Part shown: positions 1-64,000 of the stretch, piece after piece | How the letters are laid out: each line of letters opens with the position of its first letter | Position numbering within the stretch: position 1 is the first letter of the stretch | NCBI RefSeq assembly: GCF_007559335.1 | Contig: NZ_VMBG01000001.1 | Location: forward strand, 310,001-374,000 | DNA length: 64,000 nt | Direction: 5' to 3' | DNA from: Rariglobus hedericola | GTDB lineage: Bacteria; Verrucomicrobiota; Verrucomicrobiia; Opitutales; Opitutaceae | Made by a program: the position numbers and the translations under genes | Notes under the pieces: generated by a model | What the model saw: only the letters and a program-made list of their open reading frames with translations | The model's database searches: none | Told to the model about the DNA's origin: nothing

Positions 1-32
1 GAGTAAATAAGCGGGTTATCCGAAGGAGATAA

Positions 33-581
33 TTACTCGATCCAGACGAAGTCGCCTGCTCGCACCTCTTCGTAGAGTTCTATTATTTCCAGGTTGCGCA
101 TGAGGACGCAGCCGGCGCTTTGCGGCGTGCCGAGGCGGTCTTCGTGGTTGGTGCCGTGGACGTAAACGTAACGTTCGTAGGTATCGACCAATTCACCGGT
201 GATGTTGAGGCCTTGGTTTACGCCCCGCTCGAGCCCGCGCAGCCAGAGAATGCGGCTGGTGATAAGATTGGGGTGCGTGTCTGCATCGGCCACTTCGTTG
301 AAGTGCCGGCACGTGGGAACGCGCGCCTTGAAAACCATGCCCGGGGGCTGGTCGGTGCCGATTTTTTCCGCAATGGCGTGCAGGCCGCGCGGGGTGCCGA
401 GGGAGTCCTTTACGTTGGAAGGCGGGCGCTTGGAGGTGGAAATGACGTAGCTGCGGACCAGTTCACCTTTGCGGAAAAACTGCATCGTTTGCGTGGCGAT
501 GTGCACGGCAAGCAATCGCTCTGCGGACTTGATGCCGAGGCGGGTGCATGTTTCAGTGACCGACTCCCAAGGAGATTTCAT
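33..581 (-). CDS. L,D-transpeptidase (YkuD family)
   Basis: This 182-residue protein matches the YkuD fold that forms 3-3 peptidoglycan cross-links or attaches proteins to the wall. The catalytic His and Cys are visible as HGTNHED followed by the QSAGCVLMRN box near residues 140-163. The usual Arg directly after GCV is Leu here. I see no signal peptide or transmembrane segment, so export is not shown by the sequence. The start chosen is the only ATG before the domain; it lies one base from the divergent asd start, so each gene's promoter must sit within the other gene. The family assignment is firm; the substrate and cellular location are inferred. Confidence 0.85.
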   Translation of the reverse strand: MKSPWESVTETCTRLGIKSAERLLAVHIATQTMQFFRKGELVRSYVISTSKRPPSNVKDSLGTPRGLHAIAEKIGTDQPPGMVFKARVPTCRHFNEVADADTHPNLITSRILWLRGLERGVNQGLNITGELVDTYERYVYVHGTNHEDRLGTPQSAGCVLMRNLEIIELYEEVRAGDFVWIE

Positions 582-582
582 C

Positions 583-1626
583 GTGAATACGCGTAAAGAT
601 TACGTCATCGGTATCGTCGGCGCCACGGGTGCCGTCGGTCAAGAGCTCGTGCGTTTATTGCATGAGCGTAACTTCCCCATGAGCGCGCTGCGGCTTTTTG
701 CCTCGGCCCGCTCGGCAGGAAAGGTCGTGGAGCGTTTCGGGAAGAAATGGACCATCGAGGAAGCCAAGCCGGGCGCATTCGCCGGCGTTGACCTCGCGTT
801 CTTTGCCGCCGGCGGCTCCGTCACGCGCGCCCTGGCGGCTGATGCCGTGAAGTCCAGTTGCGTCGTCATCGACAAGAGCTCGGCCCTCCGCATGGAGCCG
901 AATATCCCGCTGGTCATTCCCGAGATCAATCCCGAGAAGCTGCGCAACCACGGCGGCATCATCGCCAATCCGAACTGCTCGACGGCTGTCATGTTGATGG
1001 GCCTCTGGCCGCTCCATCAGGCTTTTGGCCTGAAGCGCATCATCGTGTCCACGTATCAATCCGTCTCCGGCACGGGCGCCGAGGCCGTCAAGGAGCTCGC
1101 CGACCAGATTCAGCAGCACGTCTCCGGTCAGCCGGTCACGCACAAGGTCTATCCCTACCAGATCGCCTTCAACTGCATCCCGCACATCGATTCGTTCGGT
1201 GAGAACGGTTACACCGGCGAAGAGACCAAGATGGCCGAAGAGTCCCGCAAGATCATGGGTCTCCCCAATCTCAAGGTTTCCGCCACCACGGTCCGCGTGC
1301 CCGTCGTGCGTGCCCACTCGGTGTCGGTTAGCGCCGAGTTCGAGCGTCCGGTCGATCTCGCCAAGGCGCGTGCCGCCATCGCGGCATTCCCCGGAGCCGA
1401 GCTGGTCGATGACGTTGCCAACAAGAAGTATCCGACCCCGCTCGACTTTGCTGAGAAGGTGAAGTGCGGCGTGGGCCGTCTGCGCATCGATACGGCATGG
1501 GACAACGGTCTCTCGTTCTGGGTGAGCGGCGACAACCTCTGGAAGGGTGCCGCCCTCAACGCCGTGCAGAACGCCGAGCTGATGATCCGCGAAGGCATTC
1601 TTAAGTCTGAGCCAGCGGCGGTTTGA
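583..1626 (+). CDS. asd: aspartate-semialdehyde dehydrogenase
   Basis: The enzyme reduces aspartyl phosphate to aspartate semialdehyde, the branch point to lysine, diaminopimelate, threonine and methionine. The 347-residue protein has the N-terminal NADP-binding motif GATGAVGQELVRLL, the catalytic Cys in NPNCSTA (about residue 132) and the RVPVVRAHS box with the active-site His. A longer in-frame reading upstream exists, but the GTG at 583 is preferred. It follows an AAGGAG at 569-574 with 8 bases of spacing, and homology begins right after it. A GC-rich hairpin terminator follows the stop codon. The product fits the adjacent cell-wall gene, since diaminopimelate feeds peptidoglycan. Confidence 0.95.
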   Translation: MNTRKDYVIGIVGATGAVGQELVRLLHERNFPMSALRLFASARSAGKVVERFGKKWTIEEAKPGAFAGVDLAFFAAGGSVTRALAADAVKSSCVVIDKSSALRMEPNIPLVIPEINPEKLRNHGGIIANPNCSTAVMLMGLWPLHQAFGLKRIIVSTYQSVSGTGAEAVKELADQIQQHVSGQPVTHKVYPYQIAFNCIPHIDSFGENGYTGEETKMAEESRKIMGLPNLKVSATTVRVPVVRAHSVSVSAEFERPVDLAKARAAIAAFPGAELVDDVANKKYPTPLDFAEKVKCGVGRLRIDTAWDNGLSFWVSGDNLWKGAALNAVQNAELMIREGILKSEPAAV

Positions 1627-1633
1627 GGCTTCC

Positions 1634-1673
1634 GGCGGGGCGGGGGACTTTGCTCCTCCGCCCCGCCTTGTTT
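1634..1673 (+). terminator. rho-independent terminator after asd
   Basis: A 14-bp GC-rich stem (1634-1647 with 1654-1667, including one G-T wobble) closes a six-base loop CTTTGC. It is followed by a TTGTTTC stretch and starts eight bases after the asd stop. Confidence 0.75.
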
Positions 1674-1691
1674 CGTCCATGGAATAAAGCC

Positions 1692-1721
1692 TTGTCAGCA
1701 CCCATACCCGCCCGCTTATCT
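1692..1721 (+). promoter_or_regulatory. possible promoter of tRNA-Val
   Basis: TTGTCA at 1692-1697 and TTATCT at 1716-1721 are separated by 18 bases and end 14 bases before the mature tRNA 5' end. The placement is right for a sigma-70-type promoter, but both boxes deviate from consensus. If real, it would also transcribe ilvH. Confidence 0.4.
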
Positions 1722-1735
1722 CTCAACTTTGGTTC

Positions 1736-1812
1736 GGACGATTAGCTCAGTTGGTTAGAGCACCTCGCTTACACCGAGGGTGTCGGGGGTTCGAGTCCCT
1801 CATCGTCCACCA
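1736..1812 (+). tRNA. tRNA-Val (anticodon UAC)
   Basis: A full cloverleaf can be drawn by eye. The acceptor stem GGACGAT pairs perfectly with ATCGTCC, the D arm is GCTC/GAGC, and the anticodon stem is CCTCG/CGAGG with loop CTTACAC, giving anticodon TAC (Val). The T arm is GGGGG/CCCTC around TTCGAGT. The discriminator is A and CCA is encoded at 1810-1812. It lies only 28 bases upstream of the ilvH start, with no terminator visible between them, so a joint transcript with valine biosynthesis genes is likely. Confidence 0.97.
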
Positions 1813-1840
1813 GAAATTTTCACCACACCATAACCCGCAA

Positions 1841-2311
1841 ATGCGACACACGATCTCAGTCCTCGTTGAGAACAAGTTCGGCGTTTTAGCCCGCGTGGCC
1901 GGCATGTTTTCCGGTCGCGGCTTCAACATCGAGACCCTCAACGTCGCTCCTACGCATGACGCGTCGCTGTCCCGGATCACCGCTGTGCTCATCAGCGACG
2001 ACTCCGCGCTCGACCTCTGCATCAAGCAGCTCCGCAAGCTGGTCAACGTCGTCGATGTCGTTGACTTCACCGAGGGCCAGGCCGTCTCCCGCGAGCTCGT
2101 GCTGATCAAAGTCAAGGCCGACTCCAAGACGCGCTCCGAGATCATGCAGATCAGCGACATCTTCCGCACGAAGATCGTCAACGTCGCCCACGATTCGCTC
2201 ATCATCGAGATGACCGGCGACGACGCCAAGGTCTCCGCCTTCCTCAAGCTCGTCGAACCGTTCGGCATTCTTGAACTCGCCCGCACCGGCGCACTCGCGC
2301 AGACGCGGTGA
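1841..2311 (+). CDS. ilvH: acetolactate synthase small (regulatory) subunit
   Basis: The 156-residue protein is the regulatory subunit that binds valine and activates the catalytic subunit in the first step of valine/leucine synthesis. The N-terminal ACT domain is clear (HTISVLVENKFGVLARV, then GRGFNIETLN), followed by the small-subunit C-terminal domain. The open reading frame extends upstream through the tRNA, so the ATG at 1841 is the first plausible start. It lacks a visible Shine-Dalgarno sequence. The catalytic subunit gene ilvB is not in the window. ilvC follows 112 bases downstream. Confidence 0.93.
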   Translation: MRHTISVLVENKFGVLARVAGMFSGRGFNIETLNVAPTHDASLSRITAVLISDDSALDLCIKQLRKLVNVVDVVDFTEGQAVSRELVLIKVKADSKTRSEIMQISDIFRTKIVNVAHDSLIIEMTGDDAKVSAFLKLVEPFGILELARTGALAQTR

Positions 2312-2330
2312 CGCATCTGCGCAGATTAAG

Positions 2331-2363
2331 TTGGAAGATTAAGTTTAAGAACGAATCTTCCAA
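2331..2363 (+). promoter_or_regulatory. hairpin between ilvH and ilvC
   Basis: A perfect 10-bp inverted repeat TTGGAAGATT / AATCTTCCAA encloses a 13-base loop. It has no T run, so it does not look like a complete terminator. It could be an mRNA processing or stability element, or a partial attenuator setting the ilvH:ilvC ratio. A second 7-bp inverted repeat (2297-2303 with 2316-2322) overlaps the ilvH stop. Confidence 0.45.
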
Positions 2364-2423
2364 ATTATCCGCCTCCTGATTTTCCCTTAAACTTAACCCT
2401 AATCCTTCAACTTTTTCACCACC

Positions 2424-3455
2424 ATGCCCGCTAAAGTATACACCGACAAAGATGCCGATCTCGGCCTCTTCAAGAACAAGACCATCGCTGTGCTCGGCTA
2501 CGGCTCCCAAGGCCACGCGCACGCCCTCAACCTGAAGGACTCCGGCGTCAAGGTCATCATCGGCCTTTACGAGGGCTCCAAGTCCAAGCCCGTCGCTGAA
2601 AAGCACGGCTTCACCGTCGTCTCCACCGCCGAAGCCGTGAAGCAGGCCGATGTCATCCTCGTCGGTCTCCCCGACATGAAGCAGGCCGACGTCTATCTTT
2701 CCGACATCGCCCCCAATCTCACCAAGGGCAAGACCCTCGTCTTCTCCCACGGCCTCGCCGTCCACTTCGGCCTGATCAAGGTCCCCGCCGACATCGACGT
2801 CATCCTCGTCGCCCCCAAGGGCCCCGGCCACATGGTCCGCCGCCTCTACGTTGAAGGCAAAGGTATGCCCGCCCTCATCGGCGTGTTCCAGGACAAGTCC
2901 AAGAAGGCCAAGAAGAACGCACTCGCCTGGGCCAAGGGCATCGGCAGCACCCGCGCCGGCGTCCTCGAGACCTCCTTCAAGGAAGAGACCGAGACCGACC
3001 TCTTCGGCGAACAGGCCGTCCTCTGCGGTGGCGCTTCCGCCCTCGTTCAAGCCGGTTTCGAGACCCTCGTCGAGGCTGGCTACCAGCCCGAGATGGCCTA
3101 CTTCGAGTGCTTGCACGAGCTGAAGCTCATCTGCGACCTCATGTATGAAAAGGGCATCTCCGGCATGCGCTTCTCCATCTCCGAGACCGCCAAGTATGGC
3201 GACATCACCCGTGGCCCCCGCGTGATCAACGCGAACACGAAGAAAGAAATGAAGAAGATCCTCACCGAGATCCAGAGCGGCAAGTTCGTCAAGCAGTGGG
3301 TCGCCGAATACAAGGGCGGTCTGAAGAACTACAACAAGCTCCTCAAGGCCGGTGAAAAGCACCAGATCGAGAAGACCGGCGAGCGTCTCCGCAATCTGAT
3401 GCCTTGGATGCCCAAGCGTAACATCAGCGGCGTGGCCGGCTCTTACGTTTCGTAA
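2424..3455 (+). CDS. ilvC: ketol-acid reductoisomerase, class I
   Basis: This NADPH-dependent Mg enzyme isomerises and reduces acetolactate and acetohydroxybutyrate in valine/isoleucine synthesis. The 343 residues are the length of class I enzymes. The Rossmann motif [13 protein letters not shown] is near residue 30, the cofactor loop reads LYEGSKSK, and metal-site motifs include [21 protein letters not shown] and the downstream ECLHELK helix. The first position of the cofactor loop is Tyr, where Arg is common. The two Ser residues that mark NADPH preference are kept. No Shine-Dalgarno is visible upstream of the ATG. A strong terminator follows. Confidence 0.95.
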
Positions 3456-3514
3456 AGAGGAGTAGCGGTAATGGGTAGCGAGCGTTCGAGCTCCTAAAAC
3501 TCCACTTATCTTCA

Positions 3515-3548
3515 GGGGTGCCGTCCGGAAGGACGGCACCCCTTTTTT
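3515..3548 (+). terminator. rho-independent terminator after ilvC
   Basis: A perfect 12-bp stem (3515-3526 with 3531-3542) is capped by a GGAA tetraloop and followed by six T. It closes the tRNA-Val/ilvH/ilvC unit. Confidence 0.95.
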
Positions 3549-3618
3549 GTGTTCTCAAACTGCTCCCTTGGCGCAAACAAGGTTCGCGCATGCCGTGTTC
3601 GACGAGTAAGTAAATCCC

Positions 3619-5001
3619 GTGTTTATCACCTCTCGCTCACTTCGGATAAACCGACGTTTGAGGAGCATTTGGAAATATACTTGGCGTATCGCGTGCCTGC
3701 TGGTTGGGCTCGCGATCATTGTTTTGGCAGCACTCTCGTTCGACGACCGGCTCATGGACACGACTGCTCTGCACTATATCCCGCGTGTGCTGCCCGAATC
3801 AGAGAACGGTTATCTTGTGCTTGCGAAAGTAGCCGGCCAACTCGGCAAGCCGGACGATCTAACTGGAGACAACTTTAGCGATACGCTTTATGGTCGCAGG
3901 TGGGATTCAGCCCAAGTCGGAGCATGGTTGAAAGATCGTGGGTTCGCCATCGACGCTGTCCGCCAAGTTCGGTCGCTGGAATTTGGGCAAACGCCCGTGC
4001 CGGATAACGCGGTCTCCGCGTATGGTTCGCAACCGGATGTGCGCATGATTATTTATCTTACGGTGCTTCGAGCGCGGCAGCTGCTCGGTGAGAACGATAC
4101 TTCGGGCGCGACCACCATGGTGTGTGATGCACTGCATGCTGCTCGTATCGTTCTTGGCAGTCGTGGGGACCTGTTAACTCATGTTTCTGTAGTTGCTGCA
4201 CAAACCGTGACGTTCGAAACGGCTTACGCTGTAATTTCAAATCCGCACACAACACTGACGGATTGTCAGCGACTCCGCCATGAAATCTCTCTCTCCCGAC
4301 TGTTGACCGAGGACTTCGCCCAGTTGATCGCGGCAGATTTTCGGATGAAGCAGCTAATGATTGAGGGATTGAAGCATCCTCAAAGCTTATCAGGCCTTTT
4401 GCAGTTCAGCATTAAAGACCGCATTGGCTATCGCCTTCCGTTTCTTTTCAAACCCAACCAAAGCCTGAATTATGTCATCCCTTGGTATCATTATTACGAA
4501 TCATTGATCGACATTCCGATTGATCGAAAGCGGTCGGCTTCTACGGAGCACATGCCTGATCTTTGCGCATTATACGGAGAATGGCTCAACGGTTACGGTA
4601 AGAGGCTGGCACATGATTTTCTGCATTCATCGTTCGGTGGCGTGTTGGATGCCCGACTGCGTCAACAGACCAGATGCTCAATTGGAGAGGCTTTGGTTGC
4701 CCTTCGTCGTTATCACGAAGCAACTGCGGGACAGTTGCCCTCTTCATTGGGCGAACTCGTGCCTGATTATTTGCCGTCTGTTCCTTTGGATTATGCGGAT
4801 GGCCTTCCAATTAAATATTCCAAAGAAATGAAGGCCCTTTGGTCTGTCGGTGAAAATCATTTTACCTTGGTCAAGGAAGATCAGGATGTGGGGGCCGAGG
4901 TGATTATTGTGCCTGTGCGGTTTGATGGAAGTTACGCGCCTTGGAAACGAATAGACCCGGATCAAGCGAGGGAGGTAGCGGGTGGGTTATTCGGCCATTA
5001 A
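3619..5001 (+). CDS. hypothetical membrane-anchored protein
   Basis: I do not recognise the full 460-residue protein. It has a basic N-terminus followed by one hydrophobic segment (about residues 24-42, ACLLVGLAIIVLAALS), so it is probably anchored with most of the protein outside the cytoplasm. The C-terminal 90 residues contain a module common in uncharacterised Planctomycetes/Verrucomicrobia proteins: an RRYHEATAGQLPSSLGELVP stretch, then a PLDYADG loop, reminiscent of the end of pseudopilins. By eye its base composition is more AT-rich than its neighbours, which may mean recent acquisition. The start is uncertain. No functional partner is evident. Confidence 0.7.
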   Translation: MFITSRSLRINRRLRSIWKYTWRIACLLVGLAIIVLAALSFDDRLMDTTALHYIPRVLPESENGYLVLAKVAGQLGKPDDLTGDNFSDTLYGRRWDSAQVGAWLKDRGFAIDAVRQVRSLEFGQTPVPDNAVSAYGSQPDVRMIIYLTVLRARQLLGENDTSGATTMVCDALHAARIVLGSRGDLLTHVSVVAAQTVTFETAYAVISNPHTTLTDCQRLRHEISLSRLLTEDFAQLIAADFRMKQLMIEGLKHPQSLSGLLQFSIKDRIGYRLPFLFKPNQSLNYVIPWYHYYESLIDIPIDRKRSASTEHMPDLCALYGEWLNGYGKRLAHDFLHSSFGGVLDARLRQQTRCSIGEALVALRRYHEATAGQLPSSLGELVPDYLPSVPLDYADGLPIKYSKEMKALWSVGENHFTLVKEDQDVGAEVIIVPVRFDGSYAPWKRIDPDQAREVAGGLFGH

Positions 5002-5085
5002 CGGCTGCCCGCTGGTAACGCTGTCGTTTGTATAAATAATTTCGACTTAACCGATCAGGGAGCGCTCAATGTTCCTCCCTATTTC

Positions 5086-5955
5086 ATGTCTGCACCCTTA
5101 ACGAAACTCCGACTGGCCACTCGAAAAAGCCCGCTTGCCCTCGCGCAATCGGAGCAGGTCGCCGCGCACCTGCGCGCCACGCTGGGCGTCGAAGTTGAGT
5201 TGTTGAAAATCGTCACCACCGGCGACCAGCGCATCGAATGGTCCCTCGAAAAACAGGGCGGAAAAGGTCTTTTCACCAAGGAGCTCGAAGACGCGCTTTT
5301 GCGTGGAGACGCTGATCTCGCGGTCCATAGCTGCAAGGATCTCCCCGGCGAAATGCCCGCCGGCTTGTCCGTTGCCGGCTACCTGCCGCGTGAAGACCCG
5401 CGCGACATGCTGGTCGTCCGCGAAGGCCTCGAGTCGCCCGCGACCATCGCCACCAGCAGTCCGCGCCGCCGCCTGCAGCTCGCGATGCTGTTTCCCGATG
5501 CGCAGTTCACGGAGATCCGTGGTAACGTGGACACCCGTCTCCGCAAGATCGGCCAGGACCATGTCGCCGACGCGACCGTGCTCGCGTGCGCGGGTCTGCG
5601 CCGTCTCGGCATCGGTGGCTGGCAAGGCGTTGAGTTTCACGCGCTCGGTTTCGAGCACATGGTTCCCGCCGTCGGCCAGGCAGCGATCGCGATCCAGACG
5701 CGGGCGGCTGATGCGGCTCGTTTCGCCGCGGTGCTCGATAAACGCACCTCGCGTTTCGTTACGCTGGAACGCGCATTTCAAGCCGCGCTCGGTGGCGGTT
5801 GCCAGACGGCCTTCGCCGCGCATGCCACGTCTGACACACTCTGGTTTTACCACCACGAAATCGGCCTCCGCAGCCTCCCGCTGAGCGACGCGGAAATCGA
5901 CGCTCCGGTCGAAACCGCCCGCACGCTGCTCACTCACTTCGGATTCAAACTTTGA
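5086..5955 (+). CDS. hemC: hydroxymethylbilane synthase (porphobilinogen deaminase)
   Basis: It polymerises four porphobilinogens into hydroxymethylbilane for heme and siroheme. Typical motifs are RLATRKSPLALAQSEQV at the N-terminus, AVHSCKDLPGEMP, TSSPRRRLQL and RGNVDTRLRK. The dipyrromethane cofactor Cys sits in LGGGCQTAF at about residue 235. At 289 residues it is shorter than the usual 310 or so, the loss being in the C-terminal third domain. The gene precedes the fused cobA-hemD gene, which carries out the next steps, so an operon is likely. The ATG start has no obvious Shine-Dalgarno. Confidence 0.95.
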   Translation: MSAPLTKLRLATRKSPLALAQSEQVAAHLRATLGVEVELLKIVTTGDQRIEWSLEKQGGKGLFTKELEDALLRGDADLAVHSCKDLPGEMPAGLSVAGYLPREDPRDMLVVREGLESPATIATSSPRRRLQLAMLFPDAQFTEIRGNVDTRLRKIGQDHVADATVLACAGLRRLGIGGWQGVEFHALGFEHMVPAVGQAAIAIQTRAADAARFAAVLDKRTSRFVTLERAFQAALGGGCQTAFAAHATSDTLWFYHHEIGLRSLPLSDAEIDAPVETARTLLTHFGFKL

Positions 5956-5957
5956 AA

Positions 5958-6033
5958 CGCAAAGACGCCATGACGCGAAGAGACCGAGGTTCGGAATCTT
6001 TGCGATCGAACTTAGCTCCTTAGCGTCTTTGCG
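5958..6033. repeat. inverted repeat between hemC and cobA-hemD
   Basis: The string CGCAAAGACGC at 5958-5968 recurs as its exact reverse complement at 6023-6033, with a further TCTTTGCG copy between them. The pair brackets almost the whole intergenic gap. It could form a long hairpin in the operon mRNA or be one copy of a dispersed intergenic repeat. The repeat is directly visible; its role is inferred. Confidence 0.6.
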
Positions 6034-6048
6034 ATTAATTCCTCACTT

Positions 6049-7578
6049 ATGTCTACAGGCATCGTTCATCTCGTTGGCGCCGGTCCCGGCGATCTTGGCC
6101 TCGTCACCTTCCGCGCAAAGGAACTCATCTCGCAGGCCGACGTCCTCGTTTACGATTACCTCGTTCACCCCGAGCTGGTGAAATGGTGCCGCCCCGAATG
6201 CGAAATTGTCTACGTCGGTAAAAAAGCCGGTTTCCATTCCGTGCCGCAGGAAGAAATCGAGACGCTCCTCGTCACCCACGCGAAGGCAGGCAAGAAGGTC
6301 GTGCGACTCAAAGGCGGCGATCCCTACATCTTCGGACGCGGTGGCGAAGAAGCCCGCACGCTCGCCAAGGATGGCATTCCGTTTGAAGTCGTGCCCGGCG
6401 TTACTGCGGCCATCGCAGCAGGCGCCTACGCGGGCATTCCGCTCACTTATCGCAATCTTAGCACCGCGCTCGTGCTGCTCACCGGGCATGAAGATCCGAC
6501 GAAGAAGGAAACCCAGGTTGATTGGCGTAGCTACGGTGCGCTGAAAAACACCACGCTCGCGATCTACATGGGCATGGGGAACCTCGAGTTCATCTTGGCC
6601 GAACTGCAGGCCGGCGGACTTTCCTCCAAAACGCCCGCCGCCGTCGTGCAATGGGCTTCGCTCGGCCGCCAGCGCAGCGTGACCGGCACGGTTTCCACTC
6701 TGGCCGAACTCGTGAAAACTTCGGCGCTCGCCGCGCCCGCCATCATTTTTGTGGGTGAAGTGGTGCGCGACCACGAGGCGATCGACTGGTTTGAACACCT
6801 GCCTCTCTTCGGCCGCCGCGTGGCGATCACGCGAACGCGCGACCAGAACAGTGAACTGCGCGACAAACTTGAAACCCTTGGCGCCGAGGTGCTCGAACTG
6901 CCGCTCATCACGATCAGCAAGGATACGGATCGGCTCGGTTTTGTGGAGATCCTTGCCGAACTCGGCACCTACGACTGGATCGTCTTCACGAGCGCGAACG
7001 GCGTGCGGTTCTTCTTCGAGGATTTCCTGAAGGGCTTTAAAGACATCCGCTCGCTCGGTATGTTGCGCTTCGCCTGCGTGGGCAAAGCGACCGCGCGCGA
7101 GATCGAGAAATATCACATAAAAGTCGAGTGCATGCCCGAGACCGCGACGGGTTCATCGCTGGCCGATGCGCTCATCGCCACCGGCAGCCTCGACAGCGCC
7201 AAGGTCATCGTCGTCACGGGCAACCTCAACCGCGACACGCTAGTTCGCAAACTCGAGGCCGGTGGCGCGATTGTGGACAGCCTGCTCCTCTACAAAACGG
7301 AGAAGACCGATCTCACCCTGGATCCCGTGGCGGATGACTTCCGCGAGAAGGGAGCGGATGCGATCCTCTTTGCCAGCTCGTCGGCCGTGTTGTCATTTGC
7401 CGAACAATCCGCGGCGTTGGCTTTGTCGGACAAGGCCACACTTCCGCTCGCTGGCAGCATCGGACCGCAGACCACCGAGACGATGAAGAAAGTAGCCATG
7501 GAGATCGGCTTCGAGGCGAAGAAGCCCAGCCTCGACTCGCTTATAGAAGCTCTGATTAAAAATCTTAAAGCCCGTTGA
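6049..7578 (+). CDS. uroporphyrinogen-III C-methyltransferase / uroporphyrinogen-III synthase fusion
   Basis: This 509-residue protein carries two activities. Residues 1 to about 250 are SUMT (CobA type), with GAGPGDLGLVTF near the N-terminus and GGDPYIFGRGGEE near residue 88, which methylates uroporphyrinogen III to precorrin-2 for siroheme or cobalamin. Residues about 255-509 are a HemD-type synthase that cyclises the hemC product (VAITRTRDQN at the domain start, then DWIVFTSANGVRFF and ILFASSSAV). The fusion ties the step common to heme and siroheme to the siroheme branch. The gene follows hemC on the same strand. Its stop lies four bases from the stop of the convergent lipoprotein gene. 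Confidence 0.93.
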   Translation: MSTGIVHLVGAGPGDLGLVTFRAKELISQADVLVYDYLVHPELVKWCRPECEIVYVGKKAGFHSVPQEEIETLLVTHAKAGKKVVRLKGGDPYIFGRGGEEARTLAKDGIPFEVVPGVTAAIAAGAYAGIPLTYRNLSTALVLLTGHEDPTKKETQVDWRSYGALKNTTLAIYMGMGNLEFILAELQAGGLSSKTPAAVVQWASLGRQRSVTGTVSTLAELVKTSALAAPAIIFVGEVVRDHEAIDWFEHLPLFGRRVAITRTRDQNSELRDKLETLGAEVLELPLITISKDTDRLGFVEILAELGTYDWIVFTSANGVRFFFEDFLKGFKDIRSLGMLRFACVGKATAREIEKYHIKVECMPETATGSSLADALIATGSLDSAKVIVVTGNLNRDTLVRKLEAGGAIVDSLLLYKTEKTDLTLDPVADDFREKGADAILFASSSAVLSFAEQSAALALSDKATLPLAGSIGPQTTETMKKVAMEIGFEAKKPSLDSLIEALIKNLKAR

Positions 7579-7582
7579 GGGT

Positions 7583-8038
7583 TTAGTGAGGTGTCGGGCC
7601 GGGGACGGCCTTCAGTAGGCGGGTGTCATCGATCAAGTTTTCCTCATCGTAGCTCACCTGCACGGTGAGGAGATCACCGGCAAATTGTCCATTGAAGGGA
7701 CCGGTCTGGGCCATGAGAACGGTAACCTCGGCTTTGTTATTCTCGTTTGCTGCACGCTTTTTTTCGGAGATCGGCTTGGAGTTTAGAGCTGGTGCGCTTT
7801 CCACGAATTGGAAGACCTCGACGGGAATTCCATAGGCATCGATTCCGTGGGATACAGGCTGGCCGAATTTTTCGATCACTTCGCTGCGCTCCACGCCCGC
7901 GTGCAAATCTTTTAACTCGGTCAGAGCTGACGGCACTTTGCTTTTAGGTTTCGTCGCGCAACCTGCCAACAATAGCACCGGGCAAAGCACTGAAAATGCC
8001 GGTATAATCAGCGCGCGAAATGTAATTGGTTTCTGCAT
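7583..8038 (-). CDS. putative lipoprotein, SmpA/OmlA-like
   Basis: The 151-residue protein starts with a lipoprotein signal peptide ending in a LLAGC lipobox (Cys about residue 26), so it is predicted to be membrane-anchored outside the cytoplasm. After it comes a short motif resembling the SmpA/BamE type repeat (AGVERSEVIEKFGQPV), a fold used in envelope proteins. The rest is unfamiliar. The ATG at 8038 is preferred to the GTG at 8047 because a GAGG lies upstream and the signal peptide begins there. It is convergent with cobA-hemD. Function is unknown. Confidence 0.7.
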   Translation of the reverse strand: MQKPITFRALIIPAFSVLCPVLLLAGCATKPKSKVPSALTELKDLHAGVERSEVIEKFGQPVSHGIDAYGIPVEVFQFVESAPALNSKPISEKKRAANENNKAEVTVLMAQTGPFNGQFAGDLLTVQVSYDEENLIDDTRLLKAVPGPTPH

Positions 8039-8365
8039 ACACCTCACCGACTGGGGGGCTTTTGATGCGTTCCCCTTATCGCGGGGCGGGGGGAATTACC
8101 GACCGTGACGTAGGGGGTAAAAACGTGAAACCGCAGGCGGCTAACATGCATAATCTTGCGCGATCACGGTGGTTTTAACGCAAACAGATGTTGCCCGGAA
8201 ACATGGGCAGACGACTGGTGATTCCTCGGGTTTTATTCAGTCATCAGGCAATTTCTCATTCGCGAATGCTCAGCCGTGAGCCGTGAATACTGCTTTTGCA
8301 CGCGGTTGGTGATAAAATCGGGTTTGGATTTTTGCCGGTTATCGGTTGGGTTGACCCTTACTCCC
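8039..8365. other. divergent intergenic region
   Basis: About 330 bases separate the lipoprotein gene and the aminotransferase gene, which point away from each other. Both promoters should lie here, but I could not identify convincing boxes. I see no small ORF with coding character, tRNA or terminator. A half-site resembling the ParB-binding sequence (ACGTGAAAC at 8123-8131) lacks its other half. Confidence 0.5.
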
Positions 8366-9460
8366 ATGAAAGTCCCGTTTCTCGATCTTTCGATTCAGCA
8401 TCAAGCCTTGCGCGAACAGGCGCTCGCCGCGCTCGCGTCCACTTACGACGGCACGCGCTTTTGCCTCGGCAAGGACGTCGAAACCTTTGAGGAGAACTTT
8501 TCCAAGACGCTCGGCTACACTCGCACGCTCGGCCTGAACAGCGGCACGTCGCCGTTGCACCTCGCGGCGGTCATCGCGGGCTGGGGCCCTGGCGACGAGG
8601 TGATCGTGCCGGCATTCACCTTCATCTCGTCGGCGTGGGGCGTGAGCTATGTCGGCGCTACGCCCAAGTTCGTCGATATTGACGCGAAGACCTTCAACCT
8701 GGATCCGGCGGCGGTCGAAGCTGCCATCACGCCCAAAACGAAGGGCATCGTGATCGTGCATCTCTTCGGGCAGCCCGCGCCGATGGATGCGCTACTCGCC
8801 ATCGCCAAGAAGCACAACCTGTTCGTCGTCGAGGACTGCGCGCAGGCGGTCGAAGCCAAATATAAAGGCACGCCGGTGGGTATCCTGGGTGATGTCGGCA
8901 CGTTCAGCTTTTATCCGACCAAGAATCTCGGCGGCTGCGGCGAGGGCGGTGCGCTGGTCTCGAAGAACGATGCGCATTTCGACCAGGCCAAACTCCTGCG
9001 CGTGCACGGCATGGGCCGTCGTTATTATCACGACCAGGTGGGTTTTAATTTCCGCATGGACGGCTTCCAAGGCGCGTTGCTCAACGTGAAGCTGCCTCAC
9101 CTCGCGACGTGGACTGCACGTCGTCAGGCCATCGCTGCGAAATACATCGCGGGCATCAAGCTCGCCGACGTGATCCTGCCGGCGACGGTCGATTACGGCG
9201 CGAGCGTGTATCACCAGTTCACGATCCGTCATCCGCGCCGCGATGCGTTGCGCGAGCATCTCACTAAGCACGAGATCGGCACTGACTTGATCTATCCCGT
9301 GCCGCTGCATCGCCAGACGTGTTATGCGGGCCTGGGCTACGCGGAAGGTTCGATCCCGGTTGCGGAGAAGGCGGCGGCGACTTGCGTGAGCCTGCCGATC
9401 TTCCCCGAGCTCACCGACGCGCAGGTCGATCACGTGATCGCCTCGGTGAATTCATTCTGA
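8366..9460 (+). CDS. DegT/DnrJ/EryC1/StrS family aminotransferase
   Basis: The 364-residue PLP enzyme belongs to the sugar aminotransferase family that makes amino sugars for surface polysaccharides or secondary metabolites. Seen in the sequence: NSGTSPLHLAAVI near residue 60, PAFTFISSAWG, VEDCAQAVEAKYKG and the PLP lysine in FYPTKNLGG at about residue 190. An upstream in-frame extension has no family similarity, so the ATG at 8366 is chosen. The substrate cannot be told from sequence, and no other sugar-nucleotide gene is adjacent. trpF follows 11 bases downstream, probably in the same transcript. Confidence 0.9.
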   Translation: MKVPFLDLSIQHQALREQALAALASTYDGTRFCLGKDVETFEENFSKTLGYTRTLGLNSGTSPLHLAAVIAGWGPGDEVIVPAFTFISSAWGVSYVGATPKFVDIDAKTFNLDPAAVEAAITPKTKGIVIVHLFGQPAPMDALLAIAKKHNLFVVEDCAQAVEAKYKGTPVGILGDVGTFSFYPTKNLGGCGEGGALVSKNDAHFDQAKLLRVHGMGRRYYHDQVGFNFRMDGFQGALLNVKLPHLATWTARRQAIAAKYIAGIKLADVILPATVDYGASVYHQFTIRHPRRDALREHLTKHEIGTDLIYPVPLHRQTCYAGLGYAEGSIPVAEKAAATCVSLPIFPELTDAQVDHVIASVNSF

Positions 9461-9471
9461 TTTATCGAAGC

Positions 9472-10122
9472 ATGATTGGTAATACCTACCTCAAGGTTTG
9501 CGGGCAGACTCGTCTCGAAGATGCGCAGGTGGCCGCTGATCTGGGGGCGGACTACTTGGGATTCATTCTTTATCCGAAATCACCACGCTACCTTTCGCTG
9601 GAGCGTTACAAGGAAATCGCGCCTACGCTGCCGGCGGGACCGCGGCGGGTGGCGGTGATGGTCGAGCCTTCACTTGAGGCGCTGGGCGAGGCGATAGCGG
9701 CCGGCTTCGATTTGTTTCAGATTCATTTTTCGCACACGACCTCATTGGAGACGGTGCGCGCCTGGTCGGGTTCGGTCGGAGCGCATCGTCTCTGGCTCGC
9801 TCCCAAGTTGCCGCCAGGTGAGGACGTGCCGGCGGATTGGCTGCCGCTCGCGGCTACGTTTTTATTGGATACATTTCATGCCGGCGGTTTTGGCGGCTCG
9901 GGTAAAACCGGCGATTGGGGAAAGTTTGCCCGTCATCAGCAGACCTATCCGCAGCACACATGGATACTCGCGGGCGGTCTTAATCCCGACAATCTGACGG
10001 ATGCGATCACGGCGAGCGGTGCGCGCACAGTTGATGTGAACAGCGGCGTGGAAACGTCGCCGGGTGTGAAAGATCACACCAAGCTGAAGCAGTTGGGCGA
10101 CGTGCTGGCTAAAATCGGCTGA
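9472..10122 (+). CDS. trpF: phosphoribosylanthranilate isomerase
   Basis: It converts phosphoribosylanthranilate to the carboxyphenylaminodeoxyribulose phosphate in tryptophan synthesis. The 216-residue TIM barrel has KVCGQTRLEDAQ at the N-terminus, where the Cys is the catalytic base, then FILYPKSPRYLS. DTFHAGGFGGSGKTGDW and WILAGGLNPDNL mark the phosphate-binding end. It stands alone here: no other trp genes are in the window, and its upstream partner is a DegT aminotransferase. The start at 9472 follows the aminotransferase by 11 bases. Its stop is separated by a single base from the stop of the convergent ogt. Confidence 0.9.
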   Translation: MIGNTYLKVCGQTRLEDAQVAADLGADYLGFILYPKSPRYLSLERYKEIAPTLPAGPRRVAVMVEPSLEALGEAIAAGFDLFQIHFSHTTSLETVRAWSGSVGAHRLWLAPKLPPGEDVPADWLPLAATFLLDTFHAGGFGGSGKTGDWGKFARHQQTYPQHTWILAGGLNPDNLTDAITASGARTVDVNSGVETSPGVKDHTKLKQLGDVLAKIG

Positions 10123-10123
10123 C

Positions 10124-10648
10124 TCAATTGATCAACTGAGGTGGCAACGCGCCCTCGAGGGCGAGCAGCTGGCGCTTGATGTCCTCGCCGAAGGCGAAGC
10201 CGGTGAGCGAACCATCGGCACCGATGACGCGGTGGCACGGGACGAGGAGGCAAATGGGGTTGGCGCCGTTGGCACTGCCCACCGCGCGCGAAGCGGTGGG
10301 ATTACCGAGATCCGCGGCGAGGCCACCGTAGCTACGGGTTTCGCCGTAAGGAATCGCGACGAGGGCGGACCAAACTTTGTGCTGAAACTCCGTGCCTTGC
10401 GCAGCAAGCGGCACGGTGAACGTGTGCAGTTTACCTGAAAAATAGGCATCCACTTCCTTTTTTACCGGAATGGTTAAGGAAAGTTTGTCACTTATTAAGT
10501 TACAAGTGGGCTTGAGGCGTTCGCTCAGGCGGTGGAGGTCGCCGAAGGCGGTGGCGACGACGGCGCCGGTGTCGTCGACAGCAACGGAAAAGGGGCCGCA
10601 GGGAGTTGGGAAGGTCGTCGTGTGGAACGTGGGGGCGGTCGGCTTCAT
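10124..10648 (-). CDS. ogt: methylated-DNA--protein-cysteine methyltransferase
   Basis: This 174-residue protein removes O6-methylguanine lesions by transferring the alkyl group to its own cysteine. The active-site box LVPCHRVIGADG and the DNA-binding segment SRAVGSANGANP are visible in the C-terminal half, with a typical Ada-like ribonuclease fold before it. A much longer in-frame reading runs back into the upstream gene. The ATG at 10648 is chosen because it overlaps the stop of the Ada/AlkA fusion gene (ATGA), implying translational coupling. Both genes repair alkylation damage. Confidence 0.93.
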   Translation of the reverse strand: MKPTAPTFHTTTFPTPCGPFSVAVDDTGAVVATAFGDLHRLSERLKPTCNLISDKLSLTIPVKKEVDAYFSGKLHTFTVPLAAQGTEFQHKVWSALVAIPYGETRSYGGLAADLGNPTASRAVGSANGANPICLLVPCHRVIGADGSLTGFAFGEDIKRQLLALEGALPPQLIN

Positions 10649-12069
10649 GGGGCGGGTTGGTTGAACTGCCAGAGGTGCGCAGTGGCGAGACTGCGGTGCG
10701 GGGAAAACACGGACATGAGGCGCTTGGTGGCTTCGATGTCGGGGCGAGTTTGCAGTTTGAGGAGTGCGTGGAGCCCGCTGGTCACGCCGGTGTCGCCGAG
10801 AGGAACGCAGTCGGCGAAACCGAGGGCGCGCATCATGAGATAATTGACGGACCACGGGCCGAGTCCGCGGATGGCGAGCAACGTGCGCTCGGCGCGGGTG
10901 GCGCTCATCGTGCGCAGGGCTTCGAGGTTGAGTTGTCCGCTCGCGACGAGGCGTGCGGTGTCGATGACGTAGGCGGCTTTGGAGCGGGAAAACTGGAGAG
11001 GTTTGAGGTCGTCGTAAGTGAGCGCGGCGATGGCGGCGGGCGTGGGCGGAGCGTAGAGATTTTCGGCGAAAGGCTGGCTGGTAAGTTCGATAAGGCGGCG
11101 GCGGAGTTGGAACGCGAAGGGGAGGTTGATTTGCTGGCCGATGATCGACCAGAGGAGTCCGTCGAAGACGGATGGAGTTTGCGTGATGCGCAGTTCGGTG
11201 CGGCCGGCGATGAGACGGGCTAGCCCGAGTTTGCGGGCGAGTCGGGCGAAGGCGGCGGCGTCCTGGTCGAGCCCGAGCAATGCGATGACAAGGGCATGGG
11301 CTTCGGGTGCGTGATCGGCGGATTCAACGCCGATCAAGTCAGGCGATAGGTGTAGGCGGAGCAGGGAAGGCGTCTGGTTTTTGCCAAGACGGACAACCGT
11401 TGTGTAGGTATCGCCATCGAGGCGCTCGGTGAGACTTTGCGTGTCTCGGGCGAGGGCGCGCTTCAGGTAGGCAAGAGGATAGCCGGTGGGAAGCGTGAGA
11501 TCGAAACGGCAAGCGGTGCGGAGGTCGCGATACGCGGACGGCGTGAGGCCGTTGAAGGCGCGGAAGTGCTCTTGGAAGACGGAGAGTGATTCGAAGCCGG
11601 CGGCGAAGGCGATGTCGGTCAGCGAAGCGTCGGCCGCTAGGAGTTGGTGTTTGGCGGTGGCGAAGCGGGCTCGGAGCAACACGTCGGCGGGCGTGGCGTG
11701 GTAATGTTGTCGGAAAAGCTCGAACAAACGCGTGGGGCCGAAGCCGGAGCGTTTCACGATGGCGCGGGCATCACGGAAGGCGGCGGGATCCTGGCGGATT
11801 TCAGCGACGAGTTGCTCGATGCTTTTGAGGACGGGATCGGCACCGCGTGCGAAGTCGTCGGGATGACATTTTTTGCACGGGCGCAGGCCGGCCGCGCGGG
11901 CAGCTTCGGCGGTCGGAAAGAAGCGCGTGTTCTCGGGCTTCGGTTTGCGGGCGGAGCAGGACGGCAGGCAGTAGATGCCGGTGGTCGTGACACCGAAGAA
12001 GAACCGGCCGTTATACGACGCGTCGCTCGCAAGGACGCGTTCGTAGAGTTGGGCCGGATTCATTCGCAT
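10645..12069 (-). CDS. Ada N-domain / AraC / AlkA DNA-glycosylase fusion
   Basis: The 474-residue protein joins three parts. Residues 1-75 are the Ada zinc domain that repairs methylphosphotriesters, with Cys34, Cys38, Cys65 and Cys68 in the spacing known from E. coli Ada. Residues about 80-190 form an AraC-type helix-turn-helix pair. Residues about 200-474 are an AlkA-like 3-methyladenine glycosylase with a helix-hairpin-helix (AIRGLGPWSVNYL) and a candidate catalytic Asp in PLGDTGV. It probably senses methylation, activates transcription and excises bases in one chain. The ATG at 12069 follows an AAGG by 7 bases; a GTG lies 6 bases upstream and another ATG 6 bases downstream. It is coupled to ogt. 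Confidence 0.9.
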   Translation of the reverse strand: MRMNPAQLYERVLASDASYNGRFFFGVTTTGIYCLPSCSARKPKPENTRFFPTAEAARAAGLRPCKKCHPDDFARGADPVLKSIEQLVAEIRQDPAAFRDARAIVKRSGFGPTRLFELFRQHYHATPADVLLRARFATAKHQLLAADASLTDIAFAAGFESLSVFQEHFRAFNGLTPSAYRDLRTACRFDLTLPTGYPLAYLKRALARDTQSLTERLDGDTYTTVVRLGKNQTPSLLRLHLSPDLIGVESADHAPEAHALVIALLGLDQDAAAFARLARKLGLARLIAGRTELRITQTPSVFDGLLWSIIGQQINLPFAFQLRRRLIELTSQPFAENLYAPPTPAAIAALTYDDLKPLQFSRSKAAYVIDTARLVASGQLNLEALRTMSATRAERTLLAIRGLGPWSVNYLMMRALGFADCVPLGDTGVTSGLHALLKLQTRPDIEATKRLMSVFSPHRSLATAHLWQFNQPAP

Positions 12070-12138
12070 ATGCACACCTTAGCACAGGTCCGGCGGGGCG
12101 TCGTCCGGATTATTCCGGTGCAATTTCTCCGGCGCGGC

Positions 12139-13482
12139 TCACATGCCGGGGAAACCGCCTTTGCCCTTCATGGCTTCCATCTGGCGCATCATCTTTTTCG
12201 CGCCGCCGCCCTTCAGCATCTTCATCATTTTCTGCATCTGCTGGAATTGCTTCAGGAGCTGGTTGACCTCGAGGACCTTCACGCCGGCGCCGTTGGCGAT
12301 ACGTAGACGGCGGTTACCGTTGAGGATGTCGGGCTTGCGGCGCTCCTGGATAGTCATCGATTTGATGATGGCTTCGGTGCGGCCCATTTGATCTTCGGCA
12401 TCATCAGGGATCTGCATGCCGCTCATGCCGGGCATCATGCCCATGATGCTCTGCATGGAGCCGAGCTTTTTGATCTGCTGCATCTGCGCGAGGAAGTCTT
12501 CGAGGTTGAAGTCGGCCTTGCGCATCTTCTCGGCCATCTTCTCGGCCTCTTTCTGGTCGATGTTTTCCTGCGCGCGTTCGACGAGGGAAACGACGTCGCC
12601 CATGCCGAGAATGCGCGAGGCAAGACGGTCGGGATAAAACGTGTCGAAGTCGGCGGTCTTTTCGCCGGTGCCGACAAATTTGATGGGCACGCCGGTGATC
12701 GACTTGATCGAGAGCGCGGCACCGCCGCGGGCGTCGCCGTCGAGCTTCGTCAGGATCAAGCCGGTGAGTCCGAGGGCGTCGTGGAAAGCCTTGGCGACGT
12801 TGACGGCTTCCTGACCGAGCGCGCCATCGGCCACGAGGAGGATCTCGTCGGGCTTGATGCGTTCGCGGAGTTTTTTGACCTCCTCGATGAGGTCGGAGTC
12901 GATTTGGAGACGGCCGGCGGTGTCGAAGAAAATGGCGTCGGCGTTGGCCGCGTGTGCGGCGGCCAGACCGGCGGCGCCGATGGCGGGGACATCTTTGGAG
13001 ACGCGGTCGCTGTAGAAGCCGAGCTCTTCCTGTTTCGCGAGGATTTCGAGCTGGTCGATGGCGGCGGGGCGATAGACGTCGCAGCCGACGACAAACGGAC
13101 GGTAGCCGCGTTTTTTGAGCAGCTTGCCGAGCTTGGCGGTCGAAGTGGTTTTGCCGGAGCCGTGGAGGCCGACCATCAGGACCTTGAGCGGGCGGGCGGA
13201 GGAGAGTTCATTGGTGCCCTCGCCGAGGAGGCGCACGAGTTCGTCGTTGATGATTTTGACGATCTGCTGGCCGGGGGCGACGCCCTTGAGGACCTCCTGG
13301 CCGACGCAGGCGGTCTGGACGCGTTCGATGAATTCGCGGGCAACCTTGAAGTGGACGTCGGCCGAGAGTAGGGCGGTGCGCACCTCTTTGAGGGCGTCGG
13401 CCATGTTTTCTTCGGTGAGCTTGCCGACGCCGCGGAGGTTGCGGAGGGCGGAGGAGAGTTTGTCGGTGAGGGATTCGAACAT
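12139..13482 (-). CDS. ffh: signal recognition particle protein
   Basis: This is the GTPase of the signal recognition particle, which targets nascent membrane proteins to FtsY. The 447 residues show the N domain, then the G domain with [17 protein letters not shown] (P loop), DTAGRLQID and [13 protein letters not shown]. The M domain is Met-rich ([11 protein letters not shown] and the C-terminal [15 protein letters not shown]). Length and domain order are standard. It faces away from the AsnC-type gene across a 135-base gap. No SRP RNA gene was recognised nearby. Confidence 0.97.
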
Positions 13483-13617
13483 CGGAAAGAGACGGAGTTG
13501 AAACGGCCAATGGACGCGAATCGACGCTAATTTCCAAGTCCGGGCAAACGAAGCGGGCGGGCAGGGTGCAGAATTGTGTCGATTCCGCGTTCCTTATTCT
13601 GTGAATCTTTCGCTCCC

Positions 13618-14106
13618 ATGAACCCTGTTCTCAAGCTGTTGCTCGAAGGTGGACGACTCACGACTGCGCAAATGGCGCAAGTGGCGAGCATCACTGTCGC
13701 CGAAGTCGAACAGCACCTGGAGCAGCTGAAAAAAGATAAAATCTTCCTCGGCTGGCGTCCGGTGCTCGATCTCTCGCGTGATGCGGCAGCGGGTGCAGCC
13801 GTGCGCGCCGTGATCGAGGTCAAGCTCACGCCCGAGCGCGGCGGCGGCTTTAACAACCTTGCGCAACGCCTCGCCAAGTTCGACGAGGTCGAGTCCTGTT
13901 ACCTCATGTCAGGCGGTTTCGACCTGCTGGTCTTCGTCAATGCACCGACGCTTCAGAAGGCCGCGTCCTTCGTGTCGGAAAAACTTTCAACCCTCGGCGG
14001 CGTGCTTTCGACGAGCACCCACTTCCTGCTGCGTTCTTACAAGGAAGGCGGCTTCCTGCTCGCGGGTAGCGAAGGCTCCAGCGATCGCCTCAACGTCAGC
14101 CCTTGA
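13618..14106 (+). CDS. Lrp/AsnC family transcriptional regulator
   Basis: The 162-residue protein has an N-terminal winged helix (about residues 1-50) and a C-terminal AsnC/RAM ligand-binding domain (about residues 65-145, including VESCYLMSGGFDLLVFV). These regulators bind amino acids and control amino acid metabolism. The ATG at 13618 begins at the family-like part. The stop is 14 bases before an aminotransferase gene on the same strand, so the regulator and enzyme are probably co-transcribed and functionally linked. The ligand is unknown. Confidence 0.9.
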   Translation: MNPVLKLLLEGGRLTTAQMAQVASITVAEVEQHLEQLKKDKIFLGWRPVLDLSRDAAAGAAVRAVIEVKLTPERGGGFNNLAQRLAKFDEVESCYLMSGGFDLLVFVNAPTLQKAASFVSEKLSTLGGVLSTSTHFLLRSYKEGGFLLAGSEGSSDRLNVSP

Positions 14107-14120
14107 GCTGATCCACCCCA

Positions 14121-15302
14121 ATGAGCACTACCAGCAACCGCTGGGTGGCGGGCCATGTGGCGGCGCTACCGAGGAGCGGCATTCGTGATTTCTTTGAGCT
14201 CGTGGCCAAGATGAAGGGCCAGGACGTGATTTCGCTCGGCGTGGGCGAACCTGATTTTGTGACGCCGTGGCATGTGCGCAAAGCCGCCATCACTGCGCTC
14301 GAAGAGGGCAAAACCTACTACACGTCCAACCTCGGCATGCCCGAGTTGCGTCGCGCGGTCGCGACCTACGTGACCGAACACTTCGGCGTAAACTACCGTC
14401 CTGAGGACCAGATCATCATCACGGTCGGCGTCTCCGAGGCGCTCGATCTGGCGTTCCGCGCCTTCTGCAATCCGGGCGACAAGGTCATGTATCACCAGCC
14501 GTGCTACGTGTCCTATCATCCGAGTATTTCCCTGGTGCACGCCGAGGGCGTCGCGGTGCCGACCTATGCCAAGGATAACTTTGCGCTGACCGCCGAGGCC
14601 CTGCGCGCCGCGTGGGTGCCGGGCTGCAAGATTCTCATGCTCAACCTCCCGTGTAATCCCACGGGTGGCACCTGTGATCGCACGCAACTTGAGGCCATCG
14701 CCGCATTCTGCCGCGAGAAGGACCTGCTGGTGTTGAGCGACGAAATCTACTCCGAGCTTACCTTCGATGGCACGCACACCAGCATTGCCAGTCTGCCAGG
14801 CATGCAGGATCGCACGATTTTCCTCCACGGTTTCTCGAAGGCCTTCGCGATGACCGGCTGGCGCATCGGCTACGCTTGCGGCCCCGAGGTGCTCATCGAC
14901 GCGATGATGAAGGTGCACCAATATTCCATGATGTGCGCCTCGATCATCGCACAGGAAGCCGCGCTTGAAGCCCTCAATAACGGTTGGGACGATGTCTGCG
15001 AAATGCGTGATCAGTATCACCGTCGTCGCGACTTGATTGTCCGCCGCTTCAACGAGATCGGCCTCACTTGTCACTCGCCGCGCGGCAGTTTTTACGCGTT
15101 TCCCAGCACCCAGGGTATTGGCATGACCGAGAAGGAGTTCGCGATTGGCCTGCTCAAGGAGCAGAAGGTCGCGGTCATCCCGGGAACGGCGTTTGGCGTC
15201 AATGGCACCGGCCACGTCCGCGCGTGTTTCGCCACCGGTTACGAGCAACTCGTGATCGCCTGCGACCGCATGGAGAAGTTTGTTCAGGGAGCGAAAAAAT
15301 AA
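14121..15302 (+). CDS. pyridoxal-phosphate aminotransferase, class I/II
   Basis: This 393-residue fold type I enzyme has the classic aspartate-aminotransferase-like motifs: SLGVGEPDFVTP near the N-terminus, NLPCNPTGGT, SDEIYSEL and the PLP lysine in HGFSKAFAMTGWRIGY at about residue 237. It is one of two related aminotransferases in the window, the other at 25026. The amino acid substrate is not determined. The adjacent AsnC-type regulator suggests control by an amino acid. Confidence 0.92.
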   Translation: MSTTSNRWVAGHVAALPRSGIRDFFELVAKMKGQDVISLGVGEPDFVTPWHVRKAAITALEEGKTYYTSNLGMPELRRAVATYVTEHFGVNYRPEDQIIITVGVSEALDLAFRAFCNPGDKVMYHQPCYVSYHPSISLVHAEGVAVPTYAKDNFALTAEALRAAWVPGCKILMLNLPCNPTGGTCDRTQLEAIAAFCREKDLLVLSDEIYSELTFDGTHTSIASLPGMQDRTIFLHGFSKAFAMTGWRIGYACGPEVLIDAMMKVHQYSMMCASIIAQEAALEALNNGWDDVCEMRDQYHRRRDLIVRRFNEIGLTCHSPRGSFYAFPSTQGIGMTEKEFAIGLLKEQKVAVIPGTAFGVNGTGHVRACFATGYEQLVIACDRMEKFVQGAKK

Positions 15303-15313
15303 ACCGCCTTGTC

Positions 15314-15346
15314 CGCAAGCGTTGTCCGGAGATGGCAGCGCTTGCG
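15314..15346 (+). terminator. weak hairpin after aminotransferase gene
   Basis: CGCAAGCG at 15314-15321 pairs with CGCTTGCG at 15339-15346 around a 17-base loop. There is no proper T run after it, so it may be a factor-dependent end or a transcript-stabilising hairpin. Confidence 0.35.
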
Positions 15347-15410
15347 ACCCGTTGATTTATAGGCTGGGCTCTGAGGCGTCCGGGCTTTATTCCTTAGCTT
15401 TTATATAACC

Positions 15411-16979
15411 ATGAACCGCACCGTCGTCATCGTCGGCCGACCCAATGTCGGCAAGAGCCGCCTCTTTAACCGGCTCGCGCGGAAGCGCATCTCCATCGTT
15501 CACGACCAGCCGGGTGTCACCCGGGACGTCATCTCGGCCGATATCGAAGACGGCGGCTACACCTTGCTCGATACCGGCGGTCTCGGCTTCAAGGGCGACG
15601 ATGGCAACCTCAGCCTCGCCGCGCTCACCCGCGCCTCCGAGACACAGGTCGATTTCGCTATCGAAACAGCCCAGTTGATCCTGTTCGTGATCGACGGCCT
15701 CGAAGGCCTCACCGCGCTCGACATGACGATCGCGCGCATGTTGCGCAAATCGAAGAAGGACGTGCTCCTCGTCGTCAACAAAGCCGACTTCGATGACGAC
15801 AAAGTCGATCTCGCCGAAGCCTACCGCCTCGGTCTCGGCGAACCTCTCCGCGTATCCGCCGAGCACGGTCGCTCCGAGAGCTACCTGCGCGAAGAGATTC
15901 TCAAACGCATTGGCACGGTCCCCGAGGTGGAAGAGGCGACCGGACCCAAGACCTCCGCCGACCCGCTTTGCGTGTGCTTCATCGGTCGTCCGAACGTCGG
16001 TAAATCCTCCCTCAGCAATCGTCTGCTTCGCAGCGACCGCCTGATCGTGAGCGATGTCCCGGGCACCACGCGTGACGCCATCTCGCTTCCCTTCGAATTC
16101 AAGGGCCGCAACGGCAAGATGTATCCGTTCCGCCTGATCGATACCGCCGGTATCAAAACCCAGACGAAGCTCGCTTCGCCCGTCGAATATTTCTCCCGCC
16201 TTCGCTCGCTCGACGCGATCAAGGAAACCGATGTCGTTTTCCTCGTGCTCGACGCCATCGACGGCGTCACCCAGCAGGACAAGGCGATCGCCGGTGAGGC
16301 CGTCAAGGAGCGCAAGCCCATCGTTATCGTCGTTAATAAATGGGACGTTGTTCGCGATGCGTTCAAGAAAGGCGAAGACCCGAACTGTGCGCCCGAGGCC
16401 GCGATTCACGGTTTCGACAGCGAGCGCGACTACCGCAAAAAATACGAACGCTCCATCTTCGACAGCCTGTTCTTCACGCCGGGCGCTCCGGTGATTTTTG
16501 CATCCGCCATGTCGGGCTACGAGGTGGACCGCATGCTCAATGCCGCGGTGCAGCTGAACCGTATCCTCGATACGAAGATGCCCACGGCGAAGTTGAACAA
16601 GACGATCAACTATCTCACCGAACGCACGCCTCCGCCCGCCATCGGTGGCAAACGTTTCCGCGCTTACTACGCGTTGCAGACCGGCAACCGCCCGTTCCGC
16701 ATCAAGATTTTCTGCAACCGCGAAGAAAAGCTCACCGAACAGTATCGCCGCTACCTCGAGGCCGGCCTCGTCGATGCGTTCGAATTGAACGGCTGTCCGA
16801 TCTACTTCGAGCTCGTCGGCAAGGAAAAGCACGAGCCTGGCACTGCGTATTCGGGCAAGGCCAAGAAAGCCGGCCTGATCTTTAAGGAAGAGCATCCCGA
16901 GGCGCACGTTCCCAAGTGGAAAGAAGGCGAAGATGCCGCCGCGGCCGACGACTTTAAGCATGAAACACTCGAAGACTGA
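15411..16979 (+). CDS. der: ribosome-associated GTPase Der (EngA)
   Basis: Der is a double-GTPase needed for 50S ribosome assembly. Both G domains are seen: the first P loop GRPNVGKSRLFNRL at residue 8, and the second GRPNVGKSSLSNRLL near residue 192. Each is followed by a DTGG or DTAG switch, and the second has VVNKWD. At 522 residues it is longer than the usual 440-490. There is an insertion after the second NKWD (around GEDPNCAPEAA) and a charged C-terminal tail of about 45 residues. No Shine-Dalgarno is visible. The 3' end overlaps the next gene by 20 bases. Confidence 0.96.
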   Translation: MNRTVVIVGRPNVGKSRLFNRLARKRISIVHDQPGVTRDVISADIEDGGYTLLDTGGLGFKGDDGNLSLAALTRASETQVDFAIETAQLILFVIDGLEGLTALDMTIARMLRKSKKDVLLVVNKADFDDDKVDLAEAYRLGLGEPLRVSAEHGRSESYLREEILKRIGTVPEVEEATGPKTSADPLCVCFIGRPNVGKSSLSNRLLRSDRLIVSDVPGTTRDAISLPFEFKGRNGKMYPFRLIDTAGIKTQTKLASPVEYFSRLRSLDAIKETDVVFLVLDAIDGVTQQDKAIAGEAVKERKPIVIVVNKWDVVRDAFKKGEDPNCAPEAAIHGFDSERDYRKKYERSIFDSLFFTPGAPVIFASAMSGYEVDRMLNAAVQLNRILDTKMPTAKLNKTINYLTERTPPPAIGGKRFRAYYALQTGNRPFRIKIFCNREEKLTEQYRRYLEAGLVDAFELNGCPIYFELVGKEKHEPGTAYSGKAKKAGLIFKEEHPEAHVPKWKEGEDAAAADDFKHETLED

Positions 16980-17877
16980 TTTCCGTGGCGGCGAAGCCGT
17001 CGTGTTGTCCACCAAGGCGATTTCCCTGGCGGTTACCACCGACGTCGGGCCGCGCGTCGTCACTTTCAAATCCCTCGAAGGTAAGAAGGCCGGCAATCTC
17101 TTCCTGGAGATGCCCGCCGACGAACCTCGTTATCACGGCTACTATCTGCGCGGCGGCCATCGCCTCTGGCATTCGCCCGAGGACATCGTTCGCACCTACC
17201 AGCCCGATGACGAGCCGCTTGCTGTGAAGCCGCTCAAGAACGGCGTCGCGCTTGCCCAGCAGACCGAGGAAAAAACCGGTCTGCAAAAGGCGATGAAGCT
17301 CGAAGTGCAGGGCGAGCGCACGGTGAAAGTCACGCACGCGCTCACCAATCACGGTCTGTGGACGATCGAGACAGCCGCTTGGGCGCTCACGATGCTGCGC
17401 GGCGGCGGTTACGGCGTTCTCCCGTTGCTGCCGAAAGGCAACCATGCGGACGGCGACCTGCTGCCATCGTATTCGTTGGTTCCCTGGTCCTACACCGATC
17501 TCTCGCTGCCGCTGTGGAATATGCATCGCGAGTTCATCGGCATCGACGTGCCGAAGGCGAAGGTCGCTCAAAAATTCGGCATCACCAATTATCCCGGCTG
17601 GTCCGCGTATTGGGTCGAAGGCGTCACCTTTGTGAAATACGCGCCGGTGATCAAGGGTGCGGTGTATCCGGATCTTGGATGCGCATTCGAGGCGTTCACC
17701 AACGGTGAGATGATTGAGTTCGAGACACTCAGTCCGCTCGTGAAGCTCGCTCCCGGCGAGTCGGTCACGCACACCGAGCACTGGGGCGTATTCGACGGTT
17801 TGAAGAAGCCGTCGACCGATGCTGCTTTCGCCGAGCTCGCGGCGGTCGTCGGCAAGTGGATCAAGACGCTGAAGTAA
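16960..17877 (+). CDS. galactose-mutarotase-like / DUF4380-like protein
   Basis: The 305-residue protein looks like the beta-sandwich carbohydrate-binding proteins related to aldose 1-epimerases, close to DUF4380. Features include TDVGPRVVTF, LRGGHRLWHSPED, ALTNHG and NYPGWSAYW, and a terminal TEHWGVFDG. No signal peptide is seen, so it should be cytoplasmic. The start ATG lies inside the 3' end of der in another frame, implying translational coupling. Function is inferred from the fold only. Confidence 0.7.
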   Translation: MKHSKTDFRGGEAVVLSTKAISLAVTTDVGPRVVTFKSLEGKKAGNLFLEMPADEPRYHGYYLRGGHRLWHSPEDIVRTYQPDDEPLAVKPLKNGVALAQQTEEKTGLQKAMKLEVQGERTVKVTHALTNHGLWTIETAAWALTMLRGGGYGVLPLLPKGNHADGDLLPSYSLVPWSYTDLSLPLWNMHREFIGIDVPKAKVAQKFGITNYPGWSAYWVEGVTFVKYAPVIKGAVYPDLGCAFEAFTNGEMIEFETLSPLVKLAPGESVTHTEHWGVFDGLKKPSTDAAFAELAAVVGKWIKTLK

Positions 17878-17899
17878 GTTAAGCACCGCGCGCCGTCTG

Positions 17900-18919
17900 A
17901 TGTTGAATATCGTTTTCCTCGGCTCCGATCCCATCGCCCTGCCGCTGCTCGACTGGCTGGCGGGCGAGGGAAGTGCCGTCGCCCGGGTCATCGCGGTGTT
18001 CACGCAGCCGGATCGCCCGGTCGGTCGTGGACAAAAAATCACGGCCAACGGCATCAAGACTTGGGCATTGGCGCGCGGGTTGCCTGTTTACCAACCGGAG
18101 AAAATCACTGAGGACGTCCGGGCACAGCTCGTTTCGCTGAATGCCGATGTGTCCCTAGTCATGGCTTACGGGCACATCCTGAAGCAGGACTTCATCGACA
18201 CGCCGCGCCTCGGCACGTTGAACCTGCACGCATCGCTGCTCCCGAAATATCGCGGCGCTTCACCGATCCAGACCTCCATTGCCAATAGTGAGAAGGAGAC
18301 CGGGGTTTCGCTGATGCGTATCGTGCGCCAGCTCGATGCCGGCCCGGTGGCCGACCTCGAGCGCGTGGCGATCGCACCGCGCGACACCGCTCTCGATATT
18401 GAGTTAAAACTGTCCGCCGCCTGCGTGCCTCTGCTCGTGCGCACCCTGCCGAAGCTCGCCTCCGGAGAGTTAATATTCGTCGAACAGGAGCACGCTGCCG
18501 CCACCTTTTGCCGGCGCATGGTGAAGGATGACGGCGCACTCGATTTTAACGTCCCTGCCACCGTGCTGGCCGCGCGCATCAACGGTCTTTTTCCCTGGCC
18601 GGCCTGCAGCGTCGAAGTCTCCGGCCAACCCGTTAAAATCGGCCTCGCTGACGTGCCCCGTGCCGAGGCCATTTGTAACTTAATAAGTGACAAACCGGCT
18701 GGCACGGTGCTGGGCGCGGATGGGGAAGGGTTGCTCGTGGCGACGGGGAACGGCGTGTTGCGGTGCCTGCGTTTGCAGAAGCCGGGTGGTAAGATGCTCG
18801 GCGCTCCGGAGTTCCTGCGCGGTTCACCGATTGCGGCCGGCACGGTGCTTCCATCCGTCGCACTGCCGCCGTTGGTTGCCGCGACCCCGTTTCCGTATAA
18901 AAAAACCGTGCAAGGCTAG
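17900..18919 (+). CDS. fmt: methionyl-tRNA formyltransferase
   Basis: It formylates Met-tRNA for initiation, using 10-formyl-tetrahydrofolate. The 339-residue protein has the catalytic region LNLHASLLPKYRGASPIQ near residues 108-125. The His and downstream Asp fit the family, and the C-terminal OB-fold domain follows (about residues 210-335). The start is 22 bases after the preceding stop. No def (deformylase) gene is adjacent, although fmt often pairs with one. Confidence 0.95.
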   Translation: MLNIVFLGSDPIALPLLDWLAGEGSAVARVIAVFTQPDRPVGRGQKITANGIKTWALARGLPVYQPEKITEDVRAQLVSLNADVSLVMAYGHILKQDFIDTPRLGTLNLHASLLPKYRGASPIQTSIANSEKETGVSLMRIVRQLDAGPVADLERVAIAPRDTALDIELKLSAACVPLLVRTLPKLASGELIFVEQEHAAATFCRRMVKDDGALDFNVPATVLAARINGLFPWPACSVEVSGQPVKIGLADVPRAEAICNLISDKPAGTVLGADGEGLLVATGNGVLRCLRLQKPGGKMLGAPEFLRGSPIAAGTVLPSVALPPLVAATPFPYKKTVQG

Positions 18920-18959
18920 CTCTTGTTTTCGCCGGAAAAGTTCCGCAACGTCTTTGTTC

Positions 18960-19529
18960 ATGTTGAAACCATTCCTCTGGGGCGTCGGCCTCGCCCTGCT
19001 TTCAATCACGGTGCGCGCCCAATCGGTCGGCTCCGAACTGGCTAATATGCGTGAAGACGTTCGCCTGCTGAACCAAAAAGTCGGCTCGCTTTCACTCAAG
19101 ATCGAAGAGCTTGAACGCCAAAACGAATCACTGGCCAAACAGGTCGCCGCCAGCTCCGCCCAGTTGCCGACTTCGGCCACCGTGCAGCAGCTCAACGCCG
19201 CGGTAGCTGATCTGAACCAGGCGATCAAAGCCGGTGATGCCGCGACCGCCGCCAGCGCCGCCGCGCAGATCAAAAAACTCGGCGACGCCACCAACATCGC
19301 CCTCGATTCGCTGGCCAAGGGACAAGCCGCCCGTGCACCCGTGCAAACGACCTTCAGCGAAAGTTTTCCTTCAGAGGGCATCAGCTACACGGTCCAAAAG
19401 GGCGACACGCTCTCCACCATCTCGCGCAACACCGGCGCCAAACTTTCCGATATCATCAACGCCAATAAAATCGCCGATCCCACCAAGGTGCGTGTCGGCG
19501 ACATCCTCTTCATTCCCGGAGGCAAATAA
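18960..19529 (+). CDS. secreted coiled-coil protein with LysM domain
   Basis: The 189-residue protein starts with a signal peptide (FLWGVGLALLSITVRAQS). A Leu/Gln-rich coiled coil (about residues 25-65) and an Ala-rich linker follow. A C-terminal LysM domain runs from about residue 140 (YTVQKGDTLSTISRNTGAK to RVGDILFIPGG) and binds peptidoglycan. No catalytic domain is attached, so it is probably a wall-binding structural or adaptor protein. It sits 4 bases before parB and 40 bases after fmt, so it probably shares their transcript. Confidence 0.85.
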   Translation: MLKPFLWGVGLALLSITVRAQSVGSELANMREDVRLLNQKVGSLSLKIEELERQNESLAKQVAASSAQLPTSATVQQLNAAVADLNQAIKAGDAATAASAAAQIKKLGDATNIALDSLAKGQAARAPVQTTFSESFPSEGISYTVQKGDTLSTISRNTGAKLSDIINANKIADPTKVRVGDILFIPGGK

Positions 19530-19533
19530 TCCC

Positions 19534-20466
19534 ATGTGCGCAGCTCCTAAATCCCGTCTCGGTCGTGGCATCAGTGGTCTCATCGCCGGCGCCACGCCCG
19601 CCAAACCTGCGGCCACCGCCATCGCCGCCACGCCGGCTCCGTCCGCGGCCATTCCTCCGGCACCCGGTTTTGCCGAGGTGACTGTGAGCCTGATCGTGCC
19701 GAGCCCTTATCAGGCGCGTCGCGAGATTTCGCCCGAGCAGCTCTCCGAGCTGGCCGAGAGCATTCGCAGCGAAGGCCTGTTGCAGCCGATCGTGCTGCGT
19801 AAGAAGGGTGATAAATTTGAGCTCATCGCCGGCGAACGCCGCTGGCGTGCGTTCCAATTGCTTAAGATCAAGACGATCCCCGCGCGTTTGGTGGAAGCCA
19901 GCAACGCTTCCGCGGCCGCCCTCGGCCTGATCGAGAATCTCCAGCGTGAAGGCCTTAACCCGCTCGAAGAAGCCTATGGCTACGCGAGCTTGATCCGTGA
20001 CTTTGATCTTACCCAGGAAGCCGCCTCCGAGCGCGTGGGCAAAGGTCGCGCAAGCGTGGCCAACTCACTGCGTCTGCTTTCGCTCGATGCGGAGCTTCAG
20101 GGCTACGTTTCCAAGGGAACGCTTTCCGTGGGCCATGCGAAGGTGCTGCTCGGGGTTGAAGAGCCTGCGCAGCGCGCGGTGGTCGCCCGCCGCGTGATCG
20201 AGGAAGGCCTCAGCGTCCGCGCCACCGAGAAACTGGTGCAGGCCAAAAAAGCCGGTGCGCCCGCTCCGTCAGTGCAAAGCGCCTCGGCGCGCAAGCTCTC
20301 CGCCGGTGACGCCGCGGCGGTGTCCGGTATCGAGAAAAAACTTACATCGCATCTCGGTGCCCGCGTCGCGCTTCAGCATACGCCCAAGAAGGGCAAGATC
20401 GTGATCGCCTATGCGGGTAACGACGACTTGCAGCGCATTCTGGAGAAGCTGGGTGTTGAGGCCTGA
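19534..20466 (+). CDS. parB: chromosome partitioning protein ParB
   Basis: ParB binds parS near the origin and loads SMC, using CTP. The 310 residues include the N-terminal ParB/Srx domain with GERRWRAFQLL (about residues 108-118) and ENLQREGLNPLEEA, then the HTH region and a C-terminal dimerisation domain. The N-terminal start MCAAPKSRLGRGISGLIAG carries the ParA-interacting LGRG segment. No parA gene is adjacent, where one normally lies just upstream. The ATG lies 4 bases after the LysM stop. Confidence 0.95.
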   Translation: MCAAPKSRLGRGISGLIAGATPAKPAATAIAATPAPSAAIPPAPGFAEVTVSLIVPSPYQARREISPEQLSELAESIRSEGLLQPIVLRKKGDKFELIAGERRWRAFQLLKIKTIPARLVEASNASAAALGLIENLQREGLNPLEEAYGYASLIRDFDLTQEAASERVGKGRASVANSLRLLSLDAELQGYVSKGTLSVGHAKVLLGVEEPAQRAVVARRVIEEGLSVRATEKLVQAKKAGAPAPSVQSASARKLSAGDAAAVSGIEKKLTSHLGARVALQHTPKKGKIVIAYAGNDDLQRILEKLGVEA

Positions 20467-20491
20467 GCGCAGGGGGTTTTAATCTACGGAC

Positions 20492-22381
20492 ATGGAAGCA
20501 TCGCCAGCCCCCGGAGCTTTGGATCAGATCCAAAAGCATTCCCGGAAATGGTTGCGCGAGCGTTTCCCGCTGGGTGAAGAACTAAAGACCTATTCGTGGG
20601 CCAAGCTGAAAGCCGACTTCCTGGCGGGATCGACCGTTTCACTGGTTTCGATTCCTCAGGCGATCGGTTTCGCGCTGATCGCGGGATTGCCGCCGCTCAT
20701 GGTGATCATGTCGGTGGTGGTGGGCGGATTCGTCTGCGCGCTGTTCAGTTCCTCGCGTCATCTGGTTTTCGGACCGACCAATTCGATCAGCATCATCCTG
20801 GCGGCGACGTTGTATTCACTCAGTGGAGGCAGTCTTACGCCGGCTGATCTGGCGCTGGTGCTGGCGTTGTTGATCGGTGTTTTTCAAGTCGTCGCGGGAC
20901 TCGCGCAGATGGGGAAACTGACGCAGTTCATCTCGCGCTCGGTGATCATCGCGTATGGCACGGGAATCGGGTTGCTACTCGTCGCGGGGCAGGTGCCGCA
21001 TTTGCTCGGCTTGGCGGCGGGGCACGGAAGCTTTTTCGAAGCTCTGGTCGGAGCCTTCACGCACATCGTGCATTTTCAGTTCAATCCCTTTCCGATCTGC
21101 ATGGGCGTCCTCACGCTTCTGCTGTTCTGGGCGATCGAACATTTCTTACCCAAATTACCGGCGGAATTAATCGGCTTGATCGTGCTCTCGCTGTTCACGC
21201 AGCACTTCAATTTGCAGGAGTTGGGCATCCGGACCATCGGCGATGAGGGCGCGCTGGCGGCGGCGTTGCCCTCGTTCATGGGCATGCCGTTCGGAGGGTC
21301 CGAGTGGGCGGTGGTGCCGCCGCTCATGAGTGCGGCGCTGGCGATCGCGATTCTCGGAATGTTGGAGGCGGTCTCGATTTCCAAAACCCTCGCTTCGCAA
21401 TCCGGCCAGCGGCTCGATACCAATCAAGAACTGGTCGCGATGGGTTCGGCCAATATCGCCAACAGCTTCTTCGGTGCGATGCCCGGCTCGGCGTCTTTCG
21501 CGCGGTCGGCGGCCAATCTCCACAGTGGTGCTCGCACGCAGGTCTCGGCCTTGCTGAGCAGCCTGATCGTGCTGGGGGCGCTGTTTTTCGTGGCGCCGCT
21601 GATCAATTTCATTCCAGTGCCCGCACTGGCGGCGCATCTGATCCGCATCGGTCTGAAGATGATTAATCGCGAGCAGATCCGCATCTCGTGGCACTCGACG
21701 CGTTCGGATGCGATCGTGTTTGCAGTGACGTTGTGCGCGACGTTCTTCCTCAAGCTCGACACCGCAATTTACGTGGGTGTGGGTGTGTCGCTCGCGCTCT
21801 TTCTGCGTAAAGCGAGCGCGCCTTCGCTGGTGGAATACGGTTTCAATGAGCAGGGCCAGCTGGCGGAGATCGATGAAAACCAAACGCGCGGGAATTCCGC
21901 CATTTCCATCGTGCACGTCGAGGGCGAGTTGTTTTTTGGCGCGGCCGATCTCTTTCAGGAACAGGTCCGGTTGCTGGCCGATGACGATGGGATCAAGATC
22001 GTCATCCTGCGCATGAAAAACGCGCGGCATCTCGATGCGACCTCGGTCATGTCACTGCTGCAGTTGCACGATTATTTAAGTAAAACGGGACGGCATTTGT
22101 TGATCAGTGGCATCAATCCCGACGTGGAGCGCGTGCTGCGAAAGAGTGGGGCCCGCAAACAGATCGGCGCGGATAACATTTTCCCGGCCGAGGCCAATCT
22201 CACGATGAGCACCAAGCGGGCGTTGTTGCGCGCCTCACAGCTGCTCCAGCAGGTCGGCTCGGCACCGTCGGCGGGTGTGCGTATTTTTTACGATCGCAAC
22301 CGCGAAAACTCCACGGGAGCGGAAAGCCCCACGCCGATTCGCCGGGGCGATCACGACAAACCCGGCGATTATCAAATTTGA
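20492..22381 (+). CDS. SulP family anion transporter with STAS domain
   Basis: This 629-residue inner-membrane protein belongs to the SLC26/SulP family of sulfate, bicarbonate or other anion transporters. The first 390 residues hold about 10-12 hydrophobic segments, with SIPQAIGFALIAGLPP and FGPTNSISIILAATL typical of the family. A C-terminal STAS domain (about residues 465-565, starting VHVEGELFFGAADLF) is cytoplasmic. A basic tail follows. The substrate is not determined by sequence. It starts 25 bases after parB. Confidence 0.9.
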   Translation: MEASPAPGALDQIQKHSRKWLRERFPLGEELKTYSWAKLKADFLAGSTVSLVSIPQAIGFALIAGLPPLMVIMSVVVGGFVCALFSSSRHLVFGPTNSISIILAATLYSLSGGSLTPADLALVLALLIGVFQVVAGLAQMGKLTQFISRSVIIAYGTGIGLLLVAGQVPHLLGLAAGHGSFFEALVGAFTHIVHFQFNPFPICMGVLTLLLFWAIEHFLPKLPAELIGLIVLSLFTQHFNLQELGIRTIGDEGALAAALPSFMGMPFGGSEWAVVPPLMSAALAIAILGMLEAVSISKTLASQSGQRLDTNQELVAMGSANIANSFFGAMPGSASFARSAANLHSGARTQVSALLSSLIVLGALFFVAPLINFIPVPALAAHLIRIGLKMINREQIRISWHSTRSDAIVFAVTLCATFFLKLDTAIYVGVGVSLALFLRKASAPSLVEYGFNEQGQLAEIDENQTRGNSAISIVHVEGELFFGAADLFQEQVRLLADDDGIKIVILRMKNARHLDATSVMSLLQLHDYLSKTGRHLLISGINPDVERVLRKSGARKQIGADNIFPAEANLTMSTKRALLRASQLLQQVGSAPSAGVRIFYDRNRENSTGAESPTPIRRGDHDKPGDYQI

Positions 22382-22471
22382 TATTTTCGGGGCGGGGCAG
22401 GGGGCCTTTCAGGCCTTGGCTCCCCGCGATTGACAACTGCGCCGCCGTGCGGCTCTCTGACCCTTTACATC

Positions 22472-22876
22472 ATGTCCATCCTCATCGGCATTTTCACGTT
22501 CGTTCTCATATTGGTTTCCGTGTTTCTCGTCCTCGTGGTGCTGGCCCAGAAGGCCAAGACCGACGGTGGTATGGGCGCCACGCTCGGTGGTGGAGCTACC
22601 GAGGCCGCCTTCGGCGCCGATACCGGCAACGTCCTCACCAAGGCCACGATCAACGCCGCCGTCATCTTCTTCGTGCTCACGTTTGGCCTCTATTTGAGCC
22701 ACATCTACGTCTCGAAGCACCACAAGAGCACCGAGGGCCAGCTGCCCGCGATCGCGGCTCCTGCTGCTACCACGCCCGCTGTTGAGCAGACGACCACCGC
22801 CGCTCCCGCGGAAGCCCCTGCGGTGACGCTCCCGGCTGCCGCTACTGCCGCTCCGTCCGAAGCCGCCAAACCCTGA
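22472..22876 (+). CDS. secG: preprotein translocase subunit SecG
   Basis: SecG is the small third subunit of the SecYEG channel. The protein has two transmembrane segments (about residues 2-24 and 56-80), the loop GGMGATLGGGATEAAFG and a long Ala/Pro/Thr-rich C-terminal tail of about 45 residues beyond the second helix. Start chosen is the ATG at 22472; the upstream extension is low-similarity sequence. A LolA-like gene starts five bases after the stop, so co-transcription is likely. Confidence 0.9.
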   Translation: MSILIGIFTFVLILVSVFLVLVVLAQKAKTDGGMGATLGGGATEAAFGADTGNVLTKATINAAVIFFVLTFGLYLSHIYVSKHHKSTEGQLPAIAAPAATTPAVEQTTTAAPAEAPAVTLPAAATAAPSEAAKP

Positions 22877-22881
22877 TCAGC

Positions 22882-23793
22882 GTGCAACTCGCGTCCATCC
22901 GGACGATTTTTTCAAGGCAGGCGGGCTTGCTCGCCTGCCTTGTTGTTTTCTGCGCCGCGCTTCCTCACGAGGTTGAGGCGCAATCCCGCCGCTATCGTCC
23001 GCCGGCCCGCTACATTCAGTTTAAAGCGCCCGACCAAGCCGAAGGCCGGAAAATTCTGGAGGATTTCCGCAAGCTCGGTCCATCCGGCGATTATTACTTG
23101 GAGTTCGATCTGCGAGTGCTCCCGCGTCGGGGTGACACGCGGGTGATCTCAGGCGGACGGCTCTGGGGCGGTCGCAACGAAATCGGTCCGGTTTCCCGGG
23201 TGGAACTTCCTGCCGTCGATGACACGTCCGCACGACGTCTGCTCGTGCAAAACGGCGCCCAAGGTTCTGTCTGGGTCGCACCTTTAACCGGTGCCATCAC
23301 GAAAGCCGGAGCCTTGGATGCATCGGCGTTGTTTGCTCCGCTGGCCGGCACCGATCTCACGGCTTTCGATCTGCAGATGCCGTTTCTGTATTGGGGCGAT
23401 TTTGTTTTTGAAGGACTCGCTCCGGTGCGCGGACGTCCTGCGCATGTCTTCCTGCTTTATCCGCCGGCCGACATCGTGGCTTTGAAGCCTGAGCTGACGG
23501 GGGTGCGCGTGTATTTGGATACGCAATTTGGTGCGCTGGTCCAGGCGCAGCAAATTGGTGCCGAGGAACGCGTCCTCAAATCCATCACCGTGCTCGATCT
23601 GAAAAAAATCGACGATCAGTGGATGGTGAAGGTCATCGATCTGCGCGACGAGACGACGCGCAACAAAACCCAATTTGTGGTCACGGGCGCAGCGATGGGC
23701 CTGGATTTTTCGGGCATGCTTTTCGAAGCGTCGAATCTGGCCGAAGCCGTGACTCCGCCGCCGGCGAATCGCATCCGTCGTCTCGGGCCATGA
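22882..23793 (+). CDS. secreted LolA-like outer-membrane lipoprotein-sorting protein
   Basis: The 303-residue protein has a signal peptide (GLLACLVVFCAALPHEVEAQ) and a beta-rich body resembling LolA-like domains. Conserved-looking pieces are VYLDTQFGALVQAQQIGAEE and KKIDDQWMVKVIDLRDETTR. I infer a role in lipoprotein or lipid handling in the periplasm, which fits its position directly after secG. The start is a GTG five bases after the secG stop, without a clear Shine-Dalgarno. It overlaps the next gene by four bases. Confidence 0.7.
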   Translation: MQLASIRTIFSRQAGLLACLVVFCAALPHEVEAQSRRYRPPARYIQFKAPDQAEGRKILEDFRKLGPSGDYYLEFDLRVLPRRGDTRVISGGRLWGGRNEIGPVSRVELPAVDDTSARRLLVQNGAQGSVWVAPLTGAITKAGALDASALFAPLAGTDLTAFDLQMPFLYWGDFVFEGLAPVRGRPAHVFLLYPPADIVALKPELTGVRVYLDTQFGALVQAQQIGAEERVLKSITVLDLKKIDDQWMVKVIDLRDETTRNKTQFVVTGAAMGLDFSGMLFEASNLAEAVTPPPANRIRRLGP

Positions 23794-24479
23794 GCGCACT
23801 CGGTCCTGCGATGAAAACAGGCTCCGGTGTTCGTGCGGTCATCTTTGATCTCGATGGCACGTTGATTGATTCGATGCCGATGGTGCTGCAGGCGTTTGCT
23901 CATGCGCTCGCGCCGTTTCGTCCCGATCTGGATATCGACGGGATTTTTCAACGCTTGGGCGGACCACCCGAACGCACGTTTCTGGAGTTGACGGGAGACG
24001 CGGTCAAAGCCGCCGAGGCCATGCGACGCCTGGATAGTTTTGGCTTTGAAAACGGTGCGCTGGTTCAACCGTTTGGCGGCATGCGCACCTGGTTGGAAAG
24101 CTTGCGCGCGCGAGGCTTCAAACTGGCGATTTGGACGGGGCGTGATCGGCACACGACGCAGGCGATTTTTTCAGCCCATCAGCTGGGTGAGTTTTTTAGT
24201 GTCGTGGTGTGTGGTGATGATCTGCCCACGCACAAACCGCACCCTGCGGGCCTGGTGGAAATCCTCACTCGTCTGGATGTTCGGCCCGAGGAAGCGCTTT
24301 ATGCCGGCGATGCCGACGCGGATGTGCTGGGTGGCGCCGAGGCCGGGGTGCGCACGGTGTTGATCTCGCACGGACGCAAAGCCGAGGCGTCGGTAGTTGC
24401 CCTTGCGTGGTGCAATGTGGATACGCCGGCCGAGGCTTATGCGCGTATCGAGAGTGAAATCAGCCCCGTAAAAGAATAA
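23790..24479 (+). CDS. HAD-superfamily phosphatase (phosphoglycolate phosphatase-like)
   Basis: This 229-residue hydrolase has the four HAD motifs: FDLDGTLIDS (nucleophile Asp), IWTGRD, THKPHPAGL (Lys) and YAGDADADVLGG. A helical cap lies between motifs I and II, so it is a class C1 enzyme with small phosphorylated metabolites as likely substrates. The ATG overlaps the stop of the LolA-like gene (ATGA), implying coupling. The specific substrate is unknown. Confidence 0.85.
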   Translation: MSALGPAMKTGSGVRAVIFDLDGTLIDSMPMVLQAFAHALAPFRPDLDIDGIFQRLGGPPERTFLELTGDAVKAAEAMRRLDSFGFENGALVQPFGGMRTWLESLRARGFKLAIWTGRDRHTTQAIFSAHQLGEFFSVVVCGDDLPTHKPHPAGLVEILTRLDVRPEEALYAGDADADVLGGAEAGVRTVLISHGRKAEASVVALAWCNVDTPAEAYARIESEISPVKE

Positions 24480-24593
24480 ATTTCTGCTCATTGTCGCATT
24501 CACGTAAATTTAGCGTTGCTCAGAAAAAAGTGACAGGCATTCGTAATTCATAGGTTTCCCCGTCATTAAGTCAGTATCCAGCCCCACTTACAC

Positions 24594-24917
24594 ATGGCCA
24601 AAAAATCCGCCCCGACCCCCGCTCCGCTTACCTTCGATCTCCCGGTTTCGCTGATCGCGAAAATCGAAACTCACCGCAAGAAGCTCGGCTTCAAATCCAC
24701 CAGCGAAGTTGTTCGTCTGGCTATCGGTGAGTTCAACCTCGACCGCTACGAGTCCGATGCTTCCGAGCACCGTCAGATCTCCGTGCGTCTCCCCGGCCCG
24801 ACCAAGGTCGCCCTCGTGAAGGCCGCCAAGAAAAAGCGCGTGAGCGTCGGCGAACTCCTCCGCGTCGCCATCGAAGCGCTGCCCGCCAAGGCCACCGCCA
24901 AGAAGGGTAAGAAATAA
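24594..24917 (+). CDS. tandem ribbon-helix-helix DNA-binding protein (putative)
   Basis: The 107-residue basic protein contains two consecutive strand-helix-helix units. The first (about residues 12-46, LTFDLPVSLIAKIETHRKK then TSEVVRLAIGEF) and second (about residues 62-95, ISVRLPGPTKVALVKAAKK then VGELLRVAIEAL) both resemble CopG/Arc ribbon-helix-helix domains. RHH proteins normally dimerise with one unit each, so a two-unit chain may fold as a pseudo-dimer. The tail is Lys/Ala-rich. It stands alone between HAD and aminotransferase genes. DNA binding is inferred. Confidence 0.7.
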   Translation: MAKKSAPTPAPLTFDLPVSLIAKIETHRKKLGFKSTSEVVRLAIGEFNLDRYESDASEHRQISVRLPGPTKVALVKAAKKKRVSVGELLRVAIEALPAKATAKKGKK

Positions 24918-25025
24918 TCCGGGCGGAGCGCTTCGACGCTTCGCTCTCGTTTTCACAGGCAAGTTTCCGCCATGCGCGGGGCTTGCCTTTCTTGTGTCCA
25001 CATTTTTTGTTCTAACGATCTATCC

Positions 25026-26219
25026 ATGAGCCAAGCACCTGCTCCGCTTTCGTCCTGGGCCCTTAATGTTTCGCCTTCGCCGACCCTCGCGGTCGATGCC
25101 AAGGCCAAGGCACTCGCCGCCGCCGGCGAGGACGTCTGCGGGTTCGCCGCCGGCGAGCCCGATTTTGATACGCCCGAACACATCAAGGACGCGTGCATCG
25201 CCGCCTTGAAGTCCGGCAAGACCAAGTATGCGCCCACGCCCGGCATCGAGCCGTTGCGCCAGGCCTTGGCCGACAAGTATCTCGCCGACTACGGGCTGAA
25301 GTATGCCCCGTCGCAGTTCATCGTTTCCCCGGGTGGCAAGTTCTCCTGTTACCTCACGATCCTGGCGACCTGCTCGCCCGGTGACGAAGTCATCATTCCT
25401 GCGCCGTTCTGGGTGAGCTATCCGGAAATGGTAAAGCTCGCCGGTGCCGTGCCGAAGCTGGTCCTCGCCGACGATTCCACGGGCTTCAAGCTCACGCCTG
25501 CCCAGCTCGAGGCCGCGATCACGCCCAAGACCCGCCTGCTGATCATCAATTCCCCGTCCAATCCGACGGGCGCGGTTTATACCAAGCCGGAGTTGGAAGC
25601 GCTCACCGCCGTCGCGTTGAAGCACAATCTCTACATCATGTCGGACGAGATCTACGAGCATCTCACCTATGATGGCGCGAAGCACTACAGCCCTGCGACT
25701 TTCAGTAAGGAAGCGTTTGATCGCACGATCATCGTTTCCGGCTTTGCCAAGACCTACGCTATGACCGGCTGGCGTCTGGGCACCACCGTCGCACCTCCGC
25801 ACATCGCCAAGGCCATCTCCGAGCTGCAAAGCCAGATGACCTCCAACGCCACGACTTTCGCCCAATACGGCGCCGTCGCCGCGCTGAAGGAAAAGGAAAA
25901 GACCGATGCCGCTTTGAAGACGATGCTGGTCGCCTTTGATCGCCGCCGTAAGTTCCTGCATTCCGAATTGAACAAGATTCCCGGCATCAAGTGTCTCCTG
26001 GCCGAAGGCGCGTTTTATCTCTTCCCGAACATCTCCAGCTTCGGCTTGAGCTCGGTGGATTTCTGCTCGCGTCTGCTCGAGGCCGAGAAGGTCGCGGCCG
26101 TCCCCGGCAGCGCGTTTGGCGCCGAGGGTTATCTGCGCCTCAGTTACGCCACCAGCGACGAAATCATCGCCAAGGGCGTCAGCCGTCTGGCGAAGTTCTG
26201 CGCTACGCTGAAGAAGTAA
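25026..26219 (+). CDS. aspartate aminotransferase-like PLP enzyme
   Basis: This 397-residue fold type I aminotransferase closely matches the aspartate/prephenate-type enzymes. Motifs: [14 protein letters not shown] near residue 40, [19 protein letters not shown] and the PLP lysine in [18 protein letters not shown] (about residue 245). The start at 25026 begins the conserved part; an upstream extension is not conserved. A strong terminator follows. A second, distinct aminotransferase lies at 14121. Confidence 0.92.
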
Positions 26220-26255
26220 CCGGCCAACTGTGCGAAACGGTTCGCGTGTTGTTGA

Positions 26256-26287
26256 CCGCAGAGGCGTTCGTGCCTCTGCGGTTTTTT
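26256..26287 (+). terminator. rho-independent terminator after aspartate aminotransferase
   Basis: A perfect 10-bp stem CCGCAGAGGC/GCCTCTGCGG with a GTTCGT loop is followed by six T. It ends the + strand gene before the convergent gene. Confidence 0.95.
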
Positions 26288-26309
26288 GTGTCCGGCTACC
26301 CGAGTTGTT

Positions 26310-26990
26310 TTAAATATCAAGCGTGCCGCCCGGAGGCACGGCGTTGACCGTGTGACCACGGCGGGCGGCCGCGAGCGCGAAGGCGGCTGCATCCTGTGCG
26401 ATCGGCGGCCAAGTGTTGTAGTGAACAGGAATGGCCAGGCGGGGCTTGAGCAGATCCAGTGCGTCGAGCGCATCCTCGGGTCCCATGGTGAAGTTATCGC
26501 CGATGGGCACGATGGCGAGGTCTAGACCGCCCTTGGCGATGAGCTGCATATCGAGGAAGAGCGCGGTGTCGCCCGCGTGGTAAATCCGCCGCTCGTCGGC
26601 CTCGATAATGATGCCGCAGGCGGTGCCCATGTAGAGCGGGTTGAGGCCGGCGTTGATCGAAGAGGAATGATGCGCGATGGTGAGCTTTACGCGACCAAAC
26701 GGGAACCGGAACGAACCGCCTGGATTCATACCGTGGGATTTTACGCCCTGCGCGCCGAAGTATTCGGCGATTTCGTAGTTGGCGATGAGGGTGGCGTTGT
26801 TGGCCTTGGCGACGGCGAGCGCGTCACCGGTGTGATCCTCGTGGCCGTGGGTGATCAATACATAGTCACAGCGCACGTCTTCGGCTTTCAGCGGAGCCTG
26901 CGGATTTTCGGTGAGAAACGGATCGATGATCAGGCGCGCGGACGAGGTCTCGATGAGGAAGCACGAATGGCCGTAGTAGGTGATTTTCAT
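26310..26990 (-). CDS. UPF0173 metal-dependent hydrolase
   Basis: The 226-residue protein is a metallo-beta-lactamase-fold hydrolase of the UPF0173 family. The metal ligands show as THGHEDHTGD near residues 48-57, HAGDTALF near residues 138-145 and PVHYNTWPP near residues 192-200. No signal peptide is seen, so it should be cytoplasmic. The substrate is unknown. It is followed on the same side by mgsA, separated by 18 bases, and they may share a transcript. Confidence 0.85.
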   Translation of the reverse strand: MKITYYGHSCFLIETSSARLIIDPFLTENPQAPLKAEDVRCDYVLITHGHEDHTGDALAVAKANNATLIANYEIAEYFGAQGVKSHGMNPGGSFRFPFGRVKLTIAHHSSSINAGLNPLYMGTACGIIIEADERRIYHAGDTALFLDMQLIAKGGLDLAIVPIGDNFTMGPEDALDALDLLKPRLAIPVHYNTWPPIAQDAAAFALAAARRGHTVNAVPPGGTLDI

Positions 26991-27008
26991 GGGGTGAGAG
27001 GCGGGAGT

Positions 27009-27458
27009 CTATCGCTTGGCGGGAAAGCGGTTCGCACGGGTGTAATCGGTATCCAGCCAAGGAGAACTAAACAGGAAATCTGCGGTGGCGGCATTCATGG
27101 CGCACGGGATGTTCCAGAGAACGGTGAGGCGCAGCAGTGCTTTGACATCCGGATCGTGAGGTTGGGCGGCCAGCGGATCCCAAAAGAAAATCAGCAAGTC
27201 GATCCGGCCCTCGGCGATGGCTGCGCCGATCTGTTGATCACCACCGATTGGTCCGCTCAGAAACTGGTGCACAGGCAGTCCGAGCGCATCGGCAATCAGT
27301 CCGCCGGTCGTGCCCGTGCCCGACAGTTCGTGCCGGGACAGCGCGTCACGATGAGCCCGCGCCCACGTGAGCAACGCTTCCTTCATGTGATCATGGGCGA
27401 CCAAGGCGATGCGCTTGCGGGAGGGGAGGGCGACGAGAGTGTTGTCAGTGGAGGACAT
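27009..27458 (-). CDS. mgsA: methylglyoxal synthase
   Basis: It converts dihydroxyacetone phosphate to methylglyoxal, bypassing lower glycolysis under phosphate stress. The 149 residues show the family signatures [44 protein letters not shown] and [20 protein letters not shown], which carry the catalytic Asp and His. The upstream extension is not conserved, so the ATG at 27458 is chosen. It is probably transcribed with the UPF0173 hydrolase. Confidence 0.92.
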
Positions 27459-27624
27459 GGTGAACCGTTTGGGTATGCTTAGATGGTGGCTGTGGCGTTC
27501 GATTGGCAAGAAAGCGGGGCGTCACAAAAGCGGGTTTAAATGCCAGATGATTGCCGCTTTCAAAAAACTGTAAAAATGGTGGTGCGGCGCGGATGAGAAT
27601 TACTAATGTCCAGATCGTCCCGGC

Positions 27625-29484
27625 ATGTATCGTCCTTTCGCCACCTACTTTGATAGGCTCGCTTTCACCTATCGTGATCGGACTTATTTTTTTGGCGTGA
27701 AGGCCCGGCTGCTGGCGGGCTTCAGCATCCTTCTGCTGTTTTTGATCCCGCTGAATACGGCGAAGTTCATCATCGATCCACCCCCTTTCGTCGGCCTACG
27801 CGTCGTTTTTAATCTTTGCATGGGTGTGGCTGCGGTGATGTCCCTGCGATGGATACGCAAGGGACGCCCGGAGCTGGCGGGAAACTGCCTCGTGCTGGCC
27901 ACGGTTCTGCCGGTGCATCTGATCTCGTTACTGGTCCCTGCTTACCAGCAGCCACTATCGGCGGCTATTTTGATGTTTCTGTTTGGGGTGGTGTTCATGC
28001 TGCTCTCCTTGGTTTTTGCCACGCGCATGGTCGCGCTCGGGATCTTGGTGATCACGGTATCGAGTCAGGTCTCGTTTCATTTCACCCAGCTGCAATTAGA
28101 CACCATCGAGGGCTCAATGCGGTTCGCGGCCACCACGTTGCTTCGCGACGGGTTGATTTCTCTGGGGCTCGTTTTTATTTTGGGCATGGCGTTGGTCCGT
28201 ATGATCGAAACCGCCCATCGTCGGAGTGAAGAGTCGTTGCGTGAGACGCGGGCGACCAATGAAAACCTCGGACGTCTGGTGGCGGAACGCACCTATGAAT
28301 TGGAGACGGCTACGGAACTTGCCAACGAAGCCTCGCGGGCAAAGGGCGATTTCCTTGCCAACATGAGTCACGAAATCCGCACGCCGCTCAACGGCATCAT
28401 CGCGTCCTCGGATCTCCTGCGGCGTCGCGATGATCTTTCTCCGGAGGCTGCGGAGCACGTGCGGCTCATCGCGGAGTCCGGAGAACTGTTGCTCAAACAA
28501 CTCAGCGATATTCTGGATTTTTCAAAAATTGAATCCGGACAGTTTTCATTGGAAGCGCAGCCGGTGGAGGTGCCGGCACTCGTGACGGATTGCGTGACGC
28601 TGCTGGCTCCGAAGGCGGCGCAGGGAGGAATGCGCATCGAGTGTGTGCTGGGCGTGGATGTCCCGCCGTATTTGCAGGGCGACGGGTTTCGCCTGCGTCA
28701 GGTGCTGCTCAATCTTCTGTCGAATGCCATCAAGTTCACGCCGTCTGGCGGTGATGTGCGCATCACGGTCACGCAGGCCGGAAGTCATGCGTCGGTGGCG
28801 CAAATTCGTTTCGAGGTGCGTGACACCGGCATCGGCATGGATGAGTTCGCCATGAACCGGCTTTTCGAGCGTTTCACCCAGGCGGATTCGTCCACCACGA
28901 GGCGCTATGGCGGCACCGGACTGGGACTCGCGATCAGTTCGCGGATCGTAGGAATGATGGGCGGTCGTATCGAAGTGGAGAGTTCACCGGGCGTGGGGTC
29001 CGTGTTTTATTTCACCGTTCCTTTTGGCGTGATCACCGCGGCGGAAGGTGAATTGGACGTGCCGGCCCCGCAGGTTGTCCGCCTCGGCCTGAGCGTGCTG
29101 GTTGTGGAGGACAATGCCATGAACCTTAAAATTCTGGGGGCCCAGCTGACGGCGCTTGGCTGCACGCATAGCGTGGCCGTGGACGGAGTGGAGGCCTTGG
29201 CGGCGTTGAAGAAAGGACCGCTGCCCGACGTGATTTTGATGGATTGCCACATGCCCAACCTCGACGGGTGGGAAGCGACGCGCTGTATCCGCTCGTGGGG
29301 CGACAAAGCGGCGACGATTCCGATCATTGCGCTGACGGCAGCCGCACTGCCCGAAGAACGGGCGCGGTGCATGGAAGCCGGCATGAACGATTTTCTGTCC
29401 AAGCCGGTCAAACTTTCCGGACTGCAGCAGGCACTGAGGCCCTTCGTGCGGGCCGAGGAAGCATCGGGTGTGCGTCGAGTCTGA
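27625..29484 (+). CDS. membrane hybrid histidine kinase with receiver domain
   Basis: The 619-residue sensor has about six hydrophobic segments in its first 200 residues and no recognisable extracytoplasmic sensor domain. A coiled-coil linker follows, then a HisKA domain with [11 protein letters not shown] (phosphorylated His about residue 249). An HATPase domain follows ([29 protein letters not shown]). A C-terminal receiver domain starts at [13 protein letters not shown], with the acceptor Asp in VILMDCHMP (about residue 540) and SKPVKLS at its end. The signal is unknown and no cognate regulator is adjacent. Confidence 0.93.
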
Positions 29485-29524
29485 TAAGCCGAAACGGCGG
29501 AGTCAGTTGAGCGCGGCCGTGCAG

Positions 29525-29539
29525 CCGGGCGAAGCCCGG
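29525..29539 (+). terminator. possible terminator after the hybrid kinase gene
   Basis: CCGGGC GAA GCCCGG forms a six-base-pair hairpin about 40 bases after the kinase stop. On the + strand it is followed by a T-rich stretch (TTACTTTTCCTTGTTCT). It also sits directly after the stop of the small minus-strand ORF. Confidence 0.45.
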
Positions 29540-29677
29540 TTACTTTTCCTTGTTCTGCGGAGCCGCCGGAGGAGGCGTGGTCGGCGTCTTCTTGAAGTTG
29601 GATTTCGGAAGCAGTTGCTTCTGATGATAGCGCTGCGTGGCCTTGAGATCTTTTTTCGATGGCATGTATTTGCCCAT
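29540..29677 (-). CDS. 45-residue small basic Pro/Lys-rich ORF
   Basis: A 45-codon open frame lies on the minus strand in the gap between the kinase gene and the glycosidase gene. It begins MGKYMPSKKDLKAT, continues QRYHQKQLLPKSNFKKT and ends in a Pro/Ala stretch. The product is strongly basic with no membrane segment. The ORF ends just before a GC-rich hairpin. No clear Shine-Dalgarno precedes the ATG, and an alternative ATG lies four codons in. I do not recognise it; coding potential rests on composition and position only. Confidence 0.5.
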   Translation of the reverse strand: MGKYMPSKKDLKATQRYHQKQLLPKSNFKKTPTTPPPAAPQNKEK

Positions 29678-29847
29678 GACATATGGCCGTCGAAAATACC
29701 GGCGCGGGCAAATCAGAAATCGAGATGCTGAGATAAGGCATTTCGAAAAAGAAATTCCGGTGGCGGACGAAACGATCCCGGATTTTATTTAGTTGCATTT
29801 AATTGCATAAATAACACTCCCTTGAATCCAGTTTAATTCCTACCCCT

Positions 29848-31125
29848 ATGCATACCCTGATTCGTGTTGGTTGCGCGCGGTTTCGCGGCACTCGTTTCGT
29901 GTTAATCGCTGCGCTGGCCGCGGCTTTTTGTCCTTTTATCCAAGCCGGTCCCGGGCGGACTGAGCTCGTCAAAGCCGGTTCAGGCTGGCAGCTCGTGCGC
30001 GACGGAAAGCCCTTTTTTATCAAGGGTGGTGGTGGCGGTGGTCCCAAGGACGTGCTGGCCCAGTCGGGCGGAAACTCGTTTCGCACGTGGGGCGTGGGCG
30101 ACACAACTGCGGCGGAGCTCGAGGAAGCCAGGAAAAACGGGCTTACCGTTACGCTGGGCATCTGGCTCGGTGATAATCCGGAGGGAATCCGTCGAGGCAT
30201 CGAAGAAAATCGCAAGGCGGTCCTGAAGTATAAAAACCATCCCGCGCTGCTGTGCTGGAGTATTGGCAACGAAATGGAATCGCATGGCCGCAACACACCT
30301 GAGTTGTGGAAAGCCATTCAGGAGCTTGCGGCGATGGTGAAGAAAACCGATCCGGATCATCCCACCATGACGGTGATCGCGGAGATCGGCGGACCGACTT
30401 TGGACAACATCAAGAAGTATTGTCCCGACATCGATATCGTGGGCATCAACACCTATGGAGGCGGTCCGTCCATCGGAGAACGCTACCGCAAAGCCGGCGT
30501 GGGCAAGCCGTATGTGATTACCGAATACGGTCCGCCCGGAACCTGGGAAATCGGCCGCAACGCCTTTGGCGCGGCCAATGAGCTCACCAGCACGGAAAAG
30601 GCCGCCTCCTATCGTTCGATTTATGAAAAGTCGGTGCTCGGCCAGCCCGGTATCTGCCTCGGCTCTTACGCATTCACCTGGGGTTTCAAACGCGAGGCCA
30701 CGGCGACGTGGTATGGTTTGTTTTTGCCGGATAACGCGAAGCTTGCCGGCGTGGACGCACTGACCGAGCTGTGGTCGGGTAAACCGTCCAAATACCGGTG
30801 TCCGGTGATATCGCCGATAAAGATCCTGACGTCTGACCAAGCCAAGGGCGGCACGAACTTGCGGGCATCGGTCACGACCTCGGACCCGCAGAATGCGGCG
30901 CTCACCATCACCTGGTCGTTTATGAAGGAAATGGCCAACTATGACCTGACCGGCACCGGAGCCAAGGCGACCGCGGATCATTCGGCGGGCATTGTTAAAA
31001 ACGGACTGACTTCGGTTGAGATTAAACTGCCGACGGAGCCCGGCGTCTACCGGCTCTATTGCCACGTTCATAATCCTTACAAATCCGCGGCCATTGCCTC
31101 TGCGCCGATCAAGGTAACCCGCTAA
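29848..31125 (+). CDS. secreted clan-A glycoside hydrolase (GH2/GH5-like TIM barrel)
   Basis: The 425-residue protein has a signal peptide (about residues 1-33, ending FCPFIQAGPG) and a TIM-barrel-like catalytic domain. Candidate acid/base Glu is in WSIGNEMES (near residue 137) and nucleophile Glu in YVITEYGPPGTWE (near residue 225), matching the GH2/GH5-type clan A pattern. About 95 C-terminal residues look Ig-like. The family and substrate are not certain. Its neighbour is a GH81-like glucanase on the same strand, which suggests a shared role in glucan breakdown. Confidence 0.7.
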   Translation: MHTLIRVGCARFRGTRFVLIAALAAAFCPFIQAGPGRTELVKAGSGWQLVRDGKPFFIKGGGGGGPKDVLAQSGGNSFRTWGVGDTTAAELEEARKNGLTVTLGIWLGDNPEGIRRGIEENRKAVLKYKNHPALLCWSIGNEMESHGRNTPELWKAIQELAAMVKKTDPDHPTMTVIAEIGGPTLDNIKKYCPDIDIVGINTYGGGPSIGERYRKAGVGKPYVITEYGPPGTWEIGRNAFGAANELTSTEKAASYRSIYEKSVLGQPGICLGSYAFTWGFKREATATWYGLFLPDNAKLAGVDALTELWSGKPSKYRCPVISPIKILTSDQAKGGTNLRASVTTSDPQNAALTITWSFMKEMANYDLTGTGAKATADHSAGIVKNGLTSVEIKLPTEPGVYRLYCHVHNPYKSAAIASAPIKVTR

Positions 31126-31188
31126 TCAATTCGTGCTCCGACGCGCGGCCTGCGCTCGTTGTTGGAAACGCGCCAGCTTCATTTCTCC

Positions 31189-33534
31189 ATGTTAACACGC
31201 GTCCTTGTATGGCGGTTGGGTGTAGTCATTGGCTGGATAGTTCCGGTAGCTCCGCTGGCTCTGATCGCGGCCCCCGAGATTGTTTCGGTGGGCAAGGGCT
31301 CGTATGCCTCCGAGCCGCCCCCCGATTCCGGAAAAGATGCCGCAGAGATGATCCGAAGATCCTTCCCGCTGGTGGATCCGTCTCTCGATCGTGCAATACC
31401 CACCAATAAATATTGGACGCATTTGTTGGAGGGGAAACCATCCGGTGAACTCTGGACATATCCGCTGCGTGTATCGCCGAAGGAAACCGGATTGGAGTTG
31501 TTTTTTCCAAAGGAGTGGAACGAGAAAGGCGAACTGAAGAGCAAGTCGAGGAATGATCTTTTCAGGATCGAGGGTGTTGATTTTCAAACCCGTTCGTTGC
31601 TCGTTAAAAACTGGGGCGATTGGACGCTGTCGTTTCGTCTGCCGCAGACCGAGGCGCGTTACCTCGATATCACGGTGGGCGAGGGCCTGCCTTGCGTATG
31701 GATCGAATCGAAGGGCGTGGATCTCAATCTGCGTCCCGGAGAGGACGCCGTTTTTATGGACGAGCGCGGAGGGGCTGCGGTTTTTCCTTTCACGGGAAAT
31801 CGTCTGGTGGTCACCGCTTCCGGACGAACCTATGGGTTGTTTTTTACGCCGGGATCCCAGGTCACTCGCGACGCTGAGGGCCTGAGATTGAATTTTTCAG
31901 CCGGCGCGCGAGCATTTCTGACTGTCGGCGCATTGTCTGCACCGGAAGACCTGCCGCTGTTTGCCAGGACCGCGTATTCGATTCCTCGCGACAGTCGTAT
32001 TGGTTGGGACTTTGACAGGGACAAGGGAAAGGTAACCACGACTTGGACGGTGAAGACGGAACCGCTGGTCGCCGGTAGTCCGGACACCGTGTTGCAGGGC
32101 TGGCTCGCTCATCACTGGCGCGACACGAAGCATGCGCTTAAACTGGAAGGGCCGGTTTATCTGACGCCACGCGGTGCGATGAAGACCTCCATCGGCAACG
32201 CGTTCAGTATCACCTATGACTTCGAGGGGATTCTGCCGTTTCTCCCGCCGCCGTCGAAACTCGGACTGCCCAATGATTATGATCCGGCGCGCATGGCGGG
32301 TCTGCTCGCGAATTGCGCCCAGAAAACGAAGTATGGGAAAGACACCTACTGGGGCGGGAAAGATCTCACGCGCTTCACCCAATACCTGCAGATGGCGCGT
32401 GAACTGAAAGATCCGGCTTATCCGGCTTTGCTGGCGTCGGCCAAAAAATCGATGGCTGATTGGCTCACGTATACTCCGGGAGAAACCGAGCATTATTTTG
32501 CGAAGTATTCGAACTGGCGTGCGTTAATCGGTTTCAATGGGAGCTACGGCTCCGAGCGTTTCAACGACCAGCATTTTCACTACGGTTATTTCACCTACGC
32601 CGGGGCACTGCTCGGAATGGAAGATCCGGCATTTTTGAAGGATTACGGTGAGATGCTCCGGCTTGTGGCGAAGCAATATGCCAACTGGGATCGGGCGGAC
32701 ACGCGGTTCCCGCTGTTTCGCACCTTTGATATCTGGGCCGGACATTCCTGGGCGGGAGGCACCGGTTCGCCGGGCGGAAACAACCAGGAGTCGACCTCGG
32801 AGGCGGTGCAGTCGTGGATCGGGATGTTTTATCTGGGGCTGATGATGGAAGATCCGGAGATGACCTCCGCCGCCGCGATGGGCTATGCCATGGAATCCCG
32901 TGCCACGATGGAGTATTGGTTCAATACGCACGGCGATGTGTTTTCGCCCAATTACCAGCATCCGGTCATCGGTGTGCTCTGGTCGGGTGGCCAGGTCTAC
33001 GGCACGTATTTTACCGGTGATCCTGCGTGGATCTACGCGATTCAAACGCTCCCGCAATGTCCGGGGCTGGACTTTCTCGCGCGTAACGCGGTTCATGCGC
33101 GTGAACTTTATCACACGATGTTGGTGGCGCGAAAAGCCAAGGAGGGCAGCGATGATCTCGCGCGGATGGGCGATCTGGGGAGCGTGATGCTCGCGGTGGC
33201 TGCGCTCGTGGACAACGATTACGCCGTCGTCGAGTTCGACCGTCTGTGGGCGATGGGCTCCAAAAATGTGACCGCTCACGATGCCTCGGGCACCACTTAC
33301 TATCAGGCACACGCTTACCGTAAACTCGGCCGGCGTCAGTTTGATGTTCGCATGAACATTCCGACCTCCTCGGTTTATTACAACGAGCGCACCAAGCTCG
33401 CCACCTTTGCCGCTTACAACCCGAAAAACCAGCCGATCACGGTCCAGGTTTCCAAGGCCGGAAAAGTCATCGGCACGTTCGTCGCCGCACCGCGTAAACT
33501 GACGACGGTAAACCGCCTCGATCCCGCGCCGTAG
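31189..33534 (+). CDS. GH81-like secreted endo-1,3-beta-glucanase
   Basis: The 781-residue enzyme resembles GH81 laminarinases that cleave beta-1,3-glucan. The N-terminus is hydrophobic (VVIGWIVPVAPLALIAAP) and looks like a signal peptide. The first ~350 residues are beta-rich. The catalytic region shows FNDQHFHYGYFTYAG, WAGHSWAGGTGSPGGNNQ and ESTSEAVQSWIGM, where the Asp and Glu pair is expected; these match the GH81 pattern NQESTSE. A TTG-initiated extension exists, but the ATG at 31189 is chosen. It follows the clan-A glycosidase by 63 bases. Confidence 0.85.
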   Translation: MLTRVLVWRLGVVIGWIVPVAPLALIAAPEIVSVGKGSYASEPPPDSGKDAAEMIRRSFPLVDPSLDRAIPTNKYWTHLLEGKPSGELWTYPLRVSPKETGLELFFPKEWNEKGELKSKSRNDLFRIEGVDFQTRSLLVKNWGDWTLSFRLPQTEARYLDITVGEGLPCVWIESKGVDLNLRPGEDAVFMDERGGAAVFPFTGNRLVVTASGRTYGLFFTPGSQVTRDAEGLRLNFSAGARAFLTVGALSAPEDLPLFARTAYSIPRDSRIGWDFDRDKGKVTTTWTVKTEPLVAGSPDTVLQGWLAHHWRDTKHALKLEGPVYLTPRGAMKTSIGNAFSITYDFEGILPFLPPPSKLGLPNDYDPARMAGLLANCAQKTKYGKDTYWGGKDLTRFTQYLQMARELKDPAYPALLASAKKSMADWLTYTPGETEHYFAKYSNWRALIGFNGSYGSERFNDQHFHYGYFTYAGALLGMEDPAFLKDYGEMLRLVAKQYANWDRADTRFPLFRTFDIWAGHSWAGGTGSPGGNNQESTSEAVQSWIGMFYLGLMMEDPEMTSAAAMGYAMESRATMEYWFNTHGDVFSPNYQHPVIGVLWSGGQVYGTYFTGDPAWIYAIQTLPQCPGLDFLARNAVHARELYHTMLVARKAKEGSDDLARMGDLGSVMLAVAALVDNDYAVVEFDRLWAMGSKNVTAHDASGTTYYQAHAYRKLGRRQFDVRMNIPTSSVYYNERTKLATFAAYNPKNQPITVQVSKAGKVIGTFVAAPRKLTTVNRLDPAP

Positions 33535-33566
33535 GTCGCCGTTGGCGTCGGATCAGGTGGGAACGT

Positions 33567-34376
33567 TTATGGATTTGCCTGCCCAAGTGACGCCGGTTTA
33601 CGCACCCGCACGTGCAGAAAATACGCGGCGACCTGGGCGTCTTGCAGCGTAGGGTGGGCGAGAACGGTTTCGGCGGACGGACAGGGTTCGGACACGCGCT
33701 CGAGTGAGAAACCGGCGGCCACGATCAGGTTGAACCACTCGCTGATGGGGCGGTGAAAGCGGGGCACTTTAAATTTTGGCAGACGATCGCTGATGGCCTT
33801 GGGAGCGGCGCCGAAGATCCATTCATCGATCCGGCCGCGGGCATCGACGAAGTAATCGCCGACCTCGATGGCGTAGGTGATGCGATCCTCGTCACGGCAG
33901 TTGCGGCGATGCGGTGGGTTGAAACACGGATGCAGAATGGAGAACTGCAGGAAACCGCCGGGCTGTAGCACACGGAACGCCTCGGCCAGCACTTGATCGA
34001 GTTCGGGGATGTCATGCAGGCTCATGAAAGCCGTGGCGAAGGCGAAGGACGCCTCGGGAAACGGCAGTTGGACCGCGCTGGCTTCTTGATAGGTGATCCC
34101 GAGCGGTGCACGCGTCTCTTCGGCTTGGGCGTGACGGATAAATACCGGGGCGATGTCGATCGCGGTCATCGTAGCGCCGCGTCGCGCGACCAGCCGCGTA
34201 TTGTGGCCTTCTCCGCAACCGATATCGATGCCGTGCAACCCGTCCACAGGCGGCAGCATTTCCAAGAATGCCGGAGTGTTGAGATGGTCGCGGTAAATGT
34301 CGTAACCGGCACGCGCCAGTTTCGACCAGGCCTCGGCGTTACCATTCCAAAAGTTCCCTGCAGTGACGTGATCCAT
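33567..34376 (-). CDS. class I SAM-dependent methyltransferase
   Basis: The 269-residue protein has the Rossmann SAM motif GIDIGCGEGHNTRLVARRG near residue 47, ATMTAIDIAP (motif II) and FAFATAFMSLHDIPE. It resembles the UbiE/ArsM-like small-molecule methyltransferases but carries no substrate-specific signature I can name. It is convergent with the GH81 gene (32-base gap). Function is inferred from the fold only. Confidence 0.85.
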   Translation of the reverse strand: MDHVTAGNFWNGNAEAWSKLARAGYDIYRDHLNTPAFLEMLPPVDGLHGIDIGCGEGHNTRLVARRGATMTAIDIAPVFIRHAQAEETRAPLGITYQEASAVQLPFPEASFAFATAFMSLHDIPELDQVLAEAFRVLQPGGFLQFSILHPCFNPPHRRNCRDEDRITYAIEVGDYFVDARGRIDEWIFGAAPKAISDRLPKFKVPRFHRPISEWFNLIVAAGFSLERVSEPCPSAETVLAHPTLQDAQVAAYFLHVRVRKPASLGQANP

Positions 34377-34409
34377 GTGGAGACAGGGACTTCGTGAGAC
34401 GCTCGAACC

Positions 34410-34760
34410 TTAGCGCATGGCTGGGCGTAATTCGCGGCGGAGTTCGCCGGCCAGAATCACTTGCTCGCGGCAGACGGCGCTGACGGCTTCCGGAGAATTG
34501 TCCGCAAGCGCCATGGTTTTGAATGAAACCGTGAGCGGAGTGCCGGCGGGGATTTTGGCGTTTTGGAGACGGCGCAGACAGAAGTCGCGCAAGTTGCCCG
34601 CTCGCGATTCCAGCACCAGATAGATGGTCTCGCCGGAGTCGCTTGGCGCGTAGATGACCGCGACGCCCAGAGCGGTCGGAGGCACGGCGGTGGCGATTTC
34701 AGACGCACTGCACGTGGTGAGCTCAAAACGTTTTTGCCAAGGGGAGGTTTTAGGATCCAT
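34410..34760 (-). CDS. hypothetical protein
   Basis: I do not recognise this 116-residue protein. It is soluble, with no signal peptide or membrane segment. It has a patch of Arg residues (RAGNLRDFCLRRLQNAKIP near residue 75) and a basic C-terminus (GELRRELRPAMR). It stands alone 33 bases from the methyltransferase gene on the same strand, with which it may form an operon. Confidence 0.55.
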   Translation of the reverse strand: MDPKTSPWQKRFELTTCSASEIATAVPPTALGVAVIYAPSDSGETIYLVLESRAGNLRDFCLRRLQNAKIPAGTPLTVSFKTMALADNSPEAVSAVCREQVILAGELRRELRPAMR

Positions 34761-34905
34761 TCGCGAGCGTCTTTTCTTCGGGCAGCCATGACAATGAGTT
34801 TATGTCACAACGGGGTTAAGCAGCCCCATGGGGCTTATACCTATGCTAGCGACTGGGGAACGGCCTGATACTCAACGGCTGGGGGAATCTGCTATCTTCT
34901 AGCTT

Positions 34906-35061
34906 ATGAACACCCTACTTCTGATCATCGTTCTCTTGCTTCTTTTCGGCGGCGGCGGCTTTTATTTTGGCGGCCCTGCCATCGGTGGCGGCGGTATCGG
35001 CCTGATCCTGCTCATCCTCTTGATTGTCTATCTTGCCGGTGGTTTGCGCGGCGGGAAGTAA
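34906..35061 (+). CDS. small membrane protein, DUF3309-like
   Basis: This 51-residue protein has two hydrophobic segments (LLLIIVLLLLF and IGLILLILLIVYLAGG) joined by a Gly-rich loop, like the very short DUF3309 family. It is probably an inner-membrane microprotein. A strong terminator follows 27 bases after the stop. No enzymatic motif is present, and its function is unknown. It stands alone on the + strand, divergent from the hypothetical gene upstream. Confidence 0.75.
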   Translation: MNTLLLIIVLLLLFGGGGFYFGGPAIGGGGIGLILLILLIVYLAGGLRGGK

Positions 35062-35088
35062 TCTTCCCGTAGTCGTAGATAGATCTTT

Positions 35089-35120
35089 AAGCGGGTGAAC
35101 CCATGGTTCACCCGCTTTTT
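35089..35120 (+). terminator. rho-independent terminator after the DUF3309-like gene
   Basis: A perfect 12-bp stem AAGCGGGTGAAC/GTTCACCCGCTT with loop CCATG runs into a T run. Confidence 0.9.
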
Positions 35121-35214
35121 GTTTGTGGCTTTAGAGAGAGCGCCACGGGCACCTGGTTTTCGAGCGGTGACCGTTCTTGTATGTTTCCAGAGGTGGGTTT
35201 TGCTGGGCGGGTCC

Positions 35215-35964
35215 ATGTGCGCCGCATTTTCACCCGAAGAGGATCTGTTGTTTGAAAAAACGGGTGCCACCGTGCTTAAGCGTCTGCGCAAGACGCGCAA
35301 TCCGGCCGATCTGCTGTCCGTGCTGACGAGCACACATAAGGAATTTGACCGCGCTTACGACACCGCTCCATCCGCCGCCAAAGACGCAGTGGCTTGCCGC
35401 GCCGGTTGCGATTCGTGCTGTCATGTTCCGGTGGGCGTGCAGGCGCATGAAGTGTTGATCGCCGCGCAGTATGTGCAGACCCATTCATCGCCCGTGGAGT
35501 TGGATGAGCTGATTGCCAAAACCGCCAATCATCGCGAGGCGTTCGCCGGACGTTCGAGTTTCGAGCGTATGAATATGCGCAAGCCGTGCGTGCTGTTGCG
35601 TGAAGGCAGTTGTTCGATTTATCCGGCGCGACCGGAAGCCTGCCGCTCCCATCACAGTCACAGTGCCGAAGCCTGCCGTGCGAACTTTGCGAGCGGGCGC
35701 GAGGATATCGACGTGTATATCCCTGGAGTGCGCGGACGCATGTTTGCGGTAATGCTCGCGATGGATCAGGCCGTGGCCGAGGCGGGTTACGATGGGCAGG
35801 CGTATGATTTTGGATCGGCGTTGCACGAAGCGCTTACCGACAGCTTGTGCGCGGTGCGCTGGGTGCAAAGACAGCCGGCGTTTCCCGATTCGTGTCGTGA
35901 GGCCTCGGAAGAGGGTGATGACGAAGAATCCGGCGTGATGCGCTCCGAGGGTTATTTTCAGTAA
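35215..35964 (+). CDS. YkgJ-type cysteine cluster protein
   Basis: The 249-residue protein has the YkgJ cysteine-cluster pattern: CRAGCDSCCHVPVGV near residue 61 and CVLLREGSCSIYPARPEACR further on, plus a later Cys in HSAEAC. In this family the Cys residues are thought to bind zinc or an iron-sulfur cluster. The start at 35215 is chosen; the upstream extension is poorly conserved. Its TAA overlaps the ATG of the next methyltransferase gene (TAATG), so the pair is translationally coupled and may act together. Confidence 0.8.
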   Translation: MCAAFSPEEDLLFEKTGATVLKRLRKTRNPADLLSVLTSTHKEFDRAYDTAPSAAKDAVACRAGCDSCCHVPVGVQAHEVLIAAQYVQTHSSPVELDELIAKTANHREAFAGRSSFERMNMRKPCVLLREGSCSIYPARPEACRSHHSHSAEACRANFASGREDIDVYIPGVRGRMFAVMLAMDQAVAEAGYDGQAYDFGSALHEALTDSLCAVRWVQRQPAFPDSCREASEEGDDEESGVMRSEGYFQ

Positions 35965-36704
35965 TGCCAGTCGACGGTTCAGGCTCACTTCCGCGGGATC
36001 TCACCACGATCAACCGTGAGTTTTATGAAGCGTTGTGGGCCGAGACTTACCTCGAGCAGCCGGAACGGTTTAATACGTGGCCGTTGGTGTCCGGCTTGTT
36101 GCCGCAAGCGCCGATGCGACTCGAATTAGGGCCGGGATTGCGTCCGCGACTGCCGGTGACGGGAACACATTTTGTCGATCTCAGTGAGACGGCGGTCAAA
36201 CAACTGACCGCGCTCGGCGGACGGGCGAAGGTGGGACAGATTACGGCGCTGACGTTCGAAGCAGAGCAGTTTGATCTGGTGGCGGCGTTTGATGTGATCG
36301 AGCACGCGGAGGACGACCGGCGGGTCTTTGCGGAGCTCACGCGTGTGCTGAAAAAAGGAGGCGTGCTGCTGTGTTCGATTCCTTTGCATACGAAGCATTG
36401 GACGACCTTCGATGCGTGTGTCGGGCACGCGCGACGCTACGATCCGAGCGAATTGAAGGCACTGCTGGCTGATCACGGATTGGTGGTCGAGCAAAGTGCG
36501 GTGTTCGGCATGCAGCCCAACAACTCGTGGTTGTTGGATTATGGCGTGCGCATGCTCACTCAACACCGGCGGAAGGCGATGCGTTGGTATAACCGCGTGT
36601 TCATGCCGCTGGGCATGTTGTTTCAGAAGAAGCTGAGGTTTACAGCCGGCCTGATGAATACCGAAGGCGTCCACGAGGTGGCCTTGGTATGCCGGAAGAA
36701 ATAA
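35964..36704 (+). CDS. class I SAM-dependent methyltransferase, coupled to the Cys-cluster gene
   Basis: This 246-residue protein has SAM-binding features: LELGPGLRPRLPV near residue 52, FVDLSETAVKQL and FDLVAAFDVIEHAEDDRRVF, followed by a helical C-terminal part. The substrate is unknown. It overlaps the preceding YkgJ-type gene by one base, implying a functional pair. The next gene (LLM flavoenzyme) converges from the other side, two bases past the stop. Confidence 0.8.
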   Translation: MPVDGSGSLPRDLTTINREFYEALWAETYLEQPERFNTWPLVSGLLPQAPMRLELGPGLRPRLPVTGTHFVDLSETAVKQLTALGGRAKVGQITALTFEAEQFDLVAAFDVIEHAEDDRRVFAELTRVLKKGGVLLCSIPLHTKHWTTFDACVGHARRYDPSELKALLADHGLVVEQSAVFGMQPNNSWLLDYGVRMLTQHRRKAMRWYNRVFMPLGMLFQKKLRFTAGLMNTEGVHEVALVCRKK

Positions 36705-36706
36705 AC

Positions 36707-37768
36707 TCAGGCGTTGATCAGGGCTTTGACCTGTGTGCCGAGCAGCTCGATGGCGCGCAGCATTTGAGGGTGGGGAAGCGAGGCGACGCTCATCTGAAAA
36801 CTGAGGCGATCAATTCCGCCGAGTGATTCGCTGACGGAGCGGATCTTGGTGGCGACGGCCTGTGGGTCTCCGACAAGCAGGGCACCGGTGGGGCCGAGCA
36901 GTGCGTCGAACTGGCGGCGCGTCACCGGTGGCCAGCCACGCTCGCGGCCGATCTCGGTGAAGGCACGCGCGTAGCCGGGGAAAAACTCATCGGCAGCCTG
37001 TTGGGTGGTATCGGCGACATAGCCGAGCATGTGAAGACCGACGCGTAACTGTGCTGGCGCATGGCCGGCTTGCGCACCGGCTTTGCGGTATAAATCGATC
37101 AGCGGGCGGAACCGATGGGGTTCTCCGCCGATGATCGCGACCATGAGTGGCAGGCCGAGTTCTCCGGCCCGCATAAAGGATGCCGGCGTGCCACCGACGC
37201 CGAGCCAGATTGGCAATGATGCCTGCAGCGGACGGGGAAAAACGCCCTGGTGGTCCAAGGCGGCGCGATGGTTTCCAGCCCAGGTGATCGGGTTCTCCGC
37301 GCGGAGTTTCAGGAGGAGCTGAAGTTTCTCTTTAAAGAGCGAATCGTAGTCTTCGAGATCCAGTCCGAAGAGCGGATACGCTTCGACGAAGGACCCGCGA
37401 CCCGCGACGATTTCGGCACGGCCCTGCGAGATCAGATCGATGGTGGCGAAGTCTTGAAACACGCGCACGGGATCGTCGGCGCTAAGCACGGTCACCGCGC
37501 TGGCGAGCCGGATGCGCCGCGTGAGTGCAGCGGCGGCGCCGAGTATCACAGCGGGCGAGGAATCGAGGAAATCATGCCGGTGGTGTTCGCCGATACCGAA
37601 GACATCCAGCCCGCTTTGATCGGCGAGGGTGATCTCCTCGAGGAGCTGTTGAAAACGCTCGACGGGTGAAGGCGTGATTCCCGTGACGGGATCGGGTCGG
37701 ACGGCGACAAAACTATCCAGGCCAAGTTGCATGACGGCGTGATGAAGGTGGTTGCTGATCGTGTTCAC
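36707..37768 (-). CDS. LLM-class flavin-dependent oxidoreductase (luciferase-like)
   Basis: The 353-residue protein belongs to the bacterial-luciferase-like flavin monooxygenase family. Pieces include GIGEHHRHDF near residue 60, ILGAAAALTRRIRLASAVTVL, IDLISQGRAEIVAGRGSF and LPIWLGVGGTP. Such enzymes use FMNH2 to oxidise diverse substrates. No partner reductase is adjacent; an FMN reductase lies 4 kb away at 41636. The substrate is unknown. Confidence 0.88.
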   Translation of the reverse strand: MNTISNHLHHAVMQLGLDSFVAVRPDPVTGITPSPVERFQQLLEEITLADQSGLDVFGIGEHHRHDFLDSSPAVILGAAAALTRRIRLASAVTVLSADDPVRVFQDFATIDLISQGRAEIVAGRGSFVEAYPLFGLDLEDYDSLFKEKLQLLLKLRAENPITWAGNHRAALDHQGVFPRPLQASLPIWLGVGGTPASFMRAGELGLPLMVAIIGGEPHRFRPLIDLYRKAGAQAGHAPAQLRVGLHMLGYVADTTQQAADEFFPGYARAFTEIGRERGWPPVTRRQFDALLGPTGALLVGDPQAVATKIRSVSESLGGIDRLSFQMSVASLPHPQMLRAIELLGTQVKALINA

Positions 37769-37842
37769 GCTGTGTGCAACCGGGGGCGAGTCAAATGACG
37801 CGGTCGCTTCCGCGTCACGAGATATACTGTGCCTGCCCGAAC

Positions 37843-38709
37843 TCAGGTTGTGCCGTCCGACGAACGAAACGTGTGCCAGGCGGCTTTGAACGGCCAGGTG
37901 ACCACGAGCAGCACTCCGCCGATCACCGCGGAAACCGCGATCATGGGCCAGCGAACAGTTTTTAGCGCAGGACCGAGACCGCGTTGCAGTCCCGGCAATC
38001 GCGAGTAAGCCATGGTTGCGGCGGTGATGAGCACGATGCCGATAAATTTTTGTAACGCCGTGACGTGCACCGGGGCGCCGAGGAGATGGGAAACGATTTC
38101 CGTGACCAGGATGCAGCCGACGTAGCCGATGAGAATGAACGCCGTGTGTTCAAGAATCGGATACTTCTCCAGTAACTTCAGGCAGTAACCCGCCACGAAA
38201 CGCAGGGCCAAAATGCCGATGAAAACGCCGAGGCAGACGACCCAGAGCTTGGGACTCATCGCGACAGCGGCCACCACGTTGTCCACACTCAGGCTCAGGT
38301 CCATGAGCTCGATGGCGGCGACCGTGCCCCAGAAGCTTTTACCCGCGACTTTGGCGATGCCGGCTTCTTCACGGGCCGCTTCCTCGGCCTTCGAGGTGAA
38401 GTGAGAGCACATCAGATAGATCAGGTAGGCGGCGCCGATGATCTTGAGCCAGGGATTGTCGATGATGTAGGCGGCGCCGGCCATCGCGAGGCCGCGAAAC
38501 CCGTAGGCGCCGATGATGCCCCAGCGAAGCGCCTTGCGCTTTTGATCCTCGGGCAGGTGATTGGCCATCGCGGCGATCGCGAGGGCGTTGTCCACGCTCA
38601 GCAGGCCTTCGATCAAGATGAGCGAGAGAATGATCGGAATCGCGTCGATCCATTCGGCGCCCGAAGGAAAGGTCAGTGCGACCGGCAGGAGTGAGGCGAG
38701 GCAGTCCAT
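37843..38709 (-). CDS. TerC family integral membrane protein
   Basis: The 288-residue protein has about seven transmembrane segments and the two TerC Asp motifs, SVDNALAIAAM and LSVDNVVAAVAM. TerC/Alx-type proteins are linked to manganese efflux and tellurite or alkaline stress. A yybP-ykoY-type riboswitch was looked for upstream and not recognised. No associated Ter genes are nearby. The downstream neighbour on the same strand is an LLM oxidoreductase. Confidence 0.9.
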   Translation of the reverse strand: MDCLASLLPVALTFPSGAEWIDAIPIILSLILIEGLLSVDNALAIAAMANHLPEDQKRKALRWGIIGAYGFRGLAMAGAAYIIDNPWLKIIGAAYLIYLMCSHFTSKAEEAAREEAGIAKVAGKSFWGTVAAIELMDLSLSVDNVVAAVAMSPKLWVVCLGVFIGILALRFVAGYCLKLLEKYPILEHTAFILIGYVGCILVTEIVSHLLGAPVHVTALQKFIGIVLITAATMAYSRLPGLQRGLGPALKTVRWPMIAVSAVIGGVLLVVTWPFKAAWHTFRSSDGTT

Positions 38710-38848
38710 GTAATAACAGGCGACTCGGAAGCGTCTTTACCCAACTGGCAACAGCGCAATTCAGCCGGTTGTTTCCTAGCTTGGACTTGGTGGTGAGCCG
38801 GAGAGAGTTTGCGCCCGATCACGAAAATCCGATGCAGCGTTAAGGGCG

Positions 38849-39334
38849 TTACGATTTTTTCGCGGACTGTTCGATGAGCAGGTTTTCGGGCATCGCCAGC
38901 AACGGATCACCGCTGGTCTGTTGTGCATCAACAGCAGCGATGAGGCGCTTCATGACTTCGACCAGCTCACGGGATTGGGAGGGCTTGACCAGGTAGGCGT
39001 TCGCACCGTTTTTCCGGCTGAAATCGATATCTGTAAGCTGGCTCGAAGACGTGAGCATCACGATCGGCAGCGCCGCGAACTTCCCATGACTGCGCACCCA
39101 GGCGAGCACTTCCAAGCCGGTGACCTCGGGCATTTTGATATCCAGTATAAGCAGCTGCGGCCGCGGGTGGGCGGTCTGGTCCGAATACGCGCCGATGCCG
39201 TCCAGATATGAAATCACATCGCTGCCATCGATCACGATCGTGAGCTGGGCTGGCGCCAGCGGAACGAACGCTCTTCTCATAAAGAACGCATCGTTCTCGT
39301 CATCCTCGGCGTATAAAACGTGGCTTAACAACAT
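38849..39334 (-). CDS. single-domain response regulator (CheY/Rcp1-like)
   Basis: The 161-residue protein is a receiver domain without an output domain. It has the acidic pair in VLYAEDDENDAF, the phosphorylated Asp in LLILDIKMPEVTG (about residue 68) and the conserved Lys in AYLVKPS. It lies three bases downstream of a GAF/PAS histidine kinase gene on the same strand, which resembles phytochrome-kinase/Rcp1 pairs. It is likely that kinase's phosphorelay partner. Confidence 0.9.
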   Translation of the reverse strand: MLLSHVLYAEDDENDAFFMRRAFVPLAPAQLTIVIDGSDVISYLDGIGAYSDQTAHPRPQLLILDIKMPEVTGLEVLAWVRSHGKFAALPIVMLTSSSQLTDIDFSRKNGANAYLVKPSQSRELVEVMKRLIAAVDAQQTSGDPLLAMPENLLIEQSAKKS

Positions 39335-39337
39335 GGT

Positions 39338-41482
39338 TTAAATTCCTGCGGCTGATTCCAATTCCACGCAAAACGTGCAGCCGTTGCCCGGAGTTGATTC
39401 TACTTTGATGGATCCGCCCATGCGCTCGACGGCTTTCCGAACCACGGCGAGCCCGATTCCCGTGCCTTCTTCCTTATTGGGGGTGATTTGGTAGAAAATA
39501 TCGAAGATCTTTTGTTGGGCGGCGGCGGGAATACCGATGCCGTTGTCCTGGATGAACAGGTTCACGCGACCGTGAGTGGCCTCGGTCCAGATTTTCACTT
39601 TGGGCTTGGTCCCCGCCGGCACAAACTTGATGGCATTAGAAAGCAGGTTGGACACGCATTGGGTCAATAGCGCGGGATTGGCCCGCACGGCGTGGAGCGG
39701 AACCGTCACGTTGATCTCGGTCTGCTGCGTGGTGAACTGGGGATAGGTTTCCACGATGCCGGAGATAAACGAACCGAGTGCGATGCGTTCCAGTGGCGTT
39801 TCGTTTTGCGCGACACGGCTGATGACGAGCACATCGCTGATGAGACGATCCATGCGATCCGACGCCGTGATGATACGGCGCGAATAATCCCTGGCCTCCT
39901 CGCTGGCCACGGCAGCAAACTCGTCTGCGAGAAGCTGCGCGTAGCTCTGCATGGCGCGCAACGGGGCGCGGAGGTCGTGGGAAATACTGTAAGAAAACGC
40001 CTCCAGTTCCTTGAACTTGGCATCGATTGTGGCGGTGCGTTCGGCGACACGTTGTTCCAAGTTGCGATTTTGCTGGGCCAGCAAGGATTCGGAGCTGCGT
40101 AGCGCTTCCTCGGTCTGGCGCATCGCGGTGATGTCACGCGAGACGCTGAGGATATTCACAATCTTTTGGTTGGCGTCCCGGATCGGCGTCACGATGACAT
40201 CCCACCACTTGGCCGTGCCTGCGCAGGTCGGGCAGAATCCGCGGAAGCGTCCGGCGCCGCCCTCAAGGGCTGTTTTCAGGGCGGCTACAGCCTCGAGATG
40301 GGTGGGCGAATCAGCCCAGAAGTCTTGCCAGATCTTGTCTTTGATCGACGAGAAATCGCATACCTCCATGACGACCTTTCCGTTTTCGCTCATCCATTTC
40401 AGGCGCCCGTCCAGCTCCAGCACCTTCACGCAGTCGGTCGTGGCGCCCATGATGCTTTCGAGATAGGCGGCGTTTTCACGCACGGTCATTTCGGCCGCAC
40501 GTTGCTCGGTCACGTCAAACACCACGTTGATCAGTCCGATGAGCTTGCCACTGGCATCAAACAACGGATCCGGATGCGGGACGATCCAGCGACGAGAACC
40601 ATCGGGGCGGATGACCATCGCTTCCAGACCGCGAATAGAGCGTTGCTCACTGAGAGCGACGGCGGTTGCGCACGTTGCTTTGTCGACAGGCGTGCCATCT
40701 AGATAGTTCAGCTCGTGGGCGCAGCACCAGCGGTCACGGCCGATTTCCGGCTGCCGGCCAAAAAGCTGGACCGCCGCCTCGTTATAAAAACTAACGAAAC
40801 CATTTTCATCCAGCGTGTAGCAGGCAACGGGGAGCGCGGTCAGCAACGCCGCCTGTTTTTGCTCCAGTGCACGCAGTTGAATCTCCGCCGTTTTGCGCAC
40901 GGAAATATCGCTGAGCACACTGGTCCCGGCGGCCACGAAACGGGCGAGCGTTTCGATTACCCGCAGGTCCTCTTTGTCGAAGGGGCGGGGATTGGTATGG
41001 GAGATGATCCAGATCGTGCCGATGGCAACGCCCTGGCGGTAGAATGGCGTGAGCAACACTTCGCGGATCGGTGTCTTGAGATTCGCGATGTAAGGATAAA
41101 AGCGCTCGGGGTCCTCCATCAGATGAACCTCATTACGGTCCAGGACGACACCGCAGGGACTGAAGCGGCGGGGCAGGGTGCCGCCTTTGAAGGGCGCGAA
41201 GACGCCGGCGGTGGCATGCCAGCGGAACACTTCGTTTTCGCCATCCATCTCTTCAATGCTGATACCGGCCGAGTCGGCGTCGCAGAGCGACAAGGCGGTG
41301 TCCACGAGCACTTGAAGAATCGTTTCCGGCGCGGTTTCCAACGCGCGGACAATCTTCACCAGCGCCTCGTTCTCCGCTTTAAAATCGGGCTCGCGCGCGG
41401 ATCGTGATGATAACTCCGACGTGATGTCGATGTCTTCAAGCGTGTTCATGCGGCAGGCGGATTGCAGAGTGGGCTGAAGCAT
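39338..41482 (-). CDS. GAF/PAS sensor histidine kinase
   Basis: The 714-residue soluble kinase has a GAF-like domain (about residues 45-200), two PAS domains (about 215-330 and 345-455) and a coiled coil (LAQQNRNLEQRVAERTATID). HisKA follows with SYSISHDLRAPLRAMQS (His about residue 500), then HATPase ([29 protein letters not shown]). It has no chromophore Cys that I can see. An ATG 33 bases downstream is an alternative start. It is directly followed by its likely response regulator at 38849. The signal is unknown. Confidence 0.9.
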   Translation of the reverse strand: MLQPTLQSACRMNTLEDIDITSELSSRSAREPDFKAENEALVKIVRALETAPETILQVLVDTALSLCDADSAGISIEEMDGENEVFRWHATAGVFAPFKGGTLPRRFSPCGVVLDRNEVHLMEDPERFYPYIANLKTPIREVLLTPFYRQGVAIGTIWIISHTNPRPFDKEDLRVIETLARFVAAGTSVLSDISVRKTAEIQLRALEQKQAALLTALPVACYTLDENGFVSFYNEAAVQLFGRQPEIGRDRWCCAHELNYLDGTPVDKATCATAVALSEQRSIRGLEAMVIRPDGSRRWIVPHPDPLFDASGKLIGLINVVFDVTEQRAAEMTVRENAAYLESIMGATTDCVKVLELDGRLKWMSENGKVVMEVCDFSSIKDKIWQDFWADSPTHLEAVAALKTALEGGAGRFRGFCPTCAGTAKWWDVIVTPIRDANQKIVNILSVSRDITAMRQTEEALRSSESLLAQQNRNLEQRVAERTATIDAKFKELEAFSYSISHDLRAPLRAMQSYAQLLADEFAAVASEEARDYSRRIITASDRMDRLISDVLVISRVAQNETPLERIALGSFISGIVETYPQFTTQQTEINVTVPLHAVRANPALLTQCVSNLLSNAIKFVPAGTKPKVKIWTEATHGRVNLFIQDNGIGIPAAAQQKIFDIFYQITPNKEEGTGIGLAVVRKAVERMGGSIKVESTPGNGCTFCVELESAAGI

Positions 41483-41635
41483 GAAGGTGGTGTTTAAAGA
41501 CGAAATATTGACGCGGAATTCGAGCCGGATTTGCGATTAAATGCACCACCCTAAACTCAAATGGCCACTTTAAAGACCATCCGGTTTGGGCGAAGATTTG
41601 ACCCCTCGATAGGGCAATGATCGATGGTCGTCCGG

Positions 41636-42211
41636 TCAGGCTGTGGCAGGGCCCATTTTACGGGTTGTTTCAACCAAGGCGCCGGCGAGGGTTTGAACGG
41701 CTTTAAACGCACGCGTATCGATCAGGTTGCCATCGGCTTCGAATGCTTTGTTGGCATGCGGTAGAATCGCTTGCACAGGCACGACGTGGCAGCCGAGTTG
41801 AAGCAAGAGTTGCTGTGCGAGTTTCTGTGAACGCACGCCGCCAAAAGGCCCGGGCGAGGCCGAGACGACCGCGGCGACCTTGCCGGGAAACGGGTCCTCA
41901 TCGGCGCGTGAGCACCAGTCGAGGGTGTTCTTCAGAAGCGGCGTGATCATCGAATTGTATTCCGGCGAGGCGATGAGCAGTCCGGGGTGACTGTTAATCA
42001 GTTCGATCAATTTAACCGCGTTGGACGGCAAGCCCTCGGCTTCTTCGAGATCACCGTGATACAGTGGCAACACGTAGTCGTTGAGATCGATCAACGTCAC
42101 TTCACCGCCTGCTTCGCGCACGGCGGTCACCGCGACCGCGAGAAGTTTCCTGTTCAACGATTCACGCCGGGCACTGGCGGAAAAAGCGAGGATGCGAGGG
42201 GCGGATGACAT
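41636..42211 (-). CDS. NADPH-dependent FMN reductase
   Basis: The 191-residue flavodoxin-like protein has AFSASARRESLNRKL at the N-terminus, ASPEYNSMITPLLKNTLDW and SASPGPFGGVRSQKLAQQ, typical of chromate/azo-type FMN reductases. It would pass electrons from NADPH to FMN. The LLM flavoenzyme at 36707 is a possible but distant partner. Confidence 0.88.
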   Translation of the reverse strand: MSSAPRILAFSASARRESLNRKLLAVAVTAVREAGGEVTLIDLNDYVLPLYHGDLEEAEGLPSNAVKLIELINSHPGLLIASPEYNSMITPLLKNTLDWCSRADEDPFPGKVAAVVSASPGPFGGVRSQKLAQQLLLQLGCHVVPVQAILPHANKAFEADGNLIDTRAFKAVQTLAGALVETTRKMGPATA

Positions 42212-42280
42212 GGTTGCATTTAATACATACGGCGGCTCACGCGCAAGCGGGCGCAGTGCAGGACAGTTTGCCCCGGCGGC

Positions 42281-43468
42281 TTAGTTGCTCTGCGGTCCGA
42301 TGCGCAGCAGGCGGCCGTTTTCTGCATCGGTGAGCACATAGATAAATCCGTCCGGGCCTTGGCGCACGTCGCGCACACGGTCGCCGATGATGAGCGATTG
42401 CTGGCCGATCACGTTGCCCTCGACATCAAGGTCGATGTGGCGGACTTCTTTGCGCTTGAGCGATCCCGAAAAGAGGTCGCCGCGCCACTGAGGAAATTTG
42501 TCGCCCCTGTAGAAAAGGAGTCCGCTCGGGGCTTGGGCGGGTGACCATACGACGACCGGATCAACCATGCCGGGACGCGATGTTTCGCGGCTGATGATAC
42601 CGAACGTGTATTCAATACTGTAAGTCGCGCGCGGCCAGCCGTAGTTGCCGCCGGCGGTGAGCCGGTTCAGTTCGTCGCCGCCGCGCGAGCCGTGTTCGTT
42701 GGCCCAGATGCGGCCGCTCACGGCATCGCGAGCGAGGCCTTGGACGTTGCGATGGCCGTAGGTCCAGATGAACGGATCAACACCCGCGCGGCCGGCGAAA
42801 GGGTTATCAGGCGGAACGGTGCCGTCGTCGCGCAGGCGGAGAATTTTGCCGAGCTGGCTGTCGAGTTTCTGCGCTTGTTCACGCATCAACTGGCCGTCGA
42901 GGCGCAAGGGTGGATTGCCCCCGTCGCCGAGTGCGAGGAGCAGTGTGCCGTCGGGCAGCCACAACAGCCGCGAGCCAAAGTGAGCGAAGCCGGGTTTGGC
43001 GGGCGAGACGATGTGAAGGACTTGAAAATCGGTGATGCTAGTGAGGTCTTCGGAAAGACGTCCGCGGGCAAGTCGCGTGCTGCTGCTCTCGGAGGTGCCG
43101 GTGCCATAGGTGAGATAGACCCAGCGGTTTTCTGCGAAATGCGGATGGAGAGAGACGTCCATCAAAAGACTGCGCTCACCGGAACGAATTTCCGACAAGC
43201 CGGAGATGGGCTCGGACGCCAGTGCGCCGTTGCGTGCGAGGCGAAGGTGGCCGAATTTTTCGGCGATCAACATTTCGCCGGTTGGGAGCCAAGCCACGGA
43301 CCACGGGTGCACAAGTCCGTTGATCACGGTCACGGCTTGCCAGCCGGTGGCGTGAGGTGCTTTGCCCGTGGGCATGACGGGGCCGGAGGGCACGCGAAAC
43401 ATCCAAGTCAACGCGGCGGCGAGAGAAAGTGCGACGATGCCTGCGATGACCAAGGGGCGACGTTTCAT
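42281..43468 (-). CDS. PQQ-dependent sugar dehydrogenase (GSDH-like)
   Basis: The 395-residue protein matches glucose/sorbosone dehydrogenases with a six-bladed beta-propeller. LVHPWSVAWLPTGEMLIAEK and YGHRNVQGLARD are typical. One N-terminal hydrophobic segment (VIAGIVALSLAAALTWMF) places it outside the cytoplasm, possibly anchored. The start at 43468 is chosen because the signal begins there. No PQQ synthesis genes are in the window, so the cofactor must come from elsewhere. Confidence 0.85.
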   Translation of the reverse strand: MKRRPLVIAGIVALSLAAALTWMFRVPSGPVMPTGKAPHATGWQAVTVINGLVHPWSVAWLPTGEMLIAEKFGHLRLARNGALASEPISGLSEIRSGERSLLMDVSLHPHFAENRWVYLTYGTGTSESSSTRLARGRLSEDLTSITDFQVLHIVSPAKPGFAHFGSRLLWLPDGTLLLALGDGGNPPLRLDGQLMREQAQKLDSQLGKILRLRDDGTVPPDNPFAGRAGVDPFIWTYGHRNVQGLARDAVSGRIWANEHGSRGGDELNRLTAGGNYGWPRATYSIEYTFGIISRETSRPGMVDPVVVWSPAQAPSGLLFYRGDKFPQWRGDLFSGSLKRKEVRHIDLDVEGNVIGQQSLIIGDRVRDVRQGPDGFIYVLTDAENGRLLRIGPQSN

Positions 43469-43548
43469 TGAACCGCACGGTAGGTGCGAGGTGTTGTTGG
43501 TCAAGAAGCGGACCGGATGTTGAGGCGAAGAAGGCGAGTGTCTCTGCA

Positions 43549-44475
43549 TCAACCAAAGACGGACCAGCCGGTGCGTTGCGCCAGCATCTCCAGGGCTGCG
43601 GTGCCGAGGAGTGAGTTGCCGCTGGCGTCGAGACCGGGCGACCAGACGGCGATGACTGCTTTGTTAGGAACGATCGCGAGAATGCCGCCGCCGACTCCGC
43701 TCTTGCCGGGAAGACCGACGCGAAACGCGAAATCGCCGGCTCCATCGTAATGGCCGCAGGTCATCATGAGGGCGTTAATACGACGCGCGCGACGTGGTGA
43801 CACGACATTGAAACCCGTGGCGGGATTACGTCCATTGTTGGCGAGAAACAGGCCGGATTGCGCGAGCTGCCGGCAGGTCATGGCGATCGCGCATTGATGA
43901 AAATACACGCCGAGCACCTCGGCGGCGGGATGCCGGACCACGCCGAAGGAACGCATGAAGTGGGCGAGCGCCATGTTGCGGTCACCGTGGGCCTGCTCGG
44001 ATTCGGCGACGAGCCGGTCGATGTTGATCGCATCGTCGTTGGCGAGGAAGCGCACGAAACGCAGGATTTCGCCAATGGCCTCCTTTGGACGATGTCCGCC
44101 GAGGATGACATCGGTGACGGCGATGGCGCCGGCATTGACGAAGGGATTGCGCGGTTTGCCCTGTTCTTGCTCGAGCTGGACGATGGAGTTGAAGGCGTTA
44201 CCCGAGGGTTCGCGATCAACGCGCTCCCAGAGCCGGTCACCGATCTGGCCGAGGGCGAGCGTGAGCGTAAACAATTTAGAAATACTCTGGATCGAGAATG
44301 ATTCGTCGGCATCGCCCGCCGTGATCACGGGGCCGTTCACGGGGGCCACCGCAATGCCGAATTTGTCCGAGGAAACTTTGGCCAGTTGCGGGATATAATC
44401 CGCCACCCGGCCCTTGTCAGCGCGGGTGCTCAACTCGAGGTGGATCTCGTTCACCCATTGTTTTAGCTCATCCAT
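43549..44475 (-). CDS. glsA: glutaminase
   Basis: This 308-residue serine-dependent enzyme hydrolyses glutamine to glutamate and ammonia. It has the beta-lactamase-like catalytic motif [17 protein letters not shown] (Ser and Lys), [14 protein letters not shown] and [14 protein letters not shown]. Length is normal. It lies upstream of the PQQ dehydrogenase on the same strand with an 80-base gap, so a joint transcript is possible. Confidence 0.93.
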
Positions 44476-44597
44476 GCACGCAACCTAACGAGTGCCGGGC
44501 GGGAGACCAGCATGCTTACGCGGCGTGTGTTGAGGAATTTTCCGAGATGAGTCGGGGGAATTTTTTCAGCGGTGTCCTCCGGGACTGAGTTCGTTCG

Positions 44598-44627
44598 TTG
44601 AACTTCTGAAACCAAACGCCATTTAAT
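44598..44627 (+). promoter_or_regulatory. possible promoter of the 44647 SRPBCC gene
   Basis: TTGAAC at 44598 and TTTAAT at 44622 are spaced by 18 bases, followed by GAGG just before the start codon at 44647. The boxes are near consensus and lie in the right place, though the implied leader is short. Confidence 0.4.
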
Positions 44628-44646
44628 TGTTCAACCGAGGACTCCC

Positions 44647-45093
44647 ATGCCTACCCACACCATTCGCCTGCACCGCGTCTTTAAATCATCGCCGGAAAAA
44701 GTGTATCGCGCGTTTCTCGACGCCGATGCCATGTGCCGCTGGTTGCCGCCTTTCGGCTTCGTTGGAAAGATGCACCACTTCGAGCCGAAGGTTGGCGGCA
44801 GTTTCAAGATGTCGTTCATCAATTTCGGATCAGGCAAAGGGCACAGCTTTGGCGGCACCTTTCTGGAGCTCGTTCCTCACGAGCAGCTTCGTTACAATGA
44901 CAAATTCGACGATCCCGCGTTGCCGGGAGAAATGACTGTGACGGTGACATTGAAAACGGTGCTCTGCGGAACCGAGATTAACATCGAGCAGTCGGGCGTG
45001 CCCGAGGTTATCCCGGCTGAGATGTGTTATCTCGGCTGGCAGGAATCGCTCATCCAGCTGGCTCACCTCGTGGAGCCGGAAATTCCAAAGTGA
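44647..45093 (+). CDS. SRPBCC/AHSA1-type protein
   Basis: The 148-residue protein belongs to the START/Bet v1-like AHSA1 group: IRLHRVFKSSPEKVYRAFLD at the N-terminus, WLPPFGFVGKM, GGTFLELVPHEQLRY and WQESLIQLAHL near the end. These have a hydrophobic ligand pocket; biological roles are mostly unknown. A Shine-Dalgarno-like GAGG precedes the ATG. It runs into a convergent gene, overlapping it by 31 bases. It is one of three AHSA1-type genes in 12 kb. Confidence 0.82.
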   Translation: MPTHTIRLHRVFKSSPEKVYRAFLDADAMCRWLPPFGFVGKMHHFEPKVGGSFKMSFINFGSGKGHSFGGTFLELVPHEQLRYNDKFDDPALPGEMTVTVTLKTVLCGTEINIEQSGVPEVIPAEMCYLGWQESLIQLAHLVEPEIPK

Positions 45094-45389
45094 TCATCCG
45101 CTGGTGTCGGTGCAGCTCGTTGATCCCGACGGCTGGCGAGTAGGATAAACGCAGCCAGTCCTGCGGTCGCACCGAGCCACGCCAGTAGGGTTGCGTAGGC
45201 TATAGGGACCGGCGTTGAGGCGCCGCAGATCTCGGGGCCACTCAAACCGAGGACCGCCCCCGCGCCGGCGTAGGCCAGCACGCACAGCATGCATTTGGGC
45301 GCGAGTGCGAGCAACGCCGCCGGCAGCAGCCAGTGGATGGCGCGACGCGGAACCTCAGGTTGTCGCGAAGGCATCGGCGGATTGCTCAT
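45063..45389 (-). CDS. small cysteine-containing membrane protein
   Basis: The 108-residue protein has two hydrophobic segments (about residues 20-52 and 60-85) around PKCMLCVLAYAGAG, where two Cys in CMLC could bind metal or redox-cycle. I do not know its function. It is the last gene of the ArsR-AHSA1-DUF899 series, overlapping DUF899 by about 35 bases (start uncertain, another ATG 12 bases in) and the convergent SRPBCC gene at its 3' end. Confidence 0.6.
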   Translation of the reverse strand: MSNPPMPSRQPEVPRRAIHWLLPAALLALAPKCMLCVLAYAGAGAVLGLSGPEICGASTPVPIAYATLLAWLGATAGLAAFILLASRRDQRAAPTPADDHFGISGSTR

Positions 45390-46101
45390 AGCGGTCATGG
45401 TGACGAAGCCACTCCATGCCATAGTCCAAGCCTACCTCGTCGCGGCCCTTCGGAGTCAGATCGAGGATGTGATAGGTGCCCATGATGAACTCCACGCCGC
45501 GCCCGTAGGTGGAATAGGTGTGATAGATCGTGCCGGCTGCATCGCGCGTGAAGACACTGACACCGGGGGCTTCCTCGTGGGGGAATTCACGGCGACCGTA
45601 GTTGTAGTAAACTTGGTCCTCCGCCATCTGCTCCGGCGTGAAGGAGACGTGATAGTCGAAGTTGAAGTCGTTGTCGTGCGAGGAGACCCAGTTGACGTTC
45701 CATCCCATGCGTTTTTTGAACGGCAGGATCTCGGCGATCGGTGCGCGGGATACGGCGGCGAACGCTACATCGCGGGCGGGCAAGTGAACGGCGGCGGCGT
45801 TGAAATGATCCATCATGAAGGAGCAACTCTTGCAGCCCTCTTCCCAGCCGGGCCCCAGCATAAAATGTTGGATGACGAGCTGGCTGTGACCTGTGAAGAG
45901 ATCCGCCAAGGTGACACGGCCCGCGGGCCCCGTGAAGGTGTAGGGCTTGTCGATTTTGATCCACGGCAACTGGCGGCGGCGGGCGGCGAGTTCATCTTGA
46001 AGATGGAGCAGCTTCTTTTCTTCGCGCAGGAGTTCGAGGCGGGCGGTGCGCCAGTTTTCTTCGGAGACGACAGGCGGGCGGGTGGATGCGTTGGTTATCA
46101 T
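45355..46101 (-). CDS. DUF899 thioredoxin-fold protein
   Basis: The 248-residue protein matches DUF899: SEENWRTARLELLREEKKLL, then PGWEEGCKSCSFMMDHFN with a CxxC-type Cys pair (about residue 75-80) and TYHILDLTPKGRDE near the C-terminus. The thioredoxin-like fold suggests redox chemistry, but the substrate is not known. The upstream ATG at 46131 is less likely. It sits 78 bases downstream of the AHSA1 gene on the same strand and is probably under the same ArsR regulator. Confidence 0.85.
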   Translation of the reverse strand: MITNASTRPPVVSEENWRTARLELLREEKKLLHLQDELAARRRQLPWIKIDKPYTFTGPAGRVTLADLFTGHSQLVIQHFMLGPGWEEGCKSCSFMMDHFNAAAVHLPARDVAFAAVSRAPIAEILPFKKRMGWNVNWVSSHDNDFNFDYHVSFTPEQMAEDQVYYNYGRREFPHEEAPGVSVFTRDAAGTIYHTYSTYGRGVEFIMGTYHILDLTPKGRDEVGLDYGMEWLRHHDRYEQSADAFATT

Positions 46102-46179
46102 TGGGAGGCGAGGGTGGTTAGTTATGGGCAAGGCAGTGGCCTTGGGTGCGATTGCTGAGGGAAAACTACAGGAGGCGAG

Positions 46180-46728
46180 TTACGCGTTCTGTGCGTCGGT
46201 GTAGAGTTTCTGGTATTCGGCTTTGAGCTGCTTGTGCAGCGCCCAGAAAGGCGGAGGCGTCGTGTCTTCGAGCAAGGCCGCGAGCAGACTGAAATGCGTA
46301 TGCCAACCGCTTGCGTAACCGGGAATGGAAGGGATGTCTTCGCCGCGTGCACGATGAGTGAGCACAAGGATGACCTGGTCGCCCTGCGGGGTGAGTTCGA
46401 AGGTGACTTCCGAAGAGTCGTCGAACGTGTAGCTCAACAAGCGCGGTGGCTCGAAACGAAGGATGGTCGAGGGCATCGTGAAGCCCTCTGCATTCATCTG
46501 TTTGTATTGCTCTGGAGGTTCTTCGTCGGGTGAGAGATTTTGGTGTTTGAAAACGAGGTCGTTTTTTCCGCCCGCCTTCGGTTCACAGGAACCGCCGGCA
46601 AACCAGCGCGCGCGTTTTGCGGGATCCGTGAGGTATTGCCAGATGCGTTCGATGGGACCGGGAAGGGTGCGCACGAGGCGGACTTCTGCCGGACCATTAA
46701 AAGAGCCGTATGAGTCGTTGGTTTTCAT
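46180..46728 (-). CDS. SRPBCC/AHSA1-type protein downstream of ArsR
   Basis: The 182-residue AHSA1-like protein shows VRLVRTLPGPIERIWQYL, then WFAGGSCEPKAGGKND, and FELTPQGDQVILVLTHRA. It lies directly after an ArsR-type regulator gene, with the start ATG overlapping the regulator's stop codon (ATGA), a very common pairing that suggests the regulator and SRPBCC protein belong to one response. The ligand is unknown. A longer N-terminal extension is not conserved. Confidence 0.85.
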   Translation of the reverse strand: MKTNDSYGSFNGPAEVRLVRTLPGPIERIWQYLTDPAKRARWFAGGSCEPKAGGKNDLVFKHQNLSPDEEPPEQYKQMNAEGFTMPSTILRFEPPRLLSYTFDDSSEVTFELTPQGDQVILVLTHRARGEDIPSIPGYASGWHTHFSLLAALLEDTTPPPFWALHKQLKAEYQKLYTDAQNA

Positions 46729-47069
46729 GATGATGATTTTTTCTTGGTAAGTTTCTTGGCATTGGCGGCGTCTTCCGCACGCAGCTCGCGTTCGAGGGCA
46801 TCGAGGCGGCTCGACCAGACGGAGCGGGTTTTTTGCAACCACGCTTCGAGGTCGTCGAAGCCGTCGGGATTGAGTGCCTGGATGCGCGACTGACCCTCGG
46901 CTCGTGTAGAGACGAGACCGGCTTCGCGGAGAATGTTTAGGTGCTGCGAAATCGCCGGTGCGCTCATTTCGAACTCGGCGACGAGTTCACCCGAGGTCCG
47001 TTCGCGCGCGGCGAGCAGCTCGACAATTTTCCGTCGGGTGGGATCGGCAATGGCGGCAAGACTCTGCAT
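46725..47069 (-). CDS. ArsR-family transcriptional regulator
   Basis: This 114-residue winged-helix protein has LAAIADPTRRKIVELLAARE, then MSAPAISQHLNILREAGLV, the recognition helix of ArsR/SmtB regulators. There is no typical metal-binding CxC site, so metal sensing is unlikely and it may respond to other cues. An eight-base palindrome lies 9 bases upstream of the start and is the likely operator. The C-terminus is Lys-rich. It is coupled to the AHSA1 gene. Confidence 0.9.
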   Translation of the reverse strand: MQSLAAIADPTRRKIVELLAARERTSGELVAEFEMSAPAISQHLNILREAGLVSTRAEGQSRIQALNPDGFDDLEAWLQKTRSVWSSRLDALERELRAEDAANAKKLTKKKSSS

Positions 47070-47078
47070 GACGAAATA

Positions 47079-47098
47079 AATTAAGCTAAAGCTTAATT
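47079..47098. promoter_or_regulatory. candidate ArsR operator palindrome
   Basis: AATTAAGC TAAA GCTTAATT is a perfect inverted repeat with a four-base centre, followed by a further TTAAGC. It is AT-rich and lies immediately upstream of the ArsR start, where the -10 region would be, as expected for an autorepressed operon. Confidence 0.6.
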
Positions 47099-47192
47099 AA
47101 GCAATATTTAAATTATCGAACGCTTTGAGAAGCGCGGGTCGCGCCACCAACTTGGCGTTGCGAGGCATCGTGTGGCTGTTTCACTCTGCGCC

Positions 47193-48707
47193 ATGTCTTT
47201 CGCCCAGCTGGCACTTCAATCCGTCGAGTTCGCGCATCCGGGAATGACTGCGCCTTTATTCACCGATTTGACGGTGCAATTTCCTTCCGGCTGGACGGGT
47301 ATCGTCGGTCCCAATGGAGCGGGGAAGACGACGCTGCTGAAGGTCGTTACCGGCGAACTCGCGGTGCAGTCCGGCTCGGTGCATCGGCAGGGGCTGGCGC
47401 TCTATGTTGCCCAACGCACCGACGAGCCGCCGGAGATGTTTGAGGATTTTATCTGGGCGCCTGATGCCACCGTGCTCAAGGCGCGGTTGCGCGTGAGTGA
47501 AGACTGGCCGGACCGTTGGTCGACGCTCAGCCACGGCGAACGCAAGCGTGCGCAAATCGCGGTGGCACTTTGGCGCGAGCCGGCGGTGCTCGCGCTCGAT
47601 GAGCCGAGCAATCACATCGATGCCGATGCGCGGCGGTTGCTGCTGCTGGCGCTGACGGAGTTTACAGGAATCGGGCTGCTGGTGAGTCACGATCGTGCGT
47701 TGTTGGATGAACTGTGCACACAGTGTTTGATCATCGATCCGCCGGACGCGGTGATGCGGCCGGGTGGTGTTACCGAGGCAATGGAACAGCAGGATAGCGA
47801 AGAGAAATCAGCGCGCCATGCCGACGACATCATGCGCCGCACCGAGAACCGTCTCCGTGACGAAGCCCAGCGACGTCGGGTGGTTGCCGAGCAAAAGTCC
47901 GCGGCTTCACGTGGTTCCAAGCAGATCAAAATTCCGATCAACGATCATGACGGACGCGCTCAACGGAACCTCGCCAAGATGTCGGGCAAAGACGCCTACG
48001 CCGGAAAAATGGTCGCGCAGATGAATCAGCGCGCGGGCAAGGTCGCGACACAACGCTCCGAGACCACGCTGAAGAAGCGCTACGAAACCGGCATATGGGT
48101 GGATGGCGCTTCTTACATGCCGAGGGATTTTTTGCTGCGTCTGCCGGCGGGCAGTCTGCCGCTGGGTGGCGGACGTCATTTGAACTTTCCGGATCTGGAG
48201 ATTGGTGGAACGAGTCGCATCGCGATCACGGGTGCCAACGGACTCGGCAAGAGCACGCTGATCAATCATCTGCTGGCGCATCTGCAGTTGCCCGAGGAAA
48301 AGTTGGTGTCCGTGCCGCAGGAAATCTCGGCAGAGGATTCGCGCGTTTTACTGGAGGCGGTGAAGCGCCTGCCCAACGACGAACGCGGGCGCGTGATGAC
48401 TACGATCAGCCGGCTCGGTTCGCGTCCGGCTCGTTTGTTGGAGAGTGCGCTGCCAAGTCCGGGTGAAGTGAGGAAGCTGCTCCTCGCGATCGGCATCGTG
48501 CGTGGTCCGCATCTCATCGTGATGGATGAGCCGACGAATCACATGGATCTGCCGGGAATCATGTGTCTCGAAGGCGCGCTGGTGGATTGTCCCTGCGCGA
48601 TGCTGCTGGTAAGCCACGACGAAGAATTCCTGAAGAAAATTACCGCGATCGAATGGCATCTCTCGCGGGATGGGACTGGGGACACCCGGCTCGAAATTGT
48701 GGCTTGA
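47193..48707 (+). CDS. ABC-F family ATPase
   Basis: The 504-residue protein has two ABC nucleotide-binding domains and no membrane segment, the ABC-F layout linked to ribosome rescue or antibiotic resistance. Domain 1: GPNGAGKTTLLKVV, signature LSHGERKRAQ, Walker B LALDEPSNHID. Domain 2: ITGANGLGKSTLI, an unusual signature SPGEVRKLLLA and LIVMDEPTNHMD. A basic linker of about 80 residues joins them. The start at 47193 is chosen. It faces away from the ArsR operon. Confidence 0.9.
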   Translation: MSFAQLALQSVEFAHPGMTAPLFTDLTVQFPSGWTGIVGPNGAGKTTLLKVVTGELAVQSGSVHRQGLALYVAQRTDEPPEMFEDFIWAPDATVLKARLRVSEDWPDRWSTLSHGERKRAQIAVALWREPAVLALDEPSNHIDADARRLLLLALTEFTGIGLLVSHDRALLDELCTQCLIIDPPDAVMRPGGVTEAMEQQDSEEKSARHADDIMRRTENRLRDEAQRRRVVAEQKSAASRGSKQIKIPINDHDGRAQRNLAKMSGKDAYAGKMVAQMNQRAGKVATQRSETTLKKRYETGIWVDGASYMPRDFLLRLPAGSLPLGGGRHLNFPDLEIGGTSRIAITGANGLGKSTLINHLLAHLQLPEEKLVSVPQEISAEDSRVLLEAVKRLPNDERGRVMTTISRLGSRPARLLESALPSPGEVRKLLLAIGIVRGPHLIVMDEPTNHMDLPGIMCLEGALVDCPCAMLLVSHDEEFLKKITAIEWHLSRDGTGDTRLEIVA

Positions 48708-48716
48708 GCGGACATG

Positions 48717-48750
48717 AAAAAACCGCCGGCGGAAAAATCCGGCGGCGGTT
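48717..48750 (-). terminator. rho-independent terminator of the 48795 gene
   Basis: A 12-bp stem with one mismatch is drawn from AACCGCCG...CGGA and TCCG...CGGCGGTT (48721-48750). On the minus strand it is followed by a T run, so it ends the short minus-strand gene upstream (48795-49043). It also lies just after the stop of the + strand ABC-F gene. Confidence 0.7.
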
Positions 48751-48794
48751 GAGAAACGGTAATGCGGGGCTAAGCCCGACGGCCGTGTGGTTGC

Positions 48795-49043
48795 TTACTC
48801 GAGACCCTTGGCCTTGAGGAGCGCGGCGAGTTCGACGGGATCGGCGACGCCTTGCACGGTGTTGAGCAGACCGAGAACCTTGAGACGCTCGTCGGAGCTG
48901 CAGCTGGAGATCTCGATCATCCAGTCTTCGGACTTGGGGGCGGCGACGATCACCTCGTCGGACCATGCGATGACCTCGGCGGCGTCGATGACGCCGGAAG
49001 TGATGCCTTTGATGTAGTATTCAGCCTGGGTGCGGTAGTTCAT
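48795..49043 (-). CDS. hypothetical 82-residue protein
   Basis: I do not recognise this acidic 82-residue protein. It is soluble and has no motif I can name; NYRTQAEYYIKGITSG is the N-terminus and LGLLNTVQGVADPVELAALL lies near the C-terminus. It is followed by a good terminator on its own strand, which supports it being a genuine gene. Confidence 0.6.
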   Translation of the reverse strand: MNYRTQAEYYIKGITSGVIDAAEVIAWSDEVIVAAPKSEDWMIEISSCSSDERLKVLGLLNTVQGVADPVELAALLKAKGLE

Positions 49044-49097
49044 GGATGCAGCGACTGTGGTGGTCCCGGCACGAGAGCCAAGGCGGAAATCTTCCGA

Positions 49098-49133
49098 TAA
49101 AAAGGCCTTGTTTCCCGAGTGGAAAACAAGGCC
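49098..49133 (-). terminator. rho-independent terminator of the GH74-like gene
   Basis: GGCCTTGTTT (49104-49113) pairs with AAACAAGGCC (49124-49133) around a ten-base loop. On the minus strand the hairpin is followed by a T-rich run. It lies just after the stop of the 1064-codon gene. Confidence 0.75.
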
Positions 49134-49147
49134 ATGCCTGACGAGGC

Positions 49148-52100
49148 TTACTGCTGGATCAGTTTGAGCTGAGGCTGATTGGCGGCGGCTTCGCGGGAGT
49201 TAAACGTGATGTTGGTGGTGCTGCCGGCGGTGAGCGATTGGATTACCAACGTCACCGTGTTGCGGCCGGCGGCCTTCTCCTGCTGGAGATAGGCGGTCAC
49301 GTCCCATTCAAACCACGTTCCGACCGGACTGCTGCCGGGTATGGTGACAGTCGCGAGCGATGAACCGGTGGCGGCGGGCTTGGTGCCCCACGTGATACCG
49401 GTTTCAAGCCAGCTGGTGTTAGCGCAAGCGTAGATACCGATAGAGCGGCTGGTGGTGTTGGCATCTTGAATACACAGGCGAACCTTGCCCGAGCTGAGTG
49501 CGCCGGAGGCGCTGCTCAGATCAAACTTGAGGTAGGCCTGACGATTCCAGTCGACCGCATCGAGTTTCACCGTGAGCGCGGGATCAGCGCCGTAGTTGGT
49601 CGAGGCGCTGACGCCGTCCTTCACAAAGGCATCGGCCGAGGCGGCGAGCGTGATGTCGTTGGCGACGACTTTCAACTGAGGCTGGTTGCTGGCGGCCTGG
49701 CGGGAATTGAAAGTGACGCCGGTTGTGCTGCCCTGCGTGGACGATTGCAGCACGAGCGTCACCGTGTTGCGACCGGCGGCTTTCTCCTGCTGCAGGTAGG
49801 TGGTCACGTCCCATTCAAGCCAAGTGCCGGCGGCGAGACCGCCGGGAATCGTGACGGATGAGAGCGCGGCGCCGGTGGTGGCGGGTTTGGTGCTCCACGT
49901 GATGCCGCTTTCAGACCAGCTGCTGTTGGCGCTGGCGTAGAGGCCGATGGAGCTGCTGGCTGCGCCGGCCGACTGCACGCACAGGCGAACCCGACCCGAG
50001 TTAATCGGACCGGAGACGCTGCTCAGATCGAACTTGAGGTAGGTCTGGCGATTCCAGTCCACCGCATCGTTTTTCACAGTGAGTCCGGTATCCGTGCCGT
50101 AGTTGGTCGAGGCACTGACGCCGTCTTTGACGAAGGCATCGGCCGAAGCGGCGAGCGTAACGTCGCCGGCCACAGAGCCCACCATCACGCCGTTGCCGGT
50201 GGTGCCAAAAAACACGCGGCCGTAAACCTGACGGTCAGCCGTCATGCTGTTGGGATTCACGCCGATTTGTGGCGGACCGAGATTGGTCCAGGAAACGCCG
50301 TTGTTGTCGGAGCGGAAAAGGCTGTCCGCGATATTATTGACCGTGCCGAAAACATAGATCGCGGGAACCGTCGGGCTGTCGGGCGAGGCTTTGCCCACCG
50401 ACATGAACTCCGCGCTTTGCACGTTGGTGATCTTGGTGAAAGACGCACCCGAGTTGGTCGAATGATAAAGTCCTTCGGTGATAATGCCGACCCAGACATC
50501 GCCTTCCTTGCCCGGCGTGGTGTCCACGGTCAGGTTGTTTTGCGGCCACGAATACGGGAGCGCTCCGCCTGCGGAAAAGGTCACGCCGGCATCGGTGCTC
50601 ACATACATTTTGGAGTTATGATAAACGTAGAACTTGTTTCCGTTCACTTTGTCGGCGGCCAAGGGATAGCGGGGGCCGGCCGAAAAGAGATTGTTTCCAC
50701 CAATGATAATGCCAACGGGCAGGGTCGGAATCGCGGTCCAGGTCACCCCGCGATTGGCGGAGCGATAGGAGCCGTTTTGCTGGGTGACCCACACCATGGT
50801 TTCGCTGGTGGCTGAGACGGCGACACGACCACCGGCGGCATCTGAGGGGCTGGTCCATTGCGTATAGGACGTGCCGCCGTTGGTGGAGTATCCGGCATAG
50901 GCCGCACCGTCCCAACCTACGCGACCAACGCGTGCGATGAAGTCGGGATTCGTTTCCTGCACGGCTACACCGGTCATGTTGCCGGTTCCCGGTTTGGCGA
51001 AGGTCCACGGAAAGAACGTCATCATGCCGATCGAGGGCGACGTGGTGAGGGACTTGTGATCCCAACCGCCGATATCGGCGATGCTGGAGAGCAGGACATT
51101 GCTGCCCGAGGGCGGAGACAGAAGCGTGCCGATGGAAACAGTTTCTTCGTGGCCTGCGGCGCGGGCTTTCCATGTGATGTTGGCGGGCGTCGCCCACACG
51201 TCGGTGGTTTGATAGGCAAAGAAGAAATCGCTGAACCAGACGCTGCTCGAGTTAAACGGATCCCAGCAAAAACTCGTCGAGGCCTGACCGATGCTGGTGT
51301 CAAACCAAGGTGCCTCGGACTTGTCGGCGATCCGGTTCATGAAGGTCCAAGTCGCTCCGCCGTCGTTGGAGCGGTAGTGATTAAAAGGGCCGTAGTTCGG
51401 GGTGAACGTGCTGCTGTTCACGACGACTTGGAGACTGTTCTGCGGATTGACCGCCACGCCTGCGTAAGCGGCGGAAGCGGGCGGGGTGATGGTGGCCCAG
51501 CTGCTGCCGTTCCACTTAAACACGCCACCGCCGGGAGTCGTGGACCACGGGTTGCCGGCCGTCACATAGAGCGTGCCATTGGAATGAGCGTCGGCTTTGA
51601 CCACACCGGTCGGGCTGCCCGCCATCAATGTGAACGAGGCGCCGCCATCGGTGCTGCGATACACGCCGTTGGAGCACCCGAGGTAAATGTTTTTGGTCAC
51701 ACCACCGACGAGTCCGCCGCTGACGTCGAACTGCACGAAGCTTCCGTAGAGATCGTTGATCTTCGTCCACGACGCACCGGCGTCGGTGGACTTGAAGGTT
51801 CCGTTCGTGGCGGTGACCGTCGCACTGGAGCGAGTCGTGACATACACGACATTGCTGTTCAACGGATCGACCGCGATGCGTTGTCCGGCGCCCTGTTCGC
51901 TATTGGGTTTAACATCGATCAGAATGGAGCAGGCCGCCCAGGTGTCTCCCCGGTTGGAAGATTTCAAGACCGTGCCATCGACGCTCCACGGACCGCCGAC
52001 CGTCGCGTAAAGCGTGTTGCCCGTCGTGTCGGCCGGGGCAAAGGCAAGGCGGGCCGCTGCATGGCGATTATCCCAGCCGCTGACCGAATTTTTGTAGAAC

Positions 52101-52342
52101 AGGCCTTCCCAACGTTGGGTTGTGTGGTTCCAGCGGTAGGGCGTGCCCACATCCGTGGTGATGAAAAAAAGATTCTGCACCTTCGGATGGGCCTGGACGG
52201 TGGTGGTCGCACCGCCGCCGCCGATGCGGACGGTATTCCAGTTCATGGCTTGGGCAGTTGCGGCGATACACGAACTCAGGAACAGGCCTACAAGCAGGCC
52301 GAAGCGCAGAGGGGTTTTAATGAACCGTGGGGTAATATTCAT
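49148..52342 (-). CDS. secreted GH74-like beta-propeller glycosidase with two DNRLRE-type modules
   Basis: This 1064-residue protein begins with a signal peptide (FGLLVGLFLSSCIAATAQA) and about 690 residues of sialidase/BNR-like propeller repeats (STDAGASWTK, STDGGASFTL, SNDGGATWTF). Two candidate catalytic Asp sites resemble GH74 xyloglucanases: ITTDVGTPYRWN (about residue 57) and ADIGGWDHKS. C-terminally, residues 727-895 and 896-1064 are two near-identical 169-residue carbohydrate-binding/adhesion modules with TLAASADAFVKDGV and WNRQ-YLKFDLSS. The sequence supports a secreted xyloglucan-active enzyme; the substrate is inferred. It is transcribed alone with a terminator behind it. Confidence 0.82.
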   Translation of the reverse strand: MNITPRFIKTPLRFGLLVGLFLSSCIAATAQAMNWNTVRIGGGGATTTVQAHPKVQNLFFITTDVGTPYRWNHTTQRWEGLFYKNSVSGWDNRHAAARLAFAPADTTGNTLYATVGGPWSVDGTVLKSSNRGDTWAACSILIDVKPNSEQGAGQRIAVDPLNSNVVYVTTRSSATVTATNGTFKSTDAGASWTKINDLYGSFVQFDVSGGLVGGVTKNIYLGCSNGVYRSTDGGASFTLMAGSPTGVVKADAHSNGTLYVTAGNPWSTTPGGGVFKWNGSSWATITPPASAAYAGVAVNPQNSLQVVVNSSTFTPNYGPFNHYRSNDGGATWTFMNRIADKSEAPWFDTSIGQASTSFCWDPFNSSSVWFSDFFFAYQTTDVWATPANITWKARAAGHEETVSIGTLLSPPSGSNVLLSSIADIGGWDHKSLTTSPSIGMMTFFPWTFAKPGTGNMTGVAVQETNPDFIARVGRVGWDGAAYAGYSTNGGTSYTQWTSPSDAAGGRVAVSATSETMVWVTQQNGSYRSANRGVTWTAIPTLPVGIIIGGNNLFSAGPRYPLAADKVNGNKFYVYHNSKMYVSTDAGVTFSAGGALPYSWPQNNLTVDTTPGKEGDVWVGIITEGLYHSTNSGASFTKITNVQSAEFMSVGKASPDSPTVPAIYVFGTVNNIADSLFRSDNNGVSWTNLGPPQIGVNPNSMTADRQVYGRVFFGTTGNGVMVGSVAGDVTLAASADAFVKDGVSASTNYGTDTGLTVKNDAVDWNRQTYLKFDLSSVSGPINSGRVRLCVQSAGAASSSIGLYASANSSWSESGITWSTKPATTGAALSSVTIPGGLAAGTWLEWDVTTYLQQEKAAGRNTVTLVLQSSTQGSTTGVTFNSRQAASNQPQLKVVANDITLAASADAFVKDGVSASTNYGADPALTVKLDAVDWNRQAYLKFDLSSASGALSSGKVRLCIQDANTTSRSIGIYACANTSWLETGITWGTKPAATGSSLATVTIPGSSPVGTWFEWDVTAYLQQEKAAGRNTVTLVIQSLTAGSTTNITFNSREAAANQPQLKLIQQ
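49151..50164. repeat. tandem duplication of a 507-bp module
   Basis: Two adjacent 507-base units (49151-49657 and 49658-50164) encode two 169-residue modules of the same length with highly similar sequence, including identical stretches such as ASADAFVKDGVSASTNYG and LQQEKAAGRNTVTLV. This is an intragenic duplication in the 3' end of the GH74-like gene and could contract or expand by recombination. Confidence 0.85.
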
Positions 52343-52693
52343 GGTTATGGGGTGGAGTTTTCTTCTCGCAGGGGAGCGCGAAGCAAAGGGGGATGAACCG
52401 CAAAAGACCTAGCTGGGAAAGCCAGCGTCGTAGGATGATAAGGGGTGGGGACAAGCTAACAGAAAGAGAAGCGACCTATCCCGTAGCGGATGAACTCAGG
52501 TGTCTGCTAGCCCTCAGTGAGCCATAGATGCAAAGTCTTAGCCGCTTGTTCGAACAACAGATCAGTTGCGAATAGTGGACTGAGGTTCAGTGGCGTTTTC
52601 CGCAGTGAATCAGTCCGGTATTCGCTGGAAAAACGCGCCGCGATTCCTAGGCTCTCCAGTCAGTTCCCTTCGTTACCCCAACCCCTGATTAGC
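52343..52693. other. divergent intergenic region between GH74-like and LamG/PEP-CTERM genes
   Basis: About 350 bases hold the promoters of two divergent secreted-protein genes. I see no further ORF with coding character. A small hairpin GCTGG...CCAGC with a GAAA-like loop lies in the left third. I could not recognise promoter boxes or a known riboswitch. Confidence 0.5.
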
Positions 52694-53533
52694 ATGAACT
52701 CGTTTTTGACGTCGGCGCTTATGCGCGCGCTGTTTATCTTTACGGTCGGCCTGCTGGCGAACTCCGCCGGTGCGCAGACCTTGCTTTCGCATTATAAGCT
52801 TGATGGAAACGGCACGGATTTCGGCACGCTGGCGGTGAATGGCACGACGAGTGGAGCGGCGGCTTTTACCAACACCGGTGCCGGCGTGGGTGTATTTGAT
52901 AAAGCACTACGCGTTGGCACTGGAGCCACCGATCATTTTGTCGCTCCGACCGCCAATAATTCCGCCTATGCCTTGAGTGCGATCACCATCGCGCTTTGGG
53001 TCAATGTCGACACGGCATCGATGAATGACCGGCTGGTGTCCACGCTCACGGGCACCAACGGATTTGATCTCTACATGGGGGGCTACACTGTCGGAGGTGG
53101 TTCGGGTGGCGCGGATTTGTTCAACCTGACGTTTGTAGTCAATGGCACCAGCGGCGGTGTGTCATCGACAAGCGCAACCTATGTGAGCGACAAATGGCTT
53201 TTCCTCGCGGTTACCTACAGCGCAAATACGGCCTTGTTCTACAGTGGTGATCTCACGACGGCCGCATCCTTGAAGAGCACATTGAGCTATGCGGGGGGCT
53301 CCATCGTTGCCAGCTCGGCCGACCTTGAAATCGGCGGAACTCCGGCTACGACGAACGACCGCACGCCGACCGCACTTTTCAACGATGTGCGCATCTACAG
53401 TGGCGCGTTGACCGCTTTGCAGCTCGAGGCCGTGCGCGCCTCCACGATACCGGAGCCTTCTCAGACTGCGTTGGCCTCCGGTCTTTTGGCTTTCGCGTTT
53501 TTGATTATTCAAGCGCGCCGCCGTCGCTGCTGA
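52694..53533 (+). CDS. LamG-domain PEP-CTERM protein
   Basis: The 279-residue secreted protein has a signal peptide (MRALFIFTVGLLANSAGAQT), a LamG/concanavalin-like beta-sandwich domain (HYKLDGNGTDFG at the start, ITIALWVNVDT, VRIYSGALTALQLE) and a C-terminal PEP-CTERM sorting signal: IPEPSQ, a hydrophobic stretch and RRRR. These proteins are thought to be processed by an exosortase and placed in the envelope or exopolysaccharide. No exosortase gene is in this window. The longer in-frame start upstream is not conserved. Confidence 0.88.
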   Translation: MNSFLTSALMRALFIFTVGLLANSAGAQTLLSHYKLDGNGTDFGTLAVNGTTSGAAAFTNTGAGVGVFDKALRVGTGATDHFVAPTANNSAYALSAITIALWVNVDTASMNDRLVSTLTGTNGFDLYMGGYTVGGGSGGADLFNLTFVVNGTSGGVSSTSATYVSDKWLFLAVTYSANTALFYSGDLTTAASLKSTLSYAGGSIVASSADLEIGGTPATTNDRTPTALFNDVRIYSGALTALQLEAVRASTIPEPSQTALASGLLAFAFLIIQARRRRC

Positions 53534-53601
53534 GCGAATCGCGGGCGGCTATTCCGTTTGTGCGTTTGCCACGGACGTAATGCGTTTTGAGTGTTTGCAC
53601 C

Positions 53602-54339
53602 GTGCCAAATGAAACCCGTGAAGTCCGACCGTTTTCAAAACTTCGTCATGTCCTGACGCTGGATGGACGGGTGCTCGCGGTGCCGGACGATTGGGAACTG
53701 CTGCCGCCGGGCGACGCGGCCTTGAGCCGGCGTATCAAAGAAGACGGACCGACGTGGACGGTTATCGAGATGAAAGGGCGGAAACGTTTTTCACGCGGCA
53801 TCTGGGCTTCGAAGGAACGGATTGCCGCGCTCCAACTGGCACGCGCGGATGAACGGCTCGACCCCGATTATCAACGTAAGTTGGATGCGGGTCGCAAACG
53901 GCGGGCAGCCGAACAGGTCGAGTATGAACAAGACTTTCGGTCGGCGGTGATGGCGTTTTTGAGGTTTCATCCGAGTCGGTCTGCGGAGGCGGAGTTGATG
54001 GCGCGGCTGATCACCGATCATGCGGTGCCGGTGGGCAGTGGCACGGTCGCGCGCACTGAACGCATTCCAATCGAGGAACGGGCCGAGGCGGCGACCATCG
54101 CCTGGATGCGGCATCAAACGACCGGTTATGACAACATGGTCATCCCTTTGGTGAAAGGTCGCCGCCGGGAGGTGAGACGGCTGTTGGCTCAGCGTTCGCA
54201 CCAGCTGCTTACGCGTTACCGGGAAGGGTATGACATCGACCCTGTCACGTGTCCGCTGGCACGCGCATTGGCTCAACATCGATCCAAACCACTCGCGGTT
54301 CCGTCGTCGATGAATCCGCAGATGGCTTTGGGTTTATGA
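53602..54339 (+). CDS. DUF2293 domain protein
   Basis: The 245-residue protein contains a DUF2293 domain in its second half: AVMAFLRFHPSRSAEAELM, GSGTVARTERIPIEERAE, WMRHQTTGYDNMV and GRRREVRRLLAQRSHQLL. Proteins of this type are uncharacterised and probably bind nucleic acids given the many basic residues. The GTG start at 53602 is chosen; a TTG five codons upstream is possible. It lies 68 bases after the PEP-CTERM gene. Confidence 0.75.
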   Translation: MPNETREVRPFSKLRHVLTLDGRVLAVPDDWELLPPGDAALSRRIKEDGPTWTVIEMKGRKRFSRGIWASKERIAALQLARADERLDPDYQRKLDAGRKRRAAEQVEYEQDFRSAVMAFLRFHPSRSAEAELMARLITDHAVPVGSGTVARTERIPIEERAEAATIAWMRHQTTGYDNMVIPLVKGRRREVRRLLAQRSHQLLTRYREGYDIDPVTCPLARALAQHRSKPLAVPSSMNPQMALGL

Positions 54340-54355
54340 AGATGAATACGCGGAT

Positions 54356-54928
54356 TTAAACCTTGAGTGAGCCGCGGAAGCCACGGCCGCTGTAGTAGGA
54401 TTGTGCGCCGTTGTGATAAATGAACACGCGGTCGTAGCGGCGGTCGCCGAAGAGGGCACCCCCGAGTTTTCGGATGTCGTCCGGAGCCACCACCCAGCTC
54501 GATGATTTGCGGTCAAACTTTCCGAGCATCTGCAGGTCGCGGTATTGATCTTCGTTTAGCATCTCGATGCCCATCTCCGCTGCCATGTCCATGGCGCTGT
54601 TTTTGGGTTTATGCTCTTTGCGCGATTCAAGTCCTTCGCGATCGTAACATAGCGAAGTGCGGCCGTCGGGGCTTTCGGGCGAACAATCGAAGAACGTGTA
54701 TTCGCCGGTTTTCTTGTCGTGGGCAACGACGTCCGGCTCGCCGCCGGTTCGTTCCATTTCATGGAGCGACCAAAGCTTTGCGGGCTTGGATTCCAGACGG
54801 GTTTTCACCTTGGACCAATCGACGTCTTTGTGCCGGTTGATGTATTCTTCGAAGCGGGCCTGCAGTTTTTTGAGGAGCGCTTCACGTTGCTCGGATGAAA
54901 GTGTTTTTTTGGTTTCAGCTGACTTCAT
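54356..54928 (-). CDS. DUF4256 domain protein
   Basis: The 190-residue protein matches DUF4256: LWSLHEMERTGGEPDVV, FFDCSPESPDGR, LCYDREGLESRK and a C-terminal VFIYHNGAQSYYSGRGF. The family function is unknown. It is the last gene of the second ArsR-AHSA1 series on the minus strand, with a 37-base gap to the small membrane gene. Confidence 0.82.
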   Translation of the reverse strand: MKSAETKKTLSSEQREALLKKLQARFEEYINRHKDVDWSKVKTRLESKPAKLWSLHEMERTGGEPDVVAHDKKTGEYTFFDCSPESPDGRTSLCYDREGLESRKEHKPKNSAMDMAAEMGIEMLNEDQYRDLQMLGKFDRKSSSWVVAPDDIRKLGGALFGDRRYDRVFIYHNGAQSYYSGRGFRGSLKV

Positions 54929-54965
54929 ATAAAATTTTTGGATGGGGATTCGCGGGAGCGTGAGG

Positions 54966-55175
54966 TTAGGATGATTTTCGGGAAAAAAGCCGGCTGAGGA
55001 GGTGGCCCTTCCACATCAAAAGACCCGACAAAACCAGGACCGGAACATAGACAAACCGGAAGTAGGGCAGGTATTGCACCGTCTCTGAAGGGGGACCGTA
55101 AATATAGCCCAGAATGGGCAGGCCGAAGAGGATGTGGATCCAACGAAGAATCGAGCGTTTGGTGCCTGGCTTCAT
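54966..55175 (-). CDS. small membrane protein in the second ArsR operon
   Basis: This 69-residue protein has two hydrophobic segments (IHILFGLPILGYIYG and FRFVYVPVLVLSGLLMW) and a basic C-terminus. I do not recognise it. It lies 26 bases downstream of the AHSA1 gene and 37 bases upstream of DUF4256 on the same strand, and so is probably part of that operon. The first ArsR operon also contains a small membrane gene, though not a similar one. Confidence 0.65.
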   Translation of the reverse strand: MKPGTKRSILRWIHILFGLPILGYIYGPPSETVQYLPYFRFVYVPVLVLSGLLMWKGHLLSRLFSRKSS

Positions 55176-55201
55176 GGTATGGTGCAGGTGTGTTGGTTAT
55201 T

Positions 55202-56056
55202 TTATAAATTCTGGCCCGCGAGAAACGCTTGCAGCCGGTCCAGGTTTTGTTCGTTGGCCGGCTCACAGATCGGACGCATCGCTGCCGCCGCCTCCGGACT
55301 TTCGAACTCTTGAATCCAGTCCAGGTGGGTTTGCCCGTCACGAGCCGCCAAAGTGACCGTCAATCGAAACCATGGCTTCACGACGTGCTCGATCACGATT
55401 CTGGTGTCGGGCGCGATTTCGCGGAAAACGCTTTCGTTGGGGTAGTCGGCGCCGTTTGGGCTGTGCATCACAAAGACCCAGCGTCCGCCGGGCTTGAACT
55501 CGAATTGCGTGAACGTGTTCTTGAAGCCGCTGGGGCCCCACCAGCGCGCGAGTTGATCCGGCTGCTCGAAGGCGGCGAAGATCTTTTGCGGACTTGCGGC
55601 CAGGGTTCGCCCGGTGCGCAAGGCGGCTCCTGAACGTGCGATCACATGGGACAGTTGTCCCAGCATCTTTGCCCAGCCAAACCCTGCGCCTTGGAAGGCT
55701 TGTTCACCCCAGGGTTGAGAAACGTCGAAACCGGCGTGTTCAAAAAATACCCGCGTGCCGTCGCCCTCGGGTTCGAGCCGGAAGCTCACCTGCGTGTTGA
55801 CGACGGGACCGCCGGCAGACCAGGAAAACACGAGATGGGCAGGAGCCTCGCACTCCAGCACTTCGCAGTGGACGGTCAGTCCTTCAAAGCCGACAGCGGG
55901 ATTGGGCGGCACGAGAAACGTGAAGGCATGCCCGACGCGCGGTTCGAAATCGTTGGGATACATCCAATCCGCGAGGGCGTCGCGATGGGAGATCGCGCGC
56001 CAGACTTGCTCGCGAGGTTGGGGAACCAGAATTTCACGACGGATGGTTTTGCTCAT
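55202..56056 (-). CDS. tandem AHSA1/SRPBCC protein downstream of ArsR
   Basis: The 284-residue protein carries two consecutive AHSA1-type domains: residues 1-140 (EILVPQPREQVWRAISH, FSWSAGGPVV) and residues 150-284 (TLAASPQKIFAAFEQPDQL, WWGPSGFKNTF, FKPGGRWVFVMH). The start ATG overlaps the ArsR stop codon, showing translational coupling. A two-domain AHSA1 protein is less common than the single domain form. Ligand unknown. Confidence 0.85.
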   Translation of the reverse strand: MSKTIRREILVPQPREQVWRAISHRDALADWMYPNDFEPRVGHAFTFLVPPNPAVGFEGLTVHCEVLECEAPAHLVFSWSAGGPVVNTQVSFRLEPEGDGTRVFFEHAGFDVSQPWGEQAFQGAGFGWAKMLGQLSHVIARSGAALRTGRTLAASPQKIFAAFEQPDQLARWWGPSGFKNTFTQFEFKPGGRWVFVMHSPNGADYPNESVFREIAPDTRIVIEHVVKPWFRLTVTLAARDGQTHLDWIQEFESPEAAAAMRPICEPANEQNLDRLQAFLAGQNL

Positions 56057-56385
56057 TTGGTGCTCCCCTTGGACAGGTGTTTTTGAAGGCGTTGCAGGCG
56101 GTCGTCCCAGAATCGTTCGTAGCCGGCGATCCAGTCGCGCACCGGACTGAGTTGCTCGGGAACGAAGTGATAATGGCGTTCGCGACCGTGGCGTTGTTCG
56201 CTCACGAGACCGGCATCGAGCAGGATGCGCAGATGCTGGGAGACGGCAGGGCGGCTCATTTCAAAGTGAGCGGCGATATCGCTGACCGAGCGTTTATCCT
56301 CGGTGAGCAAATCGAGCATCTGGCGCCGCGCACGGTGACTGATCGCGTTAAACACATCAGACTCGCGATTGATGGACATGACCAT
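56053..56385 (-). CDS. ArsR-family transcriptional regulator (second copy)
   Basis: The 110-residue winged helix protein has FNAISHRARRQMLDLLTE, then MSRPAVSQHLRILLDAGLV, the ArsR recognition helix. It again lacks an obvious metal-binding motif. The start at 56385 is one of three closely spaced ATG codons. A palindrome lies 13 bases upstream. It is the paralogue of the regulator at 46725 and has the same downstream partner class. Confidence 0.88.
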   Translation of the reverse strand: MVMSINRESDVFNAISHRARRQMLDLLTEDKRSVSDIAAHFEMSRPAVSQHLRILLDAGLVSEQRHGRERHYHFVPEQLSPVRDWIAGYERFWDDRLQRLQKHLSKGSTK

Positions 56386-56397
56386 GCCGGCAGAATG

Positions 56398-56415
56398 CGT
56401 AAGCGATCTCTTACG
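56398..56415. promoter_or_regulatory. candidate operator of the second ArsR operon
   Basis: CGTAAG CGATCT CTTACG is a perfect 6-bp inverted repeat 13 bases upstream of the ArsR start. It is in the same relative position as the palindrome at 47079, but its sequence differs, so the two regulators probably have different specificity. Confidence 0.5.
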
Positions 56416-56486
56416 TGTCAAGCGTGCCTTCGTATGAAGGTTTGCGGGAACGATTGAGCCGGCGATCTGCTGGCGCGCGACTCTTG

Positions 56487-57047
56487 CTAAATGTTCTTAC
56501 GCGCGCGCCAGATTACCCCAAGGCGCGCACTCAGTGTCGCGACGGCGTGGCGCATGGAGTCGAAGGCTAGTTCGGTGGGATCGAGTTCGGCTAGTCTGCG
56601 CAGTTGCCAGTCGGTGACCTCGGAGCGTTGGAGCACGACGTCAAAGGACGTGGCACGAGCTTGGAAAAACACATCGCACACCGGACGCGTGAGGCCGGCG
56701 TAAGTGTAGGGATTGGGATGCGAACTGAGGTAACGCAGATCGGTGAGCGCAAGACCGATCTCTTCGGCGATCTCGCGGTGAACGGCTTGTTCGAGGGATT
56801 CGCCGGCATCAACAAAACCGCCGGGCAGGGCGAGCAGGCCGCGTGCAGGATCTTTGGCGCGTCGGATGAGCAGGAGGCGCTGCTGCGGATCGAGAATGAG
56901 CGCGGCGACCGCAGTGACGGGATTGTTGAAATCTCGATGGCCGCAAGCCCGGCACTGGCGGTTGCCGCCGGTTGACGAAGGCGTGTGGGCATAGTCGGGC
57001 GAGCCGCAAAGGGGGCAGTGGGTGTAGGCGGCGACGAGGGGCTTCAT
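56487..57047 (-). CDS. NUDIX hydrolase with zinc ribbon
   Basis: The 186-residue protein has an N-terminal zinc ribbon (CPLCGSPDYAH and CRACGHRDF) and a NUDIX domain whose box includes GGFVDAGESLEQAV and REIAEEIGL, with the catalytic Glu residues. NUDIX enzymes with this ribbon hydrolyse nucleoside diphosphate derivatives such as NADH. The exact substrate is unknown. It is separated by 101 bases from the ArsR gene and is on the same strand. Confidence 0.9.
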   Translation of the reverse strand: MKPLVAAYTHCPLCGSPDYAHTPSSTGGNRQCRACGHRDFNNPVTAVAALILDPQQRLLLIRRAKDPARGLLALPGGFVDAGESLEQAVHREIAEEIGLALTDLRYLSSHPNPYTYAGLTRPVCDVFFQARATSFDVVLQRSEVTDWQLRRLAELDPTELAFDSMRHAVATLSARLGVIWRARKNI

Positions 57048-57084
57048 GGAGAGAATTACAACCCGGCAGAGCAGGTTGATTGTG

Positions 57085-58914
57085 CTAGAACGGGAAGAGC
57101 AGCGGCACCATCAGCACCGTGACGAGCAGCACGATGAGGGAGAAGGGCACGCCCATTTTAACGAAGTCACCGAACCGGTAATTGCCGGGTTCGACCACCA
57201 ATGTGTTCACCGGGGATGAAATGGGGGTCATGAACGCGGTGGATGCCGCCAGCGCCACGGTGATCGCAAACGGGAAGGGCGAGACCCCGAGGTGTTGCGC
57301 CATGCCAAGCGCGATCGGCGCCATCAACAACGCGGTTACGGTGTTCGAGATGAACAGGCCGATCACCGCGGTCACGCCAAACAGCGCGGCCAGATACACG
57401 CGGGGGCCGGCGCCCTCCAAGGCGGCCATCAAGCCGTTGACCGCGAGATTAATGCCACCCGTGCGCTCGAGAGCCGAGGCAAAGGGAATCATGCCGGCGA
57501 TCAACACCAGGCTCTTCCAATGAATGCACCGGTAGGCCACATCCATGCTGATGCAGCGAAACAGTCCCAGCAACAAACACGCGATGAGCGCGGCGACGAC
57601 ATTGGGCACCCAGCCGGTGATCATCAGCACGACCATGAGGCCGAGACTCAGCAACGCGTAGGGCGCGCGGTCGGCGGCCGGTGCGTCTTCAGTTGATTCG
57701 GGCGGCAGACTGAGCACGAGAAATTCGCGACGCTGGCCTTGCAGCCGGCGGATCGCTTTCCACGTGCCGATCACCAGCAAGGTGTCGCTGGCGCGGAGTT
57801 TTTCGTCGATCACCGGGCCATCGAGCGCCTGGCGGTCACGGCGCAGACCGAGGACTTGCAGGCCGTATTCGCGGCGTAATCCTGTATCGCGAACGGTGCT
57901 GCCAATGAGTGCTGATTCGGGCGCGATGACCACCTCGGCCATACCGACTTTACGGGACTGATCGCTAAAATAACTTCCGCTCAGCGGAAGCAAATCGAGC
58001 CCGAGTTCTTGATGCGTTTTCGGAGGAGCTGTCTCGCAGGCGAGACGGTCAACGAGGAGCGTGTCGCCCGCTTGGAGCTCAGTCGCAGGGCCGGGCAAAA
58101 CCATCTCCGTCCCCAGGCGGGCCGGACGTTCGACCGCCACGAGGTTGAAGCCATGCGTGCGGCGCAGGTTGAGCACTTCGAGAGAACGTCCGGTGAGCGG
58201 TGAACCTTCACGGACGCGTAGGCGCAGTTCGCGGTCGGCCAGGCGATAATCATGGATCAGCACCGGGAAATTACGCTCCACCGCGGCGACCACGATTGAC
58301 GACTCGGTTTTTGAAAGACGTCCGCGCATTACGACCATATAGCCAATCGCTAGTGCGAGGATGACCACGCCGATCGGGGTCAGGCTGAAAAATCCGAGTC
58401 CGGCATGGCCGTGGTGTTTGAGTGCGCTGTCCACCACGAGATTGGGTGCGGTGCCCACGAGTGTGAGCATGCCGCTGATCAAGCCGGCGAAACTCATGGG
58501 CATCATCAACCGCCCGGGTGCGATGCCTTGTCGTTTGGCGATGGTCAGTGCCACCGGAATAAAAATCGCGACGACGCCCGTCGAACTCATGATCGAGCCG
58601 AGCACAGCGACCGCGAGCATGAGCAGGATAATCAGACGTGTCTCACTGCTTCCGGCATAGCGCACCAAGAGATCGCTCAGTCGAAACGCCACGCCCGTGC
58701 GCACCAACGCCTCGCCCACGACAAACAGCGCCGCGATCAAAAGGATGATCGAGTCCCCGAATCCCGCGACCGCCTCGCCCGCGGTGATGACTCCCGTGAG
58801 CGGCAACAACACCAGTGCGATCAAAGCGACCACGTCCATGCGCGGTTTGTTGGCTATGAAAAGCGCGACGCAGCCACCGAACACGCCGAGGACAAGCATC
58901 AGGTCACGATTCAT
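57085..58914 (-). CDS. DASS/SLC13-type transporter with two RCK_C (TrkA-C) domains
   Basis: The 609-residue inner-membrane protein has about 11 hydrophobic segments typical of the divalent-anion:Na+ symporters, with IMSSTGVVAIFIPVALTIA and LISGMLTLVGTAPNLVV characteristic of the family. Between the two membrane halves sit two RCK_C ligand-binding domains (about residues 210-290 and 310-395). It may transport sulfate or dicarboxylates. It lies 37 bases downstream of no other gene on its strand; the NUDIX gene follows 37 bases after its stop, so they may share a transcript. Confidence 0.88.
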   Translation of the reverse strand: MNRDLMLVLGVFGGCVALFIANKPRMDVVALIALVLLPLTGVITAGEAVAGFGDSIILLIAALFVVGEALVRTGVAFRLSDLLVRYAGSSETRLIILLMLAVAVLGSIMSSTGVVAIFIPVALTIAKRQGIAPGRLMMPMSFAGLISGMLTLVGTAPNLVVDSALKHHGHAGLGFFSLTPIGVVILALAIGYMVVMRGRLSKTESSIVVAAVERNFPVLIHDYRLADRELRLRVREGSPLTGRSLEVLNLRRTHGFNLVAVERPARLGTEMVLPGPATELQAGDTLLVDRLACETAPPKTHQELGLDLLPLSGSYFSDQSRKVGMAEVVIAPESALIGSTVRDTGLRREYGLQVLGLRRDRQALDGPVIDEKLRASDTLLVIGTWKAIRRLQGQRREFLVLSLPPESTEDAPAADRAPYALLSLGLMVVLMITGWVPNVVAALIACLLLGLFRCISMDVAYRCIHWKSLVLIAGMIPFASALERTGGINLAVNGLMAALEGAGPRVYLAALFGVTAVIGLFISNTVTALLMAPIALGMAQHLGVSPFPFAITVALAASTAFMTPISSPVNTLVVEPGNYRFGDFVKMGVPFSLIVLLVTVLMVPLLFPF

Positions 58915-59058
58915 AATGAATAAGAATCCCGCGCGACCGGGCCCTGCCTCGGTTGATGGTGGTGCCCGGAGATCCGTCTCATTTACTCTTTTGTGTAATT
59001 CGGGCCATGGGAGGGCAAGCCCGTCCCAAGTCCTTTCGGTCCGTCCGGTCGGATCGGA

Positions 59059-59451
59059 TTACTTGCGTTCCACTTCGAGCACGTTGTGCGCGTAGTCGCC
59101 GGGCGCGGGAAACTGGTTGAAGTCATTCACGCCCCACCAGGCTTTGCCGATGGTGAAGGGGCGGTCCACATCCTTGGCATCCGCGTAATAAAAGATGACG
59201 ACCAGGTTGTGGCGGGGTAGCTTTTCGATGATCCGCTGGCTTACGAGGATGAGCTCATCCTTCGACACGGTGGCGGATACCACGACGGAAAGGCTGTAGG
59301 TGATCTGAACTTCGTCGGGCAGTTTTTCCCGACTGATGACTTTAAACTCCGGCACGTTTTTCCCTTTCAACGACCATGGCACGTGAGGACGGTCTTCGCA
59401 GCCGGCGAATACACTGCACAGTGCGAGCACGAAAAGGAATCGAATGATCAT
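59059..59451 (-). CDS. putative lipoprotein
   Basis: The 130-residue protein has a lipoprotein signal peptide (IIRFLFVLALCSVFAGC; lipobox Cys about residue 17) and a body I do not recognise, with VPEFKVISREKLPDEVQITY and DYAHNVLEVERK. The ATG at 59451 is chosen because the signal peptide begins there; a longer start at 59496 exists. Function unknown. Confidence 0.65.
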   Translation of the reverse strand: MIIRFLFVLALCSVFAGCEDRPHVPWSLKGKNVPEFKVISREKLPDEVQITYSLSVVVSATVSKDELILVSQRIIEKLPRHNLVVIFYYADAKDVDRPFTIGKAWWGVNDFNQFPAPGDYAHNVLEVERK

Positions 59452-59532
59452 GGCGTTAACGTGAGATGACTTCGGAGTGTGCACTATAGGCAACAACTTG
59501 CAGCCTGCCTGTGCTTCTTTCGGAGTAAAAAA

Positions 59533-59574
59533 ATGAAAACAAAGGCTGTTTGCCCTCTCAGCCGGGCATCATAA
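59533..59574 (+). CDS. 13-residue micro-ORF with strong Shine-Dalgarno (possible leader peptide)
   Basis: ATG at 59533 starts MKTKAVCPLSRAS and ends at TAA 59572-59574. A GGAG at 59522-59525 lies seven bases before the ATG, one of the best ribosome binding sites in the window. It lies upstream of the sensor kinase. It may be a leader peptide or chance. Confidence 0.3.
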   Translation: MKTKAVCPLSRAS

Positions 59575-59656
59575 CGACATACGAGCCCCTGATTAGGTGT
59601 TTACCCTACAGTTTTATTGGAGCGTTCAGGCCATTTTGTGGTCCGTGACACCATAT

Positions 59657-60946
59657 ATGATATCGGAACCTTACGTATCCATGGCTCAGCTGAGCGATTA
59701 TCTGGCGATGCGCAGGGAGGCGATTTTACAGGCGTGGCGCGCGGCGGTGGATGCCGATGCGAAACAGACCACGGCATCCATGCTCACCCGCACTCAGTTC
59801 AATGATCACATACCCGGCATCCTGGATGCCTTTGAACGCAGGTTGCGTTCGGAGCCTGGGGAGAAAGCCCAGCAAGCGGAGAAAGCGCAGGAGGTGAAGC
59901 ATGGTATCACCCGCTGGCATCAAGGCTACCGGTTACAGGAACTCATGCGTGAGTGGGGACATCTGCAGATGTGTCTGCTTGAGGAGCTCAAGGGCTTTGG
60001 CGTGGCGTATCCGGATTTTGAACGCGATGCGCTGGCGGAGGCCGGGCGCCACCTCGCCGTGTTGGTCAACGAGGCCATCAGTGAAAGCGCCGCGCAATAC
60101 GAGCACATGCAGCAGGAGGAAGCGGCCAGCCATATCGATGATCTCATGGGCACGCTCACCAGCGTCCTCGAAATCGAGCGCCGCCGGTCCACGTTGATTC
60201 ACCAGGCCGTGCACGACCTGGGGAATAATCTGAACAGTGTCGGCATGACGGCTTATTTGCTGGGCGATAAAAAAATCGCCGAAGCCGATCGCGTAGAGTT
60301 CGCGGATATCCTGCAGCAAGGCGTGCGCTCGGCGTCGGGCATGCTCGGCGAACTCATGCAGCTCGCGCGACTCGAAGCCGGTCACGAGCGGCGCGAGATC
60401 AGTGCGTTCGATGCGACCGCATTGATCGATGAAATCTGCGATCTCAATCGTGCCGTCGCGCGCGAACGAAATCTTTTCCTAGAGGTGGATCCGTCGCCAC
60501 CGCTCCCCGTCGAGGGCGATCCGGGCAAGGTGCAGCGGCTGGTGCAAAACCTCATCCGCAACGCGCTCAAATACACCGAGCAGGGTGGCGTGCGCATCAG
60601 CCGGGGTGAAAAGGAGGACAGCTGGTGGGTCAGTGTAACGGACACCGGCCCCGGTTTGCAGGCCGGCACTGATGCGCCGCTTTTGAACGAGATGAAGAAG
60701 GCCACGGAGATCGCTGCGGAGACAGAGGGCAAATCACCGGGTGTGACGGATGACGATTCCGGCACGCCTCGTAGTGGTGCGGGCGCAGTTTCCGCGCCCA
60801 AGCGATCGACTCGACTGCCTTCGGGTGAAGGTATCGGACTCTCCATCGTAAAACGCCTGTGCGATCTACTGGATGCGAGCCTCCAAGTGACCAGCCCCGC
60901 TGGCCGCGGCACAATGTTCAAAATCGTGTTCCCGAAACGGTATTAA
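59657..60946 (+). CDS. sensor histidine kinase with RsbRD-like N-terminal domain
   Basis: The 429-residue soluble kinase starts with an RsbRD-type domain (about residues 10-150: LSDYLAMRREAILQAW, GITRWHQGYRLQELM) and has an H-box VHDLGNNLNSV. The HATPase domain has NLIRNALKYTEQGG and DTGPG. Between the G1 (DTGPG) and G2 (GEGIGLS) boxes lies a stretch of about 55 residues, rich in Glu, Ser and Gly, much longer than the usual ATP lid. The start is ambiguous between 59597 (GTG), 59657 and 59681. No adjacent receiver domain partner. Confidence 0.82.
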   Translation: MISEPYVSMAQLSDYLAMRREAILQAWRAAVDADAKQTTASMLTRTQFNDHIPGILDAFERRLRSEPGEKAQQAEKAQEVKHGITRWHQGYRLQELMREWGHLQMCLLEELKGFGVAYPDFERDALAEAGRHLAVLVNEAISESAAQYEHMQQEEAASHIDDLMGTLTSVLEIERRRSTLIHQAVHDLGNNLNSVGMTAYLLGDKKIAEADRVEFADILQQGVRSASGMLGELMQLARLEAGHERREISAFDATALIDEICDLNRAVARERNLFLEVDPSPPLPVEGDPGKVQRLVQNLIRNALKYTEQGGVRISRGEKEDSWWVSVTDTGPGLQAGTDAPLLNEMKKATEIAAETEGKSPGVTDDDSGTPRSGAGAVSAPKRSTRLPSGEGIGLSIVKRLCDLLDASLQVTSPAGRGTMFKIVFPKRY

Positions 60947-61040
60947 GTTTCCCCAGCTTTTTTGGGGGCTCAACACCAAGGAGCGGGGGGCGTGAGCCTG
61001 CGTGAAAGTTCAGCGAGCCAACTGAAGGTGAAGGCCGTCT

Positions 61041-62174
61041 ATGGTGCGCAGCGATGATCGTGATTTTTCAATAATGATTTTCGTTCGCCTCGGCGCCCGC
61101 GGTTTTTCAACTTCGCCGCCCGTGGCTTCCGTCGTTCGTTCCCCTCATTCTCTATTCTGGAAATTTCAGATCGGCGGCTGGCTGTTATTCGTTCCACTCG
61201 CCACTGGATTTGCCCTGGTGGCATTCAATGACCCGGGGCAGATCGTGCTGACGGGAGTCATCCGACAGGTTGTTTCCTTCGGATTGACGCTCGCCCTCTG
61301 GTGTTTCTATCGCCGCTGGCCGGCGGATACTTTCAGGCTCGCTCCGCATATCGCGCAAATTGCGCTCGCCTGCACCATCGTGACCGCAGTCGACACAGTG
61401 CTGGTGGAGATCATTCGTGCGACGTTTGCAATGGAGCCGGCTTCGCCACTGGCCCAACGCGGTTCCGTGCCTCTGCGACTGTCCATCTACCTCGCCTGGT
61501 CATCGCTTTATTTTATGATCCGCCAGGAACTTGAGACGCGTAATCGCGGGCTTCGACTGGCGCAGATAGAACTGGCCGCCCGTGAAGCCGAACTCGCCTC
61601 GTTGCGTGCCCAGGTGAATCCCCACTTTCTGTTCAACGCCCTTAACTCCATCCTCGCCGAGTGTGGCGACAAGGCACCTGCCGCCCGCGCGATTACACGT
61701 TCGCTCGCCGATTACTTGCGCGCCTCTTTGTTGCAGCGCGACCATCACGCTCCGCTCGGTGAAGAGGTGGATTCAATCGCCGCCTACCTCCGGGTCGAAC
61801 AAGCGCGTTTTGAGGAAAAACTCATATACTCTTTCGCGATCGAGCCTGCCGCTCGCGAAGCCTTGGTGCCGCTTACCGTGTTGCTTCCGCTGGTCGAGAA
61901 CGCCGTGAAATACGGGATGCGCACTTCGCCTCCGCCTCTGCGAATCGCCATCACCGCCACGCGTCGCGAAGACGTTCTCACCTTGACCGTGGAAAACTCG
62001 GGCCACTGGTTCGAGCCGCGTCCGGGGGCCGCCGACTCCACCCAGATTGGTCTGGCCAACCTGCGTCGCCGGTTGGCACTGCTCCATGGCGATGCCGCTG
62101 CGCTCACCATTCATCCTGACGCGCACCAAGTGAGGATCGTAGTGACGCTTCCGGTCGCCCCATCCGGAAAATAA
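61041..62174 (+). CDS. LytS-type sensor histidine kinase
   Basis: The 377-residue membrane kinase has about four hydrophobic segments (residues 45-160) and a His_kinase domain of the LytS/YpdA type: LRAQVNPHFLFNALNSILAE, with the phosphorylated His in PHFLFN, then an HATPase domain (LLPLVENAVKYGM). The start at 61041 is one of two possible ATG codons (the other at 61074). It forms a two-component pair with the LytTR regulator 23 bases downstream. Confidence 0.9.
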   Translation: MVRSDDRDFSIMIFVRLGARGFSTSPPVASVVRSPHSLFWKFQIGGWLLFVPLATGFALVAFNDPGQIVLTGVIRQVVSFGLTLALWCFYRRWPADTFRLAPHIAQIALACTIVTAVDTVLVEIIRATFAMEPASPLAQRGSVPLRLSIYLAWSSLYFMIRQELETRNRGLRLAQIELAAREAELASLRAQVNPHFLFNALNSILAECGDKAPAARAITRSLADYLRASLLQRDHHAPLGEEVDSIAAYLRVEQARFEEKLIYSFAIEPAAREALVPLTVLLPLVENAVKYGMRTSPPPLRIAITATRREDVLTLTVENSGHWFEPRPGAADSTQIGLANLRRRLALLHGDAAALTIHPDAHQVRIVVTLPVAPSGK

Positions 62175-62197
62175 TCACGCTGACCAACGACGACCTC

Positions 62198-62977
62198 ATG
62201 CCTGCCGCCACTCATTCCGCAGCTCCCACCGCCGAACCTCTCAACGTTCTCCTCGTCGATGATGAACGTCTTGCCCGTAAATACCTGCGCGAACTTTTGA
62301 GCGAGCAGGCCGGAGTAAGCGTCATCGGCGAGGCCGACTCGGTTGCCGCCGCTGCGGAACTCGCGCGTCAACTCCGGCCCGACGTCATCTTCCTTGATGT
62401 GCAAATGCCTCCCGCGAGCGGCTTCGATCTGCTCCCGCTGCTTGATCCCGCGCCGGTGATTGTTTTTGTCACGGCGCACGACGAATTCGCGGTGCGCGCA
62501 TTTACGGTCAGTGCAGCCGACTACCTGCTCAAGCCCGTCGCCACCGATCGGCTGGCACTCGCGCTTCAGCATGTGCGTAACCGCCTCAATGTGCCGGCGA
62601 TCGTTCCCTCTGAGTCGGCCACACCTTTTGCTTTGGGACTCGATGACCCGCTGATCCTGCGCGATTCGGGCCGGCTTCGTCGTGTGCGTGCCCGGGACAT
62701 CGCAGCGTTGGCGGGCGAGGGAAGTTACACCCGTGTTTATCTGTCCGACGAGCGTTCGATGCTCGTGTTGCGTCGCATGGATGCGTGGGAAACGATGTTG
62801 CCCGCGCCGCCGTTTTTGCGCGCCGAACGCTCGCTGATTGTGAACTTGGAACGGGTAGACAGCCTCGACATCCGTTCACGGGATGAAGGCGTGCTGCGAC
62901 TGGCGGCAGATGGCGCGCCCGCTCGGGTGCTCGGTCGCGTTGCGCTCTCGCGGCTTCGTGCGGCGTTGCGCATGTAG
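62198..62977 (+). CDS. LytTR-family response regulator
   Basis: The 259-residue protein has a receiver domain (LLVDDERLARKYLRELL, acceptor Asp in VIFLDVQMPPASG about residue 67, DYLLKPV) and a C-terminal LytTR DNA-binding domain (IAALAGEGSYTRVYLSDER and FLRAERSLIVNLERVDSL). It is the cognate partner of the adjacent LytS-type kinase. Its targets may include the PEP-CTERM gene 145 bases downstream, but this is only suggested by position. Confidence 0.92.
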   Translation: MPAATHSAAPTAEPLNVLLVDDERLARKYLRELLSEQAGVSVIGEADSVAAAAELARQLRPDVIFLDVQMPPASGFDLLPLLDPAPVIVFVTAHDEFAVRAFTVSAADYLLKPVATDRLALALQHVRNRLNVPAIVPSESATPFALGLDDPLILRDSGRLRRVRARDIAALAGEGSYTRVYLSDERSMLVLRRMDAWETMLPAPPFLRAERSLIVNLERVDSLDIRSRDEGVLRLAADGAPARVLGRVALSRLRAALRM

Positions 62978-63121
62978 GCATGCCTGGAAAATAGGTATAA
63001 CGCCCCGGTGGGAAAATAGTGTCCGAAGCGGTGATGGTCGTTTCGTTGAAGATTCAGCCGGTTTCATGGAAGCGGACTTATAAAGCGGCGCGATGCACCG
63101 CTAAGGGTTGCACCTTCACTT

Positions 63122-63739
63122 ATGAAATACCGTTCCACCTCGATTTCCTTTCTTCGAATCGCCGCTGTTTGCGCCGCGCTTTTTACGGGCTCGAATGCCT
63201 TCGCCGTGATTCTGGTAAACCTGACGTTTGATCAAAACAGCGTGCAGCTCGGGACGACTGGCACCTTTACCATTTCGGGCAGTGCCACGAGCGGCGGCAG
63301 CACCAGCAGTAATGGTTGGCAGACCTACAGCAACGGTGCTCCTGGAAATTTGGTCCAATGGCTTAACGTATTCGTGGTCACGGAAAGCCTGCCCGTAGGT
63401 GTTACCATCGGCAGCCAGACGTTCAACCCGAGTATGGTGGGGAGCAACCTCGTCAACCTCGGCGGTTCAAATAATTTTCGTCTCGCGAGTCCGAGCACCA
63501 ACTATGGATTTTCGGACGTGTTGCAGATTGGCAATGGCACGACCGACCAGATCTCCGGCACTTTTATCCTGAGCGGCAGTGAGACGGGTATCGATTCGCT
63601 CACCGTGGCCGATTTCAATATGAACATCGGCAACGTGACCGTGACTGCCTCGGCCGTGCCCGAGCCCGCCACGTATGGCGTTCTGGCAGGCGCTGCCGTT
63701 CTCGGACTCGCGTGCATCCGTCGTCGTCGGACCGCTTGA
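63122..63739 (+). CDS. PEP-CTERM protein
   Basis: The 205-residue secreted protein has a signal peptide (IAAVCAALFTGSNAFAVI), a beta-rich body rich in Ser, Thr, Asn and Gly, and a PEP-CTERM tail: VPEPATYGVLAGAAVLGLACIRRRR. It lies downstream of the LytS/LytR-like pair. The domain in between is not recognised. It would be sorted by an exosortase encoded elsewhere. Confidence 0.85.
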   Translation: MKYRSTSISFLRIAAVCAALFTGSNAFAVILVNLTFDQNSVQLGTTGTFTISGSATSGGSTSSNGWQTYSNGAPGNLVQWLNVFVVTESLPVGVTIGSQTFNPSMVGSNLVNLGGSNNFRLASPSTNYGFSDVLQIGNGTTDQISGTFILSGSETGIDSLTVADFNMNIGNVTVTASAVPEPATYGVLAGAAVLGLACIRRRRTA

Positions 63740-63777
63740 GAACTTCGCAGCGTTCCAAGCTAAGAAAGTATCTTGTT

Positions 63778-63804
63778 ATCAACCGCCGCGCGCAGGCGGT
63801 TGAT
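63778..63804. terminator. hairpin after the PEP-CTERM gene
   Basis: ATCAACCGCC and GGCGGTTGAT form a perfect 10-bp stem with a seven-base loop, in the gap between two convergent genes. There is no clear T run, so it may act as a bidirectional terminator or a stability hairpin. Confidence 0.5.
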
Positions 63805-63822
63805 TATCACCTGATCCGTCGG

Positions 63823-63844
63823 AGATTTCAGACAGGTGAAATCT
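63823..63844. terminator. second hairpin in the convergent gap
   Basis: AGATTTCA and TGAAATCT pair over eight bases with a GACAGG loop. It lies close to the stop codon of the minus-strand gene at the window edge. Confidence 0.4.
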
Positions 63845-63853
63845 GGCAGTCGT

Positions 63854-64000
63854 CTATCCTGCTTTCTTGAAGAGACCACTTACGGCGCGCCAAAGACGGT
63901 AGATTTGGAAGCCGCAGGCGCCCGGCAGCGTAGTGCGTTGGGCGAGTTTTTTATTAAGCTGAGTAACTCTAGTTTGGAGCAGGGCGATGGGGTGGGTGGC
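63854..64000 (-). CDS. partial gene truncated by the window end
   Basis: The minus strand carries an open frame of 48 codons from the window edge to a TAG at 63854-63856. The C-terminal residues read LLQTRVTQLNKKLAQRTT and end YRLWRAVSGLFKKAG. I do not recognise the product; the start lies outside the window. The end is supported by the convergent terminator-like hairpins. Confidence 0.5.
   Translation of the reverse strand, partial: ATHPIALLQTRVTQLNKKLAQRTTLPGACGFQIYRLWRAVSGLFKKAG

Follow-up and report, generated by a model that had tools for sequence, protein, structure and literature searches.

A four-gene ArsR-AHSA1 operon of Rariglobus hedericola suggests that two residues of the regulator set two bases of its operator

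Organization of the operon

The window analyzed here is a 64,000-nt stretch of the Rariglobus hedericola genome, and its region 54356–56415 contains a minus-strand operon of four genes encoding, in order, an ArsR-family regulator, a two-domain AHSA1 protein, a small hydrophobic protein and a DUF4256 protein. The regulator gene (56053–56385, with the start ATG at 56385 or 56379) encodes a product matching Pfam HTH_5 at 60.7 bits (cut-off 22), and its stop codon overlaps the start codon of the AHSA1 gene (55202–56056, with two AHSA1 stretches) as ATGA. The small protein (69 aa, 54966–55175, without a Pfam match), encoded 26 nt further downstream, is probably a membrane protein, as judged by eye, and a gap of 37 nt separates its gene from that of the DUF4256 protein (54356–54928; Pfam PF14066, 290.8 bits, cut-off 27). 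When the window coordinates were rechecked, the positions, gene order and overlap given in the initial annotation all held. No Rfam match was found across 44–58 kb of the window.

Since a co-directional AHSA1 gene directly follows the ArsR gene, with HTH_5 and AHSA1 both above their Pfam cut-offs, the operon is a member of the known ArsR-COG3832 (AHSA1) modules, for which 280 adjacencies were tabulated in 2009 (PMC2701414). As described in the parts of that paper cited here, these pairs likewise have ArsR beside AHSA1, occur in multiple copies in many genomes, have regulators that lack metal motifs and come with no stated operator, whereas the present operon has two unlike AHSA1 domains fused and continues with the small hydrophobic protein and DUF4256. 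Among related regulators, AHSA1 was detected by Pfam scan in 72 of the 78 proteins encoded directly downstream of named relatives; this count is the reliable figure and was preferred over that of a home-made AHSA1 profile, an insensitive one, which detected AHSA1 downstream in 94 of 291 cases and upstream only in 18 more. The Rv2034-Rv2035-Rv2036 operon of Mycobacterium tuberculosis is similar in that an ArsR gene is followed by an overlapping gene for a START-type (Polyketide_cyc2) protein (PMC3338718). A similar layout was found in Planctomycetales ZRK34, which shares the order ArsR-AHSA1-small protein and the operator GTAAG-N6-CTTAC (76% identity for ArsR, 69–70% for the N-terminal half of AHSA1 and 67% for the small protein), but in which AHSA1 is single-domain and no DUF4256 gene lies within ~2.3 kb past the small-protein gene.

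A paralogous module, also on the minus strand, is located at 45–47 kb, and the parallel in layout that had been proposed is present: an ArsR gene (46725–47069, by Pfam scan and sequence reading; recognition helix S-A-P-A-I-S-Q-H-L), an overlapping AHSA1 gene (46180–46734) and a DUF899 gene (45355–46131), the latter two by Pfam scan, with a palindrome upstream. The two ArsR proteins are 37% identical over 93 residues.

Fused AHSA1 gene and accessory genes

The N-terminal half of the AHSA1 protein (55631–56056) shares 69% identity with the single-domain AHSA1 of Planctomycetales ZRK34, and the C-terminal half (55202–55630, matching Pfam AHSA1) 63.6% with a different single-domain AHSA1, that of locus L060. 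The two halves are not significantly similar to one another (E 0.07). As read from the sequence, two dissimilar members of the family have been fused in this gene, and the internal duplication proposed in the initial annotation is ruled out, the halves being unlike and having different nearest relatives.

Homologues of the small protein are encoded directly before DUF4256 in two loci (L036 and L043) and directly after AHSA1 in the Planctomycetales locus (L104). DUF4256 was found beside ArsR-AHSA1 in none of 26 relatives, nor was ArsR-AHSA1 present in two plasmid contexts of DUF4256. It is thus ruled out, in this sample, as a conserved partner of ArsR-AHSA1, an outcome that the initial annotation had named as evidence against its own reading. 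The association with DUF899, named in the same place, does recur near AHSA1, in L065, L071, L078 and, within the listed 40 of 80 loci, at least L132. A structure prediction for the DUF4256 protein from its single sequence had a mean pLDDT of 41 and was disregarded, and a PDB sequence search found no relative.

Operators and promoter region

A palindrome, CGTAAG-N6-CTTACG (56398–56415; operator B), lies 12 bases ahead of the first ATG of the 56-kb ArsR gene and is its predicted operator. The corresponding palindrome of the paralogous module (47079–47098; operator A, also predicted) contains TTAAG-N6-CTTAA. The two had been described as different, which applies to the outer base, T at 47 kb and G at 56 kb, but not to the core TAAG-N6-CTTA and the spacing, which are identical. 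This core is rare, with six copies in the 4.15-Mb genome, of which only operators A and B are situated just upstream of a gene; by ORF reading, three of the other copies are inside coding frames and the fourth is at a gene's 3' end.

The footprint of Rv2034, an autorepressor, is GTAAG-N6-CTTAC (PMC3338718), identical to operator B in its arms and spacing, so that an Rv2034-type operator stands upstream of the 56-kb ArsR's own gene. Rv2034 acts on further promoters in M. tuberculosis as well (PMC3338718). No other characterized operator for ArsR-AHSA1 pairs was found in the literature searched. Directly 5' of operator B on the minus strand is a -35-like hexamer, TTGACA (56416–56421); no sigma-70-like promoter passed a consensus scan of the region. 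At positions -30 to 0 of 157 operators, TTGAC occurred 65 times, as compared with 4.5 times in shuffled sequences.

Regulator family

The 56-kb ArsR passed the NCBIfam model NF033788 (metalloregulator ArsR/SmtB, HTH_metalloreg) with 84 bits against a cut-off of 55, a match which names the helix-turn-helix and says nothing on metal sensing. Neither ArsR protein of the window contains a cysteine, so cysteine metal ligands are absent from the 56-kb ArsR (108 aa). This protein was judged to lack what we take to be the metal-binding motifs of ArsR/SmtB, cysteine by sequence and histidine sites by eye. Apart from the name of the matched model, a classical metal- or arsenic-responsive operon is opposed by the missing cysteines, by an operon that contains no efflux or reductase gene, by the insensitivity of Rv2034 to zinc and four other metals reported in the cited part of PMC3338718, and by the description, in the cited part of PMC2701414, of the AHSA1-linked ArsR subfamily as having no metal motifs; we consider it extremely unlikely.

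The match to the SdpR autorepressor family (NF033789) reached 69.2 bits, below its cut-off of 100. ArsR-COG3832 has been listed as a toxin-antitoxin-like candidate (PMC2701414), which, with a weak match to the Rv0910-family type II toxin model (NF047960), would fit a pair with AHSA1 as toxin and ArsR as antitoxin and repressor. However, at 19.5 bits that match stayed below its cut-off of 100, the operon has four genes with a fused AHSA1 that has no match in PADLOC, and antibiotic resistance was the role that the authors of the listing considered most plausible (PMC2701414); a toxin-antitoxin pair is therefore very improbable. In PADLOC, ArsR matched 21 models of the defence library via its helix-turn-helix, and the AHSA1, small and DUF4256 proteins matched none; the ArsR matches were not read as pointing to defence.

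Relation between recognition helix and operator

The recognition helix of the 56-kb ArsR comprises residues 43–55, numbered from the ATG at 56379 (56215–56253; AlphaFold2, mean pLDDT 92). In a mutual-information scan, the top columns for bases 1 and 5 of the half site were those of residues 43 and 48, which are R43 (56251–56253) and Q48 (56236–56238) in this protein and A43 and Q48 in the 47-kb ArsR. Across 293 regulators (366 before identical ArsR proteins were merged), residue 48 corresponds to the core (Q with TAAG, K with TAAC) and residue 43 to the outer base (R with G, Q with A, L or A with T). A count of the dyad arms in each residue class, carried out independently of this rule, supports it.

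The rule was fixed beforehand and then applied to new regulators; some of these loci had been collected earlier, with operators unseen at that time except for the upstream stretch of L086. Among 205 validation regulators, 49 were ineligible, having a residue outside the rule. The 45 with an exact NTAAN dyad all fit both bases (permutation mean 10.3, highest value 21), both when the insensitive profile had detected an AHSA1 neighbour (21 of 21) and when it had not (24 of 24); an exact dyad was absent from 111 of the 156 eligible regulators, many with a non-canonical helix, and from 26 of 88 in the discovery set. Where a new regulator had a canonical helix, a site with at most one mismatch to the predicted operator was present in 43 of 47 cases, as against 2 of 235 trials with wrong-code operators.

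These correspondences could reflect shared ancestry, helix and operator having been inherited together with no direct readout of bases by residues. The ArsR tree is poorly resolved, well-supported branches alone provide few contrasts (3, 2, 2, 1 and 1, below significance), and operator sharing becomes commoner with rising regulator identity. In the full tree, whose construction omitted the helix columns, tree-independent contrasts (own script) nevertheless agreed in 10 of 10 cases for residue 48 and 11 of 11 for Q43, and for R43 in 7, with 0 opposed and 2 unchanged, while controls with swapped residues and bases were null. In a column scan of 82 representatives, columns 43 (z 33.6 for base 1, next 8.3) and 48 (z 35.9 for base 5, next 7.6) stood far above all others. 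Close pairs that differ at a code residue also change in the matching base, as do L160 and L159, 70% identical outside the helix, with ATAAC for Q43 and TTAAC for L43. Trees, contrasts and column scans covered the 157 regulators for which exactly one arm recurred in at least 3 regulators, leaving out 136 of the 293; a GC-rich arm, GCGGC (4 regulators), was removed by hand. Taken with these contrasts, co-inheritance without direct readout appears quite improbable, and the data suggest instead that two residues of the regulator set two letters of its DNA site, so that such operators would be partly readable from the protein sequence.

NolR is a symbiosis regulator and, to our knowledge, is not known as an AHSA1 partner. 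Its complex with DNA (4omy; 4on0) has the same fold as the 56-kb ArsR. Gln56 of NolR, at position 43 of our alignments, contacts A or T at the variable outer base (PMC8960804; 4on0); the NolR consensus, (A/T)TTAG-N9-A(T/A), differs from operator B (PMC8960804). DNA binding by HlyU requires its Gln63 (PMC4330345), the residue that aligns with position 48.

Both regulators of the window have Q48 and differ at residue 43, and thus should read related but distinct sites, with T predicted as the outer base for A43 at 47 kb. Of the 28 exact NTAAN dyads of R43 regulators, 27 have G as the outer base (discovery 18 of 19, validation 9 of 9), the exception being the discovery regulator L139 (SRPAVSQHL with TTAAG); in the column-scan set, T is the outer base in 2 of 21 R43 representatives. 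Operators A and B share their core and are its sole copies just upstream of a gene, and Rv2034 can bind one half site on its own (PMC3338718), so each regulator might bind the other's operator and the two modules form one regulon. We regard this as doubtful, since the two differing outer bases are precisely those expected from residue 43. Paralogy of the two modules, as initially annotated, is borne out by their ArsR proteins, and their divergent specificity is predicted from the outer base only, following residue 43. Within genomes, 5 of 92 regulator pairs have an operator in common (permuted mean 8.6, permutation fraction 0.12; identity-matched expectation 7.5), so that the deficit in sharing among these 92 pairs is not significant as a sign of selection for insulation.

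It is likely that the relation extends to a collinear code in which residues 43, 44, 45 and 48 read half-site bases 1, 2, 3–4 and 5 on either side of a six-base spacer: R=G, Q=A and L/A=T at residue 43; P=T, A/N/Q=C and T=G at 44; A=AA, T=AG or CG and Q/S=TC at 45; and Q=G and K/R=C at 48. The two-residue part (43 and 48) is well supported by the tests above, and the four-residue extension is weaker. In a held-out test, 11 of 20 regulators were predictable, the other 9 having a helix residue outside the code table; the prediction was within one mismatch for 6, exact for 2 of these, and failed for 5. Other arms came within one mismatch in 3 of 133 cases, all ATAGC (L456, L457 and L466, with ATAAC predicted). 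Such a code would allow an operator to be written from the protein sequence, and single residues could keep paralogues within a cell apart. No paper on a residue-base code of this kind was found in the open-licence PMC literature, and five short peptides had no match in PMC4048274. For the LacI, GntR, MerR and IclR families, titles there do mention recognition codes or correlations between residues and motifs.

Proposed regulation and implications

The reading that we consider highly probable from these comparisons is an autorepressed ArsR-AHSA1 operon, released by a ligand other than a cysteine-bound metal, with a helix-set specificity distinct from that of the 47-kb paralogue. The operon is probably self-repressing: an ArsR dimer would sit on CGTAAG-N6-CTTACG, taking up the interval from the TTGACA box to the start codon, and, because promoter space would be occupied, all four genes would be shut off until the ligand releases the regulator. 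Specificity would be set by the recognition helix, Q48 selecting the inner G of TAAG and R43 the outer G, and the difference at residue 43 may keep the two modules separate.

The ArsR-AHSA1 pair is widespread, and the residue-to-base rule would turn two similar operons whose palindromes differ into a question of point mutations. If true, it would yield the target sites of many regulators at once, explain the coexistence of several paralogues in one genome, and supply small repressors whose operators are predictable and possibly orthogonal.

Organization of the operon and its genomic setting

The second ArsR-AHSA1 unit is encoded on the minus strand by four genes: ArsR (56385 or 56379 to 56053), AHSA1 (56056–55202), a small hydrophobic protein of 69 residues (55175–54966) and, last, DUF4256 (54928–54356). 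The AHSA1 start lies within the ArsR stop codon (ATGA), and the gaps after AHSA1 and after the small protein are 26 and 37 nt. A TTGACA hexamer (56421–56416, minus strand) contains the start of the long ArsR ORF at 56421, and the palindrome CGTAAG-N6-CTTACG (operator B, 56415–56398) fills the space directly after it; the first ArsR ATG, at 56385, lies beyond the operator. These coordinates bear out the gene order, overlap and upstream palindrome of the initial annotation. The likeness it saw to the operon at 45–47 kb also holds for the head (overlapping ArsR and AHSA1 genes), but that operon ends with DUF899.

The Rariglobus hedericola genome (4.15 Mb, 16 contigs) encodes four ArsR-type helix-turn-helix domains and four AHSA1 domains above cut-off; a fifth AHSA1 match scored 21.2 bits, below the cut-off of 22.1. 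Positions 44647–56056 of the window, a 12-kb stretch, hold two of the four ArsR domains and every AHSA1 domain that exceeds the Pfam cut-off. A third AHSA1 gene (44647–45093, plus strand) runs into the end of a short hydrophobic ORF of the opposite strand (45063–45422), and its product shares 71% identity with the AHSA1 protein of locus L085, from another family of the phylum.

Composition of the AHSA1 gene and its partners

Pfam detected two AHSA1 stretches in the operon's AHSA1 gene, which had been described as internally duplicated. That description does not fit: the halves share no significant similarity (E 0.07), and each is close to a different single-domain AHSA1, the N half to that of Planctomycetales ZRK34 (69% identity) and the C half to that of L060, a locus in another genome of the same class (63.6% identity). 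Sequence comparison thus indicates that the gene is a fusion. The ZRK34 operon, of identical gene order, is the closest seen (ArsR 76% and small protein 67% identical), and its AHSA1 resembles the N half only of the window protein. The window operon thus looks like a ZRK34-type three-gene unit with a fused second AHSA1 domain and an added DUF4256.

DUF4256 is present in 27 of the 387 genomes of the phylum sample. No homologue of the window ArsR or AHSA1 was found beside it in the 26 others (tblastn, E up to 1e-3; neighbourhoods of 12–13 kb in 23 genomes, shorter for L037, L047 and L056), and DUF4256 is therefore not a fixed partner of ArsR-AHSA1. The small protein lies directly upstream of DUF4256 in 2 of these 26 genomes and was matched in 7 of 387, including the source genome, two of the seven matches being weak. 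At L093 (1054–1743), a 229-aa ORF has the small hydrophobic protein as its N-terminal part and seems to be a fusion to a second domain. DUF4256 also occurs on 11 plasmid-collection records (H1–H11), including five of Acinetobacter baumannii and one of Mycoplasmopsis; ArsR-AHSA1 was not next to it in the two plasmid contexts inspected.

The two palindromes

Operator B contains GTAAG-N6-CTTAC, and operator A, of the 45–47 kb module, includes TTAAG-N6-CTTAA. The palindromes, which had been said to differ, do so in the outer base (G in B, T in A) but share the core TAAG-N6-CTTA. This core occurs 6 times in the genome, versus 40 for the reversed control pattern: two copies are the ArsR promoters and, by ORF reading, three lie within coding frames and one at a gene 3' end. 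Full operator B has one further genomic copy, inside a coding frame, and full operator A has none. Two operator copies per promoter, 16 to 31 bases apart, were seen at many loci in other genomes (L107, L112, L114, L116, L117, L123, L128, L131, L136, L137, L138, L139, L158 and L173), where cooperative or two-dimer binding is possible.

Recognition helix residues and operator bases

Upstream of ArsR-AHSA1 relatives, operator type tracks the recognition helix S-X-P-A-[IV]-S-Z-H-L. Among 80 named loci, chosen with PA[IV]S[KQ]HLx[VI]L as selection pattern (the top 80 of at least 593 confirmed), i) Gln at Z (residue 48, counted from ATG 56379) goes with TAAG and Lys with TAAC, and ii) at X (residue 43) Arg goes with outer G, Gln with A, and Leu, Ala, Met or Pro with T. 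ArsR B has R43 and Q48. The rule was recorded before the operators of further regulators were examined, the upstream stretch of L086 being the one exception seen earlier, although the loci of some of these regulators had been retrieved by then.

The aligned set comprised 293 distinct regulators (88 discovery, 205 new). Without use of the rule, an exact 5-bp dyad with a six-base spacer was found in 209 of 293, versus 56 in shuffles; adjoining even spacers were also raised, as expected of nested dyads. In all eight rule-covered residue classes with at least 5 members, again tallied without the rule, the predicted arm was the most frequent, TCAAC and TGAAC being also common in the L43-K48 class. 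Among 156 new regulators eligible for validation, an exact NTAAN-N6 dyad was present in 45, where shuffled upstreams would give 0.58, and absent from 111; both bases were as predicted in 45/45, whereas permuted pairings gave a mean of 10.3 agreeing and a maximum of 21. These 45 form 28 clusters, and 33 are less than 70% identical outside the helix to every discovery regulator. In the discovery set, 61 of the 62 dyads (from 88 regulators) agreed, the exception being L139. With one mismatch allowed, 43 of 47 new canonical regulators had the predicted operator, and operators of a wrong code turned up in 2 of 235 trials. We regard the two-residue rule, as a statement about sequences, as a result. 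Searches of open-licence papers returned no earlier description, and one may exist elsewhere.

Shared ancestry could also pair residues with bases. A tree of 157 regulators was made with the helix columns left out; independent contrasts on it, chosen by our own script, were 10 for and 0 against of 10 (residue 48, base 5), 11 and 0 of 11 (Q43, A), 7 and 0 of 9 with 2 unchanged (R43, G), 8 and 0 of 11 with 3 unchanged (small/aliphatic 43, T) and about 6.5 and 0 of 9 (P44, T at base 2). On the same tree, swapped controls, in which residue 43 was set against base 5 and residue 48 against base 1, showed no signal. The contrast branches are mostly weakly supported, and restriction to supported ones leaves each trait with 1 to 3 contrasts, not enough for a test. 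In a column scan of 82 representatives, base 1 had its top score with column 43, base 2 with 44, both base 3 and base 4 with 45, and base 5 with 48. Together these data argue that the residue-operator match is not just ancestry.

Structure and studied relatives

In the ArsR B model (mean pLDDT 92), the recognition helix starts at residue 43. Rv2034 presumably has the helix SRPAVSQHL, of the same class as ArsR B. This protein, whose gene opens an ArsR-START operon, has a reported footprint, CCGTAAGT-N4-ACTTACGG, with arms and spacing identical to operator B, and is described there as not responding to zinc and four other metals (PMC3338718). Residues 1–89 of the model aligned to 14–102 of the NolR-DNA complex (4omy), and the offset of 13 was also given by the sequence profile; residue 43 thereby corresponds to NolR Gln56, a range-based mapping that assumes no compensating gaps. 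Gln56 is reported to contact the variable outer base (A or T), its change to alanine altering affinity less than twofold (PMC8960804). Aligned to HlyU (4ooi; 1–77 to 16–92), residue 48 corresponds, on the same assumption, to Gln63, whose change to alanine reportedly abolished DNA binding (PMC4330345). The HlyU site, TAATTCAGACTAAATTA, does not have the TAAG form of the window operators (PMC4330345), and HlyU therefore backs the importance of position 48, not the base rule.

Proposed regulation

ArsR would occupy the palindrome of its own operon, which separates the TTGACA box from the start codon. Among relatives, TTGAC occurs 65 times within 30 bases upstream of 157 operators, versus 4.5 in shuffles; a strict scan of the operon's upstream region returned no promoter. 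Since ArsR has no cysteines, metal sensing through classical cysteine sites is unlikely; a ligand, perhaps also bound by the START-fold AHSA1, would release it. Strong cross-reaction with the 47-kb paralogue would not be expected, because the latter has alanine 43 and T in place of G in its operator. The operon is one of the ArsR-COG3832 pairs reported in 2009, whose authors considered them TA-like but held a role in antibiotic resistance to be more plausible (PMC2701414). Against the Rv0910 toxin family, the AHSA1 protein scores 19.5 bits, below the cut-off of 100.

Other helix classes

A four-position table was fixed before trial on 20 further regulators, 9 of which had residues outside it. 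Among the 11 that could be predicted, the exact dyad was present in 2 and one with no more than a single mismatch in 6, versus 3 of 133 trials with other known arms; 5 failed (L464, L468, L470, L474, L475). Because of these failures and the 9 regulators outside the table, the extension is only a lead. The helices SQPVVSKHL (L458, L459, L467) and TQGAISQHL (L460, L461, L462, L469, L472), also outside the code table, each recur across several genomes, and L342 and L353 form a separate class with the helix K/R-P-T-V-S-H-H-L and the operator TTCGA-N6-TCGAA. Asticcacaulis solisilvae (G424, reached via L118) has seven operator-assigned regulators with six distinct operators, a natural test bed for orthogonality.
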